In this document: in pieces, positions 1 to 64,000 of the stretch
Numbering within the stretch: position 1 is the stretch's first letter
Layout: every line of letters begins with the position of its first letter
From: Synechococcus sp. PCC 7336
GTDB taxonomy: Bacteria > Cyanobacteriota > Cyanobacteriia > Thermostichales > PCC-7336
Assembly: GCF_000332275.1 (NCBI RefSeq)
Contig: NZ_CM001776.1
Span: 3,103,737-3,167,736, forward strand
DNA: 64,000 nt
Direction of reading: 5' to 3'
The notes under the pieces: generated by a model
What the model was told of the DNA's origin: nothing
Databases searched by the model: none
What the model saw: the letters and a program-made list of their open reading frames with translations, nothing else
Program-made: the position numbers and the translations under genes

Positions 1-1013
1 ACCGAATGTGCCCGATCGCCCACAATACACTTGTGAATCTGCTGGCTCGTACCGTGGGGCTGAGCGTGGTCGATCGCCGTATGGGTATCGGATAATTGCG
101 TACCGGAGGCGACGGTCAATCCGTTCAGGATCGTCTCCCCATTCAACCCCTGCTGCACCGCTGCCAGAGTATGGCGCGACAGGCGCGCTCCCGTGCTGGT
201 GGTGTGACAGGTGTAGCGGCTGTCGCGCTCTTGAGCGATCGCCGTCCGGGCAATATGAAAGCTATGCTCGCTCTCCGCCTGCCACTTGCAATGGTTGAGT
301 TGGGCATTTGGGGCCAGAGTAATTTCAGTCACGGCATTGGTCAAGTACGGTTCGGCCCCTACCCCCACAAATTGTTCGACGATCGTTGCCGCACTGCCGC
401 GCTCGGCCACAACCGTGCAACGGGGATGAGACACAGAAGGGCGATCGCCTGCAGTCGAAACAAACAAAAGCTGAATGGGCGTTTCCACCACGCAGTCTTT
501 ACCGACGATAACCACGGCCATATCTTGCAGACAGGCGGAATTCAACAGGGCAAAGACATCTCCGCTATCCATCCCATCGAGAGAGAACTGCGATCGCACC
601 TGTTCCTGCTGCTCGACCGATAAATTGGCCAAATTACCCACCGTTACATCAGTCGGCAACCCAGACACATCCGAGAATTCAGCAGCAAACTTGCCATTCA
701 CAAACACCAAGCGGCTGCGATCGGTTTCGGACAGCGCCCAGTCTGTCACACCCGAGAGCGTGGCATCAGAAACCCTAAAGGTGACTTCCTTGAGAGAATT
801 GAGGCTGGTGAAGCGCCAGTCTTCGTCTCGCTGGGTGGGCAGAGACATGAGACGGACGCGATCGGCCGCCATCTGGCGGAGGGGATCGAGCCAAGGGGCG
901 ATCGAGCCATCCAGTGCGCCATGCTGGCCGAGCAGCTCGGCCAGGTAGAGCTCCGAACCACTGGTGAGGTTAGAGGCGATCGCAGTAGAGTTACCGGGCA
1001 TAGAGGGTGTCAT
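1..1013 (-). CDS. sufD: SufD, Fe-S cluster assembly scaffold subunit (C-terminus cut by window edge)
   Basis: Subunit of the SufBCD complex that builds Fe-S clusters in the cytoplasm. The minus-strand frame is open from ATG 1013 to the window edge, giving about 337 residues with no stop, so the C-terminal part lies outside. The N-terminus has the helical segment and the motif [10 protein letters not shown] typical of SufD, followed by the repetitive beta-helix core (for example [31 protein letters not shown]). The start overlaps the sufC stop (ATGA, 1010-1013), which implies translational coupling. A second in-frame ATG lies four codons on. The family identity is clear; only the far end is unseen. 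Confidence 0.93.
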
Positions 1014-1798
1014 GAGCCTGCAGCTACAACCTCCAACTCGTCGATCCAGTCGTAACCTTTCTCTTCCAGTTCCAGAGCCAGCTCTTTGCCCCCCGTACGA
1101 ATAATCTTGCCGCCATACATGACGTGAACGAAGTCCGGCACGATGTAGTTCAGCAACCGTTGGTAGTGAGTGATCAAAATCGTCGCGTTGTCTTCACCCG
1201 CGAGTTGATTGACCCCATTGGAAACAATCCGCAGCGCATCAATATCCAAACCCGAATCCGTCTCGTCCAAAATCGACAGTGTGGGTTCCAACACCGCCAT
1301 CTGCAAAATCTCGTTGCGCTTCTTCTCCCCTCCCGAGAAACCGCTATTAACGCTGCGCTCCAAAAAGCTGGGGCTCATCTCCACCACCTCTAACTTTTCG
1401 GCCACAAAGTCGCCAAAATCGAACGGGTCCAGTTCCTCCAAGCCGCGATAGGTACGCACCGCATTGCAAGATAGGCGCAGAAATTCCTCGTTGCTGACTC
1501 CGGGCACCTCGATCGGGTACTGGAACGCCAGAAACACTCCTGCCCGAGCCCGATCCTCAGGCTCCATCTCCAACAAGTTCTCACCCTTGTAGAAAACGTC
1601 GCCCCCCGTCACTTCATAGTCTGGGTGTCCGGCCAACACCTTAGAAAACGTGCTCTTACCCGAGCCATTGCGACCCATGATCGCGTGAATTTCGCCCGCC
1701 TTAACTTCTAGATTGACCCCCTTGAGCACGGGCGTCCCATCCACCGATGCCGTCAAATCCCGCACCGACAGGATAACGTCACTATTGTCTCGAATCAT
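1010..1798 (-). CDS. sufC: SufC, ABC-type ATPase of Fe-S cluster assembly
   Basis: Cytoplasmic ATPase that drives the SufBCD scaffold. The 262-residue protein has Walker [10 protein letters not shown], the SufC-type signature [11 protein letters not shown], Walker [13 protein letters not shown] and a switch histidine in [13 protein letters not shown] four codons upstream (1810) is possible, but AGGTGAG sits correctly before the ATG at 1798, so that start is preferred. It lies between sufB (54 bases upstream) and sufD (4-base overlap) in one leftward operon that SufR probably represses. Confidence 0.96.
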
Positions 1799-1852
1799 TA
1801 CTGAGCTCACCTAATCCCAAATCTATCTGAATGTCTTCATCCCGAAGCTGTT

Positions 1853-3292
1853 TTATCCGACTGAGCCTTCTAGCTTGAGACTGAGTAGCTTATCCGCTTC
1901 CGAAGCAAACTCCATCGGCAGTTGGTTGAACACGTCTTTGCAAAAGCCGTTGATAATCATCGACACTGCATCTTCCATCGAGATGCCCCGCTGCAGGAAG
2001 TAGAAGAGTTGGTCTTCCCCAATCTTGGAGGTAGACGCTTCGTGCTCGACTTTGGCTGTGGGGTTTTGCGACTGAATGTAAGGGAAAGTACTGGCCTCGC
2101 ACCGATCGCCAATCAGCATGGAATCGCATTGGGTGTAGTTGCGCGCCCCGTCTGCTTTAGGGCCGACTTTCACCTGACCGCGATAGCTGTTATTCGATCG
2201 CCCTGCAGAGATTCCCTTCGAGATAATTGTGCTGGAAGTGTTTTTGCCGATGTGGATCATTTTGGTCCCCGTATCGGCCTCTTGGCAGTTGTTGGTCAAG
2301 GCCACCGAGTAGAATTCGCCCGCAGAATTGTCCCCCGCCAAAACGCAACTGGGATACTTCCAGGTAATGGCAGAGCCCGTTTCCACTTGAGTCCAAGAAA
2401 TCTTGGAATTGACCCCTTTGCACAATCCTCGCTTGGTCACGAAGTTATAGATACCGCCCTTGCCGTTCTCATCCCCCGCGTACCAGTTCTGCACGGTGGA
2501 ATACTTGATTTCGGCATTGTCCAGTGCCACCAACTCCACCACAGCCGCGTGCAGTTGGTTAGTGTCGAACATCGGCGCAGTGCAACCTTCCAGATAGGTT
2601 ACCGAGCTGCCCTCTTCCGCCACAATCAAGGTGCGCTCGAACTGGCCGGACTCGCCATTGTTAATGCGGAAATAGGTAGATAGGTCCATCGGGCATTTAA
2701 CGCCCTTGGGGATGTAGACAAAAGAGCCATCGCTGAAGACTGCCGAGTTGAGGGCGGCGAAGAAGTTATCGCCAACAGGCACGACGCTACCGAGATATTT
2801 CCGAACCAGCTCGGGATAATCGTGGACGGCTTCGGAGATCGAGCAGAAGATAATGCCGTGCTTGGCTAAATCTTGCTTGAACGTAGTAGCGATGGAGACG
2901 CTATCGAAGACAGCATCGACCGCCACATTGCCGAGGCGCTTTTGTTCGGAGAGGGGAATACCCAATTTTTCGAAGGTGGCCAGCAATTCGGGATCGAGAT
3001 CGTCTAAACTCTCGACCTTCTTGCTCCCCTGCTTGGGCGCAGAGTAGTAGATGATGTTTTGAAAGTCGAGCGCCGGATAGTTCAGATTGGCCCAATGGGG
3101 CTCGGCCAGGGTCAGCCATTGCCGATACGCCCGCAGGCGAAACTCTAGCAAAAAGTCTGGCTCGTTTTTCTTAGCCGAAATCAGCCGCACGACATCTTCG
3201 CTCAATCCCTTGGGGATCGTTTCGGACTCGATGTTCGAGACGAAGCCGTACTTATAAGGCTGGTTGACGAGGGTAGTTACTGATGCCGTCAC
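1853..3292 (-). CDS. sufB: SufB, Fe-S cluster scaffold protein
   Basis: Scaffold subunit on which Fe-S clusters are assembled with SufC and SufD. The 479-residue length is normal for cyanobacterial SufB. The sequence shows the family segments KYGFVSNIE at the N-terminus, [39 protein letters not shown] and the C-terminal [16 protein letters not shown] region. The start is GTG at 3292, with GGAGG about eight bases upstream. It is the first gene of the leftward suf operon and faces sufR across a 180-base divergent control region. Confidence 0.97.
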
Positions 3293-3399
3293 TGAGGGAA
3301 GCCTCCGCAGGTGGTGCGTCTTGAGGATGGTGCAAGAGGAATTGCGAAATCGCCGCCGGGCAGATCGAAACGCAGGTCGTCAGTAATTGTATACTTAAA

Positions 3400-3413
3400 C
3401 AACACACCTATTG
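3400..3413. promoter_or_regulatory. SufR operator, distal site (CAAC-N6-ATTG)
   Basis: CAAC, six bases, then ATTG: one mismatch from the SufR recognition form CAAC-N6-GTTG. It lies in the sufB-sufR divergent region, 39 bases from a perfect copy. Two such sites in this spacer are the known arrangement for SufR control of the suf operon and of sufR itself. Confidence 0.7.
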
Positions 3414-3438
3414 CTAAACACATCCTAGTTCACTTTAG

Positions 3439-3452
3439 CAACATCGGTGTTG
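3439..3452. promoter_or_regulatory. SufR operator, perfect site (CAAC-N6-GTTG)
   Basis: CAAC-ATCGGT-GTTG is a perfect match to the CAAC-N6-GTTG inverted repeat bound by SufR. It is 24 bases before the sufR start, so it probably mediates autorepression as well as control of sufBCD. Flanking bases extend the symmetry between the two sites (TTAAACAACAC on the left, GTGTTGTTTAA on the right). Confidence 0.82.
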
Positions 3453-3475
3453 TTTAACTTAAAATCTGCTGTACT

Positions 3476-4195
3476 TTGGGCGCGATCGTGACCTCTTCTC
3501 TAGGCCATTCTGCAAATTCTAAGGTTTCCGATCGCCCGTCAGCGGAAGCTGGTGCGGCGGACGGCCGCCATCCCGGTCGGGCCAAGCAGCTCATTCTACA
3601 AGCCTTGCGCAAACATCAAACCTTATCTGCTGGGCGGCTGGCTGAGGCTTTATCGGTGAGCGTGCAAGCGGTGCGCCGCCATCTCAAAGATCTCGAAACT
3701 GAAGGGGCGATCGTCCACGAATCCGTGCGGGCGGGCACGGGTCGTCCCCAGCACGTCTATCGCTTGACCGCAAAGGGACTGGAACAGTTTCCCAAGCATT
3801 ATGACGAATTTGCCGTCACGTTTTTGATGGCCATGGCCGATCGCGTCGGCTCCGAACAGGTGGAGCAAGTTCTGCACCAGCAGTGGCAGCAAAAGGCGAT
3901 GGAGTATCGCCGCCAGATTGGCGAAGGGCCGCTCGGCGATCGCATTGCTGCTCTGGCCGAGTTGCGATCGCAAGAGGGGTACATGGTGGATTGGTCCCGT
4001 CTGGAAACGGAAGAGGGCGATCGCTATGTTTTCACTGAATACAATTGCGCCATTAGCCAAGTCGCCGAAACGTTTCCCAGTGTATGCGGCCACGAATTAG
4101 AGATGTTGCAGACGGTATTTTCTGATGGCTCTGTCGAACGCACCCATTGGATGGTGGGTGACGAACACCGCTGCGGATATCTGATTGCCAGTTGA
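3476..4195 (+). CDS. sufR: SufR, Fe-S-sensing repressor of the suf operon
   Basis: DeoR-type winged-helix repressor carrying a C-terminal Fe4S4 cluster, which represses sufBCD and itself when clusters are plentiful. The helix-turn-helix is near residues 45-100 (SAGRLAEALSVSVQAVRRHL). C-terminal cysteines are at 191, 204 and 233, counted from the TTG start at 3476. The spacing fits the first, second and fourth cysteines of the family pattern C-X12-C-X13-C-X14-C, but the third position is Gly here. The GTG at 3488 is an alternative start. It is divergent from sufB with two operators between. Confidence 0.93.
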   Translation: MGAIVTSSLGHSANSKVSDRPSAEAGAADGRHPGRAKQLILQALRKHQTLSAGRLAEALSVSVQAVRRHLKDLETEGAIVHESVRAGTGRPQHVYRLTAKGLEQFPKHYDEFAVTFLMAMADRVGSEQVEQVLHQQWQQKAMEYRRQIGEGPLGDRIAALAELRSQEGYMVDWSRLETEEGDRYVFTEYNCAISQVAETFPSVCGHELEMLQTVFSDGSVERTHWMVGDEHRCGYLIAS

Positions 4196-4286
4196 GCGGG
4201 CGGGCGATCGAGCGTCTGTTGCTGAGATTTAGCTAGAGCAGTTCGAGGTACTTCGATCGTCAAGGGTTATTTTTAACGCTTCAATG

Positions 4287-4324
4287 AAACTTTGGATTCA
4301 TAATTTATTCTGAATCCAAAGTTT
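4287..4324. repeat. Perfect 14-bp inverted repeat with 10-bp loop
   Basis: AAACTTTGGATTCA at 4287-4300 is mirrored exactly by TGAATCCAAAGTTT at 4311-4324. It lies in the 320-base spacer between sufR and the next gene. No T-run follows on either strand, so a simple terminator is not obvious. It could be a transcript-end hairpin for sufR, an operator, or a remnant of a small mobile repeat. No other feature was seen in 4196-4516. Confidence 0.7.
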
Positions 4325-4516
4325 GCGATATCAATTTTCTGCGATATAGAAGACTGTTTCGAGTTGGGTAAGCTAGGCAAAACCAACCTGGCATAGGCCA
4401 ATCGCAGCGCGAGCACGAGACTGAAACAAGCCCAATCGCTGGGCGCTTTTGAGTTCGGACTTGCAAGTATTTGAATCTCATTTGCAATTGTAGTTCCAGC
4501 ACTCAACCCTAATCTT

Positions 4517-5947
4517 ATGGATACTCAACATCTGTATGCATTACTCGCGGCCTTTGGTATTGGTGCGGCTGGAGGATTTGCCGTTCACCGAGATGCGCGG
4601 GGAGTTTTAACGACGGGTGCGCTGACATTTGGGGCTACCGCGATCGGGACTGCGATCGTCGAAACTGGCTACAAAAAACGGACTGGGGTGGCGAAATCGC
4701 TGTCCCAGTTGCAGCAAGAAATCGCCGACACCGAAAGGCAAATGGGATTATCCCACAGCCATCTGGTTCACGATCGGACCAAACTAGAGAATTTGCAGGC
4801 AGAATTGCAGGAACTGGACGATCGCAAGCAGAAAACCGAGCGGCGCCTAACAGAGTTATCAGAATTGCTGGAGAAAGGGCAGCCGCTCGACGAGCAGATC
4901 CGGCTCAATCAGCAACTGCAAGAGGAACTGGATGCGCTGAAGGCCCAACAGGTGGCGATCGCGCCAGAACAACCAGAACAATCGGCTCTGCCGCAAGAGA
5001 TCGAAGATTTGCAGCAAACCAGGGCAACCCTGCAAGCGGAAATTGCGCTGCGGCAATCGGAGTTAGAGCAACTATTGGAACAGGTGGCCGAAGGGCAAAC
5101 TGAATGGCAAGACCTCAGTAGCGAAATTCAAATTTTAGAGGGCCAGCGAGAGCAGGTGCAGGCCGATATTCAAGTGTTCGAGCGGAGAAAAGATCTCCTC
5201 GAGGAGATGAATGCGCCCGAGTTACAGGACTCAGTTTCTACAGCACCTCAACCGGAGCCATCGCAGGCCAATGTTCGAGCAGTCGAGCAGCAGGACTTAG
5301 CCGCTGGCCTCAGCCATCAACCCCCCATCAGTGCGATCGATACGAGTGCAGATCTCCCCAGCCAGGTTTCCGAAAATGCCTTGCCAGTGGAAGATATTCT
5401 GCCGATGGTCGAGGGAGATATTCCCCAGGAAATCGAGGGAGATATTCCCCAGGAAATCGAGACTCCCGAGCCACAGGACTCGACGCCTGACGAAGACCCC
5501 GATCTGGCCAGCTTGCTGGCCGAATCCAGCCACCCCATCCGCGATAATGGGAATGGGCTCGTCGAGTTATCCGATAGGAGTGAGGTCATTCCGGCGGAAC
5601 CTCTACTGGCAACATCGGATACGGCGATAGAGAATCCGAGCGATGGAGGCATCGAGTTTGAGGAGGACGAGCAATCTGACGATGGCGATCTTGCGGACGG
5701 CGAGCAGTCGGTGGATATGTTTTTCGCTAACATCGAGCGCAAGTCCACTGCTGAGGTAACGGGCTCTGATACCTCCCTGAGGGATCTGTTTGAAGCAGAG
5801 CCAGAGGAGTATGCCGAGATGCCTGCAATGGCGATCGAGCAGGCGGAGGAAGCCGACGAAGATGAACCCACCCCCTCAGAACCTCTTGTCGAAGAGGAAG
5901 TGAATCTGGCTCATCTGTTTGAAACGGCGACTCCCAAAGATAGCTAG
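4517..5947 (+). CDS. Coiled-coil protein with membrane-proximal N-terminus and acidic disordered tail
   Basis: No family recognised. Residues 1-55 hold one or two hydrophobic segments rich in Gly and Ala ([15 protein letters not shown]). Residues about 60-235 form a long coiled coil (heptads in [16 protein letters not shown] and following). Residues 240-476 are acidic and low-complexity. A 24-base tandem duplication near 5413-5460 encodes GDIPQEIE twice. The tail contains short hydrophobic islands in acidic context (DLASLL near 327, LRDLF near 420, NLAHLF near 462) like those in the PilJ and PilL linkers of this window. The stop overlaps the queD stop on the opposite strand. Confidence 0.8.
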
Positions 5948-6312
5948 CGGGAGGCATCTGGGCCTCGATAAATACAGCCACTCGTGCAGGTTTCTCGCAC
6001 CGTCACTGCACTCAGGTTCGGCAGCGCGGGTTGCAGGCGCTGCCAAATCCAGATGGCGATGTTTTCGCTGGTGGGGTTCTCTAACCCCTCAATCTCGTTG
6101 AGATAGTGGTGGTCGAGGCGATCGTAGAGGGGTTGAAAGGCGGCTTTGAGATCGGCAAAGTCTTGCACCCAGCCCGATGTTGCATCGACAGGTCCCGCGA
6201 TCGCGATCTTGACGAGAAAAGAATGGCCGTGCAAGCGCGCACACTTGTGCCCTGCCGGCACGTGGGGGAGCCGGTGGGCTGCTTCAAACTGAAACTCCTT
6301 GAAAATCTCCAT
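5944..6312 (-). CDS. queD: QueD, 6-carboxy-5,6,7,8-tetrahydropterin synthase (PTPS family)
   Basis: Cytoplasmic zinc enzyme of queuosine (7-deazaguanine) biosynthesis, or a close 6-pyruvoyl-tetrahydropterin synthase relative. The 122-residue protein has the zinc histidines in FEAAHRLPH and RLHGHSF, the catalytic cysteine in [11 protein letters not shown] and the segment NPTSENIA before the C-terminal VRETCTSG. The frame is open further upstream, but the homologous region begins [14 protein letters not shown] at ATG 6312, preceded by GGCGAG, so that start is used. No other queuosine gene is adjacent. Confidence 0.88.
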
Positions 6313-6494
6313 CTCGCCTGCCAATAGACTGCAGCCGGTTGATGGTGCCAGAAAAAGACGGCGATCGCAAACCAGCCCTGCTTGCCTCGCGAAGAAAGAG
6401 CTGGCGATCGCTACAGTTGTCGGCCAGTTTATCGGGAGCCGTAGGCTTAGTAGTGGGGATTCGGTACAATCCACATACTCCTGCCACCACCATT

Positions 6495-7175
6495 ATGACC
6501 CCTGCCACTTTACTGCCTCAACCCAGAGCCCGTCGCGGCGATCCGCTCCAGCAACCAGACTTCTTGCATTTGTGGTCCGGCTTCTATTATGGCGAGATGG
6601 CGGCTTGCGAACTGTCGGTGCGTTTGGCTGAGATGGCCCCCGATCGCCACCTGCAGCGGTTTTCTACCGAGACCCATCACAACGACGAAACCTGGCATGC
6701 AGAAGTCTTTCAACAACTGGTCGGCCAGTTACCCGGACATCCCGCCATGCCCCCCACACCTGCTTGGGCGCAAGAGATTGCCAACACCGTGCGCACCTGC
6801 AATAGCTATGTGGAACTGACAATTGGTTCGTTGGTGGTAGAAGCTTCTGCGGTCTTTCTCTTGGAGTTACAAAGCCAATTTCCCGGTCACCTCGGTACCA
6901 CATTCCAACGAATGTTGCGGCAGGAAAAGGGGCACGTCGCCTTTGCCACTCGGTATCTGAGGGATACACTGCGCCAAGCAGAGCCCGATCGCCGCAGAGA
7001 GCTCAAAGAGCTAATCCTAGAGACGTTTCGCTACACGCGCGATCGCATTCGTCCGCAATTCGTGCGGCTTCACCTCGAACCCGTATTGCCGCTATTGGGA
7101 ATTTCGGTGCAGGATTATCGCAATCGAGCGCGCCTTGCCAGTCGCAAGGTCGTGCGATCGATCTTGCGAGGATAA
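6495..7175 (+). CDS. Ferritin-like di-iron superfamily protein
   Basis: 226-residue all-helical protein with the carboxylate and histidine pattern of the ferritin-like fold: ETWHAEVF in one helix, then ELTIGSLVVEASAV and RQEKGHVAF in the following helices, giving E, ExxH-type ligand sets. The substrate and exact subfamily are not recognisable; it could be an oxidase, hydroxylase or oxidative-stress protein. The frame is open upstream to 6339, but that stretch overlaps queD's 5' region and lacks homology. ATG 6495 lies 25 bases after a possible -10 element TACAAT (6465-6470). It is divergent from queD. Confidence 0.75.
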   Translation: MTPATLLPQPRARRGDPLQQPDFLHLWSGFYYGEMAACELSVRLAEMAPDRHLQRFSTETHHNDETWHAEVFQQLVGQLPGHPAMPPTPAWAQEIANTVRTCNSYVELTIGSLVVEASAVFLLELQSQFPGHLGTTFQRMLRQEKGHVAFATRYLRDTLRQAEPDRRRELKELILETFRYTRDRIRPQFVRLHLEPVLPLLGISVQDYRNRARLASRKVVRSILRG

Positions 7176-7275
7176 GCCTCATAGAGTCGCAGTTCACTCT
7201 TTTCAAGCTGGGATCGATCGAGATTCAACGAAAAGCGTATCGATTATCCGAACAGGCAATTTACTGCTTAACTGT

Positions 7276-8403
7276 ATGGAACCCGAGTTTTTTAAAGTTC
7301 CTCACCTAGAGAGCCTTTATACCCAGCCAGATTTGCTGAGACCCCCTGCGAATGCAGTCCCGACGCAGATCTCGATTCTTGACTATACCGCTCGTTCTGC
7401 TCGCAAGTTAGCTGTCGGCGATCTGAGCAACCTCCTCGCAACGACACATGCCGATTCAGTCACTTGGATAGATGTGCAGGGGTTGGGCAGCCTCGAATTA
7501 ATCGAGCGACTGGGTACTCTGATGGGTCTGCATCCGATGGAGCTAGCCGATATTCTCAATGTGCCGCAGCGATCGCAGTTGGAAGAATTTGACGATCGGG
7601 CCTTGATGGTGATGCATGCTGCTACTGCCAGCGACGAGCACTTTTGCTCCCAACAGGTCAGCTTGGCGATCGGGCGCAACTACATCGCTACCTTTCAAGA
7701 AGATCCCCAGTTCGACTGCTTTCAATCTGTTCGCGATCGGATTCTGTTTGGCAAAGGGCATATTCGCCAGCGGGGCGCAGATTATTTAGCCTTCGCCCTG
7801 ATCGATGCCATTGTCGATAGCTATTTCCCCGTGCTCGAAATCTACAGCGATCGCCTCGAAGCTCTAGAGGCCGAAACCACCACTGCCCCCACCCAAAAAA
7901 CGTTGACCCAAGTGCATTTCGTGCGACGGGAATTATTGGCGATACGGCGCACCCTCAGCCCGCAACGGGAATCTCTCAATGCCCTGCTGCACAGCGATAG
8001 TTTGGCTATCTTGCCAACGACTGCGATCTATCTGCGAGATGGCTACAGCCATCTCGTGCAAATTCTCGAAACAGTAGAAATTTACCGGGAGCTGGCCTCT
8101 GGCTTGGTGAATCTGTATTTATCGGCCATTGGCCATCGCATGAACGAAGTGGTCAAATTACTCACGATTATTTCAACTGTATTTATTCCTCTCACCTTTT
8201 TGGCAGGCATTTACGGCATGAACTTCAACCCCGCCAGCTCCCCGTGGAACATGCCGGAGTTGAATTGGCCGCTCGGCTACCCTCTGATTTTGTCAATCAT
8301 GCTAGTGACAGCAACAACTTCTCTAGCACTTTTTTGGAAGATTGGTTGGTTAAAAACAGACGGTATTGGCGGGCGATCGCCCAGCCAATCCAACAAGCCT
8401 TAG
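7276..8403 (+). CDS. corA: CorA-family magnesium/cobalt transporter
   Basis: Pentameric inner-membrane channel for Mg2+ or Co2+. The 375-residue protein has a large cytoplasmic N-terminal domain and two C-terminal membrane helices. The first ends in the family signature YGMNF near residue 314; the second spans about 335-360. ATG 7276 was chosen because the open frame before it runs into the preceding gene and encodes nothing family-like; the ribosome site is weak. It converges on the next gene, and the two stop codons overlap. Confidence 0.93.
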   Translation: MEPEFFKVPHLESLYTQPDLLRPPANAVPTQISILDYTARSARKLAVGDLSNLLATTHADSVTWIDVQGLGSLELIERLGTLMGLHPMELADILNVPQRSQLEEFDDRALMVMHAATASDEHFCSQQVSLAIGRNYIATFQEDPQFDCFQSVRDRILFGKGHIRQRGADYLAFALIDAIVDSYFPVLEIYSDRLEALEAETTTAPTQKTLTQVHFVRRELLAIRRTLSPQRESLNALLHSDSLAILPTTAIYLRDGYSHLVQILETVEIYRELASGLVNLYLSAIGHRMNEVVKLLTIISTVFIPLTFLAGIYGMNFNPASSPWNMPELNWPLGYPLILSIMLVTATTSLALFWKIGWLKTDGIGGRSPSQSNKP

Positions 8404-8840
8404 CTTGCTTCGGATGCAGGCATTGGGGCTGCCCTCCCGAGCGACCAGCGGGTATCGAAGTCGCGCAGCATAAATAGGGCGATGCAGGCAGCCAGCATGG
8501 GCCAAGCGGCAAAAAACAGCAGATTCGGGCCATTGTAGGGATCGAGGTATTGCTTGTAGGCCACCAGCGTGGATGCAGCATGCATGAGCAACACCAGGCC
8601 ATAGCTCCAGGTTTTCAAGATGCCTAGCAGAAAAGCCACAATGATGGCCAACTGAATCGCCCCCAAGACATATGAGACTGTGCTGCTGAGATTGCCAATG
8701 GAATAGAAGCCGGCAAACACGTCAGCAGTGTGACCGGGATTGAGGAATTTATCGATCGCCCACATTAACAACACGGCAAATACGCTCAACCGCAATAAAA
8801 ACAGCACGATTGGCAAGCGGTTCGCAAGTTTAGTGTCCAC
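8400..8840 (-). CDS. DoxX-like four-helix membrane protein
   Basis: 146 residues with four predicted membrane helices (FLLRLSVFAVLLMWAIDKF, SYVLGAIQLAIIVAFLLGI, GLVLLMHAASTLVA, LLFFAAWPMLAACIALFML). The layout and the first helix ending in a short charged DKFLNP loop resemble the DoxX/DUF417 superfamily, but no catalytic motif supports a function. The stop overlaps that of corA on the other strand. Confidence 0.72.
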   Translation of the reverse strand: MDTKLANRLPIVLFLLRLSVFAVLLMWAIDKFLNPGHTADVFAGFYSIGNLSSTVSYVLGAIQLAIIVAFLLGILKTWSYGLVLLMHAASTLVAYKQYLDPYNGPNLLFFAAWPMLAACIALFMLRDFDTRWSLGRAAPMPASEAS

Positions 8841-9018
8841 AATGTCACTCTCCTCTAGCTCGATGGATGTTGGTATCTAGGGTAGCTGGTTTGTCCAGTC
8901 AAGACTCGCCATTCTGCTGGCGATCGCCTCTCTAGCTCCGCCTCAATATGCCTGAAAATCGATACCGTATATTCCCGTAAAGAAAACAAACTATCATCTT
9001 CAATTCCGTATAAACACG

Positions 9019-9048
9019 CTGACTTCATCAAAGCTTCATCTTTATAGT
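9019..9048 (+). promoter_or_regulatory. Candidate sigma-70 type promoter
   Basis: CTGACT (9019-9024), an 18-base spacer and TATAGT (9043-9048) lie 45 bases before the following gene. The same stretch holds an inverted repeat, ATAAACAC (9010-9017) with GTGTTTAT (9049-9056), enclosing the promoter, which suggests an operator. This was judged by eye only. Confidence 0.35.
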
Positions 9049-9092
9049 GTGTTTATGAATATGAATTTCTGATGAAGGAGAGGGTGGCTACT

Positions 9093-9404
9093 ATGTTTTC
9101 ATTTCTATCGAGCTCGGGTCGCAATCGCAACAGTCTGCGTCAAGATAGGCCCATTTCTCGTACAAATGGACTCATTTACCACCATAAGCCCAGCAAAGAA
9201 GAGCGAGATCTGGCCATGAGGCTGGATTGGGTCCGTCGCTACTACTTCTCCGAGGCGATTGCGAATCTCAATCCCAAAGCCCGCCGCCATCTAGCCTACT
9301 GCAAATTGATCGAGCTACCCAATATGAACCACAATCTAGCGAATGTGGTGATTAAGCAATGGGATGAGGCGCAGAAGGCCAGAACTAAGTTTGCTGAGAA
9401 CTAG
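9093..9404 (+). CDS. Small basic cyanobacterial protein of unknown function
   Basis: 103 residues, basic, no membrane segment. It looks genuine because it has a good ribosome site (GAAGGAGAGGG) before ATG 9093, a plausible promoter and a strong terminator immediately downstream. The centre contains a helical segment (SKEERDLAMRLDWVRRYYFSEAIANL). An upstream in-frame ATG at 9072 has no ribosome site. No family assigned. Confidence 0.72.
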   Translation: MFSFLSSSGRNRNSLRQDRPISRTNGLIYHHKPSKEERDLAMRLDWVRRYYFSEAIANLNPKARRHLAYCKLIELPNMNHNLANVVIKQWDEAQKARTKFAEN

Positions 9405-9445
9405 GTCGGGCTCGTTAGTTTGAGTTTGATTTTATGCGGTTAACT

Positions 9446-9478
9446 GCGGCTGAACTAAAACAGTTCAGCCGCTTTTTT
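9446..9478 (+). terminator. Rho-independent terminator
   Basis: Perfect 11-bp stem GCGGCTGAACT (9446-9456) and AGTTCAGCCGC (9462-9472) with a 5-base loop, followed by six T (9473-9478). It ends the small gene at 9093-9404. Confidence 0.92.
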
Positions 9479-9616
9479 AGGGGAAATACTGGTTTAAGAA
9501 TCATTGTTAACACCTTTGAGTTAGGAGTTATCCTAGACTGTATAAAGTAAAACTAGAGCTTGAGAAGATCGAACTCACTCTTTCGGTCGAGCCAATTGGC
9601 CCGTGCAGGAGCGGTC

Positions 9617-10153
9617 ATGCAGTTCAACAATGCGATCGATCGATACAAACTGGAGCTCGACATTCGATCTGACTGTCCGGTTCCCGTCTCCCCAGAACGC
9701 TGGCAGGCGTGGTTTTCTACTTGGTTGCGACTCATGGGGGTGGAGCAGCCCTGCGAATTGAGTTTGTACCTGACCGATGACGATCGCATGCGGGAGCTGA
9801 ACCAGCGCTATCGCCAGCTCGATCGCAGCACCGACGTACTGGCTTTTGCCGCTCGCGAAGCGCCTCTACCCGATCGCACCGAGCAGAACAGCGATCGCAC
9901 TGAGTTGCCAATCTTACTGGGAGATATTGCGATCTCGATCCCGACGGCTCGCGCTCAGGCAAAGGAACGAGGGCACGCCTTAACAGCAGAATTAGCTTGG
10001 CTCGCTTCCCACGGCTTATTGCACCTGATAGGGTGGGACCATCCCGACGAGGCCAGTTTGCAGCGTATGTTGCAGCAGCAAGGTCAGTTGATCGGGCAGA
10101 TTGAAGCCATCGGGCAGATTGAATTGACAGCCGATCCTGACATAACGGCTTGA
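9617..10153 (+). CDS. ybeY: YbeY, rRNA maturation endoribonuclease
   Basis: Single-strand-specific metallo-endoribonuclease involved in 16S rRNA 3' processing and ribosome quality control. The 178-residue protein has the three-histidine zinc motif in ASHGLLHLIGWDHPDE and the STDVLAFA and LGDIAIS segments of the family. The frame is open from 9560, but AGGAG just before ATG 9617 fixes the start. The next gene, dgkA, is 34 bases downstream; ybeY-dgkA adjacency is a known conserved pair. Confidence 0.93.
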   Translation: MQFNNAIDRYKLELDIRSDCPVPVSPERWQAWFSTWLRLMGVEQPCELSLYLTDDDRMRELNQRYRQLDRSTDVLAFAAREAPLPDRTEQNSDRTELPILLGDIAISIPTARAQAKERGHALTAELAWLASHGLLHLIGWDHPDEASLQRMLQQQGQLIGQIEAIGQIELTADPDITA

Positions 10154-10187
10154 AATGTGGGTGTTGAGTTTCTGACAGGTGTGAGTG

Positions 10188-10691
10188 ATGGAATCTAAAG
10201 CCTCGGTTTCGACCCAATCTGGAGATCGCCGCGATAAGGTTGCGCCTTTTCCGCGCTCGAAGCGGACCCCCCAGCAGAAGATGGTGGTGGCTCCGTTACG
10301 GCGAACCAAAGCTTGGCAGGTGGCCGACAGCCTACTCGACAGCTTTCGCTATGCCGGCATGGGGTTTTGGTATGCTTGCCGCACCCAGCGAAATTTCCGC
10401 ATTCATTTGTGTGTGTCGGCGATCGCGATCGGCTCTAGCCTATGGCTGCACTTATCAGCCGTGGAAATGGCTTTAGTGAGCTTAACCTGCGGTTTAGTCG
10501 TGATTCTGGAGTTGCTCAACACGGCATTAGAGGCAGTGGTGGATCTGACGGTGGGCGAGCGCTATCACGCACTCGCTAAGATTGCCAAAGACTGTGCCGC
10601 CGCCGCCGTATTGGTTGCTGCTGTCGTCTCTGTATTGGTGGCGGCCTTCCTGCTGCTGCCCCCTTTGATGCAGCGTATGGGCCGGTTGTAG
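10188..10691 (+). CDS. dgkA: DgkA-type diacylglycerol/undecaprenol kinase
   Basis: Integral-membrane lipid kinase. The 167-residue protein has a 45-residue basic N-terminal tail and then the family core: SFRYAGMGFWYACRTQRNFRIH, the catalytic segment ELLNTALEAVVDL and three membrane helices. GTG 10185 directly precedes ATG 10188, which is preferred. The long hydrophilic tail is longer than in the compact proteobacterial enzyme but usual in Gram-positive and cyanobacterial UdpK-like proteins. It converges on the DUF21/CBS gene. Confidence 0.9.
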   Translation: MESKASVSTQSGDRRDKVAPFPRSKRTPQQKMVVAPLRRTKAWQVADSLLDSFRYAGMGFWYACRTQRNFRIHLCVSAIAIGSSLWLHLSAVEMALVSLTCGLVVILELLNTALEAVVDLTVGERYHALAKIAKDCAAAAVLVAAVVSVLVAAFLLLPPLMQRMGRL

Positions 10692-10729
10692 CGATCGCAT
10701 CCGCATTAATGGACAAGTGCGATTGTAGT

Positions 10730-11749
10730 TTACGAGCGAGATTGTAGTTTGCGACGCGCGAGCAGCGGCGATAAGTCACTCTCGTCAAAAATATCCCCCA
10801 CCAGTTCTTCTAAGAGATCTTCTAACGCAATCAAGCCGCTGGTACCGCCAAATTCGTCCACGACAATGACTAAATGCTGGCGCGATCGCAACATGCTTCT
10901 GAGCAGCGGTCCCACCCGTTTGGTGGCAGGGATAAATGTGGGCTCTTGCATAGCTGCGGTAACGCAATCATTGCCTCGCTCTTTGAGATGGCGCAGAGCC
11001 TGTTTGAGGTGAATGATACCGATGATTTCGTCTTTCGATTCCTCCTGGACGGGGATGCGGGAATAACCCGTTGCCAAACACCGATCGATGACATCTTGCA
11101 AAGTGCGATCGTGCCCGATGGTTTCCATCCTCACCCTGGGTATGGCGACATCCCGCGCCTGCAACACATCCATTGCCAGCGCCCCGCGAAACAGTCTGTG
11201 TTTCTGAAAATCCAATTGCCCCTGTCGGCCCAAAATATTGACCAGCAACTCCAGATCTTTCACCGAGGCTTGATGGCGTCTAGAGGGCACCCGAAAGATT
11301 TGAATGGTTTTCTCCACCAGCCATTCAAACATGCGAACTGTGGGGCCGAGGATGCGGGAGAGCCAGTAAACGGGCACCACTACTGCTTTAAAGGCAGGCA
11401 AGGGATTGCTGACGGCCAGCGATTTGGGCAAGATTTCGCTAAAGATCAGTACGCTGATGGTGGTGACGGCGGTGGCGACTAAGGGTCCGAGGCTGTCTCC
11501 CAAGAGCTGAATGCCCAGGCTCGTGGCGATCGCCGCTGCGGCAATATTGACCAAATTGTTACCCACCAGCAGGGTGGTAATAAAGCGGGTGCGCTGGGTT
11601 TGCACCAAGCGGTAAATCCGCTGGTCCCCTTCTGCTTCAATCAGGGCCTGAAGTTTGAGGTTGTCGATGCCGACAATGGCGGATTCTGCCCCCGAAAATC
11701 CTGCCGAAGCCACGATACAAAGTAAGAAAAACAGGATAGAAACAATCAA
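10730..11749 (-). CDS. DUF21-CBS domain membrane protein (HlyC/CorC family)
   Basis: 339 residues: an N-terminal DUF21 membrane domain (about 1-180, with FSGAESAIVGID and VGNNLVNIAAAAIATSL) and a CBS pair (about 195-320, with GYSRIPVQEES and VVDEFGGTSGLIALEDLLEELVGDI). Relatives are implicated in Mg2+ or Co2+ homeostasis. The C-terminal transporter-associated domain is missing, so this is a shorter form. The start is TTG at 11749; a firm start codon is not evident, and a few more residues upstream are possible. It is probably the last gene of the tic20-moaC-ABC operon. Confidence 0.85.
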   Translation of the reverse strand: MIVSILFFLLCIVASAGFSGAESAIVGIDNLKLQALIEAEGDQRIYRLVQTQRTRFITTLLVGNNLVNIAAAAIATSLGIQLLGDSLGPLVATAVTTISVLIFSEILPKSLAVSNPLPAFKAVVVPVYWLSRILGPTVRMFEWLVEKTIQIFRVPSRRHQASVKDLELLVNILGRQGQLDFQKHRLFRGALAMDVLQARDVAIPRVRMETIGHDRTLQDVIDRCLATGYSRIPVQEESKDEIIGIIHLKQALRHLKERGNDCVTAAMQEPTFIPATKRVGPLLRSMLRSRQHLVIVVDEFGGTSGLIALEDLLEELVGDIFDESDLSPLLARRKLQSRS

Positions 11750-11797
11750 ATGCAGATCCTCGCGGCGGACGCTGACATGGGGGAGAGAAGGGTGGGA

Positions 11798-13582
11798 TTA
11801 GCTTAAAACACTTTCCAGCTTTTGCTTGTACCACAATTGGCTGTAGAGCCCATCGGGGGATTGCAACAGTTCGGCATGGGTGCCCGACTGTACAATTTTG
11901 CCCCGCTCCATCACCAAAATGCGGTCGGCTGTGGCAGCAGCAGTGAGTCGATGGGAAATGAACAGAACCGTTTTGGCTCGCGTACCCAAAGACAGGTTGG
12001 ACAGGATGTCTTGGCCGGTTTGATTGTCCACACTGGAGAGGGAATCGTCTAACAGTAGCAGTGGAGAATCTGCCAATAATGCCCGTGCCAAGGCCACCCG
12101 CTGTCGCTGTCCCCCCGACAGGGTAATGCCCCGTTCTCCCACAATTGTGTCGTACTGTTGCGGAAAGTTGGCGATCTCGTCGTGAATGCGAGCGGCTTTC
12201 GCGACGGCTTCCACTTCTGAGTCGGTGGCATCCGGTCTGCCGTAACGAATGTTATCTCGCACGCTGGCCCCAAACAAAAAGCTTTCCTGCGGCACGTAGG
12301 CGATCGCCTTTCGCAGAGCCGCTAATTGAATCTCGACAATGTCGATTCCGTCTAGAAAGAGCTGCTGGGGCTCGATCTCCAGGAGATGGGGAATGGCGTT
12401 GGCCAACGTGGTTTTGCCCGAGCCAATCGGACCCACAACCGCAATCGTTTCTCCGGGCTCGATCGTGAAGCTGATGGCATTGAGAGTGGGGCGATCGCCA
12501 TCGGGGTAGGAGAAGGTGAGCTGTCTGGCCTCCAGACGCCCCTCTAGCTGTTGGGGGGCGAGGGCGATCGCATTGGGGCGATCGCGGATGGTGGGCTCCA
12601 CGGCCAAAATGGTTTCCAGGCGATCGATGCTCACTTGACCTCGCTGGTAGGCGGTGATGGTGAACCCCAGCAGGGCAGTCGGGAAGACCAGTTGCTCGAC
12701 ATACAATGTCAGTTGCGTAAAGTCCCCCAAGCTGAGCTCCCCCGAGGCGATGCGAGGGCCGCCAAAGACCAGCAGAATCAAGATGCTGGCGCTGGCCAAG
12801 GCAATCAGAGCGGGAAACAGGAGGTTGCGGGTGAGGGCTAGGTCGAGATTGGCATCGAGCAGATTTTGATTGCGGCGGGCAAATTCGCGGCGCTCGTTGT
12901 CTTCTTGGCTGTAGACCTTAATCAGGGCAATGCCGTTCATATCTTCTTGAATCAGCTCGCTGACTTTGCCCAGTTCATCTTGTACGCGGGCTTGCTCCAG
13001 CCGCAGGCGATTGCTGGTGTTGCGCACCAACAGCAACATGACGGGATAGACCGATAGAGCCAATAATGTGATTTGCAGATTGGTCGCCACCATCGCGGGC
13101 ACGACCAGGCCGTAGGCAAACAAGGTATTGAACAGGCTCAGAATGGCAAACCCCAGTAGCCGCCGCACATTATCCACGTCACTGGTGGAACGATTGATTA
13201 AGTCTCCTACCGACTGCTGTCCGAAATAGGAGGGGGGTAGGGTGAGTAAATGTTCGAAGATGCGTTGTTTGAGGTCGAATTCCACCTGCCGTCCGGCCCC
13301 AAACATCAATACCCGCGAGGCCGTGCGGATAATGGCCCTAATGGTGGATACGGCCAAGAGCACGCCAGCGTAAATGGCCAGTAGGCGCCCTTGCGATCGC
13401 AGTGCTGTCGCTCCCCCTTGCTGAAACGTCGCGCCCAAATCGTCAATCGCAATTTTGACAAACCAGGGGAGAAACACCCCTAAAACGTTGACGACGAGCA
13501 GCGCTGCGATACCCAGCCAAACCCCCCGCATGTGGGGGCGAGCGTATTCATATAACTTGCGCAGATGAGAAGTTCGAGCCAT
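11798..13582 (-). CDS. ABC exporter half-transporter (fused permease-ATPase)
   Basis: 594 residues with an N-terminal six-helix type 1 exporter domain (about 20-320) and a C-terminal ATPase: Walker A GPIGSGKTT, Q-loop YVPQESFLFG, signature LSGGQRQRVALARAL, Walker B LLLLDDSLSSVD and the H-loop FISHRLTAA. It resembles MdlB/MsbA-type multidrug or lipid exporters, which act as dimers in the inner membrane; the substrate cannot be told. The start is 4 bases after the moaC stop, so the genes are probably cotranscribed. Confidence 0.92.
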   Translation of the reverse strand: MARTSHLRKLYEYARPHMRGVWLGIAALLVVNVLGVFLPWFVKIAIDDLGATFQQGGATALRSQGRLLAIYAGVLLAVSTIRAIIRTASRVLMFGAGRQVEFDLKQRIFEHLLTLPPSYFGQQSVGDLINRSTSDVDNVRRLLGFAILSLFNTLFAYGLVVPAMVATNLQITLLALSVYPVMLLLVRNTSNRLRLEQARVQDELGKVSELIQEDMNGIALIKVYSQEDNERREFARRNQNLLDANLDLALTRNLLFPALIALASASILILLVFGGPRIASGELSLGDFTQLTLYVEQLVFPTALLGFTITAYQRGQVSIDRLETILAVEPTIRDRPNAIALAPQQLEGRLEARQLTFSYPDGDRPTLNAISFTIEPGETIAVVGPIGSGKTTLANAIPHLLEIEPQQLFLDGIDIVEIQLAALRKAIAYVPQESFLFGASVRDNIRYGRPDATDSEVEAVAKAARIHDEIANFPQQYDTIVGERGITLSGGQRQRVALARALLADSPLLLLDDSLSSVDNQTGQDILSNLSLGTRAKTVLFISHRLTAAATADRILVMERGKIVQSGTHAELLQSPDGLYSQLWYKQKLESVLS

Positions 13583-13586
13583 TTCT

Positions 13587-14108
13587 CTAGCTTAGGCCAG
13601 GACCGCGACCGCCATCTTCCGCTACAAAATCTCCAGACTTGCCTCCACTTTTGCGCAGCAGGCGAATATTCTCGATCTGCATCGTTTTTTCGATCGCCTT
13701 CGCCATGTCGTACAGGGTCAGCGCTGCCACCGCAACAGCTGTGAGGGCTTCCATTTCGACACCAGTGGGAGCAGTTGTTTTGACGGTTGCTTCTATCTTT
13801 AAACCGGGCAGTTGACGATCGGCCTGAATTTCCACCGCGATTTTGCCTAACGGCAGTGGATGGCAGAGGGGAATCAGATGCGAGGTTTGCTTCGCTGCCA
13901 TAATCCCCGCTAGGCGAGCCGTTTCGATCGCACTGCCCTTAGGATTGTTGCCCGCCAAAATGGCCTCCAGCGTTTCGGGCAACATCCGCACCTGCCCCCC
14001 TGCCATAGCCGCTCGCACTGTAGCAGCCTTGCCAGAAACGTCCACCATCGCGGCGCGTCCGTCAGCCTCAATATGGGTGAGCTGTTTGCCCGTCAATGGG
14101 TTCTCCAT
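13587..14108 (-). CDS. moaC: MoaC, cyclic pyranopterin monophosphate synthase
   Basis: Second enzyme of molybdenum cofactor biosynthesis, cytoplasmic, acting after MoaA. The 173-residue protein has the family motifs [25 protein letters not shown] and [23 protein letters not shown] 14108 shares its A with the TAA of the upstream tic20-like gene (TAATG), so translation is coupled; the open frame 5' of it is ignored for that reason. moaB, another pathway member, lies far away at 48.5 kb. Confidence 0.95.
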
Positions 14109-14596
14109 TAGCCACTCGTCACAATTCTGGCTGCACTCGACAGTGTAGGCACCCGAGGGTATCGACCGCGCCAATTTTCTGCAATGCAGTAGATCGCAAT
14201 CGCTACCGCCCCTAAAAAAACGATGACAGACATGACATCGGCGATCGCCCCTAAAACTCTAACTCCTGCTCCTAAAAGTGTCAGCCCGAGCCTCAAAACT
14301 AATTTAGCAATCAGCAGTGCAATTCCGGCAAACACCACTTGAGCGACGTTATAGCGAATGGCGTGCTGAATCTTGCGATTGTGTACGACGAACCGATAGA
14401 GCAGCAGTAACACGACAAATACCCAGAGCGACCCCACCCAGCCCGCTGTTAGTGCTATCCAGGGGCGGAGTAATCTCCCCAGCCAAGGCAAGGGGGCGAA
14501 GAGGGGGCGGCTGAACGGAACGGCCAGGAGCAGTAACAGCAGGTAGGGCAGGCTGATGAAAAGGCGATCGCGCAGTGGATTTCGATTTCCAATCAT
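14108..14596 (-). CDS. Tic20-family membrane protein
   Basis: 162 residues with about four membrane helices. The opening [15 protein letters not shown] and the central [14 protein letters not shown] match the pattern of cyanobacterial Tic20-like proteins (compare the conserved N-R-I-H-IR-N-Q block), relatives of the chloroplast inner-envelope translocon subunit. The function in cyanobacteria is unsettled. It is the first gene of a tight leftward operon with moaC and an ABC exporter; the stop and the moaC start overlap by one base. Confidence 0.78.
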
Positions 14597-14764
14597 GGCA
14601 TCAATCTGGGAACTGGGCAGGGCTATTTGTAAGCGACTAGCAGACTGTCCGATTCATCTCAAGTTTTTAGCTGCTTGGCGAGAGAATGCGTCTAATCCAA
14701 CACTCCGAGAAGCCTTAACGATCCTGTTATAGATAAAACCCTAAAGCTTCATTGGTAGTGTCGC

Positions 14765-14799
14765 AAAAACTCGGTTTTTATGACAAAAGCCGAGTTTTT
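14765..14799. terminator. Bidirectional terminator-like hairpin with no adjacent gene
   Basis: AAAAACTCGG (14765-14774) pairs with CCGAGTTTTT (14790-14799), and the interior TTTTT and AAAA extend the stem. It has the A-stem-T form of a bidirectional terminator. The nearest gene start on the left is tic20 (transcribed away from it), so it may be left over from a lost gene. Confidence 0.6.
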
Positions 14800-14865
14800 A
14801 GATATTTAACAGAGATCGGCCAATAGTCGCAGCATTATGATGTTATCTAAATCCCTCTTTGTCTT

Positions 14866-15006
14866 CCTTATATATTACGCTACCTTATATAGCAATCCGA
14901 GATGACTTGTAAATACCGATCCTTGCCAGCACTGGGCTTCAGGCATCTTGGCGCTTACAAATGGCTTAGGACTGCTATATATTACGCTACCTTATATATT
15001 ACGCTG
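14866..15006. repeat. 17-bp tandem repeat, three units, the middle one interrupted
   Basis: The unit CCTTATATATTACGCTA occurs intact at 14866-14882 and, with one change, at 14990-15006. The middle copy is split: its left part is 14883-14891 and its right part 14976-14989. The intervening bases form the MITE-like element listed next. Confidence 0.75.
14886..14981. mobile_element. MITE-like element, about 96 bp, no coding capacity
   Basis: The ends are imperfect inverted repeats: TATATAGCAATCC at the left (14886-14898) and GGACTGCTATATA at the right (14969-14981), with further partial symmetry inward to TTGTAA and TTACAA. It splits the middle unit of the 17-bp tandem repeat, and TATATA is present on both sides, consistent with a TA-type target duplication. 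The extent is uncertain by a few bases because the target itself is TA-rich. No transposase is nearby. Confidence 0.6.
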
Positions 15007-15089
15007 CCTTCAATTCTTCAGATCTGGCCGCGAACGATTACCTATCTGACTCATCAAACCCGATCGCACAAAAGCCTCCCCTCTTGCCG

Positions 15090-15290
15090 TCGTAACCGTC
15101 CCAAGGTCTGGTCCTTGTAGTGAGAGAAAGAATAGAGTACGAAAGTAGAGTCATGAAGGAGAAAGCGACCAGGGATGAGCGGCGAGTTCCGATACGAAGA
15201 CGACGGCAGTGGACTGGTGAGCATCGAGCGTGTGGTGCTCGAGTAGGGAACACATGCTCCACTGAGGTCTGAAACCCGCATTCTCTCGTT
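15090..15290 (+). other. Structured non-coding segment, possibly a group II intron fragment
   Basis: The segment can form nested stems, for example CTGGTC near 15109 with GACCAG near 15168, and GGAGCATGTG complementarity around 15235-15262. Purine-rich loops such as GTACGAAAGTAGAG and GAGTTCCGATACGAAG recall domain I of bacterial group II introns. No domain V or reverse transcriptase is present, so if correct it is a 5' remnant. This rests on resemblance only. Confidence 0.22.
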
Positions 15291-15856
15291 GCTGAGCTAC
15301 CCGATTTGAAAAACTGTTCGGAGTATTGAGCCTTTAAGATGTGTAGAAAATAATTTTTTGCCTTTCCAAAGTATAGTATTTATTAAAATTTAATTTAACT
15401 GGAGTTGCATACTTTTTAGCTCTTATTCTTCTTTTCAATGCATTAGTATTGTGCTAGTCACAAAGTTTAAGCCCTTGCTCTGAATCTCCCGATCTCTGCA
15501 ACTGGAACTAGCAGCCACTCTCTAAACTCGCTGAGGCCAGACTTTTATTGTCTGGGAGAAAGGCTAAAAACTAGTTACCTTCAGTGGATTCGGAGCTAAT
15601 AGGTTTGGAGGTCGAAGTGATAGCTGAGTGGTATATAAACCTATAAAATTTTAGCAGTTCGAGCAGATTGACTGCTGCCAAAATTGAAGTGAACCTCGTC
15701 TCCTATCGCAATCGATTGTCACTAGCCATCTAATTTTCTAGAAGCTATACTTTAATAAGCAATTCGATTGGGCTTCTGTCGGGCAATTAATGAATTCTAA
15801 TTGTTTGCTCGAGCGTCAATCTTATTCAGGTCTTGCTGACCTGAGGGAAATATGTT

Positions 15857-15912
15857 AATAGGTCTAAGTTAACAGACCTAAGTCAATAAGTCTAAGTCAA
15901 TAAGTCTAAGAT
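15857..15912. repeat. 14-bp tandem repeat, four units
   Basis: Consecutive units at 15857-15870, 15871-15884, 15885-15898 and 15899-15912 follow the form AATAAGTCTAAGTC, with the outer units diverged. The array lies about 120 bases before the Mo-nitro_C-type gene. Confidence 0.8.
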
Positions 15913-16035
15913 GTTGATTCCATTACATATAGTCCCGGCTTGGAATAAATTAGCCCAGCGAAAACCCGTTCAGGTACTCGATACAAACTGAGCTTCAATT
16001 GAGCTGGGCTAAACCTAGCGCAATGGAGCGGAAAA

Positions 16036-16353
16036 ATGTCAACGATCGCGGTAAGGAACAAAGCTCCTCTCGTGTTGAGGCTTTTACAGCAACCACTCGC
16101 CCAATTTGCAGGCATCACCCTACATCCGGTGCGTAGAATGCTGAATTCAGTGGAGTTTCACGATCCTAAATTTGCCCAGTTTATCTGCAATCTCATTCCT
16201 ACGGCTTGTCCTTTTGAGAGAGATGTTCGGTTACTGGGTCACACACTCTTCCATGTCCCGGCAATGTGCAAGCTCAACCCCTTGTACGGTGAGTTGGTAG
16301 AAATGCGCTTCCGTGCCATGACTTACCTAGCAGAAGCAGTAGTAGATAGGTAG
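16036..16353 (+). CDS. Mo-dependent nitrogenase C-terminal domain-type protein
   Basis: 105-residue protein matching the small cyanobacterial family named after the C-terminal domain of Mo-dependent nitrogenase (Mo-nitro_C). Diagnostic segments are DPKFAQFICNLIPTACPFERDV, LGHTLFHVPAMCKLNPLY and EMRFRAMTYLAE, with two conserved cysteines. The family is widespread in non-diazotrophic cyanobacteria too, so it does not imply nitrogen fixation; no nif gene is seen here. The role is unknown. It is a lone gene in a gene-poor stretch. Confidence 0.82.
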   Translation: MSTIAVRNKAPLVLRLLQQPLAQFAGITLHPVRRMLNSVEFHDPKFAQFICNLIPTACPFERDVRLLGHTLFHVPAMCKLNPLYGELVEMRFRAMTYLAEAVVDR

Positions 16354-16739
16354 TCGGAACTTGGCAATTTATACAGCTCAGTAGAAGGTGTGTTTTTTTA
16401 GCCAGCAGCGAGCGAGGCGATTGTGAAACCAGCATGTACGCTGGCGAACTCAAAACTCGACCGAGGGTTGCAGTACGGGTTGCGATCGCGAGAAATCTTC
16501 CAGATCGCGAGATATCTTTCAATTGAAACATAGCAGCCTCCTGAGTGGAAACGTTAGACGAAGATCGATCGTGTAGCCGAACTTTAGTCGATAGACACGA
16601 GATTGAAATCGAACCTTTCTTCCCTACCGACTTGTCAAGCAACGATGGGGCGGACTATAGCAGGATTGCGTGCTATGGAAAAAATTGTCGAGAACCGTAC
16701 CGCCACCCAGTCCCTCACCTGTACCCCTCGCTGGGATTG

Positions 16740-17216
16740 TGCTGCAGCTATGGGGAAGGAGGCGATACGGCGGTTCAGAATGCGCTGCTACTGACGCGGA
16801 CAGCCGAGCGCGTCTATTTGATTCACCGGCGCGATCGCCTGCGGGCCAGCAAAATCATGCAAGAGCGGCTGTGCCTGCAGAACAAGGCTGCGATTGTCTG
16901 GAATGCAGTGGTGCGAGATATCTTGGGCAACTCAGTGGTGGAAGGTATCCACTTGGAAAATGTGGTGACGGGCGAGCAATGCCTTTTGCCGATCGCAGCT
17001 CTATTTATCTCGATCGGACTCAAGCCCAATACTGACCTGTTCCGAGGATGGCTGGAGATGGATGGGGGGTATTTGCAGGAAAGTATTCGACTGAGCCGTC
17101 AGCCCACAGTCATTGGGCAAGATCGCGACATCGAGCCCCCTTGGCGCAATCAAATGGTTTCGGTTGCGGGAGAGCCGAGAAAGTCATTCCTGACATCGCT
17201 ACCGTTTTCGAGTTGA
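16740..17216 (+). pseudogene. Thioredoxin reductase remnant (C-terminal half)
   Basis: From about 16746 the frame reads as the NADPH-binding and C-terminal part of bacterial thioredoxin reductase: GEGGDTAVQNALLLT (family GGGDTAVENA), VYLIHRRDRLRASKIMQERL, VVEGIHLENVVTGE and LFISIGLKPNTDLFRGWLEMDGGY. The FAD-binding N-terminus and CxxC redox centre are absent, and the upstream frame is unrelated. The end is degraded: the expected AGDV motif reads IGQDRDI, and the C-terminus drifts. It is therefore a decayed gene, not functional. A complete trxB presumably exists elsewhere. Confidence 0.82.
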
Positions 17217-17583
17217 GTCCACTCTGAACCTCCTCCTCCTCAGTGACCCACAGCACGAGGCAAGCCTACCCTCCTAGCAATTGCATAGTTCTGTAAGAAC
17301 AGCAGCGCTATTCGAGGTGCGACCGTTAAGATCGAGTTAGCTCGATCCAATCAATTGGATTGGGAAGTTTGGGATGGCCAGTGAGTCATTCGAACAGCCG
17401 TCGGATGTCCTTCTGTAAATACTTGTTTTCGGTAAAGCTTGAGGAGAATGTCTTAGCAATTCACTCCAAGCCTTATGAAGGCACTCGGAAGTGTAGATTG
17501 CAGAACTCCCGCTGCGTTCGCTATCTCTGCCTTCGGACGGCATCCTGAGGAGAATTCAAACCAAATCATTGGGGAGATCGAAT
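17217..17583. other. Gene-free spacer, 367 bases
   Basis: It lies between the trxB remnant and the pentapeptide gene. Only a short inverted repeat (ATCCAATCAATTGGAT near 17345-17360) is visible; no supportable gene or promoter. It probably includes the upstream region of the next gene. Confidence 0.4.
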
Positions 17584-18162
17584 ATGAACGTGCGCGAATT
17601 TTTAAACCAATATCGCGAAGGCAAAAGAAATTTTACTGGAGCCAACCTGCACGCAGCAGATTTAAAAGGAGCGAAGCTGGCTCATATTGATTTGAGCAGC
17701 GCCGATCTGAGCGATGCCGACCTGAGTCGGGCTGACTTGAGCAATGCTTGTTTGCACCGAGCTAATTTGACAGATGCCGATTTGAGTGGCGCCACAATGA
17801 GAGGGGCGAGTCTAGTCGATATCAATCTCATTGGTGCGGAATTGACTGGCGCGAATTTGAAAGAGGTCGATCTGAGCCAGAGCGATCTGCGCTGTGCAAA
17901 ATTTGAAGGGGCAAATCTGGAAGGGGCCAGCTTCGCAAACGCAGATCTGGAAGGGGCCAATCTCAGCAAAGCCAATCTCAGAAATGCTCGGTTTCGCGGT
18001 GCAGATTTGGGCGGCGTAGATTTGACTGAAGCCGATATTAACGGCAGCGATCTGACAGAAGACGAGATTAAAGAGCATCCCCACTTAGCTAGCCATCATT
18101 GGGTCACGTGGGCAGGCGATCGCAACGACGAGACTGTCAGCCACTCATCCGCAAATGCATAG
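17584..18162 (+). CDS. Pentapeptide-repeat protein
   Basis: 192 residues. About 26 consecutive pentapeptide repeats of the A(D/N)LXX type (for example SADLSDADLSRADLSNACL) run from residue 20 to about 160, predicting a right-handed quadrilateral beta-helix. There is a helical N-terminal cap, a hydrophilic tail, and no signal peptide or membrane segment, so it is probably cytoplasmic. The start is ATG 17584 with GGGGAG upstream. The function of such proteins in cyanobacteria is mostly unknown. Confidence 0.88.
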   Translation: MNVREFLNQYREGKRNFTGANLHAADLKGAKLAHIDLSSADLSDADLSRADLSNACLHRANLTDADLSGATMRGASLVDINLIGAELTGANLKEVDLSQSDLRCAKFEGANLEGASFANADLEGANLSKANLRNARFRGADLGGVDLTEADINGSDLTEDEIKEHPHLASHHWVTWAGDRNDETVSHSSANA

Positions 18163-18245
18163 AAAGTGAATGAGAATCGACTGACGGATATCGAGAGAAA
18201 ATCTCGAGCTGAGGATTGGTAGCTTAGCTTGCTGACGTTTTTAAA

Positions 18246-18277
18246 AGGAAGCGTAATACATCTGCATTGCGCTTCCT
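18246..18277 (+). terminator. Terminator-like hairpin after the pentapeptide gene
   Basis: AGGAAGCGTAAT (18246-18257) pairs with ATTGCGCTTCCT (18266-18277), with one G-U pair and an 8-base loop. It is followed within 10 bases by a T-rich stretch, and a short A-run precedes it, so it may work in both directions. Confidence 0.65.
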
Positions 18278-18412
18278 GAAGAGTTTATTTTATTTGGTTA
18301 CCTGCGCCTTAAGCATGTACCGCAAGTCCAGACTTAGGAAAAAGGCCCCTCTCGTGACGGAAAGCCTGGATTTCGCGAGTTTTTCTGAAATGTTATATAG
18401 AAGACGATATCA

Positions 18413-18613
18413 TCATGAGTGACCTGTAATTTTATCAAATATTGAATACCCTGTCATCAAGAAAGCCAGTATCGTAATGAAGTCAAGCAAAATTACGACT
18501 GCGGGATTAATGGGGAAGAAAAGGTAATTCAATTTGGCAAAAATAGTAATCAATAGCAATATGCCAAAGACCGGTGCAATCACATACTGCAGAACCTCTA
18601 TAAAAGTTCGCAT
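18413..18613 (-). CDS. Small two-helix membrane protein, unknown
   Basis: 66 residues, almost entirely two membrane helices (VLQYVIAPVFGILLLITIFA and VVILLDFITILAFLMTGYSIF). ATG 18613 has a good ribosome site (GAGGTGGG) five bases upstream; an in-frame ATG at 18637 has none. No family recognised. It is monocistronic, downstream of and opposite to the pentapeptide gene. Confidence 0.6.
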   Translation of the reverse strand: MRTFIEVLQYVIAPVFGILLLITIFAKLNYLFFPINPAVVILLDFITILAFLMTGYSIFDKITGHS

Positions 18614-18776
18614 GAAACCCACCTCTTTATGTGACATTCATGGATAGGCTCTCACTATATTAATATTGTAGATCTTTTAAGAAGCTCGGCCGATGAGATA
18701 GCCAGCTATCTATTGACAAATCTGACAAATCCACTTCCATCAGATGCGTCCTTTCGAGTCAGTTGTCGCACTTGCG

Positions 18777-19817
18777 TCAACCGCTCTCCGCCTGCTGGCG
18801 AATTAATGCCTGTACGCGACCGATGGTTGGATTGAGCTCGTAGCTGTGCCGTTTTGGATGCGCTAAATAGGCCCGTTGCTCCTCCTCAATCATCGCTACA
18901 TCCTGGGCCACCAAACCATCCAACATCTTTTGTGCGGCCCCAAAACAGAGGTTCTTAATCCAGCGACGGAACCCGCTCGGGAGTTTGTGCAGACGCCGGA
19001 AAGCATGGAGAGACGTGAAGTGGAGCAGATAGGCACGGGTGTGGGTTGCGCTGACGGGGCAAAACAGACAGACGATTTTGAAGTCTTTGCCCAAGGTTGC
19101 AACCCAGTTTGGGTAAAGGTAGCTGACATCCAAGGGTTCGGGGTGGAGGCGGCGCAAAGAGGGGAAGAAAAGTTGGCTGATGGAATAGATTTTGTCGATG
19201 CGGTAGTAGCTTTGGGCGTTGTAATGGGCATCGACGCGAGTGTCACTGGCTTCGAGCTGGGCGAGGACGGGGTCGGCCCAGGCTTGCAGATCGGCGTGGA
19301 GGTGGCCGTGACACATGTCCATCAAGTTCTCGATTAAGAACGAGAAGTGGGCTTGGGTGTCGATCGCCGAAACAGTTGCAATGTAATTGAGATGTTCCCA
19401 TTCTTCCAGAGGCAGAGGGGCGATCGCCTCCGCCTTTTCCCCTTCGCCGGGAAAGACCCAAATAAACCCGTTTTGCTCCCGGACTGGATAGCGGCGAATG
19501 ACGCAATTGGGTAACTTTTGTCGGTCGGTCAAATAAGGGACGCTGACGCAGTGGCCATCCCCATTAAATTGCCAGCCGTGATAGGCACATTCGATCGCAT
19601 CCTCCACCACGCAACCGTGGCTGAGTTTGACCTGTCGGTGGGGACAGCGATCTTCTAAGGCGCGGATTGTGCCCTGGCGATCGCGATATAACATAATGGA
19701 CTGATGCCAAAGGATGACCGCATGGGGCCGAACGGTTACCTCGCTACTGCGAGCCACCGCATACCAATGGTTGAAACCAATGCCTGCTCGACGGATATCG
19801 ATCGAAGCCTCCAACAC
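18777..19817 (-). CDS. Rieske [2Fe-2S] non-heme iron oxygenase
   Basis: 346 residues with an N-terminal Rieske domain (CPHRQVKLSHG with CAYHGWQF, the C-x-H ... C-x-x-H ligands near residues 58-80) and a C-terminal catalytic domain whose iron site is suggested by ENLMDMCHGHLH near 163-174. Related cyanobacterial enzymes include chlorophyll-degrading and other aromatic-ring oxygenases; the substrate cannot be assigned. There is no C-terminal membrane anchor of the PaO type. It is monocistronic. Confidence 0.87.
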   Translation of the reverse strand: MLEASIDIRRAGIGFNHWYAVARSSEVTVRPHAVILWHQSIMLYRDRQGTIRALEDRCPHRQVKLSHGCVVEDAIECAYHGWQFNGDGHCVSVPYLTDRQKLPNCVIRRYPVREQNGFIWVFPGEGEKAEAIAPLPLEEWEHLNYIATVSAIDTQAHFSFLIENLMDMCHGHLHADLQAWADPVLAQLEASDTRVDAHYNAQSYYRIDKIYSISQLFFPSLRRLHPEPLDVSYLYPNWVATLGKDFKIVCLFCPVSATHTRAYLLHFTSLHAFRRLHKLPSGFRRWIKNLCFGAAQKMLDGLVAQDVAMIEEEQRAYLAHPKRHSYELNPTIGRVQALIRQQAESG

Positions 19818-19994
19818 CTACAGATATCGATGGAAACGTATTTGTGGCGATCGCGTGCTTTTCAAGTCGCCCAACCTAACCTTATCCAATCGTCTGGCTT
19901 AATCTGCCAAACGCAGATAGAAGTAGTAATGTCCAGAGCGATTGAAACGTTTGAGTTCGTGCGTCCTAATGAGGTTAATGTTCGCAGTCAGTAT

Positions 19995-20020
19995 AAAAAA
20001 AGACCGGGTGCAGAGCACCC
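19995..20020 (-). terminator. Rho-independent terminator of pilT
   Basis: On the minus strand GGGTGC-TCT-GCACCC is followed by GGTC and seven T. It sits 48 bases past the pilT stop codon. Confidence 0.88.
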
Positions 20021-20067
20021 AGCCCATTCTTCAGAGGAAGGAGACACCCACAGAATCGCGATCGCCT

Positions 20068-21612
20068 CTAGAGGCGGCCCCGCAACATCTGACTCATTTC
20101 GTTGGGGCGCGGCGATGCCTCCTCGGCTATTTCAGCGGTGATGCGCCCCTCTTCATAGAGGGCAAATAGAGATTGATTCATGGTCTGCATACCGTCAAAG
20201 GTAGACTGCGGAATCAGAGCTTCGATCTCGTCGATCGCCCCTCGCTTGATGTAGTCCTTCACCGCATCGGTATTGACCAAAATCTCGTGGGCGGCAGCCC
20301 GCTTGCCATCGTTGGTCTTGACCAATGTTTGGGCGATCGTTGCCACCATGGTCTCGGCAATTTGCAGGCGCATCGCCTCCTGCTCGTCGGGACTGTAAAT
20401 GTTGAGCAGGCGTTCGATGGTTTTGACCGCACTATTGGTGTGCAGCGTACCGAATACTAGGTGACCGGTCTGACCCGCCTTGAGCGCAGTATCGACGGTT
20501 TCGCGATCGCGCATCTCCCCAATCAGAATAATATCGGGATCTTCCCGCAGCGAGGCTTTGAGGGCATTGGCAAACTCTAAAGTATGAATGCCTACTTCCC
20601 GCTGGCGAATCATACTCTTTTTGCTGGAGTGGACAAATTCAACCGGGTCTTCAATGGAAATGATGTGCTTGGGCAGGGTCTTATTGATGAAATCGACCAT
20701 TGCCGCTAAGGTCGTGGACTTACCCGAACCCGTCGGCCCCGTGACTAGAACTAACCCCTTATGTTGCTGAGAGATATCCCGCAATACGTCCGGCAAATTG
20801 AGCTGCTCCATTGTCAAAATCGTCAGCGGGATCAGACGCAAGACCATCGCAGGCCCCAGCAATGATACGAAAACATTCACCCGGCAGCGCACCAGCTCTT
20901 CATATTGGATGGCGGTATCTAGCTCTAACTGGCGATCGAATTCCTCCACCTGCGCTTCGGGTATAGACTCTCGCAACCAGCTATAAAACACTTCAATGGT
21001 GGTGGGAGGATGGCTGCTGAGCACCATGTCGCCCCGCCCGCGAAAGCGAGGCACTTCGCCAACGCCCAGGTGAATATCGGAATAGTCGCTATCAAAAGCT
21101 TCTTGCACCAACTGACGCAGGGTGATGTGACCGGCGGCGAGCTTGGCAGCGGCAGGCTGAGCAGCCATTCCCGGTCGCATGGGAGGTCCGCCGGGGCGGG
21201 GAGCAGCAGGGACCGCTGCTGGGGATCTCGGAATCGCAGTTGGAGCCATGCTAGGCGGGGGGGGAGGGGCCATTGATGGCATGCCGGAGGGTGCAGCAGC
21301 AACGGGGGGTCCCATCGGAGCTTCGAGGATGCCGGGGGGAAGGGGAATTTGGGGGGGAGCCGGTTGGGCGGAGGGCATCGATCTGCGGGGCGCTCGCTGG
21401 GGCATGTCCTCGGCTAAGGTTTTGCTAATGGGGTCTAAAGCCGTATTGCCACTGTTGCCGTCGCTAGAGGACGACGACAAGGAAGGCATACCTTGCAATG
21501 GAGGGGGGAGAGGACTGGCCTTAGAGGCAGGCTGGGCGAGATCGCGGGGAGGGGGCGACCCATTCGAGTCGGCTAGGGTGGGCGGTAGGTTAGCGGCTGT
21601 GGGGTCGCTCAT
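20068..21612 (-). CDS. pilT: PilT, type IV pilus retraction ATPase with Pro-rich N-terminus
   Basis: Hexameric cytoplasmic ATPase that depolymerises type IV pili for twitching motility. The 514-residue protein has a Pro/Ala/Ser-rich extension of about 165 residues, then the PilT core: Walker A GPTGSGKSTT, Asp box SIEDPVEFVH, Walker B DPDIILIGEMRD and the His box GHLVFGTLHTNSA. The C-terminal AIRNLIRE-type motif is not obvious; the tail is RPNEMSQMLRGRL as in cyanobacterial PilT1. The extension is much longer than in proteobacterial PilT. The terminator follows directly. Confidence 0.93.
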   Translation of the reverse strand: MSDPTAANLPPTLADSNGSPPPRDLAQPASKASPLPPPLQGMPSLSSSSSDGNSGNTALDPISKTLAEDMPQRAPRRSMPSAQPAPPQIPLPPGILEAPMGPPVAAAPSGMPSMAPPPPPSMAPTAIPRSPAAVPAAPRPGGPPMRPGMAAQPAAAKLAAGHITLRQLVQEAFDSDYSDIHLGVGEVPRFRGRGDMVLSSHPPTTIEVFYSWLRESIPEAQVEEFDRQLELDTAIQYEELVRCRVNVFVSLLGPAMVLRLIPLTILTMEQLNLPDVLRDISQQHKGLVLVTGPTGSGKSTTLAAMVDFINKTLPKHIISIEDPVEFVHSSKKSMIRQREVGIHTLEFANALKASLREDPDIILIGEMRDRETVDTALKAGQTGHLVFGTLHTNSAVKTIERLLNIYSPDEQEAMRLQIAETMVATIAQTLVKTNDGKRAAAHEILVNTDAVKDYIKRGAIDEIEALIPQSTFDGMQTMNQSLFALYEEGRITAEIAEEASPRPNEMSQMLRGRL

Positions 21613-21808
21613 CAGACCTCTTCCTCGGATATGGTGGCTGCTGTCCTGCTCGCTGGCGGCATCGTTCGTCTTGAATTGCGTAGATGTCTGAGGGACAGTC
21701 TATGCAATCGGTAATGACTGGCGATTGTGCAATCGATTGATATTGTGCGACTCAATTGATATCGAGCAGTAGGGTGATGGGTAAAGATAACGCTAGTCTA
21801 CCCACGGC

Positions 21809-23002
21809 TTAGGATAACGATTCCAGCAGATTGAAGAGCTGGCGGGCAATGCGTTGAGAAGCCCCTGGCGGTCCCATGCGGCGGCGGGCGTTCTCTTGCA
21901 AGCGCGGCGGGCGACCCAGGAGGGTGACAATCTGGCGTGCGGCAGCTTCGGGGTTGGGGGTCAGGAATAGGCTGGGGCCGAGTAGTCGCTGTTGGGCTTC
22001 TGCAAAAGCGGGGGTGAATTGGGGGCCTTGGCCGGGTAGGGTGACGACGGGTTTGCCGAGACCGACACATTGTTCGCTGGCAGTACCTGCCATAGCGATC
22101 GCCACATTGGCGCGGTGCAGGCAACTGCCAAATTGATGGCGCATGAGGGTGATGGGGGACAGGTGTTGGGGCCATCGTTGCTGCAGCTCTCGCTCGTCGA
22201 GACTGGTCGCGATCGCGGCATAGAAGGCGGGCGGCTGGGTAGGGGGCGGCTGGAGCTGACCCAGACAGCCAGCCACTTCGGCCATTAAGGCAAAGTTGCG
22301 ATAGGCTTCGGGGGGGCGAGAGCCGGGTAGCAGTAGAATTGCGGGGCGATCGGAGGGGATGTCAGCCAGGGGCGGGGCGGGGTTGAGACCGTCCATCATC
22401 GGATTGCCCAGATCGAAGACGGGCAGTCTGTATTGCTTGAGGATTTCGGCCGTGAGGCGATCGCGGGGGAATGTGGCCAGACAGTGGGGAGATCGCATCA
22501 GCCACCGTTCCCAGGGTAGGTAAACCGAACAGGGGGGCAGCCTCAGCACCGATTCTCGAAATTGGTTCCAACCGGAGTAAGGGCCGTCTTCATTGCGCAA
22601 ATAATAATCGGATTTGGCTGTGCCGATAAAGGCATAGCGGGCACCGCTCCAGCGGGCGAAGGCTTGCACGACGATATCCCCCACTGCTAAGACCAGATCC
22701 AACTTGCCTCCCCATTGCTTGAGAGTTTGCAACTGCCTCCAAGTCAGCCCCCCCAATCCCCCTTTGAGATCCCGCCAAAATTGTCGAATATCCATATAGA
22801 CAAAACCGCCGGACGGCATCGCTTGTACCGGACCGACGATCTCGATATCCAAGTTGCGATAGGCCTGTCCTACCCCCACCACCGGCAGTGCTGAGACTTC
22901 CGCGCCCAGTTGCCGCAATTCTACTGCGACACGGCTAGCAATATGGTCTTCGCCGTGGCCGTTACTCAAACACAAAATACGAGGTGCGGGTTTGGCTGAC
23001 AC
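21809..23002 (-). CDS. LpxB-related glycosyltransferase-like protein (cyanobacterial)
   Basis: 397 residues, similar to the cyanobacterial 'lipid-A-disaccharide synthase-related' family, a GT-B fold. The N-terminus has LCLSNGHGEDHIASRVAVEL, then DLVLAVGDIVVQAFA and YAFIGTAKSDYYLR. The C-terminal half has the nucleotide-sugar-site-like stretch MAGTASEQCVGLGKPVVTLPGQGPQF. The true substrate is unknown, and many cyanobacteria with this gene lack canonical lipid A. It is monocistronic, divergent from the DUF3386 gene. Confidence 0.82.
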   Translation of the reverse strand: MSAKPAPRILCLSNGHGEDHIASRVAVELRQLGAEVSALPVVGVGQAYRNLDIEIVGPVQAMPSGGFVYMDIRQFWRDLKGGLGGLTWRQLQTLKQWGGKLDLVLAVGDIVVQAFARWSGARYAFIGTAKSDYYLRNEDGPYSGWNQFRESVLRLPPCSVYLPWERWLMRSPHCLATFPRDRLTAEILKQYRLPVFDLGNPMMDGLNPAPPLADIPSDRPAILLLPGSRPPEAYRNFALMAEVAGCLGQLQPPPTQPPAFYAAIATSLDERELQQRWPQHLSPITLMRHQFGSCLHRANVAIAMAGTASEQCVGLGKPVVTLPGQGPQFTPAFAEAQQRLLGPSLFLTPNPEAAARQIVTLLGRPPRLQENARRRMGPPGASQRIARQLFNLLESLS

Positions 23003-23126
23003 TGGGGGGATTGCGAGGGAATATCAGCAGTATAGGGGTCGCAGTCATTGTTTGACCGAGTTGGCGCGCACCCCGATCGCCCTTTAGGATGATTCAAGAC
23101 CTTGCAAGCAAGTGAGTCGAATTGCC

Positions 23127-23831
23127 ATGACTACCACTGTCGATCGCGGCCAGCAGGCGCGCGAGTTATTCAAACAGGCTTACGAAAATCGATATACCTG
23201 GGACAACAATTTTCCCGGTTACAGTGCGGACTTCGAGTTAGAGATTGGCTATGACACCCCGCTGGGGCGATCGGGCGATAAGGTGCTGGCGGCGGGAACC
23301 TATACTGGCTCGGTTTCGGTACCGGCAGATCTGAGCGATTTGAATGGCATTGAGGTTAGCGGTGTCAGCGATCCTCTAGCAGCCGAGTGGATCGTCAATC
23401 AGATTAAAGATGTCATTACCCATCGCAAGCGCTCCGATTTTGAGTCGGCCCACGGCAAGCACGAGTTTGCTCTGGGTGGAGAGGCAGATGCCACTGGGGC
23501 AGTGCCAATCTCGGTGGGCGGCGATGCAATGGGTTCTCACTACAAAATTCGCGATCGCCAAGTGGTGCAAGTCTCCCGCACGATGGGACGGATGTCGTTT
23601 GTTATCAACCACCTGGATAAGCTGGAAACCGAAACGGGGTATGTGTCTACGGCATACACGGCTGTTTTTACCGATCCCGAGTCTGGTGAAGTCCTCAACC
23701 AGCTCAAGTTTGAGGATAGTTACGCAGAGTATGGTGGCTATCACTTGATGGCGCAGCAAATTGTGAAGGGACAATCGAAAGGGAAGCCGTCTTATACGCG
23801 AGTCACCTTTTCGAATATTCAGATCGGTTAA
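23127..23831 (+). CDS. DUF3386-family protein
   Basis: 234 residues. The opening ARELFKQAYENRYTWDNNFPGYSAD is the hallmark of the cyanobacterial DUF3386 family. It lacks signal peptide or membrane segments. Function unknown. ATG 23127 was chosen; a GTG at 23112 is possible. A terminator follows. Confidence 0.82.
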   Translation: MTTTVDRGQQARELFKQAYENRYTWDNNFPGYSADFELEIGYDTPLGRSGDKVLAAGTYTGSVSVPADLSDLNGIEVSGVSDPLAAEWIVNQIKDVITHRKRSDFESAHGKHEFALGGEADATGAVPISVGGDAMGSHYKIRDRQVVQVSRTMGRMSFVINHLDKLETETGYVSTAYTAVFTDPESGEVLNQLKFEDSYAEYGGYHLMAQQIVKGQSKGKPSYTRVTFSNIQIG

Positions 23832-23891
23832 GTTTCAGATTGCTTAAGTTTCAGATCGCTTAAGTCCTTGCAATGGACTGAAAACCTCTGC

Positions 23892-23923
23892 AAAAGGCAC
23901 CTGCAGTTGTAGGTGTCTTTTTT
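23892..23923 (+). terminator. Rho-independent terminator
   Basis: AAAAGGCACCT (23892-23902) pairs with AGGTGTCTTTT (23911-23921), one G-U pair, with a run of six T (23918-23923). It follows the DUF3386 gene. Confidence 0.85.
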
Positions 23924-24046
23924 ACATAGATGCCTTTTTTACATCGACTCGAAGCCAGTATCTTTGAAAAGACGGCAAGAAACGGGTGGCTTTGAGCCTG
24001 CGCCATCACTAGGATCGGATCGTAGGCGCATTACCGTACTGCTAGT

Positions 24047-24928
24047 ATGAGTCCGATCGCCAATCCCAACCTGCAAAATGATAGTGACTACGAGCGCATC
24101 GCCCGCGCGATTGCGTTCGTGCGAGAAAACCATCTCAGCCAGCCCGACCTAGCGACTGTAGCCCGACAAGTCCATCTCAGCCAGCACCACTTCCAAAAGG
24201 TATTTACCCGCTGGGTCGGTATCAGCCCCAAGAAGTTTTTACAATATCTCACCATCGAGTACGCCAAATCGAAACTTGCCGAAACCCAGAATCTCTTCGA
24301 TCTAGCGATCGATGCCGGTCTCTCTGGTTCGGGACGACTGCACGAACTGTTTGTCACAATTGAGGCAATGTCGCCGGGGGAGTTCAAAGCTGCAGGAAAA
24401 GACTTACAGATTCGATATGGCATCCACCCGACTCCGTTCGGACAGGCGGCGATCGCCACTACCGATCGCGGCATCTGCAAGCTCAGCTTTTTAGGCGATC
24501 GCGCTCCGACAGAGGCCGAGCAATTACTGCAGCGAGAGTGGAGTCAGGCCGAGATTGTTTACGATCGCCAATCCACACAGGCGATCGCCGATAGTATTTT
24601 CGATCTCGGCCAGCTCGGCCAGCAAAAACCTCTAACCCTTTTAGTCAAAGGAACGAATTTTCAACTGCAGGTTTGGCGAGCCCTGCTCAAAATTCCATTT
24701 GGCAGCCTCGCGACCTATCAAACGATCGCAAATGCGATCGATCGTCCCACGGCCACAAGAGCCATTGGCAATGCCGTCGGCCATAACCCGATCGCCTACC
24801 TAATTCCCTGCCATCGCGTCATCCGAGCCTCGGGGGCACTCAGTGGCTATCGTTGGGGCGTCGATCGCAAAGCCGCCCTCCTGGGTTGGGAAGCCGCTCA
24901 GTTGTCGAAAATTGAAGAGACTGCTTGA
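24047..24928 (+). CDS. AraC-type regulator fused to O6-methylguanine-DNA methyltransferase (Ada-like)
   Basis: 293 residues: an AraC/XylS DNA-binding domain (about 15-115, with LATVARQVHLSQHHFQKVFTRW) joined to an Ogt/AGT suicide methyltransferase domain (about 125-285) with the active site NPIAYLIPCHRVI and the FQLQVWRALLKIPFG segment. The Ada N-terminal zinc domain that senses methylphosphotriesters is absent, so activation in the classic Ada way is unlikely; repair of O6-alkylguanine should remain. The next gene begins 88 bases on. Confidence 0.9.
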   Translation: MSPIANPNLQNDSDYERIARAIAFVRENHLSQPDLATVARQVHLSQHHFQKVFTRWVGISPKKFLQYLTIEYAKSKLAETQNLFDLAIDAGLSGSGRLHELFVTIEAMSPGEFKAAGKDLQIRYGIHPTPFGQAAIATTDRGICKLSFLGDRAPTEAEQLLQREWSQAEIVYDRQSTQAIADSIFDLGQLGQQKPLTLLVKGTNFQLQVWRALLKIPFGSLATYQTIANAIDRPTATRAIGNAVGHNPIAYLIPCHRVIRASGALSGYRWGVDRKAALLGWEAAQLSKIEETA

Positions 24929-25016
24929 GGAGGGGCTCGGATTGTGGGAAGTTCTACGAGCTATCTTCTCCCTATCGCTTACAATCACTATTTATCGATC
25001 CCTAACAGGAACTGTG

Positions 25017-26909
25017 ATGGCCGGACCAGGCAAGTTAGCAGGCGATGAAAAGCGATGCATCTACGATTTGGTGGCATTTCAAGCACGGAGCAATCCAGAG
25101 GCGATCGCCATTGCGGCACCCGGGCATACCCCGCTGTCCTATCGAGAATTGTTAGAGCAGATTCACTGTATCGCTGACAAGCTAAACGCCATTGGGGTGG
25201 GACGTAACGACCGGGTGGCGATCGTCTTGCCCAATGGCCCGGAAATGGCTGTGGCTTTTTTGGCGATCGCCAGTAGCGCGACTTGCGCCCCCCTCAACCC
25301 CGCCTATCGCCAATCGGAGTATGACTTTTATCTATCCGATCTCGATGCCAAAGCCCTGATTGTTCGGTCGGGTATTGCCGTCCCTGCTGTGGAGGTCGCC
25401 CGCAAAAAAGGTATTCCTCTCCTAGAACTTTCCCCCGTCAAACAAGCCGCCGCCGGTATCTTTCAGCTCCTAGGTGGAGAACCTCAACATCCCGACCGGG
25501 GCGGGATCGCCCAACCGGAAGATGTGGCATTAGTCCTGCATACTTCAGGAACGACCTCCCGTCCCAAAATGGTGCCACTGACCGGCCACAATCTCTGCAG
25601 CTCAGCCAACAATATTGCCGCAACGTTGAGGTTAGGAGCTGGCGATCGTTGCCTGAACGTAATGCCCCTGTTTCACATCCACGGACTAGTAGGGTCTTTG
25701 TTGTCCTCCCTCAATGCAGGAGCCAGCCTGGTTTGCACTCCCGGGTTCGACGCCATCCAATTCTTTGACTGGCTAGCAGAATTTCGCCCCACCTGGTACT
25801 CGGCAGTCCCCACTATGCACCAAGCCATTCTGGCACGAGCTGTAGATTGTCGCGACATCATTGCCCAATGCCCCCTTCGCTTCATTCGCGCTTCCTCCGC
25901 TCCATTGCCCCCCCAAGTCATGGCCGCATTGGAAGCCGTATTGAATGCCCCGGCGATCGAATCCTACGGCATGACCGAAGCCTCCCATCAGATGACGAGC
26001 AATCCCCTCCCGCCTCAAGCCCGCAAGCCTGGTTCGGTAGGGGTTGCGGCAGGACCGGAAGTGGCGATCGCGGATGAGGCTGGCCAATTACTCCCTGTTG
26101 GAGAAGTGGGAGAAATCGTCATCCGGGGAGCGAATGTGACCTCTGGCTATTACAACAATCCCGACGCCAATCACAGCGCCTTTACTGAGGGTTGGTTTCG
26201 CACTGGAGACCTGGGGTACTTCGATCGCGATCGCTACCTTTTTTTGCAAGGACGCATTAAAGAAATGATTAATCGAGGGGGGGAGAAGATTGCCCCGCGA
26301 GACATTGATGAGGTCTTGCTGAGCCATCCCGATGTGGCACAGGCAGTTGCCTTCGCAATGCCCCATCCGCAGTTAGGAGAAGATATTGCAGCGGCAGTGG
26401 TACTCCAGCCGAAGAGCTCTGCTACGTCAGCCGCGATTCGAGCCTATTTATTCCAACAGTTGGCCGACTTCAAAGTTCCCAGCCAAGTGGCGATCGTGGA
26501 TGATATCCCCAAGGGAGCTACGGGCAAATTACAGCGCCTTGGTTTGGCAGATAAGCTGGCGGACGTTCTGGTCGCACAATCTGTTGCCCCCCGCAATCCG
26601 CTGGAAAAAATCATCGCCGCGACAATTCAGGAGGTCTTGGATCTAGAAACGCTCAGCATTCACGATAACTTTTTCGCAATTGGGGGAGACTCGTTACGGG
26701 GTACCCAGGTCGTCAACCGTTTGAGAGCATTGTTTGGGATTGAGCTACCCCATACCATCCTGTTTCGCCATCTGACAGTGGCTGAGCTGGCTGAGGAACT
26801 TGCAGCTTTAACCCCTAGTTCCGAGGATATGGCAGCGGTCGCTGAAGTGCTATTAGAACTGGCAAAACTTCCTCCAGAAACCATTACGCAACTCATGAAT
26901 GAATTGTGA
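25017..26909 (+). CDS. Acyl-adenylating ligase fused to a carrier domain
   Basis: 630 residues. Residues about 20-515 form an AMP-dependent acyl/CoA ligase: LHTSGTTSRPKMVP (P-loop-like A3), YGMTEASHQM, WFRTGDLGYFD and the lysine in PKGATGKLQR. Residues about 525-600 are a phosphopantetheine carrier domain with the attachment serine at about 559 (GGDSLRG). The tail is a short helical stretch that may dock to a partner. The ligase part resembles oxalate/medium-chain CoA ligases. It probably activates an organic acid and loads it on its own carrier. ATG 25017 has AGGA upstream; the frame is open further 5'. It is the first gene of the operon running to 33.6 kb. Confidence 0.9.
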   Translation: MAGPGKLAGDEKRCIYDLVAFQARSNPEAIAIAAPGHTPLSYRELLEQIHCIADKLNAIGVGRNDRVAIVLPNGPEMAVAFLAIASSATCAPLNPAYRQSEYDFYLSDLDAKALIVRSGIAVPAVEVARKKGIPLLELSPVKQAAAGIFQLLGGEPQHPDRGGIAQPEDVALVLHTSGTTSRPKMVPLTGHNLCSSANNIAATLRLGAGDRCLNVMPLFHIHGLVGSLLSSLNAGASLVCTPGFDAIQFFDWLAEFRPTWYSAVPTMHQAILARAVDCRDIIAQCPLRFIRASSAPLPPQVMAALEAVLNAPAIESYGMTEASHQMTSNPLPPQARKPGSVGVAAGPEVAIADEAGQLLPVGEVGEIVIRGANVTSGYYNNPDANHSAFTEGWFRTGDLGYFDRDRYLFLQGRIKEMINRGGEKIAPRDIDEVLLSHPDVAQAVAFAMPHPQLGEDIAAAVVLQPKSSATSAAIRAYLFQQLADFKVPSQVAIVDDIPKGATGKLQRLGLADKLADVLVAQSVAPRNPLEKIIAATIQEVLDLETLSIHDNFFAIGGDSLRGTQVVNRLRALFGIELPHTILFRHLTVAELAEELAALTPSSEDMAAVAEVLLELAKLPPETITQLMNEL

Positions 26910-26922
26910 AAAGAGCCGCATA

Positions 26923-28689
26923 ATGCCCGATCGCCAAGACCTCGCTCAAACAATCTCGACGCTCTCTGCCGCACAGCGATCGCTGCTCGGTGCAAGGCTA
27001 TCGGATACTTCGGTAGATGGCAGCACCCTCATTGCTCGCAGTTTGAAGGAGCTGGGGATCGGCCATATCTACAGCATCGCGGGGACACCCATCGATCGCA
27101 CCTTGACTGCCTGTGCCGAGGTTGGTATCTGTGTCGTGGGGGTACGCCATCAGAACAATGGAGTATTGATGGCTCTAGCTCAAAACTATGTCGCGGGCCA
27201 GCTCGTAGCGGCGGCGATCTTATCTGCAGGCCCCGCTGTAACCAATGCAGCCACTGGCATTTTGGTGGCCTGGGACAATGCCTGGCCGTTGTTAGTCTTG
27301 GGGGGGCGGCGCTCCCTGCAGATGCAAGGTAAGGGACAATTTCAGGAGCTGGATGCAGTCGCTCTCTTCCAATCCATCACTAAATATGCGGGGTTAGTTG
27401 CAACAATCGCTGAAATTCCGAATGCTCTGCGCCATGCTGTGGGGGTGGCGATCGCCGCTCGACCCGGTCCGGTTTATCTCGATATTGCCGAAGAGGTTTT
27501 TACTGACACCCAATCAACTGCAATCTCTTCAGCTCTAACCCCCACTGCCGTCACAGGACAAGACGAACCATTTGGCCTGCCAATCTCGACTCGCGAAAGC
27601 CTAAAAGACCATCCTCAAGCCATTCAGCGCGCAGCCCACCTGTTGAGTCAGGCAAGCCGCCCAGCCTTGATTGTCGGCAAGGGCGTGCGTTGGTCGACAC
27701 CCTACGCTGCTTTAGATTGCTTGGTGAATCGCTATCGGATTCCCTTTGTCACCTCCCCAATGGGTCGAGGTTTTTTACCCGACGACCATCCAATCTGTTA
27801 CACCTCGGTGCGGGCGGCATTGCTGGCGACAGCGGATGTGGTGTTAGTCTTGGGCGCACGGTTGAATTGGACCTTTCGGTTTGGGGCAGAACTGCGTGCG
27901 GAAACCGAGCTCATCCAGATTGACATTGAAGCAGCAGAACTGGAAGCCAATGTAAAACCCGATGTGGGCATTGTTGGGGATGTGGAAGTGGTTCTGGCTC
28001 AGTTATTGGCATACTTGGAGCAATCTCCCCCAAAACACCATTGTTTGCCAACCTTCCACACTTGGCTGAGAGAGCTCGATCGCCAAAAAGCACAGAAAGA
28101 GCGGGAAATCGAACCGCTCCTGACATCCGATGCGATTCCCATGTCGCCCCAGCGTCTGGTCCACGAAATTCAAGCCTGTTTACCCAGAAATGCGATCTGC
28201 ATCGTAGATGGTAGTGTCATCCTTGCTGCAACCCAGCAGGTTTTGAAAACCTATCTCCCAGTCTCTCGCTTGACCCCCGGCTCGAACGGATGCATTGGTA
28301 CAGGAATTCCTTTTGCGATCGGTGCCAAACTGGCTCAGCCCGATCGCCTAGTAGTGGCGATTTGTGGCGATACCGGAATTGGCATGAGTCTGATGGAGCT
28401 AGAGACTGCCGTTCGCTACCAAATTCCCCTGATTGTGGCGATCGCGAACAACAATGGCAACAGTGGCTCGTTGAGATCCTCCTCCCATTTAGACGGCGAG
28501 GCGAGACGGATCGCAATGTTTCAGCCCGATCTTCGCTACGAGCAAATCGTCTCTGTATTGGGCGGATACGGAGAGTTTATTACGTCACCACAAGACATAC
28601 AGCCCGCTCTCCAACGGGCGATCGCTGCAAATACCGCAGCTTGCATCAACGTCAAAGTCGATCCCGCTGCCCCCTATCCACTGTTGTAA
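26923..28689 (+). CDS. Thiamine-diphosphate enzyme, 2-hydroxyacyl-CoA lyase/oxalyl-CoA decarboxylase type
   Basis: 588 residues with the three-domain ThDP fold: Pyr domain (about 35-200), central domain (about 235-365, FVTSPMGRGFLPDDHP and VLVLGARLNWTFRFG, closest to HACL/OXC) and PP domain with the cofactor motif CGDTGIGMSLMELETA...NNN. The loop that normally carries the activating Glu (RxE in relatives) reads VRHQNNG, so Gln occupies that place. An N-terminal extension, ISTLSAAQRSLLGARL, resembles NRPS linker/docking sequences. ATG 26899 is an alternative start overlapping the previous gene. It probably acts on a carrier-bound chain. Confidence 0.87.
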   Translation: MPDRQDLAQTISTLSAAQRSLLGARLSDTSVDGSTLIARSLKELGIGHIYSIAGTPIDRTLTACAEVGICVVGVRHQNNGVLMALAQNYVAGQLVAAAILSAGPAVTNAATGILVAWDNAWPLLVLGGRRSLQMQGKGQFQELDAVALFQSITKYAGLVATIAEIPNALRHAVGVAIAARPGPVYLDIAEEVFTDTQSTAISSALTPTAVTGQDEPFGLPISTRESLKDHPQAIQRAAHLLSQASRPALIVGKGVRWSTPYAALDCLVNRYRIPFVTSPMGRGFLPDDHPICYTSVRAALLATADVVLVLGARLNWTFRFGAELRAETELIQIDIEAAELEANVKPDVGIVGDVEVVLAQLLAYLEQSPPKHHCLPTFHTWLRELDRQKAQKEREIEPLLTSDAIPMSPQRLVHEIQACLPRNAICIVDGSVILAATQQVLKTYLPVSRLTPGSNGCIGTGIPFAIGAKLAQPDRLVVAICGDTGIGMSLMELETAVRYQIPLIVAIANNNGNSGSLRSSSHLDGEARRIAMFQPDLRYEQIVSVLGGYGEFITSPQDIQPALQRAIAANTAACINVKVDPAAPYPLL

Positions 28690-28698
28690 GCGTCGCCC

Positions 28699-31600
28699 AT
28701 GTCTGATGTACCTCAATCTCTAGCTGCCAAACTGGCTCAGTTCTCTACCGCACAATGGGAACGCCTCAAGGAGCGACTACAAGAGCAACAGGCGGCACGG
28801 GGTCTGCCGTCGCAGATTCCCCGACGCTCTCCAGAGCAGGGTATTCCCCTCTCTCCCCGCAAAGCCGGAAAAATTGGCTGGCCTCTATCTCCCGGCCAGG
28901 AACGGTTGTGGTTTCTAGAACAGTTTCAGGAGATCCGCGCCGCCTACAACATCTATCGCGCAGTTCAAATGGAAGGTCCTCTGGATTGCGAGGTTTTGAA
29001 GCAGTCGATTCAGGCGATCGTCGAACGCCACGAAGCACTGCGTACCCTCTTTCAGATGCAAGCTGATGTTCCTCTCCAGGTGGTCGCTCCCCACCCGCAA
29101 ATCGACTTACCAGTGGTGGATTTGCGCGATATCCCCATTCAGGATCGGGCATCGCACTTGAAATATTGCTTGCAGGCAGAAGCGCAAACCCCCTTTGATT
29201 TAACCCAGGATTTGCCAATTCGGATCAACCTGTTTTGTCTGGCCGATCGCACTCACGTACTCAGTGTCGCAATGCATCATATTGCCGGAGATGGCTGGTC
29301 TCTGGGAATCCTGGCCGCTGAGCTGAGCGAGCTATACAGTGCCTACTTGCAGGGCGAAGACTCTCCCCTACCTTCTTTACCCATTCAATACCCCGATTTC
29401 GCCCTCTGGCAGCATCAACAACTCAGCAGTCCTCTCCTACAAGATCGGCGCAGCTATTGGCAGCAAAAGCTAATTGCTCCCTTACCCGTTGTCGAGTTAC
29501 CCAGCGATCGCCCTCGACCGCCGCTGTTAACCTATCGCGGCGCGAAATATTCACTGACGTTGCCCCTCGACCTAGTTCGAGATCTGAAAGCTCTCAGCCA
29601 GAGAGAGGGAGTGACATTGTTTGCAACCCTGTTGGCTGCCTTTAAGGTGTTGCTGTATCGATACACCCACCAAACCGATTTAATTGTTGGCACCCCAATT
29701 TCAGGGCGAACTCAGTTGGAGACGGAACCCTCGATCGGCTTTTTTGTCAACACTCTGGCACTCCGCTCGGATCTGTCTGGCAATCCGAGCTTCCTCTCGC
29801 TCTTGAAACAGGTTCATCAGACTGCCTTAGAGGCATATACCCACCAACAGGTGCCATTTGCTCAGGTTGTAGCGGATCTAGGTGTCGAGAGGGAGATGGG
29901 GCGATCGCCTCTCGTTCAAGTCATGTTCGGTTTACAAAACACCCCCGAGCGGGTTTTGCAATTGCCCGGTTTGAAACTAGGCCCCGCCTTTGCCCCTACT
30001 AGCCAGTTACAATCTGCTGTTCCACTCAGTAGCTACAGTTTGGCAGTAGACACAGCAACAGCACGCTTCGATCTCTCGCTGTTGTTGAAGGAAGAATCGG
30101 GGAGGCTGAGCGGATTTATGGAATATAGCCAGGATTTGTTTGATGAGGCGACCATTGCGAGAATGGCGAGTCATTTCCAGGGCCTGCTGGAAGAGATTGC
30201 GGCCAATCCAGAGCAATCGATTGCAATGCTGCCGCTATTAACAGAAGCCGAGCGCCATCAGCTCCTCGTGGAGTGGAATGACACTCAAACTGACTATCCG
30301 CAAGATAAGTGCGTTCACCAACTGTTTGAAGAGCAGGTGGAGCGTATTCCCAATGCAGTGGCGATCGTGTTTGGAGAGCAACAACTCACTTATCGACAGT
30401 TGAATCAACGAGCCAATAAACTCGCTCGACACCTGCAATCTTTAGGGGTTGGTCCCGAAGTCTCGGTCGGGATCTGTGTAGAACGGTCACTAGAGATGGT
30501 AGTGGGATTGTTGGGCATTCTCAAAGCTGGTGGGGCTTACGTTCCCCTGGACCCCAACTATCCGCGCGCGAGACTGCGCTTCATGCTTGAGGATGCCCAA
30601 ATCACCTTTGTAGTGATTCAGAAAAGTTTGCAAGAATCTCTACCTTCCAATCTGCCGATTCAGACAATATGGCTTCAGCAAATAGATATGAATCCAGAGG
30701 CAGAAGTCCTAGCCCAAGACAATCTAGAGAATCCTGTAACTGAAATAGTCGCTGAAAATTTGGCATACATCCCGTACACCTCTGGCTCAACCGGTGCTCC
30801 GAAAGGGGTGGAAGTTGTCCACCGGGGAATTACTCGACTAGCGCGCAATACTCAATACGCGAGCATTCAACCGAGCGATATTTGTTTGCAGCTAGCTCCG
30901 CTTTCTTTCGATGCATCCAGCTTCGAGATTTGGGGATGCCTGCTCAATGGTGCTCAGTTGGTCGTAATGCCGCCTCAACCACCAACCCTGTCAGAATTGG
31001 GCAATACAATCCGAAAACACAACATCAGTATTTTATGGCTGACTGCGGGATTGTTCCATCTGATGGTCGAGCAACAATTGTCAGACTTAACATCTGTCCG
31101 TCAATTACTGGCTGGGGGAGATGTATTATCAGTATCTCATATTCAAAAATTCACGAGCGCCCATCCCCACTGCCAAGTTGTCAATGGATACGGCCCCACA
31201 GAAAATACAACATTCACTTGTTGTTATCCAGTCACCCATTGCGAGGAGCTTGAGAGATCCGCCCCCATCGGTCGTCCAATTGCTAACACCACAGTCTACA
31301 TTTTAGATAGCTACTTACAACCTGTTGCCATCGGCGTTCCGGGGGAGCTGTATGCAGGAGGAGATGGATTGGCTCGCGGCTATCTCAACCAGCCCGAGTT
31401 AACAACTGAGAGATTCATTCCCAACCTATTCGATCGAGAATCGGTCTCTCGATTGTATAAAACAGGCGATCTGGCCCGCTATCTCCCCGACGGCAACATC
31501 GAATTCCTCGGTCGCATTGACAACCAGGTTAAAATTCGAGGCTTCCGCATTGAGTTGGGAGAAGTTGAAGCAGTCCTACTTCAACTTCCCAATGTTGTAG

Positions 31601-33261
31601 ACGGCCTGGTTTTAGCCCGAGAAGACATTCCGGGGGATAAACGTTTAGTCGCTTACGTAGTTCCCACTCAGAAGCAGGCGCTGACTTTAGACACTCTGCG
31701 CAATTTCATGAAGCAGAAGTTACCAAGCTACATGGTGCCTAATATCTTTTTGGTTTTGGAAGCATTTCCCCTCACCCCTAATGGAAAAATCGACCGCCGC
31801 GCCTTACCCGTCCCAGATCGATGCCGACAGAACCCAGAAAGCACTTACATTGCCCCTCGGACTCCTGTCGAGCAAAAACTGGCTGAAATCTGGGCAAAAG
31901 TACTTTGGCTAGAGCATGAAATCAGTATTCACGATAACTTTTTCGATCTCGGCGGCCATTCTTTACTCTCAGTTCGCTTAGTAGCCGAAATCGAGCAAGT
32001 ATTCAAGCAAGAACTCCCCGTTGCTGCTCTGTTTCAACTCAGTACCATTGCCGAACTGGCCCCACTGTTAGAACCTGGCAAGGAAGTTACAGGCAATGAA
32101 GCGAGCCAGGGAAGGCTGATTCCGTTAAAGGCTGGCGATCGCAATCCAGCAAAGGCTGCAGTCGCGCCTCGATCGCTAGACTCGGCAATCTATCACAAGC
32201 TTCTCGCCTTCACGGCTGGCTGGGGAGGCAAAAGAATTGCTGCCAATGCCCTCAGCGTGGGCATGAATACCGACGGGATATCTCAACCCCTATATTGGTG
32301 CTTGCAAGGGTTTCGAGAACTGAAGCAATTGGCTCGATATCTCGGTACCGACCGACCGGTGTATGGTATGCGTTCTGGCCATCATGCCATGCAATACACT
32401 GACTCGAACATTGCTGCATTAGCCACTCACTATGTCCGAGAAATTCTCGCGGTGCAACCCAAAGGGCCCTACCTAATCGGTGGAAACTGTCAGGGGGGGC
32501 GGATTGCTTTTGAAATTGCCCAACAACTTTGGCAACGAGGCCAAGCGATCGCACTGTTAGCGCTGTTGGAAGTGCCTAAACCAAAGCAATATCCCGGTCG
32601 TCTTGCTCTGTTGTTCGGGCGCGATAGCCACTTGAGCCCCTACCGCTCGTATCGTTGGCCCGAGTGGGGCTGGCGCAAGTTCTATCCCAGCGGTTTTTCC
32701 GTGGATTTGATTCCTTGTCAGCATGGTAAGTTTTTTGATGAACCGAATGTTCAGATCTTAGCTAAACATTTACTCACTCATATTCAGGAGGTACCAACCA
32801 CCTTAACCTCCTCGAAACTCTTACCCGATCGGATTACTTATGATTTGCTGCCGGATGCGGCATATCGAGCCCAACTCACTTCACCACCATCACTGACAGC
32901 TCTAGCGGGCGAGCTAATAGACATTTCAGTTACTGTGAAAAATATCAGCCCCTTCCTTTGGCTTCCTTCAACAGAGAGTGGGATTACTCTGGGCAATCAC
33001 TGGCTAGATCGGAAAGGAAATGTGGTTTGTTGGTCTGATGGTAGAGTTACCCTACTAGAAGAATTGCCCGCTAACGCAGAGGTTGCCCTAACGCTATCAG
33101 TGACGGCACCAATGGATGTAGGTGATTACATTCTAGAATTAGATTTGGTGGAGGAAGGGGTGGTTTGGTTTAAAGAAAAAGGCTCTTCGAGCGCGCGGAC
33201 AAATGTTAAAGTATCACATCGAGAGGCGAGTCATGGCCAGACGGGGTGCAGGGGGTACTAA
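28699..33261 (+). CDS. Single-module NRPS: C-A-PCP-TE with Ig-like C-terminal domain
   Basis: 1520 residues. N-terminal helix (about 5-35); condensation domain (about 60-500) with HHIAGDG at 193-199; adenylation domain (about 525-1040) with YTSGSTGAPKG at 693, NGYGPTENTT at 829 and the A10 lysine at 1030; carrier domain with Ser about 1088 (GGHS); thioesterase (about 1170-1370) with GGNCQGG, so Cys1264 replaces the usual Ser, and a likely catalytic His about 1342. Residues 1385-1500 form an Ig-like beta-sandwich. Binding-pocket residues read DAFWLGGTFK, which points to valine. It starts 10 bases after the lyase gene. Product unknown. Confidence 0.95.
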   Translation: MSDVPQSLAAKLAQFSTAQWERLKERLQEQQAARGLPSQIPRRSPEQGIPLSPRKAGKIGWPLSPGQERLWFLEQFQEIRAAYNIYRAVQMEGPLDCEVLKQSIQAIVERHEALRTLFQMQADVPLQVVAPHPQIDLPVVDLRDIPIQDRASHLKYCLQAEAQTPFDLTQDLPIRINLFCLADRTHVLSVAMHHIAGDGWSLGILAAELSELYSAYLQGEDSPLPSLPIQYPDFALWQHQQLSSPLLQDRRSYWQQKLIAPLPVVELPSDRPRPPLLTYRGAKYSLTLPLDLVRDLKALSQREGVTLFATLLAAFKVLLYRYTHQTDLIVGTPISGRTQLETEPSIGFFVNTLALRSDLSGNPSFLSLLKQVHQTALEAYTHQQVPFAQVVADLGVEREMGRSPLVQVMFGLQNTPERVLQLPGLKLGPAFAPTSQLQSAVPLSSYSLAVDTATARFDLSLLLKEESGRLSGFMEYSQDLFDEATIARMASHFQGLLEEIAANPEQSIAMLPLLTEAERHQLLVEWNDTQTDYPQDKCVHQLFEEQVERIPNAVAIVFGEQQLTYRQLNQRANKLARHLQSLGVGPEVSVGICVERSLEMVVGLLGILKAGGAYVPLDPNYPRARLRFMLEDAQITFVVIQKSLQESLPSNLPIQTIWLQQIDMNPEAEVLAQDNLENPVTEIVAENLAYIPYTSGSTGAPKGVEVVHRGITRLARNTQYASIQPSDICLQLAPLSFDASSFEIWGCLLNGAQLVVMPPQPPTLSELGNTIRKHNISILWLTAGLFHLMVEQQLSDLTSVRQLLAGGDVLSVSHIQKFTSAHPHCQVVNGYGPTENTTFTCCYPVTHCEELERSAPIGRPIANTTVYILDSYLQPVAIGVPGELYAGGDGLARGYLNQPELTTERFIPNLFDRESVSRLYKTGDLARYLPDGNIEFLGRIDNQVKIRGFRIELGEVEAVLLQLPNVVDGLVLAREDIPGDKRLVAYVVPTQKQALTLDTLRNFMKQKLPSYMVPNIFLVLEAFPLTPNGKIDRRALPVPDRCRQNPESTYIAPRTPVEQKLAEIWAKVLWLEHEISIHDNFFDLGGHSLLSVRLVAEIEQVFKQELPVAALFQLSTIAELAPLLEPGKEVTGNEASQGRLIPLKAGDRNPAKAAVAPRSLDSAIYHKLLAFTAGWGGKRIAANALSVGMNTDGISQPLYWCLQGFRELKQLARYLGTDRPVYGMRSGHHAMQYTDSNIAALATHYVREILAVQPKGPYLIGGNCQGGRIAFEIAQQLWQRGQAIALLALLEVPKPKQYPGRLALLFGRDSHLSPYRSYRWPEWGWRKFYPSGFSVDLIPCQHGKFFDEPNVQILAKHLLTHIQEVPTTLTSSKLLPDRITYDLLPDAAYRAQLTSPPSLTALAGELIDISVTVKNISPFLWLPSTESGITLGNHWLDRKGNVVCWSDGRVTLLEELPANAEVALTLSVTAPMDVGDYILELDLVEEGVVWFKEKGSSSARTNVKVSHREASHGQTGCRGY

Positions 33262-33637
33262 AGGAGGAGTCGGCAGATTCCTAATGGGATTAATCATGAC
33301 AATCGGGGGCGGTTATCTATTTTTTAATTCGATTAGTGTCGTCAACAACTTTTCTTTTGGCTACAGACTTTATCGATTGGGATCGTTCAATCTCACTAGT
33401 GGTATGGTACTGATTCCCTTCTTGTTTGGAATTGGTATGATTTTCTATGATGGCAAAAACTTTTTCGGCTGGATGTTGAGCCTGGGCTCGCTGATTGCAT
33501 TGACTCTAGGTGTAATTTCTAGTATAAATTTCCAAATTCAGCCCATGTCTGCCTTTGAACTTTTGACAATTTTAGTTTTGTTTTTTGGTGGCTTAGGATT
33601 GTTAATCAGTTCTCTTAGGGATGTAGATGATTTTTAG
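33233..33637 (+). CDS. Four-helix membrane protein at the end of the NRPS operon
   Basis: 134 residues, basic N-terminus (MARRGAGGTKGGVGR), then four hydrophobic helices. No family recognised. The start ATG 33233 has GAGAGGCGAG upstream and lies 29 bases inside the end of the NRPS gene in another frame, so the two are translationally linked. This suggests a role with the product, such as export or self-protection, but no motif shows it. Confidence 0.72.
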   Translation: MARRGAGGTKGGVGRFLMGLIMTIGGGYLFFNSISVVNNFSFGYRLYRLGSFNLTSGMVLIPFLFGIGMIFYDGKNFFGWMLSLGSLIALTLGVISSINFQIQPMSAFELLTILVLFFGGLGLLISSLRDVDDF

Positions 33638-33690
33638 CACTCATTCTCTTGCAACCTGGGTCTGCTGCTGTTGAGTGATTGCTCCAGTTT

Positions 33691-35658
33691 TTAGCGCGAC
33701 TCGACTCTGGGACGAGTAGAGTTTGGGATCGCTAGCGATCGCGACAAATTAGGCTCGATCGAGAGCTGGCCAGTTTGGAGCCATGGTTCTAAATCGGCAG
33801 GAGCGCGCGTACGCCCGAGCTCCTGTTTGAGATCGGTTCCTTCTAACACTTCGCGCTGGAGTAACAACTGAGCAGTATTGTCCAGAAGAGAACGATTGAG
33901 AGCCAGAACTGATAGTGCCACTTGGTGGGCTGAGTCGAGGAGCTGTTTGACTTCTAGGTCGATGTCTTCAGCCACTTTGGGGCTGACAGAACGGCGAGGA
34001 TTGACATATCCCTCCAGAAAACTCTGCTGGGACTTTTCAAAGGCAACAGGACCGAGTTTCTGACTCATGCCGTAGAGGGTGACATAGCGTTCGGCCAAAT
34101 CCGTGGCTTTCTGAATGTCGTCGCTGGCCCCAGTGGATACCTTGTGGAAGGCTAACTCTTCAGCCGCTCGACCTCCCATCAGCATCGCCAGACGACCGCG
34201 AATTTCATCTTCCCCCACCAAAAACCGATCTTCTTCTGGCAACTGCAGGGTATAGCCTAGAGCTGCAGCACCCCTCGGTACCACCGAGATCTTCTCGACA
34301 GTGCCCAATCCCGGCATCAGGGTTCCCACGATCGCGTGACCGACTTCGTGATAGGCAACAGTTTTCTGCTCCTGCTCGTTGAGAATGCGAGATTTTTTCT
34401 CTAACCCCGCCAGAATTCGTTCGAGCGCTTCGCCAAAATCGGCCATTTCAACCACGGCACGATCTTTGCGCGCGGCGAGCAAGGCGGCTTCGTTAATCAA
34501 ATTGGCCAAATCCGCTCCGGCAAATCCCGGCGTGCGGGCGGCAATCTTAGACAAGTCAATATCGGGGGCGAGTTTCACCCCTCGAGCGTGGACCTCCAAA
34601 ATGGCTAAACGTCCCGTTCGCTCGGGGCGATCGACCAACACTTGCCGGTTGAAGCGACCGGGACGCAGTAGAGCCGGGTCGAGTACTTCGGGACGGTTGG
34701 TGGCAGCTAGCAGAATGACGCCGCTATTGGGGTCGAAGCCATCCAGTTCTGCAAGCAATTGGTTCAACGTTTGCTCGCGCTCGTCGTGACCGCCCATAGG
34801 GGAGCCCACATTCGCGCGAGATTTGCCCAGAGCATCGAGCTCGTCAATAAACACAATGCAGGGGGCTTGTCGCTTGGCCTGTTCGAATAAGTCCCGTACG
34901 CGCGAAGCCCCAACTCCCACAAACAGTTCGATAAACTCCGCACCGGAAATACTGAAAAACGGGACTCCCGCTTCTCCGGCGATCGCCCGAGCCAGCAATG
35001 TTTTGCCAGTGCCGGGAGGGCCGACCAGCAGGACGCCCTTAGGAATTTTGGCCCCCAAGCGAGTGTACTTTTCGGCATCTTTGAGAAAAGACACGAGCTC
35101 TTGCAATTCTTCTTTGGCTTCGTCAACCCCCGCCACATCGTTGAAGGTCACCCCTGTAGACCCTTCTGAATAAATCCGAGCTCTGCTTTTGCCAAAGGCA
35201 AGCGGGGCCGCCCCGCCGCCTGCTTGCTGAGCGCGACTGAAGATCCAAAGCCACAGGCCGATAAAAAATAGAGCGGGGAGCAACCATTGCAACAGCGCTC
35301 CAAAACCGCCGCCTCGCTGGGGAGGAATGCCTGAGAACTCGACGTTGTGTTGCCTCAACAGATCGGTTAAATCGGTATCGCTGGCCACGGGGACGGTAAT
35401 GAAGGTTTGTCCGGCTTCCTCCTCCCCTTGCGGTTTGAGGGTGAATGCGATCGAATCGGAGCCAACTTCGGCCCGTTCGACGAGGCCGGCTTCGACGCGA
35501 TCGAGAAATTGACTGTAGGAGATTTGATTGCGAACGCTGGGTCGCGGAACGAGCGAGCCGATCAATAACAGGATTAAAAAGAGGGTAATCAGATTGCTGC
35601 CAAACCCACCGAATTCGGGAGATTGAGTGGTGCGATCGCGGTTGCGGTCGGAGGTCAT
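33691..35658 (-). CDS. ftsH: FtsH, membrane-bound AAA+ metalloprotease
   Basis: 655 residues: N-terminal membrane helix ([14 protein letters not shown]), periplasmic or lumenal domain, second helix ([16 protein letters not shown]), AAA+ domain with GPPGTGKT near 207-214, [11 protein letters not shown], the [21 protein letters not shown], and the zinc protease motif HEVGH at 437-441. It degrades damaged membrane proteins, including photosystem II D1 in some paralogs; which FtsH this is cannot be told. The frame is open 106 codons further 5', but ATG 35658 has AAAGGAG upstream and matches family length. Confidence 0.96.
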
Positions 35659-35988
35659 AGAGACAACTCCTTTCGGCCAGTAGCCGATGCAGGGGGCCAT
35701 TAACGCACACTCGGGAGCGCCCTTTCTCGGCAACCCGAGCCTGTTGTGACGGTGCAGCGCGGCGGTGCAATGAGTCGGCGGCTCTGCGCCACAACACAAT
35801 CTTCCAGCGGCTAGAATCGCTGCCGCACGTCTACCCCCATTGTAAGGAGAAACATTCTGGGAATCCCGAGGGAGCTGTCTGTTTCGGACTACGATTTTTG
35901 GGAACAGAACAGATGTTGCCTCGCCAGCTCTAGAGATAATCGGGGATTGAGTGGATAAACCAGGCAATGCAAGCAAGAGAGAGGGCTC
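35659..35988. other. Divergent spacer between ftsH and tyrA
   Basis: 330 bases with no gene. It must hold the ftsH promoter and the tyrA promoter, but no clear -35/-10 pair was seen. Part of it stays open in the ftsH frame by chance. Confidence 0.4.
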
Positions 35989-36825
35989 GTGAAAATTGGT
36001 ATTGTGGGCTTGGGGTTAATTGGCGGTTCCCTCGCTCTGGAGTTTGGCAAGCAGGGGCACGAGCTGTGGGGGAGCAGCCGCAGTGCCGCAACCTGTCAGA
36101 TCGCGGTCGATCGCCATGTCGTCCATCGGGCCAGTCCAGATCTGGCCAGCCTTGCGCCAGTGGATATCGCGTTTATTTGTACGCCCATTCCCTACGTCCT
36201 GCCGACGCTAAAAACGCTAGCGGGAATTTTGCGCCCCGAGGCAATCGCCACGGATGTTGCTTCTGTAAAAGGGGCAATCGTGACTGCCGCCACTGAGTTG
36301 TGGCCCAATTTTGTCGGCGGGCATCCGATGGCAGGGACGACACAGCAGGGTATCGATGCGGCTCAATTCGATTTATTTGCGGGATGCACCTACGTCATTA
36401 CACCAGTGAAGCAGACGCAGCCAGAGGCGATCTCCACGCTCGAAAGTTTGATGCAACCCCTGAATTTGACCGTTGTAACGGCGGCCCCCGAGATTCACGA
36501 TGCGGCAGTGGCTTGGATTAGTCACTTACCGGCGATGGTCAGTGCGGCTTTGGTCACTGCCTGCGGGACGCCGCCACCCGAGGAATTGCAGTTGGCCCAA
36601 CAGCTAGCCAGTAGTGGCTTTCGAGATACCAGTCGAGTGGGGGGAGGGAACCCGGAGTTGGGGACGGCGATGGCACAGTTCAATCGGGAGGCTCTATTGC
36701 GATCGCTCTACACCTATCGCGATCGCCTAGATGGCCTGATTCAGTTGGTCGAGGCCGAAGATTGGTCGGGATTATTCGAGCTGTTCCAGCAGGCAAGGGT
36801 CTGGCGAGTCCCGTTTGTGGAGTGA
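35989..36825 (+). CDS. tyrA: Prephenate/arogenate dehydrogenase
   Basis: 278 residues, NADP-dependent dehydrogenase of tyrosine synthesis. The Rossmann motif is GLGLIGGSLA at the N-terminus; the substrate-site segment is GGHPMAGTTQQGIDAA; a conserved HDAAVAWISHLP follows. In cyanobacteria this type usually prefers arogenate with NADP. The start is GTG 35989. It converges on hmpF with 13 bases between stops. Confidence 0.92.
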   Translation: MKIGIVGLGLIGGSLALEFGKQGHELWGSSRSAATCQIAVDRHVVHRASPDLASLAPVDIAFICTPIPYVLPTLKTLAGILRPEAIATDVASVKGAIVTAATELWPNFVGGHPMAGTTQQGIDAAQFDLFAGCTYVITPVKQTQPEAISTLESLMQPLNLTVVTAAPEIHDAAVAWISHLPAMVSAALVTACGTPPPEELQLAQQLASSGFRDTSRVGGGNPELGTAMAQFNREALLRSLYTYRDRLDGLIQLVEAEDWSGLFELFQQARVWRVPFVE

Positions 36826-36838
36826 GGACAATCTGCCA

Positions 36839-38641
36839 TCAGGCAGCAGGAACGGGAACCTCTGCCAATAGATCGGCCACTGCAGCTTGAAGTGCTTCCG
36901 CCTGATGTTTCGACTCCGACTTGGTGTGGTTGTAAGCCTCCAAACCGCTGCTCAACTGCTCTAATTGGGCTTGTTGTTGCTGCATAGTTTCGCGGGCAGA
37001 CTCCAGTTGCTGCGATCGCCCCTGCAACTGTCCGAGTAGATCGCTGACTTCGCGGCAGCGATTCCACAAACTGCCTTCCTGCTCCTCCAACTGCTGCTGC
37101 ATTTCAGCCGAGCCGTGCTGCAGTTGACTCAGCTCCTCTTGTTTTTGTTGCAGTTCTTCCTGCCGCTGTTGCATGCCTGCTTCCAAGCGATCGCGCTCCG
37201 TTTGCACGAGCTGTCTGTGGGAGTCCAACTGCGCCAAGATGGGGCTAATATCGACCTGCTGTAGCGCGGGGCCGCTGTCCGTTCCTCCCCGCAGCCGATT
37301 TAAAAGCGCCTCCTGTTCGTGCAGTTGCTGCTGCATTCGTTGCAATGTGCGCTGCTGTGGTTCCAAACTGACTGCTAACGTACTGCAGGCAGATTTGGCA
37401 TAGTCAATATCCATTTCAATATCGAAGCGTTCGTCTGGGCTGGCCCCTTCGAGTTTGCGTTGCAATGCCTCCAGCGATCGCCGATTTTCCTCTAATTCCG
37501 ATTCTTGCTGTTTGACCAACTCGGAATGTTGCTCGTGCTCGCGCTGCAAGCGATCGACCTGTGCCGCTAACTCTTCGGGCGAGATTTGAGGCTCTACCTG
37601 TGCCTCTACAACTCCTCCTGCCACAATGAAATCGTTAGAGAGTAGGTTGCGAGTTTGTTGCAGAATCTCGTTCTGCATTTGCAATTGCTGCACAATTTTA
37701 TCGAGACGCTCTCGCTCGGCCTCCACTCGCTCGGCCGAGACCTCCACTTGAGTCTTAGTGCATTCGAGGTTGGCTTTCGACTCCAACCACTGCGATCGTT
37801 GCGCGCGCCATGCCTCCAAATCGCGATCGAGCGTGGCCTGTTGCTCCCGCGCGCGCGCTTGCTCTTCGTCCAAATGGGCGATCGCAGCATCCAGTTGCTG
37901 CAACTGCTCCCCCATCTGCTCGCAAAACTGTTGTAGGGGGCCAGCAATGGCTGCAGCCGTATCGCCCTGCAACGATTGCAGGAGATGCTGGCTCAGTTGA
38001 TGTAATTTCTCTGCCTCTGCCGCATCCAAACGAGACTGACTTGCCATCTGTTGCGCTTCGGCCAAGCGAGCCTCTAACTCAGCCACATTCTGCTGAGATT
38101 GTTCGAGTTCTGCCAGTCGGGCCTCCAGGTCCTCCTGTTGCTGGTTAATTTGCCGCCGTTGCTCTCCCATAGCTTGCTGTTGCTCGGCAAGATTGCTCTC
38201 CAGTGCTTGCAGTTCTGTGCGTTGGGCTTCTAACCCCTCCAAGTCCATCTGATAGGTCTGATAGTCTTCCTGCAATTTTTGGAGTTCTTCTTCTCGTCCC
38301 TCTAGCTCGATTTCGCGCCGATTTAACTCCTGGCTTTGAAATGTGAGCGACTGCTTCCACTGTTCGATTTCCTCCTGATGAGCCTTGCTTTGCTCCAACT
38401 GGCGAGAGAGCCCTTGCAAAATACCCACCAACTGCTTAGCCGCTTCCCGCACCTGTTGCACTTGGCGGCCCGCGCCCATCTCCACCAAAACCAACACGCC
38501 CGCATTAAATTTCGATGCATCTTCCGCAGCGATCGCCTCTTCATTAACCGCAACCCAAGCCTGATCTGAGACTTGTTTCGCCAGAGGCTGGAGCGTCGCC
38601 GACCGGAACGTTCCTTTATCAACAGCGGCTAGATATAACAC
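36839..38641 (-). CDS. hmpF: HmpF, pilus motility/taxis coiled-coil protein
   Basis: 600 residues. The N-terminal globular part begins MLYLAAVDKG and includes AGVLVLVEMG and VQQVREAAKQLVGILQ; the rest is a Gln/Glu-rich coiled coil (WKQSLTFQSQELNRRE and on). This matches the cyanobacterial HmpF family, needed for type IV pilus-driven motility and polar positioning of the pilus machine in hormogonia and in unicellular phototaxis. The start is GTG 38641 with GAGGA upstream. It is divergent from the pilG operon, so the genes form one functional locus. Confidence 0.87.
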   Translation of the reverse strand: MLYLAAVDKGTFRSATLQPLAKQVSDQAWVAVNEEAIAAEDASKFNAGVLVLVEMGAGRQVQQVREAAKQLVGILQGLSRQLEQSKAHQEEIEQWKQSLTFQSQELNRREIELEGREEELQKLQEDYQTYQMDLEGLEAQRTELQALESNLAEQQQAMGEQRRQINQQQEDLEARLAELEQSQQNVAELEARLAEAQQMASQSRLDAAEAEKLHQLSQHLLQSLQGDTAAAIAGPLQQFCEQMGEQLQQLDAAIAHLDEEQARAREQQATLDRDLEAWRAQRSQWLESKANLECTKTQVEVSAERVEAERERLDKIVQQLQMQNEILQQTRNLLSNDFIVAGGVVEAQVEPQISPEELAAQVDRLQREHEQHSELVKQQESELEENRRSLEALQRKLEGASPDERFDIEMDIDYAKSACSTLAVSLEPQQRTLQRMQQQLHEQEALLNRLRGGTDSGPALQQVDISPILAQLDSHRQLVQTERDRLEAGMQQRQEELQQKQEELSQLQHGSAEMQQQLEEQEGSLWNRCREVSDLLGQLQGRSQQLESARETMQQQQAQLEQLSSGLEAYNHTKSESKHQAEALQAAVADLLAEVPVPAA

Positions 38642-39183
38642 GCGTGCAGGTCCTCGCTATTGCATGAAAACAACGCTTCAGTCTCAACATTGGGATGGCA
38701 AACACGGGCCGATCGTCGGGGTCGAGCAACATTACCCAATACTGCCCACACCAACTATACTCAGCCACGGCTCGAAAAGTGCCAGTTTGGTTACTGGATC
38801 GAGACCCTAAGGTAACCGAGAAACCCATGCTCCAAAGACCTGCAGTTCACTGCAGGAAATAGGCGATCGACAGGAGAGCCGCTTACCGTGATGATTTCCA
38901 TCGCCATCTCAGCAGAACTGAGCCAGTAATTTCAACATACCCTCAACTGCCATGGCAAAATACGCCTGCTCGACTCAATTCCAACATTCAATCTTCGGTA
39001 TCGAATACAACCGCCAAGGAATCTCAGTATCATCAGAATCTTGTCAATGATAGAGTTAACTTTCAATCGGGCACCCTCGATCGTAGCCCCGCGCTGCTTC
39101 GTCCAACGCGAGAGCTAGTTGTCCTCACCCCATTTGCTGTTGTTAGGGCAATTTCTCAAGACCGACTTCTTCAAGGTTTTATC
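38642..39183. other. 540-base divergent spacer between hmpF and the pil taxis operon
   Basis: No coding frame can be supported. It must contain promoters in both directions. A perfect hairpin is present at 38839-38856 (listed separately). Nothing else was recognised. Confidence 0.45.
38839..38856. repeat. Palindrome CCTGCAG-TTCA-CTGCAGG
   Basis: Perfect 7-bp arms with a four-base loop in the middle of the hmpF-pilG divergent spacer. It could be an operator or a short RNA hairpin; no protein is known to bind it. Confidence 0.55.
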
Positions 39184-40341
39184 ATGCAGGGAAAACTCCA
39201 AGAAATTGACATTCGCAGCATCATGCAGCTAATCGAGCTGGGACAGCGAACGGGAGAGTTGTTTGTTGAAGCCAGTGTTTCCCAGTATTGGTTTGTCTTT
39301 TGCCTCAACGGTCGGATCATTTATGCCTCCGAAACCGAAGGCAGTATTGCTCGCCTGCGCGACTATCTGCGTCGCCACCAAGCCGAAGCTGCGCTCGATC
39401 GCATTCAAGTTCCTCCCAAGGCCGATACGAATGCCCCCGAATACGCCCATCTGTGGGCGCTGCTGGAAAGCCACCAAATCAACCCCAACCAGGGCAAGCA
39501 AATGGTGGGCAGCATGATTCAGGAGGTGCTCTTCGACCTCTTCAGCCTGCATCAAGGCTCCTTCATTTTTGAATCGGGTGCCCCCCTTTCCCCTCAATTG
39601 GCGGCCTTCGAAATCAGCCCCCTACTCAAAGGCATCACCACTCAGGTACAGGAATGGAAAAAGCTCCATCCCTACCTTCAATCTCCCGATCAATACTTCA
39701 CGATCGTCAATTCGGCAGCCCTGCAACAATCGCTCCCCGCCAGTGTCTACGAAACGTTCCAACGCTGGTCGGACGGCAGCACCACCATTCGCCAGATGTC
39801 TCGCTATTTGGGTCGCGACATTTTCACCATCGGCAAAGCCATGTACCCCTACATTCAGCAGGGCGTCATTCAACTATCGGAAGTGACCGAACTGGGTTCG
39901 GTTAAACCTCTGACAACCAGAGGCGATCGCCTGCCCCACATTGTCTGCATCGACGATAGTATGGCCATCCAGAAAACAGTAGAATACATCCTGCAAGGAG
40001 CTGGCTATCAGGTCACGACCATCGGCAACCCTCTCAAGGCTCTCGGTCAAGTGTTTTTGCTTCAGCCCGATATGATCCTGTGCGATGTGGCCATGCCCAA
40101 ACTCGATGGCTACGAACTCTGCGCCATGCTGCGCAAAGCGAATGCTTTTCGTCAAACTCCGGTGGTGATGCTGACGGGTAAGGATGGCTTTACCGATCGG
40201 ATTAAAGCTCGCATGGCTGGAGCTAACGAGTTTTTAACCAAACCCTTTGGAGAGAGAGAACTGTTGACTGTGATCGAGTCATATGTGGGCGCTCCTCCTC
40301 AGACTGCAGAGCCTGTAAGTCTAGCGGCTTCTGTGACTTAA
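39184..40341 (+). CDS. pilG: PatA-type response regulator of pilus taxis (PilG/PixG/HmpA)
   Basis: 385 residues. Residues 1-245 form a PATAN/DUF4388-type domain (GKLQEIDIRSIMQLIELGQRTGELFVE, with YWFVFCLNGRIIYA). Residues about 252-372 are a receiver domain with the phospho-Asp in MILCDVAMPKLDG (about 301) and the KPF lysine near 355. In Synechocystis and Nostoc such proteins head the pilus taxis operon and act on extension ATPase or cAMP output. It is the first of five genes pilG-pilH-pilI-pilJ-pilL; the next starts 151 bases later. Confidence 0.92.
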   Translation: MQGKLQEIDIRSIMQLIELGQRTGELFVEASVSQYWFVFCLNGRIIYASETEGSIARLRDYLRRHQAEAALDRIQVPPKADTNAPEYAHLWALLESHQINPNQGKQMVGSMIQEVLFDLFSLHQGSFIFESGAPLSPQLAAFEISPLLKGITTQVQEWKKLHPYLQSPDQYFTIVNSAALQQSLPASVYETFQRWSDGSTTIRQMSRYLGRDIFTIGKAMYPYIQQGVIQLSEVTELGSVKPLTTRGDRLPHIVCIDDSMAIQKTVEYILQGAGYQVTTIGNPLKALGQVFLLQPDMILCDVAMPKLDGYELCAMLRKANAFRQTPVVMLTGKDGFTDRIKARMAGANEFLTKPFGERELLTVIESYVGAPPQTAEPVSLAASVT

Positions 40342-40492
40342 TTCCAGAGCGAGCTCTGCGGATTTTTTAATCAGATGATCGTTTTGAGTGCAATTTTGGC
40401 AAGCTTGACATATAGGAAATTGCGGTCATACTTAACTGTTTAAAATCGGCCTTATTGATATCCCAGACCGTTAACGAGGCAACACAGAAACC

Positions 40493-40858
40493 ATGAGTAA
40501 AGTATTGGTCGTCGAGGATAGTCCCGCCCAGCGCGAGATGATTACAGGCTTATTGAAAGAAAATGGCCTCGACGTTGTAGAAGCCCAAGATGGTGTGTCT
40601 GCCCTCGAGGCAATTCAGGGACAAGTCCCCGATGTGGTAGTACTCGATATCGTCATGCCGCGCATGAACGGCTACGAAGTCTGCCGACGTCTCAAGGCCG
40701 ATCCTGCCACCGAACAGGTTTCAGTGGTGATGTGTTCCTCTAAAGGGGAAGAATTCGATCGCTATTGGGGCATGCGGCAGGGAGCTGATGCCTACATCAC
40801 CAAACCCTTTCGCCCCAAAGAACTGATCGGTACCATCAAACAATTACTGAGGAGCTAG
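40493..40858 (+). CDS. pilH: PilH, CheY-like response regulator
   Basis: Single receiver domain of 121 residues with the acidic pair EDS, the phospho-acceptor Asp52 (VVLDIVMPRMNG), a switch Ser in VMCSSKGEEFD and the lysine in KPFRPKE. There is no output domain. It probably takes phosphate from PilL and competes with, or acts beside, PilG. It is 7 bases upstream of pilI. Confidence 0.95.
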   Translation: MSKVLVVEDSPAQREMITGLLKENGLDVVEAQDGVSALEAIQGQVPDVVVLDIVMPRMNGYEVCRRLKADPATEQVSVVMCSSKGEEFDRYWGMRQGADAYITKPFRPKELIGTIKQLLRS

Positions 40859-40865
40859 TAATCCT

Positions 40866-41402
40866 ATGGTTGGCGACCTCGATATCCTTTCAGGCTCGGG
40901 AGCATCGAACTTCGACACGGACGAGCTGCAAGAATTAGAAATTCCCGCTGGCGAGCTGCATCTCAAATGCAAGCTCGCATCTGGACTAGAATTAGCGTTT
41001 GTTGCAGAAGGGATTGCCGAGGTCATGTCAGTGGCCCCCGAGCAAATTGCTCCCATGCCCAATATTTCTCCCCTGTTGTTAGGAGCTCTCAACTTCAGGG
41101 GTAAAGTCATTTGGTTGGCCGATCTGGGTCAATTTTTAGGAGAAGCGAAACCTCTCAATACCGATCGCGCCGATCTGTCCGTTTTAGCCCTGACCGATCG
41201 CCAAGATATCATTCTGGGGGTGGCCGTAGATTCGGTAGCGGGTATGGAATGGCTGGAGGGGGCATCGCTGCGGCCCAGTGAAGATTGCCCGGATGAGATG
41301 GCCCCATTTGTGCGCGGTGAATGGCTGCTGCCAGAAGGCGACGGGGTTTTGAGACTGTTGGATGAAACTGCCATCATTCGTTCCAGCCGATGGGCGACTT
41401 AA
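40866..41402 (+). CDS. pilI: PilI, CheW-like adaptor
   Basis: 178 residues with one CheW domain (GLELAFVAEGIAEVMSVAPEQIAPMPNISPLLLGALNFRG... pattern with the conserved LLGALNFRGKVIWLADL). It couples the receptor PilJ to the kinase PilL. It is third in the taxis operon, 65 bases before pilJ. Confidence 0.93.
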   Translation: MVGDLDILSGSGASNFDTDELQELEIPAGELHLKCKLASGLELAFVAEGIAEVMSVAPEQIAPMPNISPLLLGALNFRGKVIWLADLGQFLGEAKPLNTDRADLSVLALTDRQDIILGVAVDSVAGMEWLEGASLRPSEDCPDEMAPFVRGEWLLPEGDGVLRLLDETAIIRSSRWAT

Positions 41403-41467
41403 ATCTATGTCATTCATTGTCAACATTGTAGTTATTTGTCGCCACTGTTATTTCCACGGAGACAGCC

Positions 41468-43987
41468 ATGGTTTCGAGCATCGATAATATTCGAGATAAG
41501 GCGATCGAAGCTTTTGCTCGAGAAGAATACACTACAGCGACCGACTTGTTCGAGCAACTCACGGGTCAGCATCCCGAAGATCTGTCCTTGAAACTATGGT
41601 TGGCTTCGTCACAGCAGTGGGCAGGTCGTCTTGACGATGCCCGCAATACCTACGAGTCAGTGCTAGCCACGACTCAAGACCCAGCTCTCGTAACAGCCGC
41701 TCAAAATGGGCTCGCACAGCTAGGTGGGTTTACGCCTCCGGCAGCGGACAACGGCGCTTCAATGTCTGGTGGAGAGAAGTCTGGGGGCAGTAGGATCTCT
41801 GGCCATCGCGCCTCGGAAACCGATGCGATGGACGATGCATTTGGCGAATTTACCACTGAGTTTACCGATGTTGGCAACGATGCCTCTATGCCCGATCTAT
41901 TTAGCGATGGGGATACCTTCGATAGCGATAGTGCTGAGATCGAGGAAGAGCTCACCCATGTAGCTCCCTCCTCGGCACGAGAGGAAGTGGATGACTCGGC
42001 CAATCCGTTTGACGATTTGTTCGACGGTGCCGATGGCGAAGTGCTGCAATTAGACGCCGAACTCAACGAAGAAACCAATTTCTTTGTTCCGGGCTCTGCT
42101 GCCAATGACGATACGGACAATCAAACCAATGGTTTTGCCCCAACTGGCGAATTGACTGACGACGACGATAGCTTTGCCCTATTGCAGGAGCTCGATGAAG
42201 AGTTGGGTTTGGACGAAGAGTCCTCGACCCAAATGGCAGCAGCAGGCGATTATAACTTTGCCGCAGAGCCCTTCTCAGACATCACGGGCTTTCCGAGCGA
42301 GGTGTCTGCAAGTGACACTGAGGTGTTGGACTCTACAGAAGACAAACACGATCTCGCAGACACCTCGCTCTCCAGTAGCACCGCACTATTTGAAGAAGAT
42401 CGAGCTCCTGAAATACCGGTCATAGAAGAGCCCGATCTGAGTGGTTTAGAGCAGGAGTCCGACGGCGAATTCGATAGTTTGCTCATCCTGCCGGATGAAG
42501 AGGCTGCCGATTTGTTCGATAGCTCCGATGACGATTTGAGCAATCTCGACCTGTTGGCAGGGGCCAATGCGTCAGGAGCGCTACCGCACGGCACCGGCAA
42601 CGCACCCATTGCTCGCTCCAGCGGGACGAAGTGGGTTCTCCTACAAGGAGCCGCCGTTTTCCTAGTAGCGGGGGCGGGGTTCTTTGGAACCAATGCGATG
42701 AATCTCGGCGGTGCTGCCAGTGGCGCAATTGGCACTGTCGCAGGGGCAGCGGCTGGGGCCGGAACGGGGTTGCTGGCGGCGCGAGATGCGTCCCGTCGCG
42801 ATCGGCGTAATTTACAAGCGCTGGTGGGTGATATCGATGCGATCGCCCGTGGCAATTACACCGTGCGGGCCAGGTTGAGCAGCGATGGGTCCGATCCGTT
42901 CAGTCAGGCATTCAATCGCATGGCTCAGTCGATTGAGAATAACATCAGCGAGCTGGAGCGGCGAGCTACCGAGCAGGGGCAGGCTAAGGAGGACCTCCAG
43001 CGGCAGGTGATCCGGCTGTTGGACGATGTGGAAGGCGCCGCTCGTGGAGACCTAACGGTCCGGGCAGAAGTGACCGCTGACGTGTTAGGGGCAGTGGCAG
43101 ACTCCTTCAACCTGACTATCACCAGCCTGCGAGAAATTGTCGGCCAAGTGAAACAGGCCGCAACGGCGGTGAGCGATGCAGCCCAAGGAAACGAAGCTCT
43201 ATCCCGCAGCCTTTCGAACGATGCCTTGCAACAGGCGGAAGAAATTTCGATTCTACTCAACTCCGTGCAGGAGATGACCCAATCCATTCAGGATGTGGCC
43301 AGCAACGCCACCGAGGCAGAAGCAGTGGCCAAGCAAGCTTCCGAAACGGCAGTGCGCGGAGGAGTGGCGGTGGATCGCACGGCTTCCGGTATTTTGGCTA
43401 TTCGGGAGACGGTGGCGGATACGACACGTCAGGTGAAGCGTCTGGCGGAATCCTCCCAGGAAATCTCCAAGATCGTGGCCTTTATTTCTCAGATTGCCTC
43501 TCGCACCAACTTGCTGGCGCTCAACGCCAGTATTGAGGCAGCACGGGCGGGCGAATCTGGACGGGGCTTTGCCATTGTTGCGGATGAGGTGCGGCAATTG
43601 GCAGATCGATCCTCGAAGGCATCCAAGGAAATCGAGCAGATTGTGATGCAGATCCAATCGGAGACCAGTCAGGTCATGACTGCGATGGAAGAAGGGACTC
43701 AGCAGGTGATCGAAGGTACAAAGCTGGCCGAACAAGCCAAATCGAGTCTGGACGAGATTATTCAGGTGAGCCAAAAAATTGATGGTTTCGTTCGCTCGAT
43801 TACCGCCTCTACCGTGCAGCAGACAGAGACTTCTCGAACTGTGGCTCAGGTGATGCAGAATGCGGAGCTGACGTCGAACGAGACCTCGCAGGAAGCCCAA
43901 AAAGTATCGGGATCGTTGATCGAGTTGGTGGCGATCGCCCGCAACTTGCAGGCATCCGTGGGTAAGTTCCGCATTTCGGAAGAATAG
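41468..43987 (+). CDS. pilJ: PilJ, methyl-accepting chemotaxis protein with TPR-like N-terminus
   Basis: 839 residues. The N-terminus (5-85) is a TPR-like helical repeat; 90-390 is acidic and disordered with DLF/DLL islands (PDLFSDG, FDDLFDG, NLDLLAG); a Gly/Ala-rich hydrophobic region follows (about 390-440, [17 protein letters not shown]); two HAMP-like domains (about 450-580) and the signalling domain with the hairpin [20 protein letters not shown] near 677. No periplasmic sensor lies between membrane segments, so the input is probably cytoplasmic or through a partner protein. Confidence 0.92.
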
Positions 43988-44127
43988 GACGAGGGGGGTC
44001 GGAGATCGGTCGCTCGCCGACCGTCTCGGGCAATCTGAGTTGGGGCTCGCGAAAGCGTAAACAAGCCAGACGGACCCGAGAGCCCCCAGTCTGGCAGTTC
44101 ATTGTGCAGCAGCTTGAGGACATCTCG

Positions 44128-47100
44128 ATGGATCGCGAAGCGCAACAACGGATTATGGGCTTTTTTATTGAAGAAGCCCGCGATCATTTGGTCAATTTGG
44201 AGCAGGGACTACTCAGTCTGCAAGAGCGAGCCTCGGATACCGAGCTGATTAACGATTTGTTCCGGGCAGCCCACTCTATCAAGGGGGGAGCTGCCATGTT
44301 GGGGATTGCGAGTATCCAACATACTGCTCACCGGATGGAAGACACCTTTAAGGTCTTTCGCGAGCGGGAAGTGCCGGTCGATCGCCGACTGGAATCGCTG
44401 TTACTGCGCTGCTACGATACCCTCGCGCAATTGCTCGACCAGTTACAAAGCCCTGACGGTCTGTCGCCAGAAGCGGGCGAAGCCGCCCTGTCAGAGATCG
44501 AGCCCGTGTTCCAAGAGCTCGATCGCCATATGAAAGTGCTGTTGGGGGAATTATCGCCCGAAGCGGCTGCCGCTGCTGCTGCGACTCCAGCAACCCCTCG
44601 CAATCCCTCTCTCTCCGATACGTTTCAGCAGTACGTTCCGCGCCAGATGCGCGAAATGCTAGATCTGTTCCGCCAGCCGGACAGCGAGGCTACGCGGACG
44701 CAGTTATGCGAGTTGGGTCAGTCTCTCCAGCAACTGGGCGACACTTACGAACTGCCGACCTGGACCCACTTGATGCAGACCATCTGCACTTGTATCGAAA
44801 ACACCAGCCACGGACTATCCCCCATTGCGCGACAGGTTTTGACTGCCCTCAAGCAGGCCCAGCAATTGGTTCTAGCTGGGAATGCCGACGAGATCGCACC
44901 CTCCGAAGCACTGCTGGCTATGGCTGCTCCCCCCGCTCCAGCAGCACCTGCGATCGAGGCAGAGGTTGCGATCCCTGCCGCGCCAGAACCTCCTGCCGAG
45001 GCAGAGGCCACGACCCCTGCTGTGCCGGAACCTGTTGTCGAGGTAGAGGCTGCAATTCCCTCAGAACCGTCGCCTACGGTCGAGGTAGAGACCGCGATCG
45101 CCGCTGCGCCGGAACCTGCCGCCGCGCTGGAGCCTGCCGCAAGTGACGAGCTGCCAGCTATTTTCGAACTGCCAGAGCCAGTTGAACTTCCGAATGCATC
45201 GGACAGATCGGCGGTTGAATTCGTCGAACCCATCGATGGCGAGCTGAGTGCTGTAGTGGAAGCAGCCGCAAATCTGGCGGACCTACTGGACAGCCCCGAT
45301 GCAACGCCGATAGCGCCTGCAGCGAATAAGCCTGCGATCGAAGATTCGATGCTTTCTCTCGACCTCGATTCTCCATATGCCGATCTCGAGGTTGACGAGA
45401 ACGCAATTGACGACCTCGCGGATGACGAGCTTGCGGATTCGGCCAGTCTATCTGAGATAGTTGGCGAACCTGCCCAAGTAGACGAGGCTGCAGAGGATAG
45501 CGCCCTGACGTTGGCCGAGATCGAGGGCAACTTCCCAGCTACTCCTATAGAGACTGACTTGGCTGGCGACTCCGATTTGGCGGATTTGTTCTCTGCGGCT
45601 GACGATCTGACAGCTGAGTCTGTCACCAGTGACGAGCTTGCCTTCGACTCTTTGGCAGATAGGAGCTCTTTGGCAGATAGGAGCTCTTTGGCAGACAGGG
45701 GGGAGTCTGCCGAATCGTCGAGCCTGCAACCGGATGGCGAGGCTCTGGAGTTAGGGTCGGCGAATGCCGATCTGGCGTCACTTTTCGAGGGTTCGGAAGC
45801 CGATGCTGAGGTCGCTTATGAAGAGCCTATTTCTCTCGATCCCGCTGCTGGCGAGCCCCTGGAGATTGCTGCCGATGCCGCTGCGCCCCCACTCCATGAA
45901 GATGGATTGGCCGATTTATTCGCTGAGAGTGGCGACTTCGGTATGGATGCTCCCATAGCGATCGAGGCAGAAACACAACGAGAACCAGACACCCCGACTG
46001 ACGAACCTGTCAGCAGTGACGAGATTGGCTTAGCGGCACTACTGTCCGACGTCGATGAGGTCAACGTTAGTAGCGAGATTGAGGCTGACGTCGCTCCAAC
46101 ATTGATTCCAGACAGACCTACAGCCTCGACCGATAACCAGGCTGAGTCTTTGCCTACCGATGGTTTGGCCGATCTGGCCGAGCTCCTGTCCGAAACAGAT
46201 AGTGCGACTGTAGATCCGGCTGCTGCAACCGCCGAGATCTCTGAAGGGGAGGAAGCCACAGACGGTTTGGACGATCTCGCAGCACTCATCGACGCACCCG
46301 TTGCTGTGCCCCCTACAATTGAGGCCGATCTGGCCGATCTGGCTGCTCTGATTGACGAACCAACGCCATCTCCGGCAGTGCCAGCAACAGCAGTTAGCGA
46401 ACAACACAATAGTCTTCCCCAGCCCCAAGCACCCGATCGGCCCCAAGCTGAGGACGACGCGTTTGCCGATCTCGAGGCGCTGTTGGGGGATAGTGGCTCC
46501 TCCCCTGCGGCTGCCCCCATTCCCAGTGTTCGGCCTGCCAAAACGACCTCTCGCAGCCACTCGAAGAAATCTGGCTTTGCTAACCCCACCATGCGGGTTG
46601 AGGTGAAGTACCTCGACTCGATCAACAATTTAGTGGGAGAAATGGTGGTCGGGCGCAACAGCCTGGAGCAGGTGCAAACCCGCTTGCGGCAGTTTTTAGA
46701 AAACCTACTCTTCCGGGTGCGCCAACTGAGCGAAATTGGTCAGAAGATGCAAGATCGCTACGAGCGCTCCCTGTTGGAATCTTCTTTGCTGCGAAGTTCG
46801 AGTTCAACCCCGACAGAGTCAGCGAGTTCCGCTCCAGACGAGCATTCCACTGGCGCGAATTTCGATGCGTTGGAAATGGACCGCTTTACTGCCTTCCACA
46901 GCATGTCGCAGGAGATTATCGAGCTGATTGTGCGAATTCGCGAGGCTTCCTCCGATATTCAGTTTGTGGTGGATGAATCTGAGCAAATTGGCCGCCAGTT
47001 CCAACAAACCACCACACAGTTGCAGGACAACCTCAACCGCGCCCGCATGGTGCCGTTTTCGCAGATTGCCGATCGCCTCCCCCGGGCTGTACGGGATTTG

Positions 47101-48534
47101 TCCTTCAAGACCGGCAAGCAAATTGAATTGGTGGTGGATGGTCGCGATACCCTAATTGACAAGGCCATCCTGGAAGAGCTGTACGATCCCATGACCCACT
47201 TAGTCAACAATGCGATCGTGCATGGCATCGAATCCCCCGAACAGCGACAGCAGCAGGGCAAACCCGTTGAAGGCAGGATCGAAATCAAAACCTTCTATCA
47301 AGGGAATCAAACCATTATTGTGGTGTCGGATGATGGGGGCGGCATTGATGCAGCTCGTGTCAAAGAAAAGGCACTTTCCCAAGGGTTGCTCGGGCAGGCA
47401 GAGGCAGAAGGGATTACCCATAACGAACTGTACGATTTTCTCTTCCACCCCGGCTTCAGTACAAAATCCCAAGCAGACGAACTGGCGGGACGCGGTGTCG
47501 GTATGGATGTGGTTCGCACCCGCCTCAACGAATTGCGAGGCACCATTCAGGTGGACTCTACCCGAGGTATAGGTACGACCTTTACTATCCGTCTCCCCCT
47601 CACCTTAAGCGTATCGAAGGCAATGGTGTGCGTCAGCGACAAGGCTCTGATCGCCTTCCCGCTCGATGGTGTGGAAGAAATGGTGGATATTGCAACCGAC
47701 GATTTAGAGACGGATGCAGACGGCACCCTCTGGCTGCCCTGGCAAGACCAGCGACTGATGTACAAGCCTCTGCCGGAATTGCTGAGCTACAGTACTGTCC
47801 ACAGTCGCAGCCGCACGGAGGTTTACAGTACTGCCTACAACGACGATGTCATGCCGGTGGTCATCTTGCAAAGTGGCGGACAGCGGTTGGCCATCCAAGT
47901 GGATAGCTTTTTAGAAGAGCAGGAGATCGTGATTAAACAGTTGGGCGGTCCCGCTCCGAAGCCTTTGGGTATTGCTGGGGCAACCGTCCTGGGTGACGGT
48001 AAAGTCCTGCCGATCGCCGATATTTTGGAGCTGATTGACTTAGCCTACGGACGCACCCGCCGCGATCGCGAGCAGTTCTGGATGCCTCAAGGGGCAGAGG
48101 TGGAGGTTGCCGTAGAGCAGCAGTCGCCTCCCACTGTGTTGATTGTGGATGATTCAATTACCGTGCGGGAGCTGCTCTCGATGAGTTTCAACAAGGTCGG
48201 TTACCGCGTCGAGCAGGCCAGGGACGGTCAAGATGCCTGGGATAAATTGCGAAATGGATTGCCGTGCAATCTGATCTTCTGCGATATCGAAATGCCCCGG
48301 ATGGATGGTTTAGAACTCCTATCCCGCTTGCGCAAAGACGAGGATCTGAAGCAATTGCCTATTGCGATGCTGACTTCGCGGGGTGCGGACCGCCACCGCC
48401 AAATGGCAGCAGATCTGGGGGCGAGTGCTTACTTCACAAAACCCTATCTCGAGGAAGAACTGCTGAGCGCAGCCGAGCAATTATTGAAAGGGGAAGTCTT
48501 GTTGACTGCTGCTGCTCCTGCGGAGGCGGGTTAA
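44128..48534 (+). CDS. pilL: PilL, hybrid CheA histidine kinase with large acidic linker
   Basis: 1468 residues. HPt domain with phospho-His49 (AAHSIKGGAAML); an acidic, Ala/Pro-rich disordered linker (about 270-790) with many DLADLF-type islands; dimerisation helices; ATPase domain with HLVNNAIVHGIE (about 1023), DDGGGID and GRGVGMDVV; CheW-like domain; and a C-terminal receiver with VDDSITVRELL and phospho-Asp in FCDIEMPRMDG (about 1386). An 18-base repeat (45649-45702) encodes SLADRS three times. ATG 44128 has GAGGA upstream; a GTG at 44104 is possible. It is the last gene of the operon, converging on moaB. Confidence 0.95.
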   Translation: MDREAQQRIMGFFIEEARDHLVNLEQGLLSLQERASDTELINDLFRAAHSIKGGAAMLGIASIQHTAHRMEDTFKVFREREVPVDRRLESLLLRCYDTLAQLLDQLQSPDGLSPEAGEAALSEIEPVFQELDRHMKVLLGELSPEAAAAAAATPATPRNPSLSDTFQQYVPRQMREMLDLFRQPDSEATRTQLCELGQSLQQLGDTYELPTWTHLMQTICTCIENTSHGLSPIARQVLTALKQAQQLVLAGNADEIAPSEALLAMAAPPAPAAPAIEAEVAIPAAPEPPAEAEATTPAVPEPVVEVEAAIPSEPSPTVEVETAIAAAPEPAAALEPAASDELPAIFELPEPVELPNASDRSAVEFVEPIDGELSAVVEAAANLADLLDSPDATPIAPAANKPAIEDSMLSLDLDSPYADLEVDENAIDDLADDELADSASLSEIVGEPAQVDEAAEDSALTLAEIEGNFPATPIETDLAGDSDLADLFSAADDLTAESVTSDELAFDSLADRSSLADRSSLADRGESAESSSLQPDGEALELGSANADLASLFEGSEADAEVAYEEPISLDPAAGEPLEIAADAAAPPLHEDGLADLFAESGDFGMDAPIAIEAETQREPDTPTDEPVSSDEIGLAALLSDVDEVNVSSEIEADVAPTLIPDRPTASTDNQAESLPTDGLADLAELLSETDSATVDPAAATAEISEGEEATDGLDDLAALIDAPVAVPPTIEADLADLAALIDEPTPSPAVPATAVSEQHNSLPQPQAPDRPQAEDDAFADLEALLGDSGSSPAAAPIPSVRPAKTTSRSHSKKSGFANPTMRVEVKYLDSINNLVGEMVVGRNSLEQVQTRLRQFLENLLFRVRQLSEIGQKMQDRYERSLLESSLLRSSSSTPTESASSAPDEHSTGANFDALEMDRFTAFHSMSQEIIELIVRIREASSDIQFVVDESEQIGRQFQQTTTQLQDNLNRARMVPFSQIADRLPRAVRDLSFKTGKQIELVVDGRDTLIDKAILEELYDPMTHLVNNAIVHGIESPEQRQQQGKPVEGRIEIKTFYQGNQTIIVVSDDGGGIDAARVKEKALSQGLLGQAEAEGITHNELYDFLFHPGFSTKSQADELAGRGVGMDVVRTRLNELRGTIQVDSTRGIGTTFTIRLPLTLSVSKAMVCVSDKALIAFPLDGVEEMVDIATDDLETDADGTLWLPWQDQRLMYKPLPELLSYSTVHSRSRTEVYSTAYNDDVMPVVILQSGGQRLAIQVDSFLEEQEIVIKQLGGPAPKPLGIAGATVLGDGKVLPIADILELIDLAYGRTRRDREQFWMPQGAEVEVAVEQQSPPTVLIVDDSITVRELLSMSFNKVGYRVEQARDGQDAWDKLRNGLPCNLIFCDIEMPRMDGLELLSRLRKDEDLKQLPIAMLTSRGADRHRQMAADLGASAYFTKPYLEEELLSAAEQLLKGEVLLTAAAPAEAG
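45649..45702 (+). repeat. 18-bp tandem repeat, three units, inside pilL
   Basis: Units 45649-45666 and 45667-45684 are identical (TCTTTGGCAGATAGGAGC); the third (45685-45702) differs at its end. They encode SLADRS repeats in the disordered linker. Slippage here would alter linker length without breaking the frame. Confidence 0.9.
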
Positions 48535-48542
48535 CCGAAAGA

Positions 48543-49076
48543 CTAGCGCTGCTCTTGTAGGCGGGGCACGAGATCGATGAGGTTACAAGGTCGGTAGCGG
48601 CTGTCGAGTTGGTACTGCAGGATATCGTCCCAAGCGTCTTTACAAGCACTCGTCGATCCGGGTAGGGCAAACAGATAGGTGCCGCGAGCAATGCCTGCGG
48701 TCGCCCGCGATTGCACGGTCGAGGTGCCGACTTTTTGGTAGCTGAGGCTGCGAAACAGTTCGCCAAAGCCGGGGATGGGTTTGTCGTAGAGGGGTTCGAT
48801 GGCTTCGGGGGTGACATCCCGTCCGGTTAATCCCGTCCCTCCTGTAGAGATAGCGACATTGACTGCGGGATTGTCGATCCAGGCTGAGAATTGGGCCGCG
48901 ATGCGATCGCGATCGTCGGGTAGGATGGCGCGATCGACGATGGTGTGACCGGCGGCGGTGGCGCGGTCGACTAAGGTTTGGCCGGAGCGATCGTCTGCGA
49001 GGGTGCGGGTGTCGGATACGGTCAAGATTGCAATGTTGACGGGGCGAAAGCTGAGGGTTTCGTCAATGCCAGCCAT
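48543..49076 (-). CDS. moaB: MoaB/MogA-type molybdopterin biosynthesis protein
   Basis: 177 residues, cytoplasmic, molybdopterin-binding fold. Diagnostic segments are NIAILTVSDTRT, ISTGGTGLTGRDVTPEAI, SRATAGIARGTYLFALPGSTSACKDA and the C-terminal DLVPRL. It is thought to adenylylate molybdopterin before metal insertion, or to help in that step. It converges on pilL with 8 bases between stops. moaC of the same pathway is at 13.6 kb. Confidence 0.93.
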   Translation of the reverse strand: MAGIDETLSFRPVNIAILTVSDTRTLADDRSGQTLVDRATAAGHTIVDRAILPDDRDRIAAQFSAWIDNPAVNVAISTGGTGLTGRDVTPEAIEPLYDKPIPGFGELFRSLSYQKVGTSTVQSRATAGIARGTYLFALPGSTSACKDAWDDILQYQLDSRYRPCNLIDLVPRLQEQR

Positions 49077-49204
49077 TCAATGTATCTGCCAGTTCGATGT
49101 ACCGACAGCCTAGTATATCGGGGTAGCGATTGAAGGTGCATCCCCGATCCAGCAAGTCCCCATTTCGGGGGCAGGAGGATGCTGCTGGAAAAGGCTGTCA
49201 AACT

Positions 49205-49354
49205 ATGATGAATGAAGCGTTACGGGAATATCTTGGCAAAGCGAAGCGGCCCCTGGATGAAGATATCTTGCGTCGTGTCATTCGAGGTGTCGGGCGCGAT
49301 CGCTCGATCGAGGAGTTCTGTCAGGGGCTGGGGAGCTGGGGAAGGATCGCCTGA
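49205..49354 (+). CDS. Possible small protein, 49 residues
   Basis: Short frame, MMNEALREYLGKAKRPLDED and on, with helical, charged character. No family recognised. The start ATG 49205 has AAAAGG upstream at about 12 bases. It may be a real small protein or a remnant; it stands at the left border of the accessory region. Confidence 0.3.
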   Translation: MMNEALREYLGKAKRPLDEDILRRVIRGVGRDRSIEEFCQGLGSWGRIA

Positions 49355-49588
49355 CAGGCGATCGCCCGTCTAATATTCCGTACACACCCAAGGTGCCATC
49401 AGAAAAGCGATACAGTCCAATGCTTGAACCTAATTCAATCTTCAACTGTGTTTGGTTCTTTCGACCTGCTATGGCGATCGACAACGCTAGTTAGATGCAC
49501 CAATAGGCATATACTCAAGCCTGCAGGTCTCAGGCTAGATGAGGTTTAGAGTTCGAGAATAGAAATGGCCAGACAGCGTAGGTTTCCA

Positions 49589-50248
49589 TCATTGTCTCAG
49601 CAGTTTTTTCATTTCTGTTTGTACGCTGGCAGAAATCGATAGTGCAGCACTCAGGCTTTGGGCATAATGGCTAGCCTTCTCATTCACTTGAATGGCATTT
49701 AAGCTCGTTAGATCGATATCGAATCGTTTTGGACAAAAATAGGGATTTTCTCTCAAGATTCGCTCGGTATTGAGGGCACGTACAAGAATGTTTCGTGCAA
49801 TCTGCAACGCTTCGATGGCACGATCTCGCTCCGATAGGTCGATTAGATGGCCGCACTCTGCCAATCGATCTCGAGTGTCAATATTTTTAATGGTGATATT
49901 GAATTCCTTCACCTCTTTGAGCAGACGATAAGTTTCTCTGAATTTTCGCTTCGATTCAACATATGAAATCAGACCCTCTAGAGAAAAATGAGACACAACA
50001 ATCCAGCAAATTGCTACCCATCTGGTAAAAGTAATAAATCCCAGCCATTGTGGAAATATCGCTGCAATGACAGCAGTGAGACCGATCCATGCCAATCCCC
50101 ACCCAATCGCAGACGGCAACTTGCTTGGATTTAGCACGATCCAAGCCAATTTGGGCTTCATCTTCGACATCACTTCGCGATCGGAATCGCAAATATATTG
50201 AGTGATTTCGTTCTTTTTAAAGTAGAGACTGTGCAAATCGTGCTTCAT
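49589..50248 (-). CDS. Two-helix membrane protein with cytoplasmic helical domain, unknown
   Basis: 219 residues. Two adjacent hydrophobic segments (WGLAWIGLTAVIAAIF and WVAICWIVVSHFSLEGLI, about residues 50-95) follow a hydrophilic N-terminus, and a helical, charged C-terminal region of about 120 residues follows them. No family recognised. Codon use is AT-richer than in neighbouring core genes, suggesting recent acquisition. No cotranscribed neighbour. Confidence 0.6.
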   Translation of the reverse strand: MKHDLHSLYFKKNEITQYICDSDREVMSKMKPKLAWIVLNPSKLPSAIGWGLAWIGLTAVIAAIFPQWLGFITFTRWVAICWIVVSHFSLEGLISYVESKRKFRETYRLLKEVKEFNITIKNIDTRDRLAECGHLIDLSERDRAIEALQIARNILVRALNTERILRENPYFCPKRFDIDLTSLNAIQVNEKASHYAQSLSAALSISASVQTEMKKLLRQ

Positions 50249-50448
50249 GATGCAGGGTTGATGCGACGACTACAAGATTGAGAGCAGCCAAGCCGTATTA
50301 TAGAGAAAATTCGATAAAGATTCCCGATGTTTAGCGCGATTTACCTGAATCAATGGTGATAAAAAGATGGAATCAGTTCCCCGTCCGTTTGTGCTAGGGC
50401 ATTGGAACTGAGGGGCAAAATTAAAGCACTTGGAGGGCGATCGCGATC

Positions 50449-51330
50449 GTGGGTTTCTGGGATTGGCTAGTTGTTAGTGGCTATCTGCTCGTCATGGCGA
50501 TCGGCGCAGTTTACCTCGGAAAGGGTCAGAAGTCCCGTTCCGACTACTATCTCGGCGGCCAGAAACTGCCGAGCTGGGCGCTCGCGACCTCAATTGTTGC
50601 CACCCAGACCTCAACCAACAGCCTGCTCGGCGCACCAGCTTTTGTGGGATTCGTGCTGGGGGGCGGCATGCTTTGGCTGCAGTACGAACTGGCAGTGCCA
50701 CTGGCAATACTGCTGCTCTTGCCGTACTGGCCATCATGGGCATTACCGTTTTTTACGACTTGCTGGGGGGAATGCGGGCGGTTGTGATTAGCGATGTGGT
50801 GCAGTTGGTCTTGTTGCTGGGGGCCGTGCTGCTGGCACTGTTCAGTTTGGTGGGGCCGCTGGCGACCCACTTCAATGCGCTTGGCGATCGCACTCTCGCC
50901 TTGGCGAACGATTGGGGCTTCACCTCTGGCAACGACTATGGCTTTTGGCCCATGCTCGTAGGCGGCTTGTTTCTTTATATGGCCTACTACGGCTGCGATC
51001 GAAAGTCAGGCTCAGCGGTTGCTATCGACCCCCAATGTTGCGGAGACACAGCGGGTGTTGGTACTGAACGGGCTGATTCGTTTCCCTCTGGTGCTGGCCT
51101 ACTGTCTGATGGGGCTGGGGCTTGCTGCCTATAGTGTGGAGCATGTTGACTTCATTGCCTCGTTGCCGCTGACGGAGGCGGGTGCGCCCAATTTCAACCT
51201 GGTGTTTCCGGCGTTTGTCGAACGGGAATTTGCGCCGGGAATTGTGGGCCTTGCCATTGTGAGGTTATTCGCTACGGCCATGTCGTCAATCGATTCAGCC
51301 TTGAGTGGAACGAATGAGATTCCATGCGGA
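50449..51330 (+). pseudogene. Sodium/solute symporter (SSS family) pseudogene
   Basis: The 5' frame begins with a good SSS start: DWLVVSGYLLVMAIGAVYLGKGQ, SDYYLGGQKLPSWALATSIVATQTSTNSLLGAPAFVG. After YELAVPLA the sequence jumps to VLAIMGITVFYDLLGGMRAVVISDVVQL in another frame, so a segment of about two helices is missing. A second frameshift near 51000 splits YYGCD from SQAQRLLSTPN. The gene breaks off after SSIDSALSGTNE near 51320, losing the last helices. At least one internal deletion, two frame breaks and a 3' truncation make it non-functional. Confidence 0.88.
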
Positions 51331-51639
51331 TCGAGTCAGAGACTCCAGCCAAAAGTTTTTTGGGAGAGCGTGCCATAAGCGACAACTTGATTTAAGTCCG
51401 ACCGGTCCGGCTAATTATCTATTTCGGCATGCTAGGCGGATAAGATACGACTTCTGGATCGAAAATCTACTGAAAGTTTTCACCTGAACACATATTTGAT
51501 GTGTACTATATGATAGTATGTCGTATTAATCACTTCAATCGGAGTGTTATGCGGATTTTTGCTCTCTAACTACCCTCCTCAAGGGTATTATGCGGAATAA
51601 GTCCGTCTAATCAATAGTTAATAGATCGCTGCAAGCAAG
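51331..51639. other. Gene-free stretch between the symporter remnant and the first TA cassette
   Basis: About 300 bases, AT-rich, with two copies of TTATGCGGA (51547-51555 and 51589-51597) and an inverted ATACGAC/GTCGTAT pair. GTTATGC at 51546-51552 could be the half-site of a decayed attC upstream of the first cassette, but no convincing partner arm was found. Confidence 0.35.
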
Positions 51640-51670
51640 TGACACCGAATGCGGTGCTATAATAGTGTCA
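51640..51670 (+). promoter_or_regulatory. Promoter and operator-like symmetry of the PIN TA pair
   Basis: A consensus -10, TATAAT, at 51657-51662 lies only 7 bases before the toxin ATG, so the transcript is nearly leaderless. TGACAC on its left and GTGTCA on its right form an inverted repeat spanning the -10, and CACCG-AATG-CGGTG is nested inside. Such symmetry fits autoregulation by the ribbon-helix-helix antitoxin. No good -35 was seen. Confidence 0.55.
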
Positions 51671-52110
51671 TGGCTACTGTACAGTCATTCCATGTTGTCA
51701 TTGACACTAACGTTGTGTTTGAAGGCTTAACAAAGCGAGGTGGTACTGCAGGGCTGATAGTTGAAGCCTGGTTAGCTGGTTTACTCAATGTTTATGTTTC
51801 AACGGCACTCGCCTATGAGTACACCGATGTCTTGTCTCGTAAACTTTCCGCAGCTCGCTGGCAAAAACTTCGGCCTGTTCTAGGCACATTACTCGACTGT
51901 GCCCAATTTGTGGCGATTTACTATTCTTGGCGGCCTACCTCACCAGATGCAGGCGATGATTTGGTGGTTGACTGTGCAATGAATTCAGATGCAACAGTTA
52001 TTACATCTAATCTTCGAGACTTCCAAAGCGCGAAAGAGTCTCTTGGAGTTGAGGTAATGTCCCCCGTTCAATTGGTAATGAAACTAGCATCAGTGGAAGG
52101 TGAAGCATGA
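51670..52110 (+). CDS. PIN-domain toxin ribonuclease
   Basis: 146 residues. Predicted endoribonuclease of a type II toxin-antitoxin module, COG1569-like. PIN acidic residues are visible in VIDTNVVFEGL (N-terminal Asp), the central ALAYEYTDVLSR (Glu) and DAGDDLVVDCAM plus TSNLRDF (C-terminal Asps). ATG 51670 follows the -10 closely. It overlaps the antitoxin start by four bases (ATGA). Base composition is AT-richer than surrounding core genes. Confidence 0.87.
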   Translation: MATVQSFHVVIDTNVVFEGLTKRGGTAGLIVEAWLAGLLNVYVSTALAYEYTDVLSRKLSAARWQKLRPVLGTLLDCAQFVAIYYSWRPTSPDAGDDLVVDCAMNSDATVITSNLRDFQSAKESLGVEVMSPVQLVMKLASVEGEA

Positions 52111-52442
52111 GTCGATTAACCCTTCGCTTGCCAGAAACACTACACCAGCAACTGGTTAATTTGGCTGATAGTGAAGGTGTTTCTTTAAATCAATACATTG
52201 TTTATTCACTGACGCGACAAGTTGCATCAGCTTATACTGTTCGGCCAGTATCTGAAGCCGATGTTAATATGCAAAAACAGATGTTTAAGTCTCTTTTGCA
52301 AGAATTAGGAGAGGCATCCCCATCTGAGGTTGAAGCAGCATTAAATGAACGAGAACTGGTTCAACCAGAAGAAGAAATGAACTCCGAAGCTGTTGCTCGC
52401 CTTCAACAACGGATACGAGACGCTGTTGAAGCATCATCATAG
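52107..52442 (+). CDS. Ribbon-helix-helix (HicB/CopG-like) antitoxin
   Basis: 111 residues. The N-terminal 45 residues (SRLTLRLPETLHQQLVNLADSEGVSLNQYIVYSLTRQV) form a ribbon-helix-helix DNA-binding domain; the rest is an acidic helical tail that should wrap the toxin. It is the partner of the PIN toxin, coupled by a four-base overlap. It is unusual in being second, after the toxin. An attC-like site begins 13 bases downstream. Confidence 0.85.
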   Translation: MSRLTLRLPETLHQQLVNLADSEGVSLNQYIVYSLTRQVASAYTVRPVSEADVNMQKQMFKSLLQELGEASPSEVEAALNERELVQPEEEMNSEAVARLQQRIRDAVEASS

Positions 52443-52454
52443 AAGAGAGTCGAG

Positions 52455-52540
52455 AGCTGACACTGCATTGGTGCGGACGGAACGCAGGTTATCATTGGCT
52501 GTTTAAGGTTATCTGCCGCCGCACAACTTCATCGTTAGCC
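52455..52540 (+). repeat. attC-like integron recombination site 1
   Basis: R''-like AGCTGAC (52455-52461) and R'-like GTTAGCC (52534-52540) bracket complementary arms. The left arm TTG-G-TGCGG-A-CGG pairs with CCG-CCGCA-CAA on the right (52517-52527), leaving single unpaired G and A on the left arm, as in the extrahelical bases of attC sites. The centre (CAGGTTATC with GGTTATCTG) extends the stem. Core boxes are imperfect. Length 86 bp is within the attC range. Confidence 0.62.
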
Positions 52541-52827
52541 TTCTAATCCCTAGTAGGATGATCGCAATGTTTGTGCATACATTTAGAAAGCGATGTAAGC
52601 TTCTTTTTTCACGATCCCTATGGTTTTTGTGGGATTAACGTTGTTACTGTTTGAAAATTATCCATCCAATCAGCCACTACGTCACTTCTCCAAACGTACC
52701 ACTCACCGTATCGATACGCAAACGTGCTGTGCTTATATTTCGAGTTTACTTATCGACCAGTGAGTTCCCCCATTAGGCTACCTAGCAAGGATATGTAACC
52801 TGAAACGTTATGGGTTGCAATCTATGG
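52541..52827. other. Leader of the second cassette, no gene
   Basis: About 290 bases between attC-like site 1 and higB. No supportable frame; AT-rich. It should carry the promoter for higBA, but none was clear. Confidence 0.35.
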
Positions 52828-53115
52828 ATGATAGTTAGTTTTAAGCATCGGGACCTACAGCGATTCTTCGAATCAGGAACAACCCGAGGCATCCAGGCAA
52901 AGCATGCCAAACGAATTCGGATGATTTTAGCTCGCCTAAGTGCTGCAACTTCTCCGCAAGACATGAATTTGCCTGGACTGGTACTTCATGAGCTGACAGG
53001 ACAACGCAAAGGGACTTGGTCAGTGAGGGTATCTGGAAACTGGCGGATTACGTTTGACTTTGATGGCGTTGATGGCGTTGATGCCTGCGATATCGATCTT
53101 GAGGATTACTACTGA
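52828..53115 (+). CDS. higB: HigB/RelE-type toxin
   Basis: 95 residues, ribosome-dependent mRNA interferase fold. Family segments are [59 protein letters not shown]. The C-terminus has a short duplication (GATGGCGTT twice, 53061-53078) encoding GVDGVD, extra to the usual FxFxxGxAxxVDxxDYH ending. ATG 52828 is taken; an earlier start would add six residues. The stop overlaps the higA start (TGATG). Confidence 0.9.
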
Positions 53116-53402
53116 TGAAAATGCATAATCCGCCACATCCTGGTGAAGTTCTCAAGGAGCTTTGTATCGAACCGTTGAATTTGACTGTAACTGAAGCTGC
53201 CGAAGCGTTAGGGGTAAGTCGTAAGACCCTATCCGCCATTTTGAATGGTAGAGCAGGTATTAGTCCTGAAATGGCTATTCGGTTGAGCAAAGCTTTTGAT
53301 ACATCTCCTGAAAGCTGGCTCAATCAGCAAATGCAGTACGATCTTTGGCATGCAGAGCAGGCAATTGGTGACATTGAGGTCAAACGTCTATCTGTTGCCT
53401 AA
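53115..53402 (+). CDS. higA: HigA antitoxin (XRE family)
   Basis: 95 residues, HTH protein of the HigA type: [57 protein letters not shown]. It neutralises HigB and should repress the operon. The toxin-first order is the hallmark of higBA. Its TAA stop lies inside the R'' box of attC-like site 2, so the recombination site starts within the coding end. Confidence 0.93.
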
Positions 53403-53490
53403 CCTGCGCATGCACTCGGACGCTTGTCTTGTCGTGCTATTTGAATTTTGTTTCAATTTCCTCTCGCGCCGGTGATGCTTATCGTTAGGC
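53397..53490 (+). repeat. attC integron recombination site 2
   Basis: R'' GCCTAAC (53397-53403) and R' GTTAGGC (53484-53490) are perfect to the RYYYAAC and GTTRRRY consensus and complementary to each other. Inside, the left arm GCAT-g-CAC-t-CGG-a-CGC (53408-53423) pairs exactly with GCGCCGGTGATGC (53466-53478), leaving three single extrahelical bases on one strand; a 5-base TTATC spacer separates L' from R'. Total length is 94 bp. These are the defining features of an attC site. Confidence 0.82.
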
Positions 53491-53492
53491 AT

Positions 53493-53762
53493 GAAGACTT
53501 TTTCGCCGAAGCCGGTCTGGCTTGTCGCCCGGTGGAGGAGGAGTTGCTCGAACAGTTGCAGCAAGCGGATGTCCTCCACCTGGATGAGACTGCCTGGTAC
53601 GAATGGGGGTGGCTCTGTTGGCGGTGGGTTGCCACCAGTAATACGATCGCGGTCTTCTTGATTGGCCGACGCACCAAACAGATGCTGTTGCACATCGTCA
53701 CGACGGCGTTTGTGGGGGGGGTGGTCAGCGATGGCTATGGGGCCTACGCCAAAATTATCTAA
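53493..53762 (+). pseudogene. IS66-family transposase fragment
   Basis: About 90 residues of the catalytic region: ADVLHLDETAWYEWGWLCWRWVA, the first catalytic Asp in LDET, and FVGGVVSDGYGAY with the second Asp. Both ends are missing and no inverted repeats are visible. The left edge abuts the R' box of attC site 2, as if the fragment landed at or was captured by that site. Not functional. Confidence 0.82.
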
Positions 53763-53780
53763 CCAGGACCCACCCTCGAT

Positions 53781-54719
53781 TTACTCCTGCAGCTTGCGCT
53801 CCAACCAGTCCGCCACTTCAGCACCCAAATCTTGATGGTTGAGTTCGGCAATTTCCTTCAACATCGTCGGACTCGTGACATTAACCTCAGTCAAACACTC
53901 GCCAATCACATCGATACCCACAAAATAGAGCTTGCTTTGCCGCAAAACAGGCGCTAAATCCTCGCACATTTGACGCTCTCGGTCGGTCATCTCCACAGCT
54001 TCGACACTACCGCCAGCCGCAACGTTACCGCGAAAGTCCCCCTGACCGGGAATGCGGTTGACCGCCCCCAACGGCTTGCCGTCTAACAACAAAATCCGCT
54101 TGTCCCCTCGGGCAGCCGCAGGCAGATATTCCTGCACCATGACCGGTTTTTGACCGAACTGGGTGCTGACTTCGATCAGGGACTTGAGGTTGCGATCGCC
54201 CGCGTGCAAGACAAAAATTCCCTCCCCTCCCTTACCGTCCAGAGGTTTGAGCACAGCCCGATCGCGATCGCCCACAAAATCGAGAATGGTTTGCTTATCT
54301 TGGGTAACGACCGTCTCGGGAGTCCAGCGATCGAACTGCAGAGCAAACAGTTTTTCGTTTGCTGCCAACAGACCCGCAGGGTCGTTCAGCACGAGTGTGC
54401 TGCCGCCAATCGCATCGAGTAATTGGGTTGCCGTGACGTATGCAGCATCCACCGGTGGGTCTTTACGCATCCACACTGCATCCATCTGGCTGAGGGATAA
54501 CCGTTCGGTTGCAGCAATGACATACCAGGGCTGCTTGTGGGGATTGAGTTGCAATCTGGAGACCGTCGCCCAGGTACTGCCCGAGGCGAAATAGAGCGCA
54601 GATTGCTCTAGGGCATAAACCTCGTGGCCGCGCGCCTGCAATGATTCCATCAAAGCAACACTGGTGTCGTGATGGGGTTGCAGGCGGTCGAGAGGATCGA
54701 CAACAAAAGCGATGCGCAC
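53781..54719 (-). CDS. gshB: Glutathione synthetase
   Basis: 312 residues, ATP-grasp enzyme joining gamma-glutamylcysteine and glycine. Motifs: RKDPPVDAAYVTATQLLD, KPLDGKGGEGIFVL (ATP-binding), MVQEYLPAAARGDKRILLLDG, RIPGQGDFRGNVAAGG and GIDVIGECLTEVNVTSPT. It is three bases downstream of grxC, the well-known cyanobacterial grxC-gshB pair. It converges on the IS66 remnant. Confidence 0.95.
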   Translation of the reverse strand: MRIAFVVDPLDRLQPHHDTSVALMESLQARGHEVYALEQSALYFASGSTWATVSRLQLNPHKQPWYVIAATERLSLSQMDAVWMRKDPPVDAAYVTATQLLDAIGGSTLVLNDPAGLLAANEKLFALQFDRWTPETVVTQDKQTILDFVGDRDRAVLKPLDGKGGEGIFVLHAGDRNLKSLIEVSTQFGQKPVMVQEYLPAAARGDKRILLLDGKPLGAVNRIPGQGDFRGNVAAGGSVEAVEMTDRERQMCEDLAPVLRQSKLYFVGIDVIGECLTEVNVTSPTMLKEIAELNHQDLGAEVADWLERKLQE

Positions 54720-54722
54720 GAG

Positions 54723-54986
54723 CTAGACCAATTGCAGCATGGAGTCGAGTTTCCCTTCGCGTTCGAGGGCATAAATGTCGTCGCAGCCACCAACGTGAAC
54801 GTCGTCGATGAAGATTTGCGGTACCGAACTGCGACCGTTGGCCCGTTCCATCATTGCGAGCCTAGCTTCGCGATCGCCATCAATCTCGTACTCGACGTAT
54901 TCCACCCCTTTATCATCCAGTAGCTGCTTGGCACGAATGCAGAAGGGACACATTTGCCAAGTATAAATCTCGATATTTGAGGCCAT
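54723..54986 (-). CDS. grxC: Glutaredoxin 3
   Basis: 87 residues, dithiol glutaredoxin with the CPFC active site at residues 13-16, the glutathione-binding SVPQIFIDDVHVGGCDDI segment and normal length. It reduces disulfides and glutathionylated proteins using glutathione made by the next gene, gshB. Confidence 0.95.
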   Translation of the reverse strand: MASNIEIYTWQMCPFCIRAKQLLDDKGVEYVEYEIDGDREARLAMMERANGRSSVPQIFIDDVHVGGCDDIYALEREGKLDSMLQLV

Positions 54987-55083
54987 AAGCTTCAGACTGA
55001 AGGAGAATTCTTGTTTACTGATCTTAATACAAACTTCAACAGCCTGGCGACTTCAGCGGACCGGACTCGATCGCTCTCAACTC

Positions 55084-55755
55084 TCACTCAAACGAGATGC
55101 GACCCCGATAGCGTCCGATAATCGTCAAGCCTTTGTCGGAGCTATTCATATCGATGGTAAAGGGGGGAAACTTGGGATTGTCGCTGATGACACTCACTAA
55201 CGAACCGGGCAGTTTTTGCAGGCGCTTGACTAACAGATCGCCATCCATTTGAAACACATAAATGCCGTCCCGCAACTCCGACACCTGGCGATCGACAAAA
55301 ATGGTATCCCCATCCACGAGCGTCGGGGCCATACTATCGCCATTCACAGTAATGAGGCTGAGACCGGCAGGGCTAGCCCCTAACTTGGACCGCAACCACT
55401 GCCGTTCGAAGGCGATCGCCTCTGTAATATCTTCTTCTCGTACCAATATCCCGGCACCCGCAGAAGCCTCGGCATCCACTAGCGGAATGCAGACGTAATC
55501 CTCGGAATCGGCGATCGCCCCATCCCCCTGCAACTGCATCGGCCCTTCGCCAGCAATCAGCCATTGCAAACTGACCGCTGCCGTCTCTGCGATCGCGATC
55601 GCCTTATCGATTCCCGGCACTGCCGTGCCTTTGAGATAGCTGCGCAGACTGGTATCGCTCAATCCAGCCCGCTTGCCAAAGGCATAAACAGCTTCATCGC
55701 CGATCGCCTGCCGCAATCGGACTGCAAACGCTTTCAATCGATCACCATACGCCAT
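55084..55755 (-). CDS. S24-type (LexA/CI-like) repressor with HTH and self-cleaving peptidase domain
   Basis: 223 residues. HTH domain (about 1-65, ALGDEAVYAFGKRAGLSDTSLRSYLKGTAVP pattern). The C-terminal S24 peptidase domain has the catalytic Ser141 (NGDSMAPTLVDGD) and Lys177 (LLVKRLQ); the likely cleavage point is Ala99-Gly100. This is a phage-repressor form rather than the classic LexA. ATG 55755 has AGGTGAT upstream. Two direct repeats upstream are candidate operators. It may be domesticated from a prophage; no other phage gene is near. Confidence 0.88.
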   Translation of the reverse strand: MAYGDRLKAFAVRLRQAIGDEAVYAFGKRAGLSDTSLRSYLKGTAVPGIDKAIAIAETAAVSLQWLIAGEGPMQLQGDGAIADSEDYVCIPLVDAEASAGAGILVREEDITEAIAFERQWLRSKLGASPAGLSLITVNGDSMAPTLVDGDTIFVDRQVSELRDGIYVFQMDGDLLVKRLQKLPGSLVSVISDNPKFPPFTIDMNSSDKGLTIIGRYRGRISFE

Positions 55756-55776
55756 CAAAATCACCTGTTGCGCGGA

Positions 55777-55793
55777 ATTCAGTGAGGAAACCT
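55777..55793. promoter_or_regulatory. Candidate operator, proximal copy
   Basis: ATTCAGTGAGGAAACCT, 15 of 17 identical to the copy at 55862-55878 in the same orientation. It lies 22 bases before the repressor start. Two direct copies in front of an S24 repressor suggest self-regulation. Confidence 0.45.
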
Positions 55794-55861
55794 GCTGCAA
55801 GTCTACACCAAGCAGTTGACATTCTCAACTTATGCGGTTAATTTTACCAGTAATTCACTTT

Positions 55862-55878
55862 ATTCAGTGAGTAAATCT
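55862..55878. promoter_or_regulatory. Candidate operator, distal copy
   Basis: ATTCAGTGAGTAAATCT, the second copy of the repeat at 55777-55793. It also overlaps an inverted repeat, TCACT-TTATTC-AGTGA (55855-55870), so the site may be bound as a palindrome. Confidence 0.45.
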
Positions 55879-55929
55879 CCAGGAATTCGTCGAATCAACC
55901 ATTCGGGTGGCCCCTGGTTCTCAGCCCTC

Positions 55930-56001
55930 TAATACCGCCATAACACCTAATACCGCCATAACGCCTAATACCGCCATAACGCCTAATATCGCCATAATTC
56001 A
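55930..56001. repeat. 18-bp tandem repeat, four units
   Basis: Units of the form TAATACCGCCATAACGCC at 55930-55947, 55948-55965, 55966-55983 and, diverged, 55984-56001. It ends one base before the ribosome site of the next gene, so the array sits in that gene's 5' leader or promoter. There are no spacers, so it is not a CRISPR array. Confidence 0.9.
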
Positions 56002-56016
56002 TAAGGAGTTCAAATC

Positions 56017-56268
56017 GTGAGCGCACAACCCAGTTCCCCATTCCCTACCCCTCAGCCTTTGCGCAGCCGCCGCGCCTCGAACCCTCGCGTTTCGAGGGGC
56101 AAGCCAGCTCGATCCGGGCAGGGAGATTGCTGCACTCGTCAGACTGCCGCGCTTGAATCCAAGCAGCCTGACAAGACGATCGCTCAGCAGCGCTTGCATC
56201 GAGATCTGGAGCGGCTGCGGGAGGCAAGGAAGGTGCGGCAGATTTTTGCCCAAAACTCGATTCTCTAA
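56017..56268 (+). CDS. Small basic protein, unknown
   Basis: 83 residues, Pro/Ser/Arg-rich N-terminal half and a helical, charged C-terminal half (IAQQRLHRDLERLREARKVRQIFAQ). The GTG start at 56017 has a strong AAGGAG nine bases upstream, which supports translation. No family recognised. The tandem repeat immediately before it may influence its expression. The next gene, crtP, follows in the same direction. Confidence 0.55.
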   Translation: MSAQPSSPFPTPQPLRSRRASNPRVSRGKPARSGQGDCCTRQTAALESKQPDKTIAQQRLHRDLERLREARKVRQIFAQNSIL

Positions 56269-56346
56269 GGCTGGGCGGGACTCGATCGCAGCACTAATCC
56301 GCAACATGTTTATCGAAATGTAACAGATTGCAAATACAATAGTTGA

Positions 56347-57798
<1,452 letters not shown>

Positions 57799-57869
57799 TC
57801 TGACCGTTCTGCTCCCCGCATATTCCGTTCCGCGATCTAGCTTGATTCCAGTTGCCCTTGTTAGGTGTA

Positions 57870-58745
57870 ATGACCTCCCTGACCCAATCGATCGAACTCT
57901 GTCGGCGAATTACCGCCCACCACGCTAAGACGTTCTACTTGGGATCGTTGTTGATGCCTGCGGATAAGCGGCATGCCATCTGGGCGATTTATGCCTGGTT
58001 GCGGCAAACCGACGAACTTGTAGACGGTGCGGAAGCCGAGGGGCTTTCTCCAAAAGCGCTGCAGTCAAAACTGGATGGCTGGGCAGAGCGCATGGAGTCT
58101 CTATTCGAGACTGACACCTCGTCTGTAAAAACGGAGATTGCTCTGGCGGATGCCATTGCTCGCTACAAAATCCCCATTCGACCCTTTCGGGAGATGATTG
58201 CGGGGCAGCGGATGGATTTAGAGCGCGATCGCTATGAAACTTGGGAGGAATTGCGGCTCTATTGCTATCGCGTTGCCGGCACTGTCGGGGAAATGTCTTC
58301 AGCCATTATGGGGTTTGCCCCCGGTCGAGAGGCGATGGAGGAGGCGATCTCGCTGGGATTGGCGATGCAGCTCACCAATATTTTGCGGGATGTGGGGGAA
58401 GATGCCCGTCGCGGTCGCATTTATCTGCCGTCAGAAGACCTGAAGAAATTTAACTATTCCGAGCAAGATTTGTTCGAGTACGTGGTCGATCGCCGTTGGA
58501 TTGCACTGATGGATTTTGAAATTCAGCGGGCGCGGGATCTGTATGCCAAAGCGGAGTCGGGAATTTCGTCCCTGCAGCGGGATGCCCGCTGGCCGGTGTG
58601 GGCTTCTCTGATGCTGTACCGACAAATTTTGAATGCGATCGAACGCAATCACTATCAAGTCTTTCGCAATCGCGCCTATGTCTCCAAACTGCGCAAGGCT
58701 GTCGCACTTCCCTTGGCTTGGTGGCGAGCCCAATATCGTTACTAA
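57870..58745 (+). CDS. crtB: Phytoene synthase
   Basis: 291 residues, condenses two geranylgeranyl diphosphates to phytoene, the first committed carotenoid step. The two Asp-rich motifs are DELVD (near residue 50) and the DVGEDARRGRIYLP segment; AMQLTNILRDVGED is the conserved signature. ATG 57870 is preferred over the TTG at 57852. It is 71 bases after crtP. Confidence 0.96.
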   Translation: MTSLTQSIELCRRITAHHAKTFYLGSLLMPADKRHAIWAIYAWLRQTDELVDGAEAEGLSPKALQSKLDGWAERMESLFETDTSSVKTEIALADAIARYKIPIRPFREMIAGQRMDLERDRYETWEELRLYCYRVAGTVGEMSSAIMGFAPGREAMEEAISLGLAMQLTNILRDVGEDARRGRIYLPSEDLKKFNYSEQDLFEYVVDRRWIALMDFEIQRARDLYAKAESGISSLQRDARWPVWASLMLYRQILNAIERNHYQVFRNRAYVSKLRKAVALPLAWWRAQYRY

Positions 58746-58765
58746 ACTAATGCTCCCGTTTGTTT

Positions 58766-58802
58766 CCCCCCTCTCCCGAGGGAGAGGGGCCGGGGGTGAG
58801 GG
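58766..58802. repeat. Dispersed palindromic repeat, CCCCTCTCCC/GGGAGAGGGG
   Basis: Perfect 10-bp inverted arms at 58768-58777 and 58780-58789, followed by CCGGGGGTGAGGG. This sequence type recurs between genes of many bacteria, including cyanobacteria. It sits between the convergent crtB and fusA genes and may act as a bidirectional transcription barrier. Confidence 0.75.
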
Positions 58803-58836
58803 CATGCAGAGCCATCCAACTCAGGTTGGGCTAGAT

Positions 58837-60921
<2,085 letters not shown>

Positions 60922-61361
60922 AGTCCGGTGTGTGAGTTCAGTGCTACCAACTGTTGCAGCCCTCCTGCATTCAGAAGAGCAGAAGAGAAGTACCTTCGCC
61001 GCTAACGGGAGTCCAATCGCGATCGCCAGGAGATTCGGGTGAAGTCCAACGATCGTAGCAACATTGCCGATTGTAAAGCAACTTTGAGGTGTATTGACCA
61101 CAAAGATGCATAGCGACCCGTGCCAAAGGGCATTAACCCTTCAGTAAAGTATGGACAGATTGAGACCCGATCGCATCTTTTATCGGTCTGGTATCTGTCT
61201 GGAAAGGGGAACGGGCTGGTTGTCACTGTGGCGACAGAATTGCAATACAACTGCACTTATCCGATCGCCTCTCAGCCACTTTATAGCCTTGCCCGTATTC
61301 ATCCAGACTCGGACAGTTTAGCTAGATTGGAGTGACTAACTCTGTTTGCGAGGGTAGCCCG
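60922..61361. other. 440-base upstream region of fusA, no gene
   Basis: Part of it stays open in the fusA frame by chance. It should contain the fusA promoter and leader. No riboswitch or other element was recognised. Confidence 0.4.
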
Positions 61362-61445
61362 ATGAGCTGGGTGACGGTTGCCACAATTGGTTTGATGTTT
61401 GCGGGAGCGATCGCCCTTTTAGTCCGTTTATCAAAACCCAATTAA
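61362..61445 (+). CDS. Possible 27-residue single-helix membrane peptide
   Basis: A frame of 28 codons, MSWVTVATIGLMFAGAIALL and then a short Arg/Lys tail. It is one hydrophobic helix with a cytoplasmic positive end, the form of small photosynthetic or respiratory complex subunits. AGGG lies eight bases before the ATG. It is not one of the Psb, Psa or Pet subunits I can recall. It precedes the ABC operon by 96 bases. Confidence 0.4.
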   Translation: MSWVTVATIGLMFAGAIALLVRLSKPN

Positions 61446-61541
61446 GTTCGGGCGATCGCTCGCCCCGATCGCAGGCTGCGATCTTGCCTTCTGCAGACGC
61501 CAGCATTCAGTTAGCATCGAGAGGGCATTAGCATCGAGTGC

Positions 61542-62525
61542 ATGGCAGCGATCGCGGTTGAATCTTTGAGTAAGTCCTACCCGGTGGCGGTCAAGCAGCC
61601 GGGGTTGGCCGGGACGTTGCGACATTTTTTTCGGCGCACCTACCGGCAGGTGGAGGCAGTGCGGCAGGTGTCGTTTCAGATCGAGCCGGGAGAAGTGGTG
61701 GGGTTTTTGGGGCCGAATGGGGCGGGCAAAACCACCACGCTAAAAATGCTGACGGGACTGATTCATCCCAGCTCGGGCCGAGTCAGGGTGGTGGGGTTCG
61801 AGCCTTTCCAGCGCAAGCGGGGGTTTTTAGAAAAAATCACCTTGGTCATGGGTCAAAAGCAGCAACTGATTTGGGACTTGCCCGCGCTCGACTCCCTCAA
61901 AATCAATGCGGCAGTATACGGCATTGACGACTCCGCGTTTCAGCGGCGGGTGGGGGAGTTGAGCGAGATGCTGGCTCTGGAAAGCAAGCTGACCCAACCG
62001 GTGCGCAAACTGTCATTGGGGGAGCGCATGAAGGCGGAGCTGCTGGCGGCACTGTTGCACCAACCCACGGTTCTGTTTCTGGACGAGCCTACGCTGGGTT
62101 TGGATGTCAATGCTCAGGTGGCGGTGCGGGATTTTTTGCGTCAGTATAACGAGCGCTATCGGGCCACGATTTTGCTAACCAGCCACTACATGGCGGACAT
62201 TACGGCTCTGTGCGATCGCGTTCTCGTCATCTACGAAGGCCAAGCGATCTACGATGGCAGATTGGACAGCCTGCTGGAAAAATTTGCCCCCTACCGCGAA
62301 GTCAAGGTGGAGTTGGCCCGCGATTACCCCCGAGCGCAATTGAGCAGCTATGGCGAATTACAGGGGCTAGAGGGGCGGCAGGCTCGATTTGTCCTGCAGC
62401 GCGATCGCCTGACTGCCACGGTGGCTCAACTACTGGCAGATTTAGAGGTGGCGGACCTAACCGTGACCGATCCCCCCGTTGAAGAGGTCATCGGTCGGGT
62501 GTTTCGAGCGGGAGCCGTGGCATGA
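61542..62525 (+). CDS. ABC-2 type exporter, ATP-binding protein
   Basis: 327 residues, COG4586-like. Walker A GPNGAGKTT, a QLIWDLPALDSL region in place of the usual Q-loop surroundings, signature LSLGERMKAEL (as is typical of this subfamily), Walker B VLFLDEPTLGLD and H-loop LLTSHYMADI. It forms an operon with two permeases; the first overlaps it by four bases (ATGA). The substrate is unknown; relatives are linked to antibiotic or daunorubicin-like export. Confidence 0.92.
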   Translation: MAAIAVESLSKSYPVAVKQPGLAGTLRHFFRRTYRQVEAVRQVSFQIEPGEVVGFLGPNGAGKTTTLKMLTGLIHPSSGRVRVVGFEPFQRKRGFLEKITLVMGQKQQLIWDLPALDSLKINAAVYGIDDSAFQRRVGELSEMLALESKLTQPVRKLSLGERMKAELLAALLHQPTVLFLDEPTLGLDVNAQVAVRDFLRQYNERYRATILLTSHYMADITALCDRVLVIYEGQAIYDGRLDSLLEKFAPYREVKVELARDYPRAQLSSYGELQGLEGRQARFVLQRDRLTATVAQLLADLEVADLTVTDPPVEEVIGRVFRAGAVA

Positions 62526-63310
62526 GGCAGGTGTTGCGCAGGGCGCGCGTCTTGCTGGTGGTGTATTACGCCTACATGCTGGAGTATCGGGCCGAGCTGG
62601 TGTTTTGGCTGCTCTCGGGCACACTGCCATTCATTGTTATGGGCATTTGGATGGAGGCGGCTCGAACGGGCAGTTTCCCCCTATCGCCGCTGGAGTTTGC
62701 CCGCTATTTTCTTGCGGTCTTCCTAATCCGCCAACTCAGTGTTGTCTGGGTGATTTGGGATTTCGAGAAAGAGATATTAGAGGGCAAGCTCTCTCCCCTC
62801 CTGCTGCAGCCAATCGATCCGGTGTGGCGGCATTTTGCCGGACATGCTGCCGAACGTATCGCCCGCACGCCATTCATTGCAATCGCCGTGGGCTTTTTCT
62901 TCTGTCTCTATCCTGCAGCCTTTTGGCTGCCAAGGCTCGATCGCCTATTGATGTTTGCGATCGCGGCTGGGGCTGTGTTTGCGATGCGGTTTCTGATTCA
63001 GTACACGCTGGCAATCTCGTCCTTTTGGATCGAACGGTCCACGGCACTGTTCAACTTGTGGTTTCTGTTCTATATTTTCTTGTCGGGCATGATTGCCCCG
63101 CTAGATGTGTTTCCCGAGGCAGTGAGACAGGTGGTGTTGTGGACGCCACTGCCCTATCTGGTGGATTTTCCGGCCAATTTGCTGTTGGGGCGTCCAGTAA
63201 GCATCGGGCAGGCGATCGCGGTGTTTGCCATCTGGGGTGGAGTTCTGCTGGCACTGAATCGCTGGCTGTGGCGGCGGGGGTTGCGGCACTACTCGGCGAT
63301 GGGAGCGTAG
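62522..63310 (+). CDS. ABC-2 type permease, first subunit
   Basis: 262 residues with six predicted membrane helices, COG4587-like. It includes VLLVVYYAYMLEYRAELVFWLLSG at the N-terminus and LLQPIDPVWRHFAGHAAERI in the first cytoplasmic loop, the coupling region of this family. It overlaps the ATPase gene by four bases and is followed three bases later by the second permease. Confidence 0.9.
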   Translation: MRQVLRRARVLLVVYYAYMLEYRAELVFWLLSGTLPFIVMGIWMEAARTGSFPLSPLEFARYFLAVFLIRQLSVVWVIWDFEKEILEGKLSPLLLQPIDPVWRHFAGHAAERIARTPFIAIAVGFFFCLYPAAFWLPRLDRLLMFAIAAGAVFAMRFLIQYTLAISSFWIERSTALFNLWFLFYIFLSGMIAPLDVFPEAVRQVVLWTPLPYLVDFPANLLLGRPVSIGQAIAVFAIWGGVLLALNRWLWRRGLRHYSAMGA

Positions 63311-63313
63311 GGG

Positions 63314-64000
63314 ATGGCAGGGTTGTGGCGCTACCTGCGGGTGCTGGGATTGTTTTGGGGCGCAGCGCTGGCGGCTGAGATGGAATATCGCGCCAATTTT
63401 GTGGTGGCGGCGTTGAGTAGTTTGGGAAATTTGGCGGGCAGTGTGTTCAGCCTGTTTTTGTTTTATCGGACCGGCTATACGTTTCAGGGGTGGAGTTGGG
63501 AAGAGGCGTTGGTGGTATTGGGCATTTTCACGCTGCTGCAGGGCCTTTCCAATACGTTTTTGGCTCCCAATCTCAATAAAATCGTGCGACTGGTTCAAGA
63601 GGGTACACTCGATTTTGTCTTGCTCAAACCGATTAGCAGTCAGTTCCAACTGTCGTTTCGAGCCATGTCCCCTTGGGGATTGCCAGATGTGTTTTTCGGC
63701 AGTGGGATGGTCTTGTTTGCCGGCGATCGTCTCCATCTCTCCCCGGCTGCCTATCTATTCGGTCTTCCCCCTCTTGCCTTTGGCATTCTCAGTCTTTACA
63801 GTCTCTGGTTTATTCTCGGAGCCACCAGTGTTTGGTTTGTCAAAATCTATAACGTGACTGAAGTGTTGCGGGGATTATTGGAAGCCGGTCGCTATCCAAT
63901 TGTGGCCTATCCAGCTATCTATCGATTCTTTTTCACGTTTGTGATTCCCGTCGCTTTTCTCACCAGTGTGCCGGCGGAGGCGGTTGTGGGGCGGGCGCAG
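63314..64000 (+). CDS. ABC-2 type permease, second subunit (cut by window edge)
   Basis: From ATG 63314 the frame is open to the end of the window (229 residues), COG3694-like. Segments such as LAAEMEYRANFVVAALSSLGNLAG, VRLVQEGTLDFVLLKPISSQF and FFFTFVIPVAFLTSVPAEA match the partner permease family, which ends about 30-40 residues further on. With the two preceding genes it completes a heteromeric exporter. Confidence 0.9.
   Translation, partial: MAGLWRYLRVLGLFWGAALAAEMEYRANFVVAALSSLGNLAGSVFSLFLFYRTGYTFQGWSWEEALVVLGIFTLLQGLSNTFLAPNLNKIVRLVQEGTLDFVLLKPISSQFQLSFRAMSPWGLPDVFFGSGMVLFAGDRLHLSPAAYLFGLPPLAFGILSLYSLWFILGATSVWFVKIYNVTEVLRGLLEAGRYPIVAYPAIYRFFFTFVIPVAFLTSVPAEAVVGRAQ

Follow-up and report, generated by a model that had tools for sequence, protein, structure and literature searches.

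A putative family of ThDP-dependent enzymes with glutamine at the activating-glutamate position, encoded beside adenylation-carrier protein genes in Synechococcus sp. PCC 7336 and three further genomes

The window analyzed here, a stretch of 64,000 nucleotides from Synechococcus sp. PCC 7336, carries three adjoining genes that encode an adenylation protein with its own carrier domain (A-PCP), a ThDP-dependent enzyme and a nonribosomal peptide synthetase (NRPS) module (Table 1). The A-PCP and ThDP genes share 11 bases at their junction, and the NRPS gene begins 9 bases past the ThDP stop; we infer that such co-stranded, closely spaced gene sets, here and at the related loci described below, are operons. 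The ThDP protein is 596 amino acids long, and position 26923, taken as its start in a sequence-only reading of this DNA, is the in-frame Met9. The mechanical ORF of the A-PCP gene runs from a GTG at 24843 to 26909; because this longer ORF overlaps an upstream Ada-like gene, the Met at 25017 is the likelier start. In the NRPS protein, the condensation motif HHIAGDG lies at residue 193, and the A-domain pocket, read by eye, is DAFWLGGTFK, which we take to be valine-like. The thioesterase of this protein has GGNCQG (32479–32496, residue 1261), with Cys in a motif where type I thioesterases usually have Ser. A similar GGNCKG occurs on a Gemmobacter aquarius plasmid (L013, 7941–10562) in a single protein that has an A domain 38% identical to that of the window's A-PCP protein, a carrier domain and what looks by eye like a thioesterase; the 17.7 kb shown contain no annotated ThDP gene. 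Elsewhere in the window, an ORF at 16545–17216 resembles a thioredoxin reductase fragment by eye and is possibly a decayed gene. The window's genome, a single contig of 5,066,637 bases, encodes both photosystem I proteins, PsaA and PsaB, as expected of a cyanobacterium; among 14 control genomes, these occur only in Synechococcus elongatus.

Table 1. Positions of the genes and sites discussed, numbered from the first base of the window
Feature	Position	Strand	Basis
A-PCP protein: oxalate-CoA-ligase-like adenylation domain and carrier domain	25017..26909	+	Pfam AMP-binding, AMP-binding_C, PP-binding; PDB matches
Ser codon of carrier motif GGDSL (phosphopantetheine site)	26691..26693	+	Motif
ThDP-dependent enzyme, OXC/HACL branch, Gln85 for activating Glu	26899..28689	+	TPP_enzyme_N/M/C (Pfam), PDB and NCBIfam matches, tree
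N-terminal 22-aa element (residues 15-36) resembling N-termini of condensation-domain proteins	26941..27006	+	BLOSUM62 comparison, predicted helices
Codon CAG of Gln85, activating-glutamate position	27151..27153	+	Alignments
GDT (GGC GAT ACC), the GDG motif, Asp491 kept	28366..28374	+	Alignment
Asn518, kept	28450-28452	+	Alignment
NRPS module C-A-PCP-TE	28699..33261	+	Pfam, motifs, spacing

The ThDP protein has the traits of the ThDP-dependent decarboxylase superfamily, namely three TPP_enzyme domains and the GD...NN residues. Its best PDB matches are 2-hydroxyacyl-CoA lyase (HACL; 9.4e-94) and then oxalyl-CoA decarboxylase (OXC; 2.1e-65), and Foldseek places HACL chains at ranks 1–22 and OXC 2q28 at rank 23. 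Against NCBIfam, the best model, acetolactate synthase PRK05858, scored below its cut-off (355.1 of 587 bits), as did the OXC models (319.7 of 557 and 286.2 of 739.4 bits, with equivalog cut-offs) and the HACL model (252.5 of 600 bits). The structural model, built from a three-row alignment, is of middling quality (mean pLDDT 64, pTM 0.63), suited to judging the fold and not to positioning the cofactor. The structure comparison with OXC and HACL suggested earlier bears out the relationship at the level of fold, and the matching of individual residues comes from sequence alignment.

The sequence-only reading had placed, by eye, a Gln where relatives carry the Glu that activates the cofactor, and this assignment holds. 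The loop reads G-V-R-H-Q85-N-N; HMMER aligns it without a gap to the R-N-E-Q of HACL chains 8vza and 6xn8, and MAFFT sets Q85 on Glu54 of EcOXC, so that Q85 stands opposite the Glu of both enzymes. Residues 75–97 contain no Glu at all, and the true Glu therefore does not lie elsewhere in the loop. The replacement is also rare among relatives, as had been supposed: 15 of 16 comparison ThDP proteins have Glu and one (L021) has Val. In this small, non-random set, three proteins come from the window's genome, six from the genome of locus L006 and five from plasmid records; EcOXC and a single Dehalococcoidia protein complete it. The tally leaves out repeats (L001, L005, L017, L025, L027, L028), a fragment (L024) and one partial hit in the L006 genome that has no locus. 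For the ThDP superfamily, PMC3534367 gives the activating Glu in 94% of sequences and Val, the mark of glyoxylate carboligase, in 3%; by these figures about 3% would have other residues, and further Gln sequences may exist. A second oddity raised earlier, GDT in place of GDG in the cofactor motif, is real but unremarkable. The third letter is T, Y, M and Y in the four family members; 13 of the 16 comparators have G, and the exceptions are EcOXC (S), L003 (A) and L021 (Y). Given GDS in EcOXC and the variation within the family, we reject the idea that GDT is functionally abnormal.

A pattern scan across 84,980 species, with one genome per species, returned two loci, one of which is a close relative: L006, from a Candidatus Competibacteraceae MAG, whose best segment is 43% identical to the window's ThDP protein. 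Profile searches at 1e-130 gave L026 (genome G777), where 2 of 369 genomes in the class of the L006 genome matched, the other being that genome itself, and L029 (genome G1173), where 2 of 23 genomes in the order of G777 matched, the other being G777. Only the L006 genome itself matched in a phylum sweep (1 of 398 genomes) and in its own order (1 of 40). A wide cyanobacterial spread of the Gln family was not seen, as only the window's own genome matched among 59 of its relatives at 1e-100 and among 386 genomes of its phylum at 1e-70. The sweeps of 386, 369 and 398 genomes are samples of larger groups, with at most three candidates scored per genome. The Gln family is rare in these samples, in which cut-offs, sampling and the three-candidate limit can hide members.

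All three orthologs found, at 41–44% identity, share the Gln and none has Glu, which answers the question of orthologs raised in the sequence-only reading. The four loops read VRHQNN, VHNQQA, TRHQQA and VCHQTS, in proteins with a pairwise identity of only 41–45%, two of which lie at or near contig ends. In the tree, the four Gln rows fall on one side of a branch with support of 100/99. EcOXC is the next row (95/91, in a tree without HACL sequences), a placement that is less sure because EcOXC forms a long branch. The Gln-for-Glu exchange thus looks like the property of a small conserved enzyme family, not a chance mutation. In the same tree, L008, L009, L010, L011, L012 and L018 form a separate tight ThDP clade with the normal Glu, which is probably another oxalate-related ThDP enzyme, given the formyl-CoA transferase and succinate-CoA ligase annotations beside L009 and L011.

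The neighborhood of the ThDP gene is conserved in part. An A-PCP gene accompanies it at all four loci, directly upstream in the window, L006 and L029 and with one gene between in L026, and a condensation-domain protein follows it at three of four. The exception is L006, where the A-PCP and ThDP genes on one strand are succeeded by opposite-strand genes and no condensation domain was seen in the ORF list of the locus. The order in L026 is A-PCP, a PEP-mutase/ICL-family gene, ThDP and a stand-alone condensation domain, with the start of a second condensation-type protein, by eye, at the contig end; in L029 it is A-PCP, ThDP and a C-A protein truncated at the end of the contig. In L006, a gene for a DAO-family FAD oxidase (6372–7904), which may supply an aldehyde or oxo acid, immediately precedes the A-PCP gene on the same strand.

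The A-PCP proteins of the four loci, mutually 50–55% identical, all carry GGDS in the carrier domain. Among the best 60 of 70 PDB matches, the window's A domain is closest to solved oxalate-CoA ligases (6qjz 6.5e-129, 5ie0 6.8e-126, 8aff 6.3e-111, 8atd 3.1e-81), followed by LgrA of linear gramicidin synthase (6.4e-77 over A domain and carrier) and malonyl-CoA synthetase (1.4e-62). Between its stretch YGMTEASHQMTSNPLP and yeast 8aff, 2 of 16 positions are different. With the A-PCP protein, all 25 NCBIfam models listed, of 109, stayed below their cut-offs. Two stand-alone plasmid AMP-binding proteins are 51–57% identical to the four A-PCP proteins and, at 56.9% and 54.2%, are the closest to the window's A domain of those compared. 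Oxalate is the substrate that we infer for this domain because the solved oxalate-CoA ligases match best; the closeness to the two plasmid proteins weighs against this. With such a neighbor, the likely substrate of the ThDP enzyme would be carrier-bound oxalyl. The accessible open-licence literature yielded no oxalate-binding residues for plant or yeast oxalyl-CoA synthetase, and a search there for BbmA/CsmA, names taken from the PDB, found nothing relevant. The stand-alone AMP-binding protein of L015 (7965–9497), 57% identical to the window's A domain, is encoded beside ABC-transporter genes and a gene annotated as 2-dehydropantoate 2-reductase; its substrate could indicate that of the window's domain.

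The gene between A-PCP and ThDP in L026 might, as a weak candidate, be an oxalate supplier if its product is an oxaloacetate hydrolase. In the four alignments listed, Ser229 of this PEP-mutase/ICL-family protein falls on the Ser of petal death protein (1zlp) and opposite Pro in 4iqd and two methylisocitrate lyases; a Ser at this position is presumably the mark of oxaloacetate hydrolases, which make oxalate. Its best PDB match is 4iqd (8.4e-37), and the hydrolase 3lye scores 2.3e-21. A search of the window's genome, run without a positive control, gave no match to the protein.

Several residues of the OXC active site are replaced in the Gln family. Y118 and E119 of EcOXC correspond to F and Q in all four members (F148 and Q149 in the window), and Y478 and S550 fall on gaps in the family alignment. 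The roles of the Tyr/Glu pair and of the C-terminal Tyr and Ser in OXC are described in PMC8411744; with none of the four kept, the OXC proton relay is missing, and formyl release would be weakened. F and Q are the commonest superfamily residues at the first two positions (58% and 81%, PMC3534367), and Gln is listed for several HACLs at the position of E119 in PMC13327070. The active site thus looks more HACL-like than OXC-like, and, judged from aligned active-site residues, the protein is neither OXC, HACL nor glyoxylate carboligase. All four members retain Gly490, Asp491, Asn517, Asn518 and the F-Q pair; three of them have SAGPAVTN, and SAGPAVSN stands in L029, which lacks seven residues immediately ahead of its F-Q pair.

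An N-terminal 22-residue element, roughly L..RL..LSP.KR.LL...L, occurs in all four ThDP proteins and is found as well at the start of the condensation-domain proteins in the same operons. Its mean BLOSUM62 score against the N-termini of the latter is 31.1 per pair, compared with −11.3 for shuffles (sd 3.9, highest 2.9 of 2000), a figure that is generous because the stretches were picked by eye. The family scores 25–39 against the elements of the condensation-domain proteins, and for the 16 comparators the highest-scoring 22-mer of each protein, wherever it lies, gives 0.8–18.8. Helices are predicted at residues 12–20 and 24–36 of the model, and the element probably serves in docking. At the C-terminus, 7, 7, 8 and 18 residues follow a conserved DP in the family (7 in the window, 18 in L029), compared with 20 in EcOXC, 9 in L007 and 14 in six plasmid/L018 relatives. 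PMC11271303 and PMC8760513 describe this region of OXC and HACL as a lid closing over the acyl-CoA. By length and alignment, the acyl-CoA-covering region of HACL is absent from the window protein, and the three short tails leave no room for such a lid over CoA. The tail of L029 appears long enough to allow one, and, with 9 residues in L007, a short tail by itself is not specific to carrier substrates.

These features suggest a three-protein system that would begin the assembly of a short nonribosomal peptide from an acyl starter modified by one-carbon chemistry. In our best reading, the ThDP enzyme would carry out reactions of the OXC/HACL type on the carrier-bound unit, and the product handed to the condensation domain would be formyl-S-PCP (slightly favored) or 2-hydroxyacyl-S-PCP. 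By homology, the A domain would adenylate oxalate and load it onto its own carrier as oxalyl-S-PCP. The ThDP enzyme would then use the helical element at its N-terminus to dock onto the A-PCP protein, and ThDP would attack the oxalyl carbonyl with expulsion of CO2 as in OXC, the carrier phosphopantetheine replacing CoA. The catalytic Glu of HACL contacts N1' of ThDP, as stated in PMC11271303; Gln85 may hold N1' by a hydrogen bond without proton transfer. Because Gln85 cannot protonate N1', ylide formation should be slow, which may be offset by the tethered, highly activated substrate. In the last and least certain step, the carbanion would be protonated and leave as formyl-S-PCP, and the condensation domain would use it to place an N-formyl group on the amino acid of the following module, for which the pocket appears valine-like.

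The slight lean toward formyl-S-PCP arises because the three genes would then need no further substrate. Its odds are modest, given that the L029 tail is near the length of EcOXC and the L007 tail is short, and we rate decarboxylation of oxalyl-S-PCP to formyl-S-PCP for a downstream condensation domain, taken by itself, as possible but rather unlikely. The broader proposal, a new ThDP family that has Gln for the activating Glu and carries out one-carbon umpolung on an NRPS carrier to give a formyl-S-PCP or 2-hydroxyacyl-S-PCP starter of a short peptide, is one that we hold tentatively, with confidence a little short of even. Roughly a quarter of our expectation lies with readings not named individually.

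Alternatively, an aldehyde could trap the carbanion formed from oxalyl-S-PCP, and the starter would then be a 2-hydroxyacyl-S-PCP, in the manner of HACL run in reverse with formyl-CoA. We consider this carboligation unlikely, even with HACL as the best match in sequence and fold and with the family's F-Q shared by HACL chain 8vza. According to PMC8411744, MeOXC carrying E135G, A415C, Y497F and S568G acquired carboligation activity, while its efficiency in decarboxylation fell to <0.2%, and glyoxylate carboligase, the known Glu-less family, is a ligase (PMC3534367). However, Tyr134 of MeOXC is considered important for carboligation in PMC8411744, and the family has Phe at this position. Nor can an acceptor be named: no aldehyde-making gene is common to the loci, the oxidase upstream in L006 having no counterpart seen by eye in the other three ORF lists. 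The Gln might instead mark a dead enzyme retained as a non-catalytic partner for docking or scaffolding. Exchange of this Glu for Gln is a well-known way to impair ThDP enzymes, and the OXC proton-relay residues are also gone, but the retained Gly, Asp, Asn and F-Q residues, the SAGPAV(T/S)N motif and stop-free frames in four genomes make this quite unlikely. Were the enzyme to run in the lyase direction, as HACL being the nearest solved family might suggest, the A-PCP protein would load a 2-hydroxy acid and the ThDP enzyme would cleave it to an aldehyde and formyl-S-PCP; this is improbable given that the A domain, among the best 60 of 70 PDB matches, lies far closer to oxalate-CoA ligases than to ligases of larger acids. 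A chance mutation at this one locus, or a sequencing error, in an otherwise normal OXC or HACL is ruled out for practical purposes by orthologs that share the Gln within one strongly supported clade, as all four would need misreading. We favor an active enzyme with a changed mode, a view suggested by the kept Asp491, Asn517 and Asn518, the open frames and a Gln conserved at such low pairwise identity.

A conserved natural Gln family would allow the role of the activating Glu to be tested in an evolved, not a mutated, enzyme. If the proposal is correct, the family would represent a second natural solution, beside glyoxylate carboligase, to working without this Glu, and would make N-formyl or 2-hydroxyacyl starter units by a new route, useful for one-carbon bioengineering. 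Searches of a collection of open-licence papers returned no account of one-carbon chemistry in which oxalate is processed on a carrier protein.

Among known systems, HACL (PDB 8vza–8vzk, 6xn8) is the most similar in sequence and fold and shares the F-Q pair and the Asp and Asn of the ThDP/Mg site, whereas the window family has Gln for the catalytic Glu, a short tail in three of four members, an additional N-terminal NRPS-like element and an adjoining A-PCP gene. OXC (2q27, 2c31, 7ayg) shares the overall fold and an oxalate-type partner gene and is the next row of the tree, with the long EcOXC branch noted above, but E54, Y118, E119, Y478 and S550 of EcOXC become Q, F, Q, gap and gap in the window protein. 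Glyoxylate carboligase is likewise a natural ThDP enzyme without the Glu (PMC3534367); in contrast, it has Val where the window protein has Gln, and it is more distant (8beo 5.7e-37, against 9.4e-94 for HACL), with the Val-bearing L021 on the far side of the tree. The oxalate-CoA ligases (6qjz, 5ie0, 8aff) are the nearest solved relatives of the window's A domain, which, unlike them, is fused to a carrier domain, so that the thioester is probably made on the carrier and not on CoA. In LgrA, the N-formylating initiation protein of linear gramicidin synthesis, an N-formyl amino acid at the start of the peptide is made by a formyltransferase domain. The proposed pathway would also give an N-formyl amino acid at this place, but with a formyl group that the ThDP enzyme would generate from carrier-bound oxalate.

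Follow-up and report, generated by a model that had tools for sequence, protein, structure and literature searches.

How two toxin-antitoxin (TA) cassettes come to lie between attC sites in a cyanobacterial chromosome, with no functional integrase adjoining them, is the question raised by this locus. The window, a stretch of 64,000 nucleotides, lies within a 5.07-Mb single-contig chromosome. The locus at 51323-53490 is read here, with a probability of about 0.88, as a degraded chromosomal integron whose integrase was lost in situ and in which the attI site and two TA cassettes survive. Its attC sites, attI, the stub of its integrase gene (intI), the TA families and the broken intI copies elsewhere are all assigned from sequence.

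Two attC sites and their TA cassettes

The attC sites were located with R1, a covariance model built afresh and distinct from the published attC model. R1 derives from 13 attCs outside the window, 11 from other arrays of the same genome and two from other cyanobacteria, with candidate sites collected mostly from arrays beside intI. Two other searches were rejected as detectors and used for candidate collection only: R-box pairs ranked by fold energy yielded dozens of false sites, and scoring by arm alignment produced ~10 hits per 64 kb when run on shuffled sequence. The R1 consensus displays attC anatomy, with R''/R' arms, L''/L' arms, a variable end and single unpaired bases confined to the L'' side. 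Compensatory change is visible at 11 of its 19 predicted pairs, where some sequences have both sides altered and pairing kept.

Searched against the 64-kb window, where its E-values are to be taken as rough, R1 matches attC1 (52455-52540, plus strand; 48.4 bits, E = 3.2e-11) and attC2 (53397-53490, plus strand; 41.6 bits, E = 2.7e-9), with no further match up to E = 10. A first-pass annotation had placed an attC at each of these positions and would have withdrawn them had a covariance model scored both low; a model trained without the two sites recovers both. An Rfam search of the window gives no matches. attC1 is bounded by an imperfect R'' box, AGCTGAC, and by R' GTTAGCC; its DNA is 82-84% identical to two other attCs of the same genome, and many relatives have attC1-like DNA, in most cases 75-88% identical. 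In attC2, the R'' GCCTAAC and R' GTTAGGC boxes pair at 7/7 positions, and unpaired bases occur on the L'' arm only. The bottom-strand folding advised by the annotation bears out the arms of attC2, and the fold energies of the two sites prove ordinary against shuffles (z = -1.1 and -0.2). Such energies, unexceptional for the composition, would suit chance inverted repeats or terminators that happen to lie close to TA genes. That explanation was rejected as exceedingly improbable in view of the covariance-model scores of both sites, the attC homologues found elsewhere in the genome and in many other genera, and the position of both sites at cassette ends. Fold energy by itself is not diagnostic of an attC; the evidence is the conserved attC pattern. 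The two sites stand in tandem and in one orientation, each after a gene, as in a complete integron.

Cassette 1 (51618-52534, plus strand) extends from the attI crossover to the G of the attC1 R' box; the annotation had begun it at 51546, and its start is corrected here to 51618, after that crossover. It contains a gene for a PIN-domain protein (51670-52110, plus strand; PF13470, 5e-17; TIGR00305 below its cut-off), overlapping by 4 bases a gene for a ribbon-helix-helix (RHH) protein with a HicB/Arc-like N-terminus (52107-52442, plus strand; PF05534). The pairing is that of a type II TA system, in which PIN is the predicted toxin and RHH the predicted antitoxin. An inverted repeat, TGACAC-N19-GTGTCA (51640-51670, plus strand), encloses a TATAAT box just 5' of the PIN start codon and is likely the promoter and operator of the cassette; a promoter scan returns a weak consensus match only. 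RHH relatives occur in 23 of 386 sampled cyanobacterial genomes, the source genome included. In G014, an attC lies directly 3' of RHH and the PIN/RHH region, with its PIN frame broken, sits between two attCs; in G008, an attC is found just upstream of the RHH gene; in G393, from a different sample, RHH is followed by an attC beneath an attI-like head. The remaining RHH relatives have no R1-detectable attC.

Cassette 2 (52535-53484, plus strand) runs from the attC1 crossover to the attC2 crossover and consists of a HigB-like gene (52828-53115, plus strand; PF05015, 1.5e-17) followed by a HigA gene (53115-53402, plus strand; TIGR02607, 117 bits; cut-off, 47.7), the arrangement of a type II HigBA system with predicted toxin and antitoxin roles. 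Both TA pairs named in the annotation are therefore present where it put them, as the Pfam and TIGR matches attest. The higA gene terminates within the attC R'' box, its TAA stop forming part of GCCTAAC, in the window as in G280. HigB is 86-89% identical in five genomes from three other families (G280, G312, G095, G241 and G296), and the G280 copy, at 88% identity, lies between two attCs. After the higA stop, L174, L176 and L177 carry half or mutated attCs (judged by eye, unscored), L178 retains little beyond R'' and L175 has lost the region, both also by eye. This similarity across families indicates that the gene has been exchanged within the phylum, in many cases next to an attC that is decaying.

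Comparison of attC2 (53397-53490) with L173, L174, L176 and L177 reveals a common higBA gene and R'' box and a different attC beyond R''. The higBA gene seems to have changed its attC, an apparent attC swap.

Related genomes with the same TA genes and no sites had been named in advance as evidence against the cassettes. Most PIN/RHH and HigBA relatives indeed lack an R1-detected attC; this does not overturn the assignment, since attC remnants can still be seen at the corresponding position in several HigBA relatives, and TA genes are found outside cassettes as well.

The ends of the array

The attI region (51377-51617, plus strand) is recognized by DNA homology, ends at the crossover G51617|T51618 and includes about three ~41-bp direct repeats (...TTATGCGGAAT...CTCTAATCACC...). 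The DNA at 51395-51620 matches 4251474-4251651, immediately 5' of the intI fragment at that locus, and the attI DNA also matches 4583317 and 3073319 in the same genome. Five aligned attI copies, including that of G393, agree through ...ATAG|TTA and diverge beyond, the pattern predicted for a single attI that has received different first cassettes. The same attI family extends to another genus: it occurs in G066 beside intI residues 1-165, and in its congener G002 the attI homologue stands beside intI residues 1-44 only; the two share 93% identity from the start of intI through attI and part at GTTA. Homology to the intI-linked attI copies at 4251 kb and in G066 places an attI at the head of the array.

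The ~41-bp repeats number two or three, depending on the locus, among the window (51485-51617), L011, L015, L016 and L068. At L016 (G000 3071819-3075046), an attI of this family without intI adjoins a transposase gene, followed by an ATPase-like gene.

Next to attI lies a putative intI 5' stub (51323-51376, minus strand), comprising the start codon and ~18 codons in total (MARSPKKLLAGVSDSIRM), the remainder being deleted. Its translation, MARSPKKLLAGVSDSIRM, is comparable with QKLLDRVRDSIRM in the 4251-kb intI, whose N-terminus is QKLLDRVRDSIRMKHYSYRTEQ...; the identification is based on this alignment, ~18 codons being too short for a significant search match. A genome-wide search for intI gives no match within the window, and no intact intI stands beside attI. 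Past the stub, the minus strand enters a broken sodium:solute symporter (SSF) gene (50449-51322, plus strand; Pfam SSF matches in two frames), which is frame-shifted, ends abruptly after ...SSIDSALSGTNE and forms the left flank of the remnant. The annotation had reported no integrase in view, which holds insofar as no functional integrase adjoins the array; the intI stub and attI had escaped it.

With attI and an intI stub to its left, the array is best explained as a chromosomal integron with a deleted integrase, and the same two elements argue against cassettes that strayed into a naive chromosome. A related proposal, that of a true CALIN, holds that no integron ever stood here and that a trans-acting integrase put the cassettes into a secondary, attG-like site. 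Three intI loci elsewhere in the genome and dispersed single attCs, present in the source genome and other cyanobacteria, are in keeping with it. Off-target insertion would leave a flank unrelated to attI and intI; the left flank is instead attI plus the intI stub, homologous to integron heads elsewhere, which largely refutes the proposal and makes it very unlikely.

On the right, an IS66-family transposase gene fragment (53508-53762, plus strand; PF03050) cuts the remnant; over 240 bp it is 90% identical to the copies at 3495016 and 2679272. Its homology to intact copies begins only at 53508, and it is for this reason taken as a later truncation. Cassette insertion inside an IS66 gene was considered, because a GTT occurs close to the corresponding position in intact IS66 copies, and was rejected given that starting point of the homology.

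For a degraded integron, we infer the following order of events. The integrase would have inserted two TA cassettes at attI, with crossover at 51617|51618, giving the order attI, PIN/RHH, HigBA. A later deletion would have fused intI codon 18 to the convergent symporter gene, with loss of both 3' ends; the symporter and intI being convergent, one deletion would remove both, and the simplest of the possible readings has just one such event at the left end. The IS66 fragment would afterwards have cut the right side. The remaining attI, two TA cassettes and two attCs would now be fixed, and the TA pairs would have been selected, probably persisting through their own expression signals and the cost of antitoxin loss. 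No intact counterpart of this very locus was found in a close relative.

Excision in trans is conceivable in principle. The search for intI elsewhere that the annotation suggested did uncover three loci, all broken in the assembly: at 927338-928277, two halves whose frames differ, separated by a single extra base; at 2574022-2575093, three pieces; and at 4251138-4251437, residues 1-99 only. A cellular integrase that still excises the TA cassettes and inserts others at attI would find both attCs well formed and attI preserved, and one intI copy is nearly complete except for its frameshift; should that frameshift at 927 kb be a sequencing error, as it could be, an active integrase could be present. 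With every intI locus broken, continued mobility is nonetheless judged improbable, about as much so as insertion into an attG-like site. As a degraded integron, the locus directly displays how one integrase-less attC cluster arose, a matter on which surveys usually can only guess.

Integrons in the genome and across Cyanobacteria

About 49 attCs in some fourteen clusters are distributed over the genome, and other TA genes in its cassettes include PemK/MazF-like, ParE with Phd, HigA-like, BrnT, and DUF433 with DUF5615. A nearly identical RHH/PemK-like TA cassette with its attC is found at L010:14760-15425 and L011:11180-11845, in integrons ~1.7 Mb apart, which may be a sign of past exchange between them. 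In the array at 2.58 Mb, a cassette (L010:9770-10291) encodes a DarT-like protein (PF14487). Tandem cassettes of ~180 bp without an ORF occur at L009:15305-15845 and L010:9579-9758 and 15426-15785 (G000 ~933, 2575 and 2581 kb); they consist of a ~90-bp attC and a ~90-bp spacer that hardly varies, and recur in several arrays of the genome; the spacer might carry a promoter.

The phylum was sampled through 386 cyanobacterial genomes, with intI accepted at E up to 1e-40 and attC by R1 at E up to 1e-4. intI is found in 31 of the 386, a count that may miss some copies as many of the assemblies are drafts. attCs, whose counts are lower bounds, are found in at least 84 of the 386; the 302 genomes without an attC match serve as an internal negative control for R1. 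Both elements are present in at least 26 genomes, and their association is strong (26/31 versus 58/355, Fisher p = 1.4e-14, the genomes not being independent). At least 58 attC-bearing genomes have no intI at the threshold, and at least 33 of these carry three attCs or more. A laxer intI search in 12 of these 58 detects intI-like fragments in five, none above the family cut-off, which means that some of the 58 hold intI remains.

The annotation held that integron cassettes are seldom noted in cyanobacteria; integrons are not new to the phylum, having been recorded there in previous surveys (PMC2426708, PMC8618304), and an attC model specific to Cyanobacteria is published (PMC8352920). Its suggestion of cassette traffic into the phylum likewise gives way to residence and exchange within the phylum, as the intI and attC counts show. 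The stages of intI loss are residues 1-165 (G066), 1-99 (4251 kb), 1-44 (G002) and ~18 codons (window). A broader proposal, held at even odds, is that integron cassettes in Cyanobacteria routinely outlive their integrases: intI would be lost repeatedly, by steps that can still be seen, with attI and frequently TA-bearing cassettes remaining. The outcome would be a pool of orphan cassettes across the phylum, which have nevertheless exchanged genes and swapped attCs between lineages. Together, the phylum counts and the locus suggest that integrons have had a wider distribution in Cyanobacteria than the scattered occurrence of integrases implies, and that TA cassettes form part of the residue once the integrase has died.

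Relation to known systems

Cyanobacterial integrons and attCs are already known (PMC2426708, PMC8618304, PMC8352920), as is intI loss that leaves an array behind. Like the attCs of PMC8352920, the two window sites are chromosomal and belong to the same phylum, and were scored here with a separate model, R1. TA operons as cassettes in chromosomal integrons have been reviewed (PMC8618304), and the window likewise carries TA operons as cassettes; it differs in that its TA pairs are cyanobacterial HigBA and PIN/RHH and in having the HigA stop within the attC R'' box. In Xanthomonas chromosomal integrons, intI has been inactivated or deleted with cassette arrays kept (PMC12444791). The likeness lies in arrays that outlast intI and in integrase-less attC clusters scattered over the genomes that carry such arrays, whereas the Xanthomonas integrons belong to another phylum, occupy the ilvD locus and have other attI sites and cassettes, and the window keeps two TA pairs.

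The first-pass annotation called the locus CALIN-like, which is apt for two attCs close together with no integrase gene nearby, the definition used by IntegronFinder 2.0 (PMC9024848), and falls short where attI and the intI 5' stub adjoin the array and make it a decayed integron. Loss of intI is one of the mechanisms of CALIN origin quoted in PMC8618304, and here such an origin is visible. In conclusion, the locus is a CALIN by the operational rule and an integron remnant by its anatomy.
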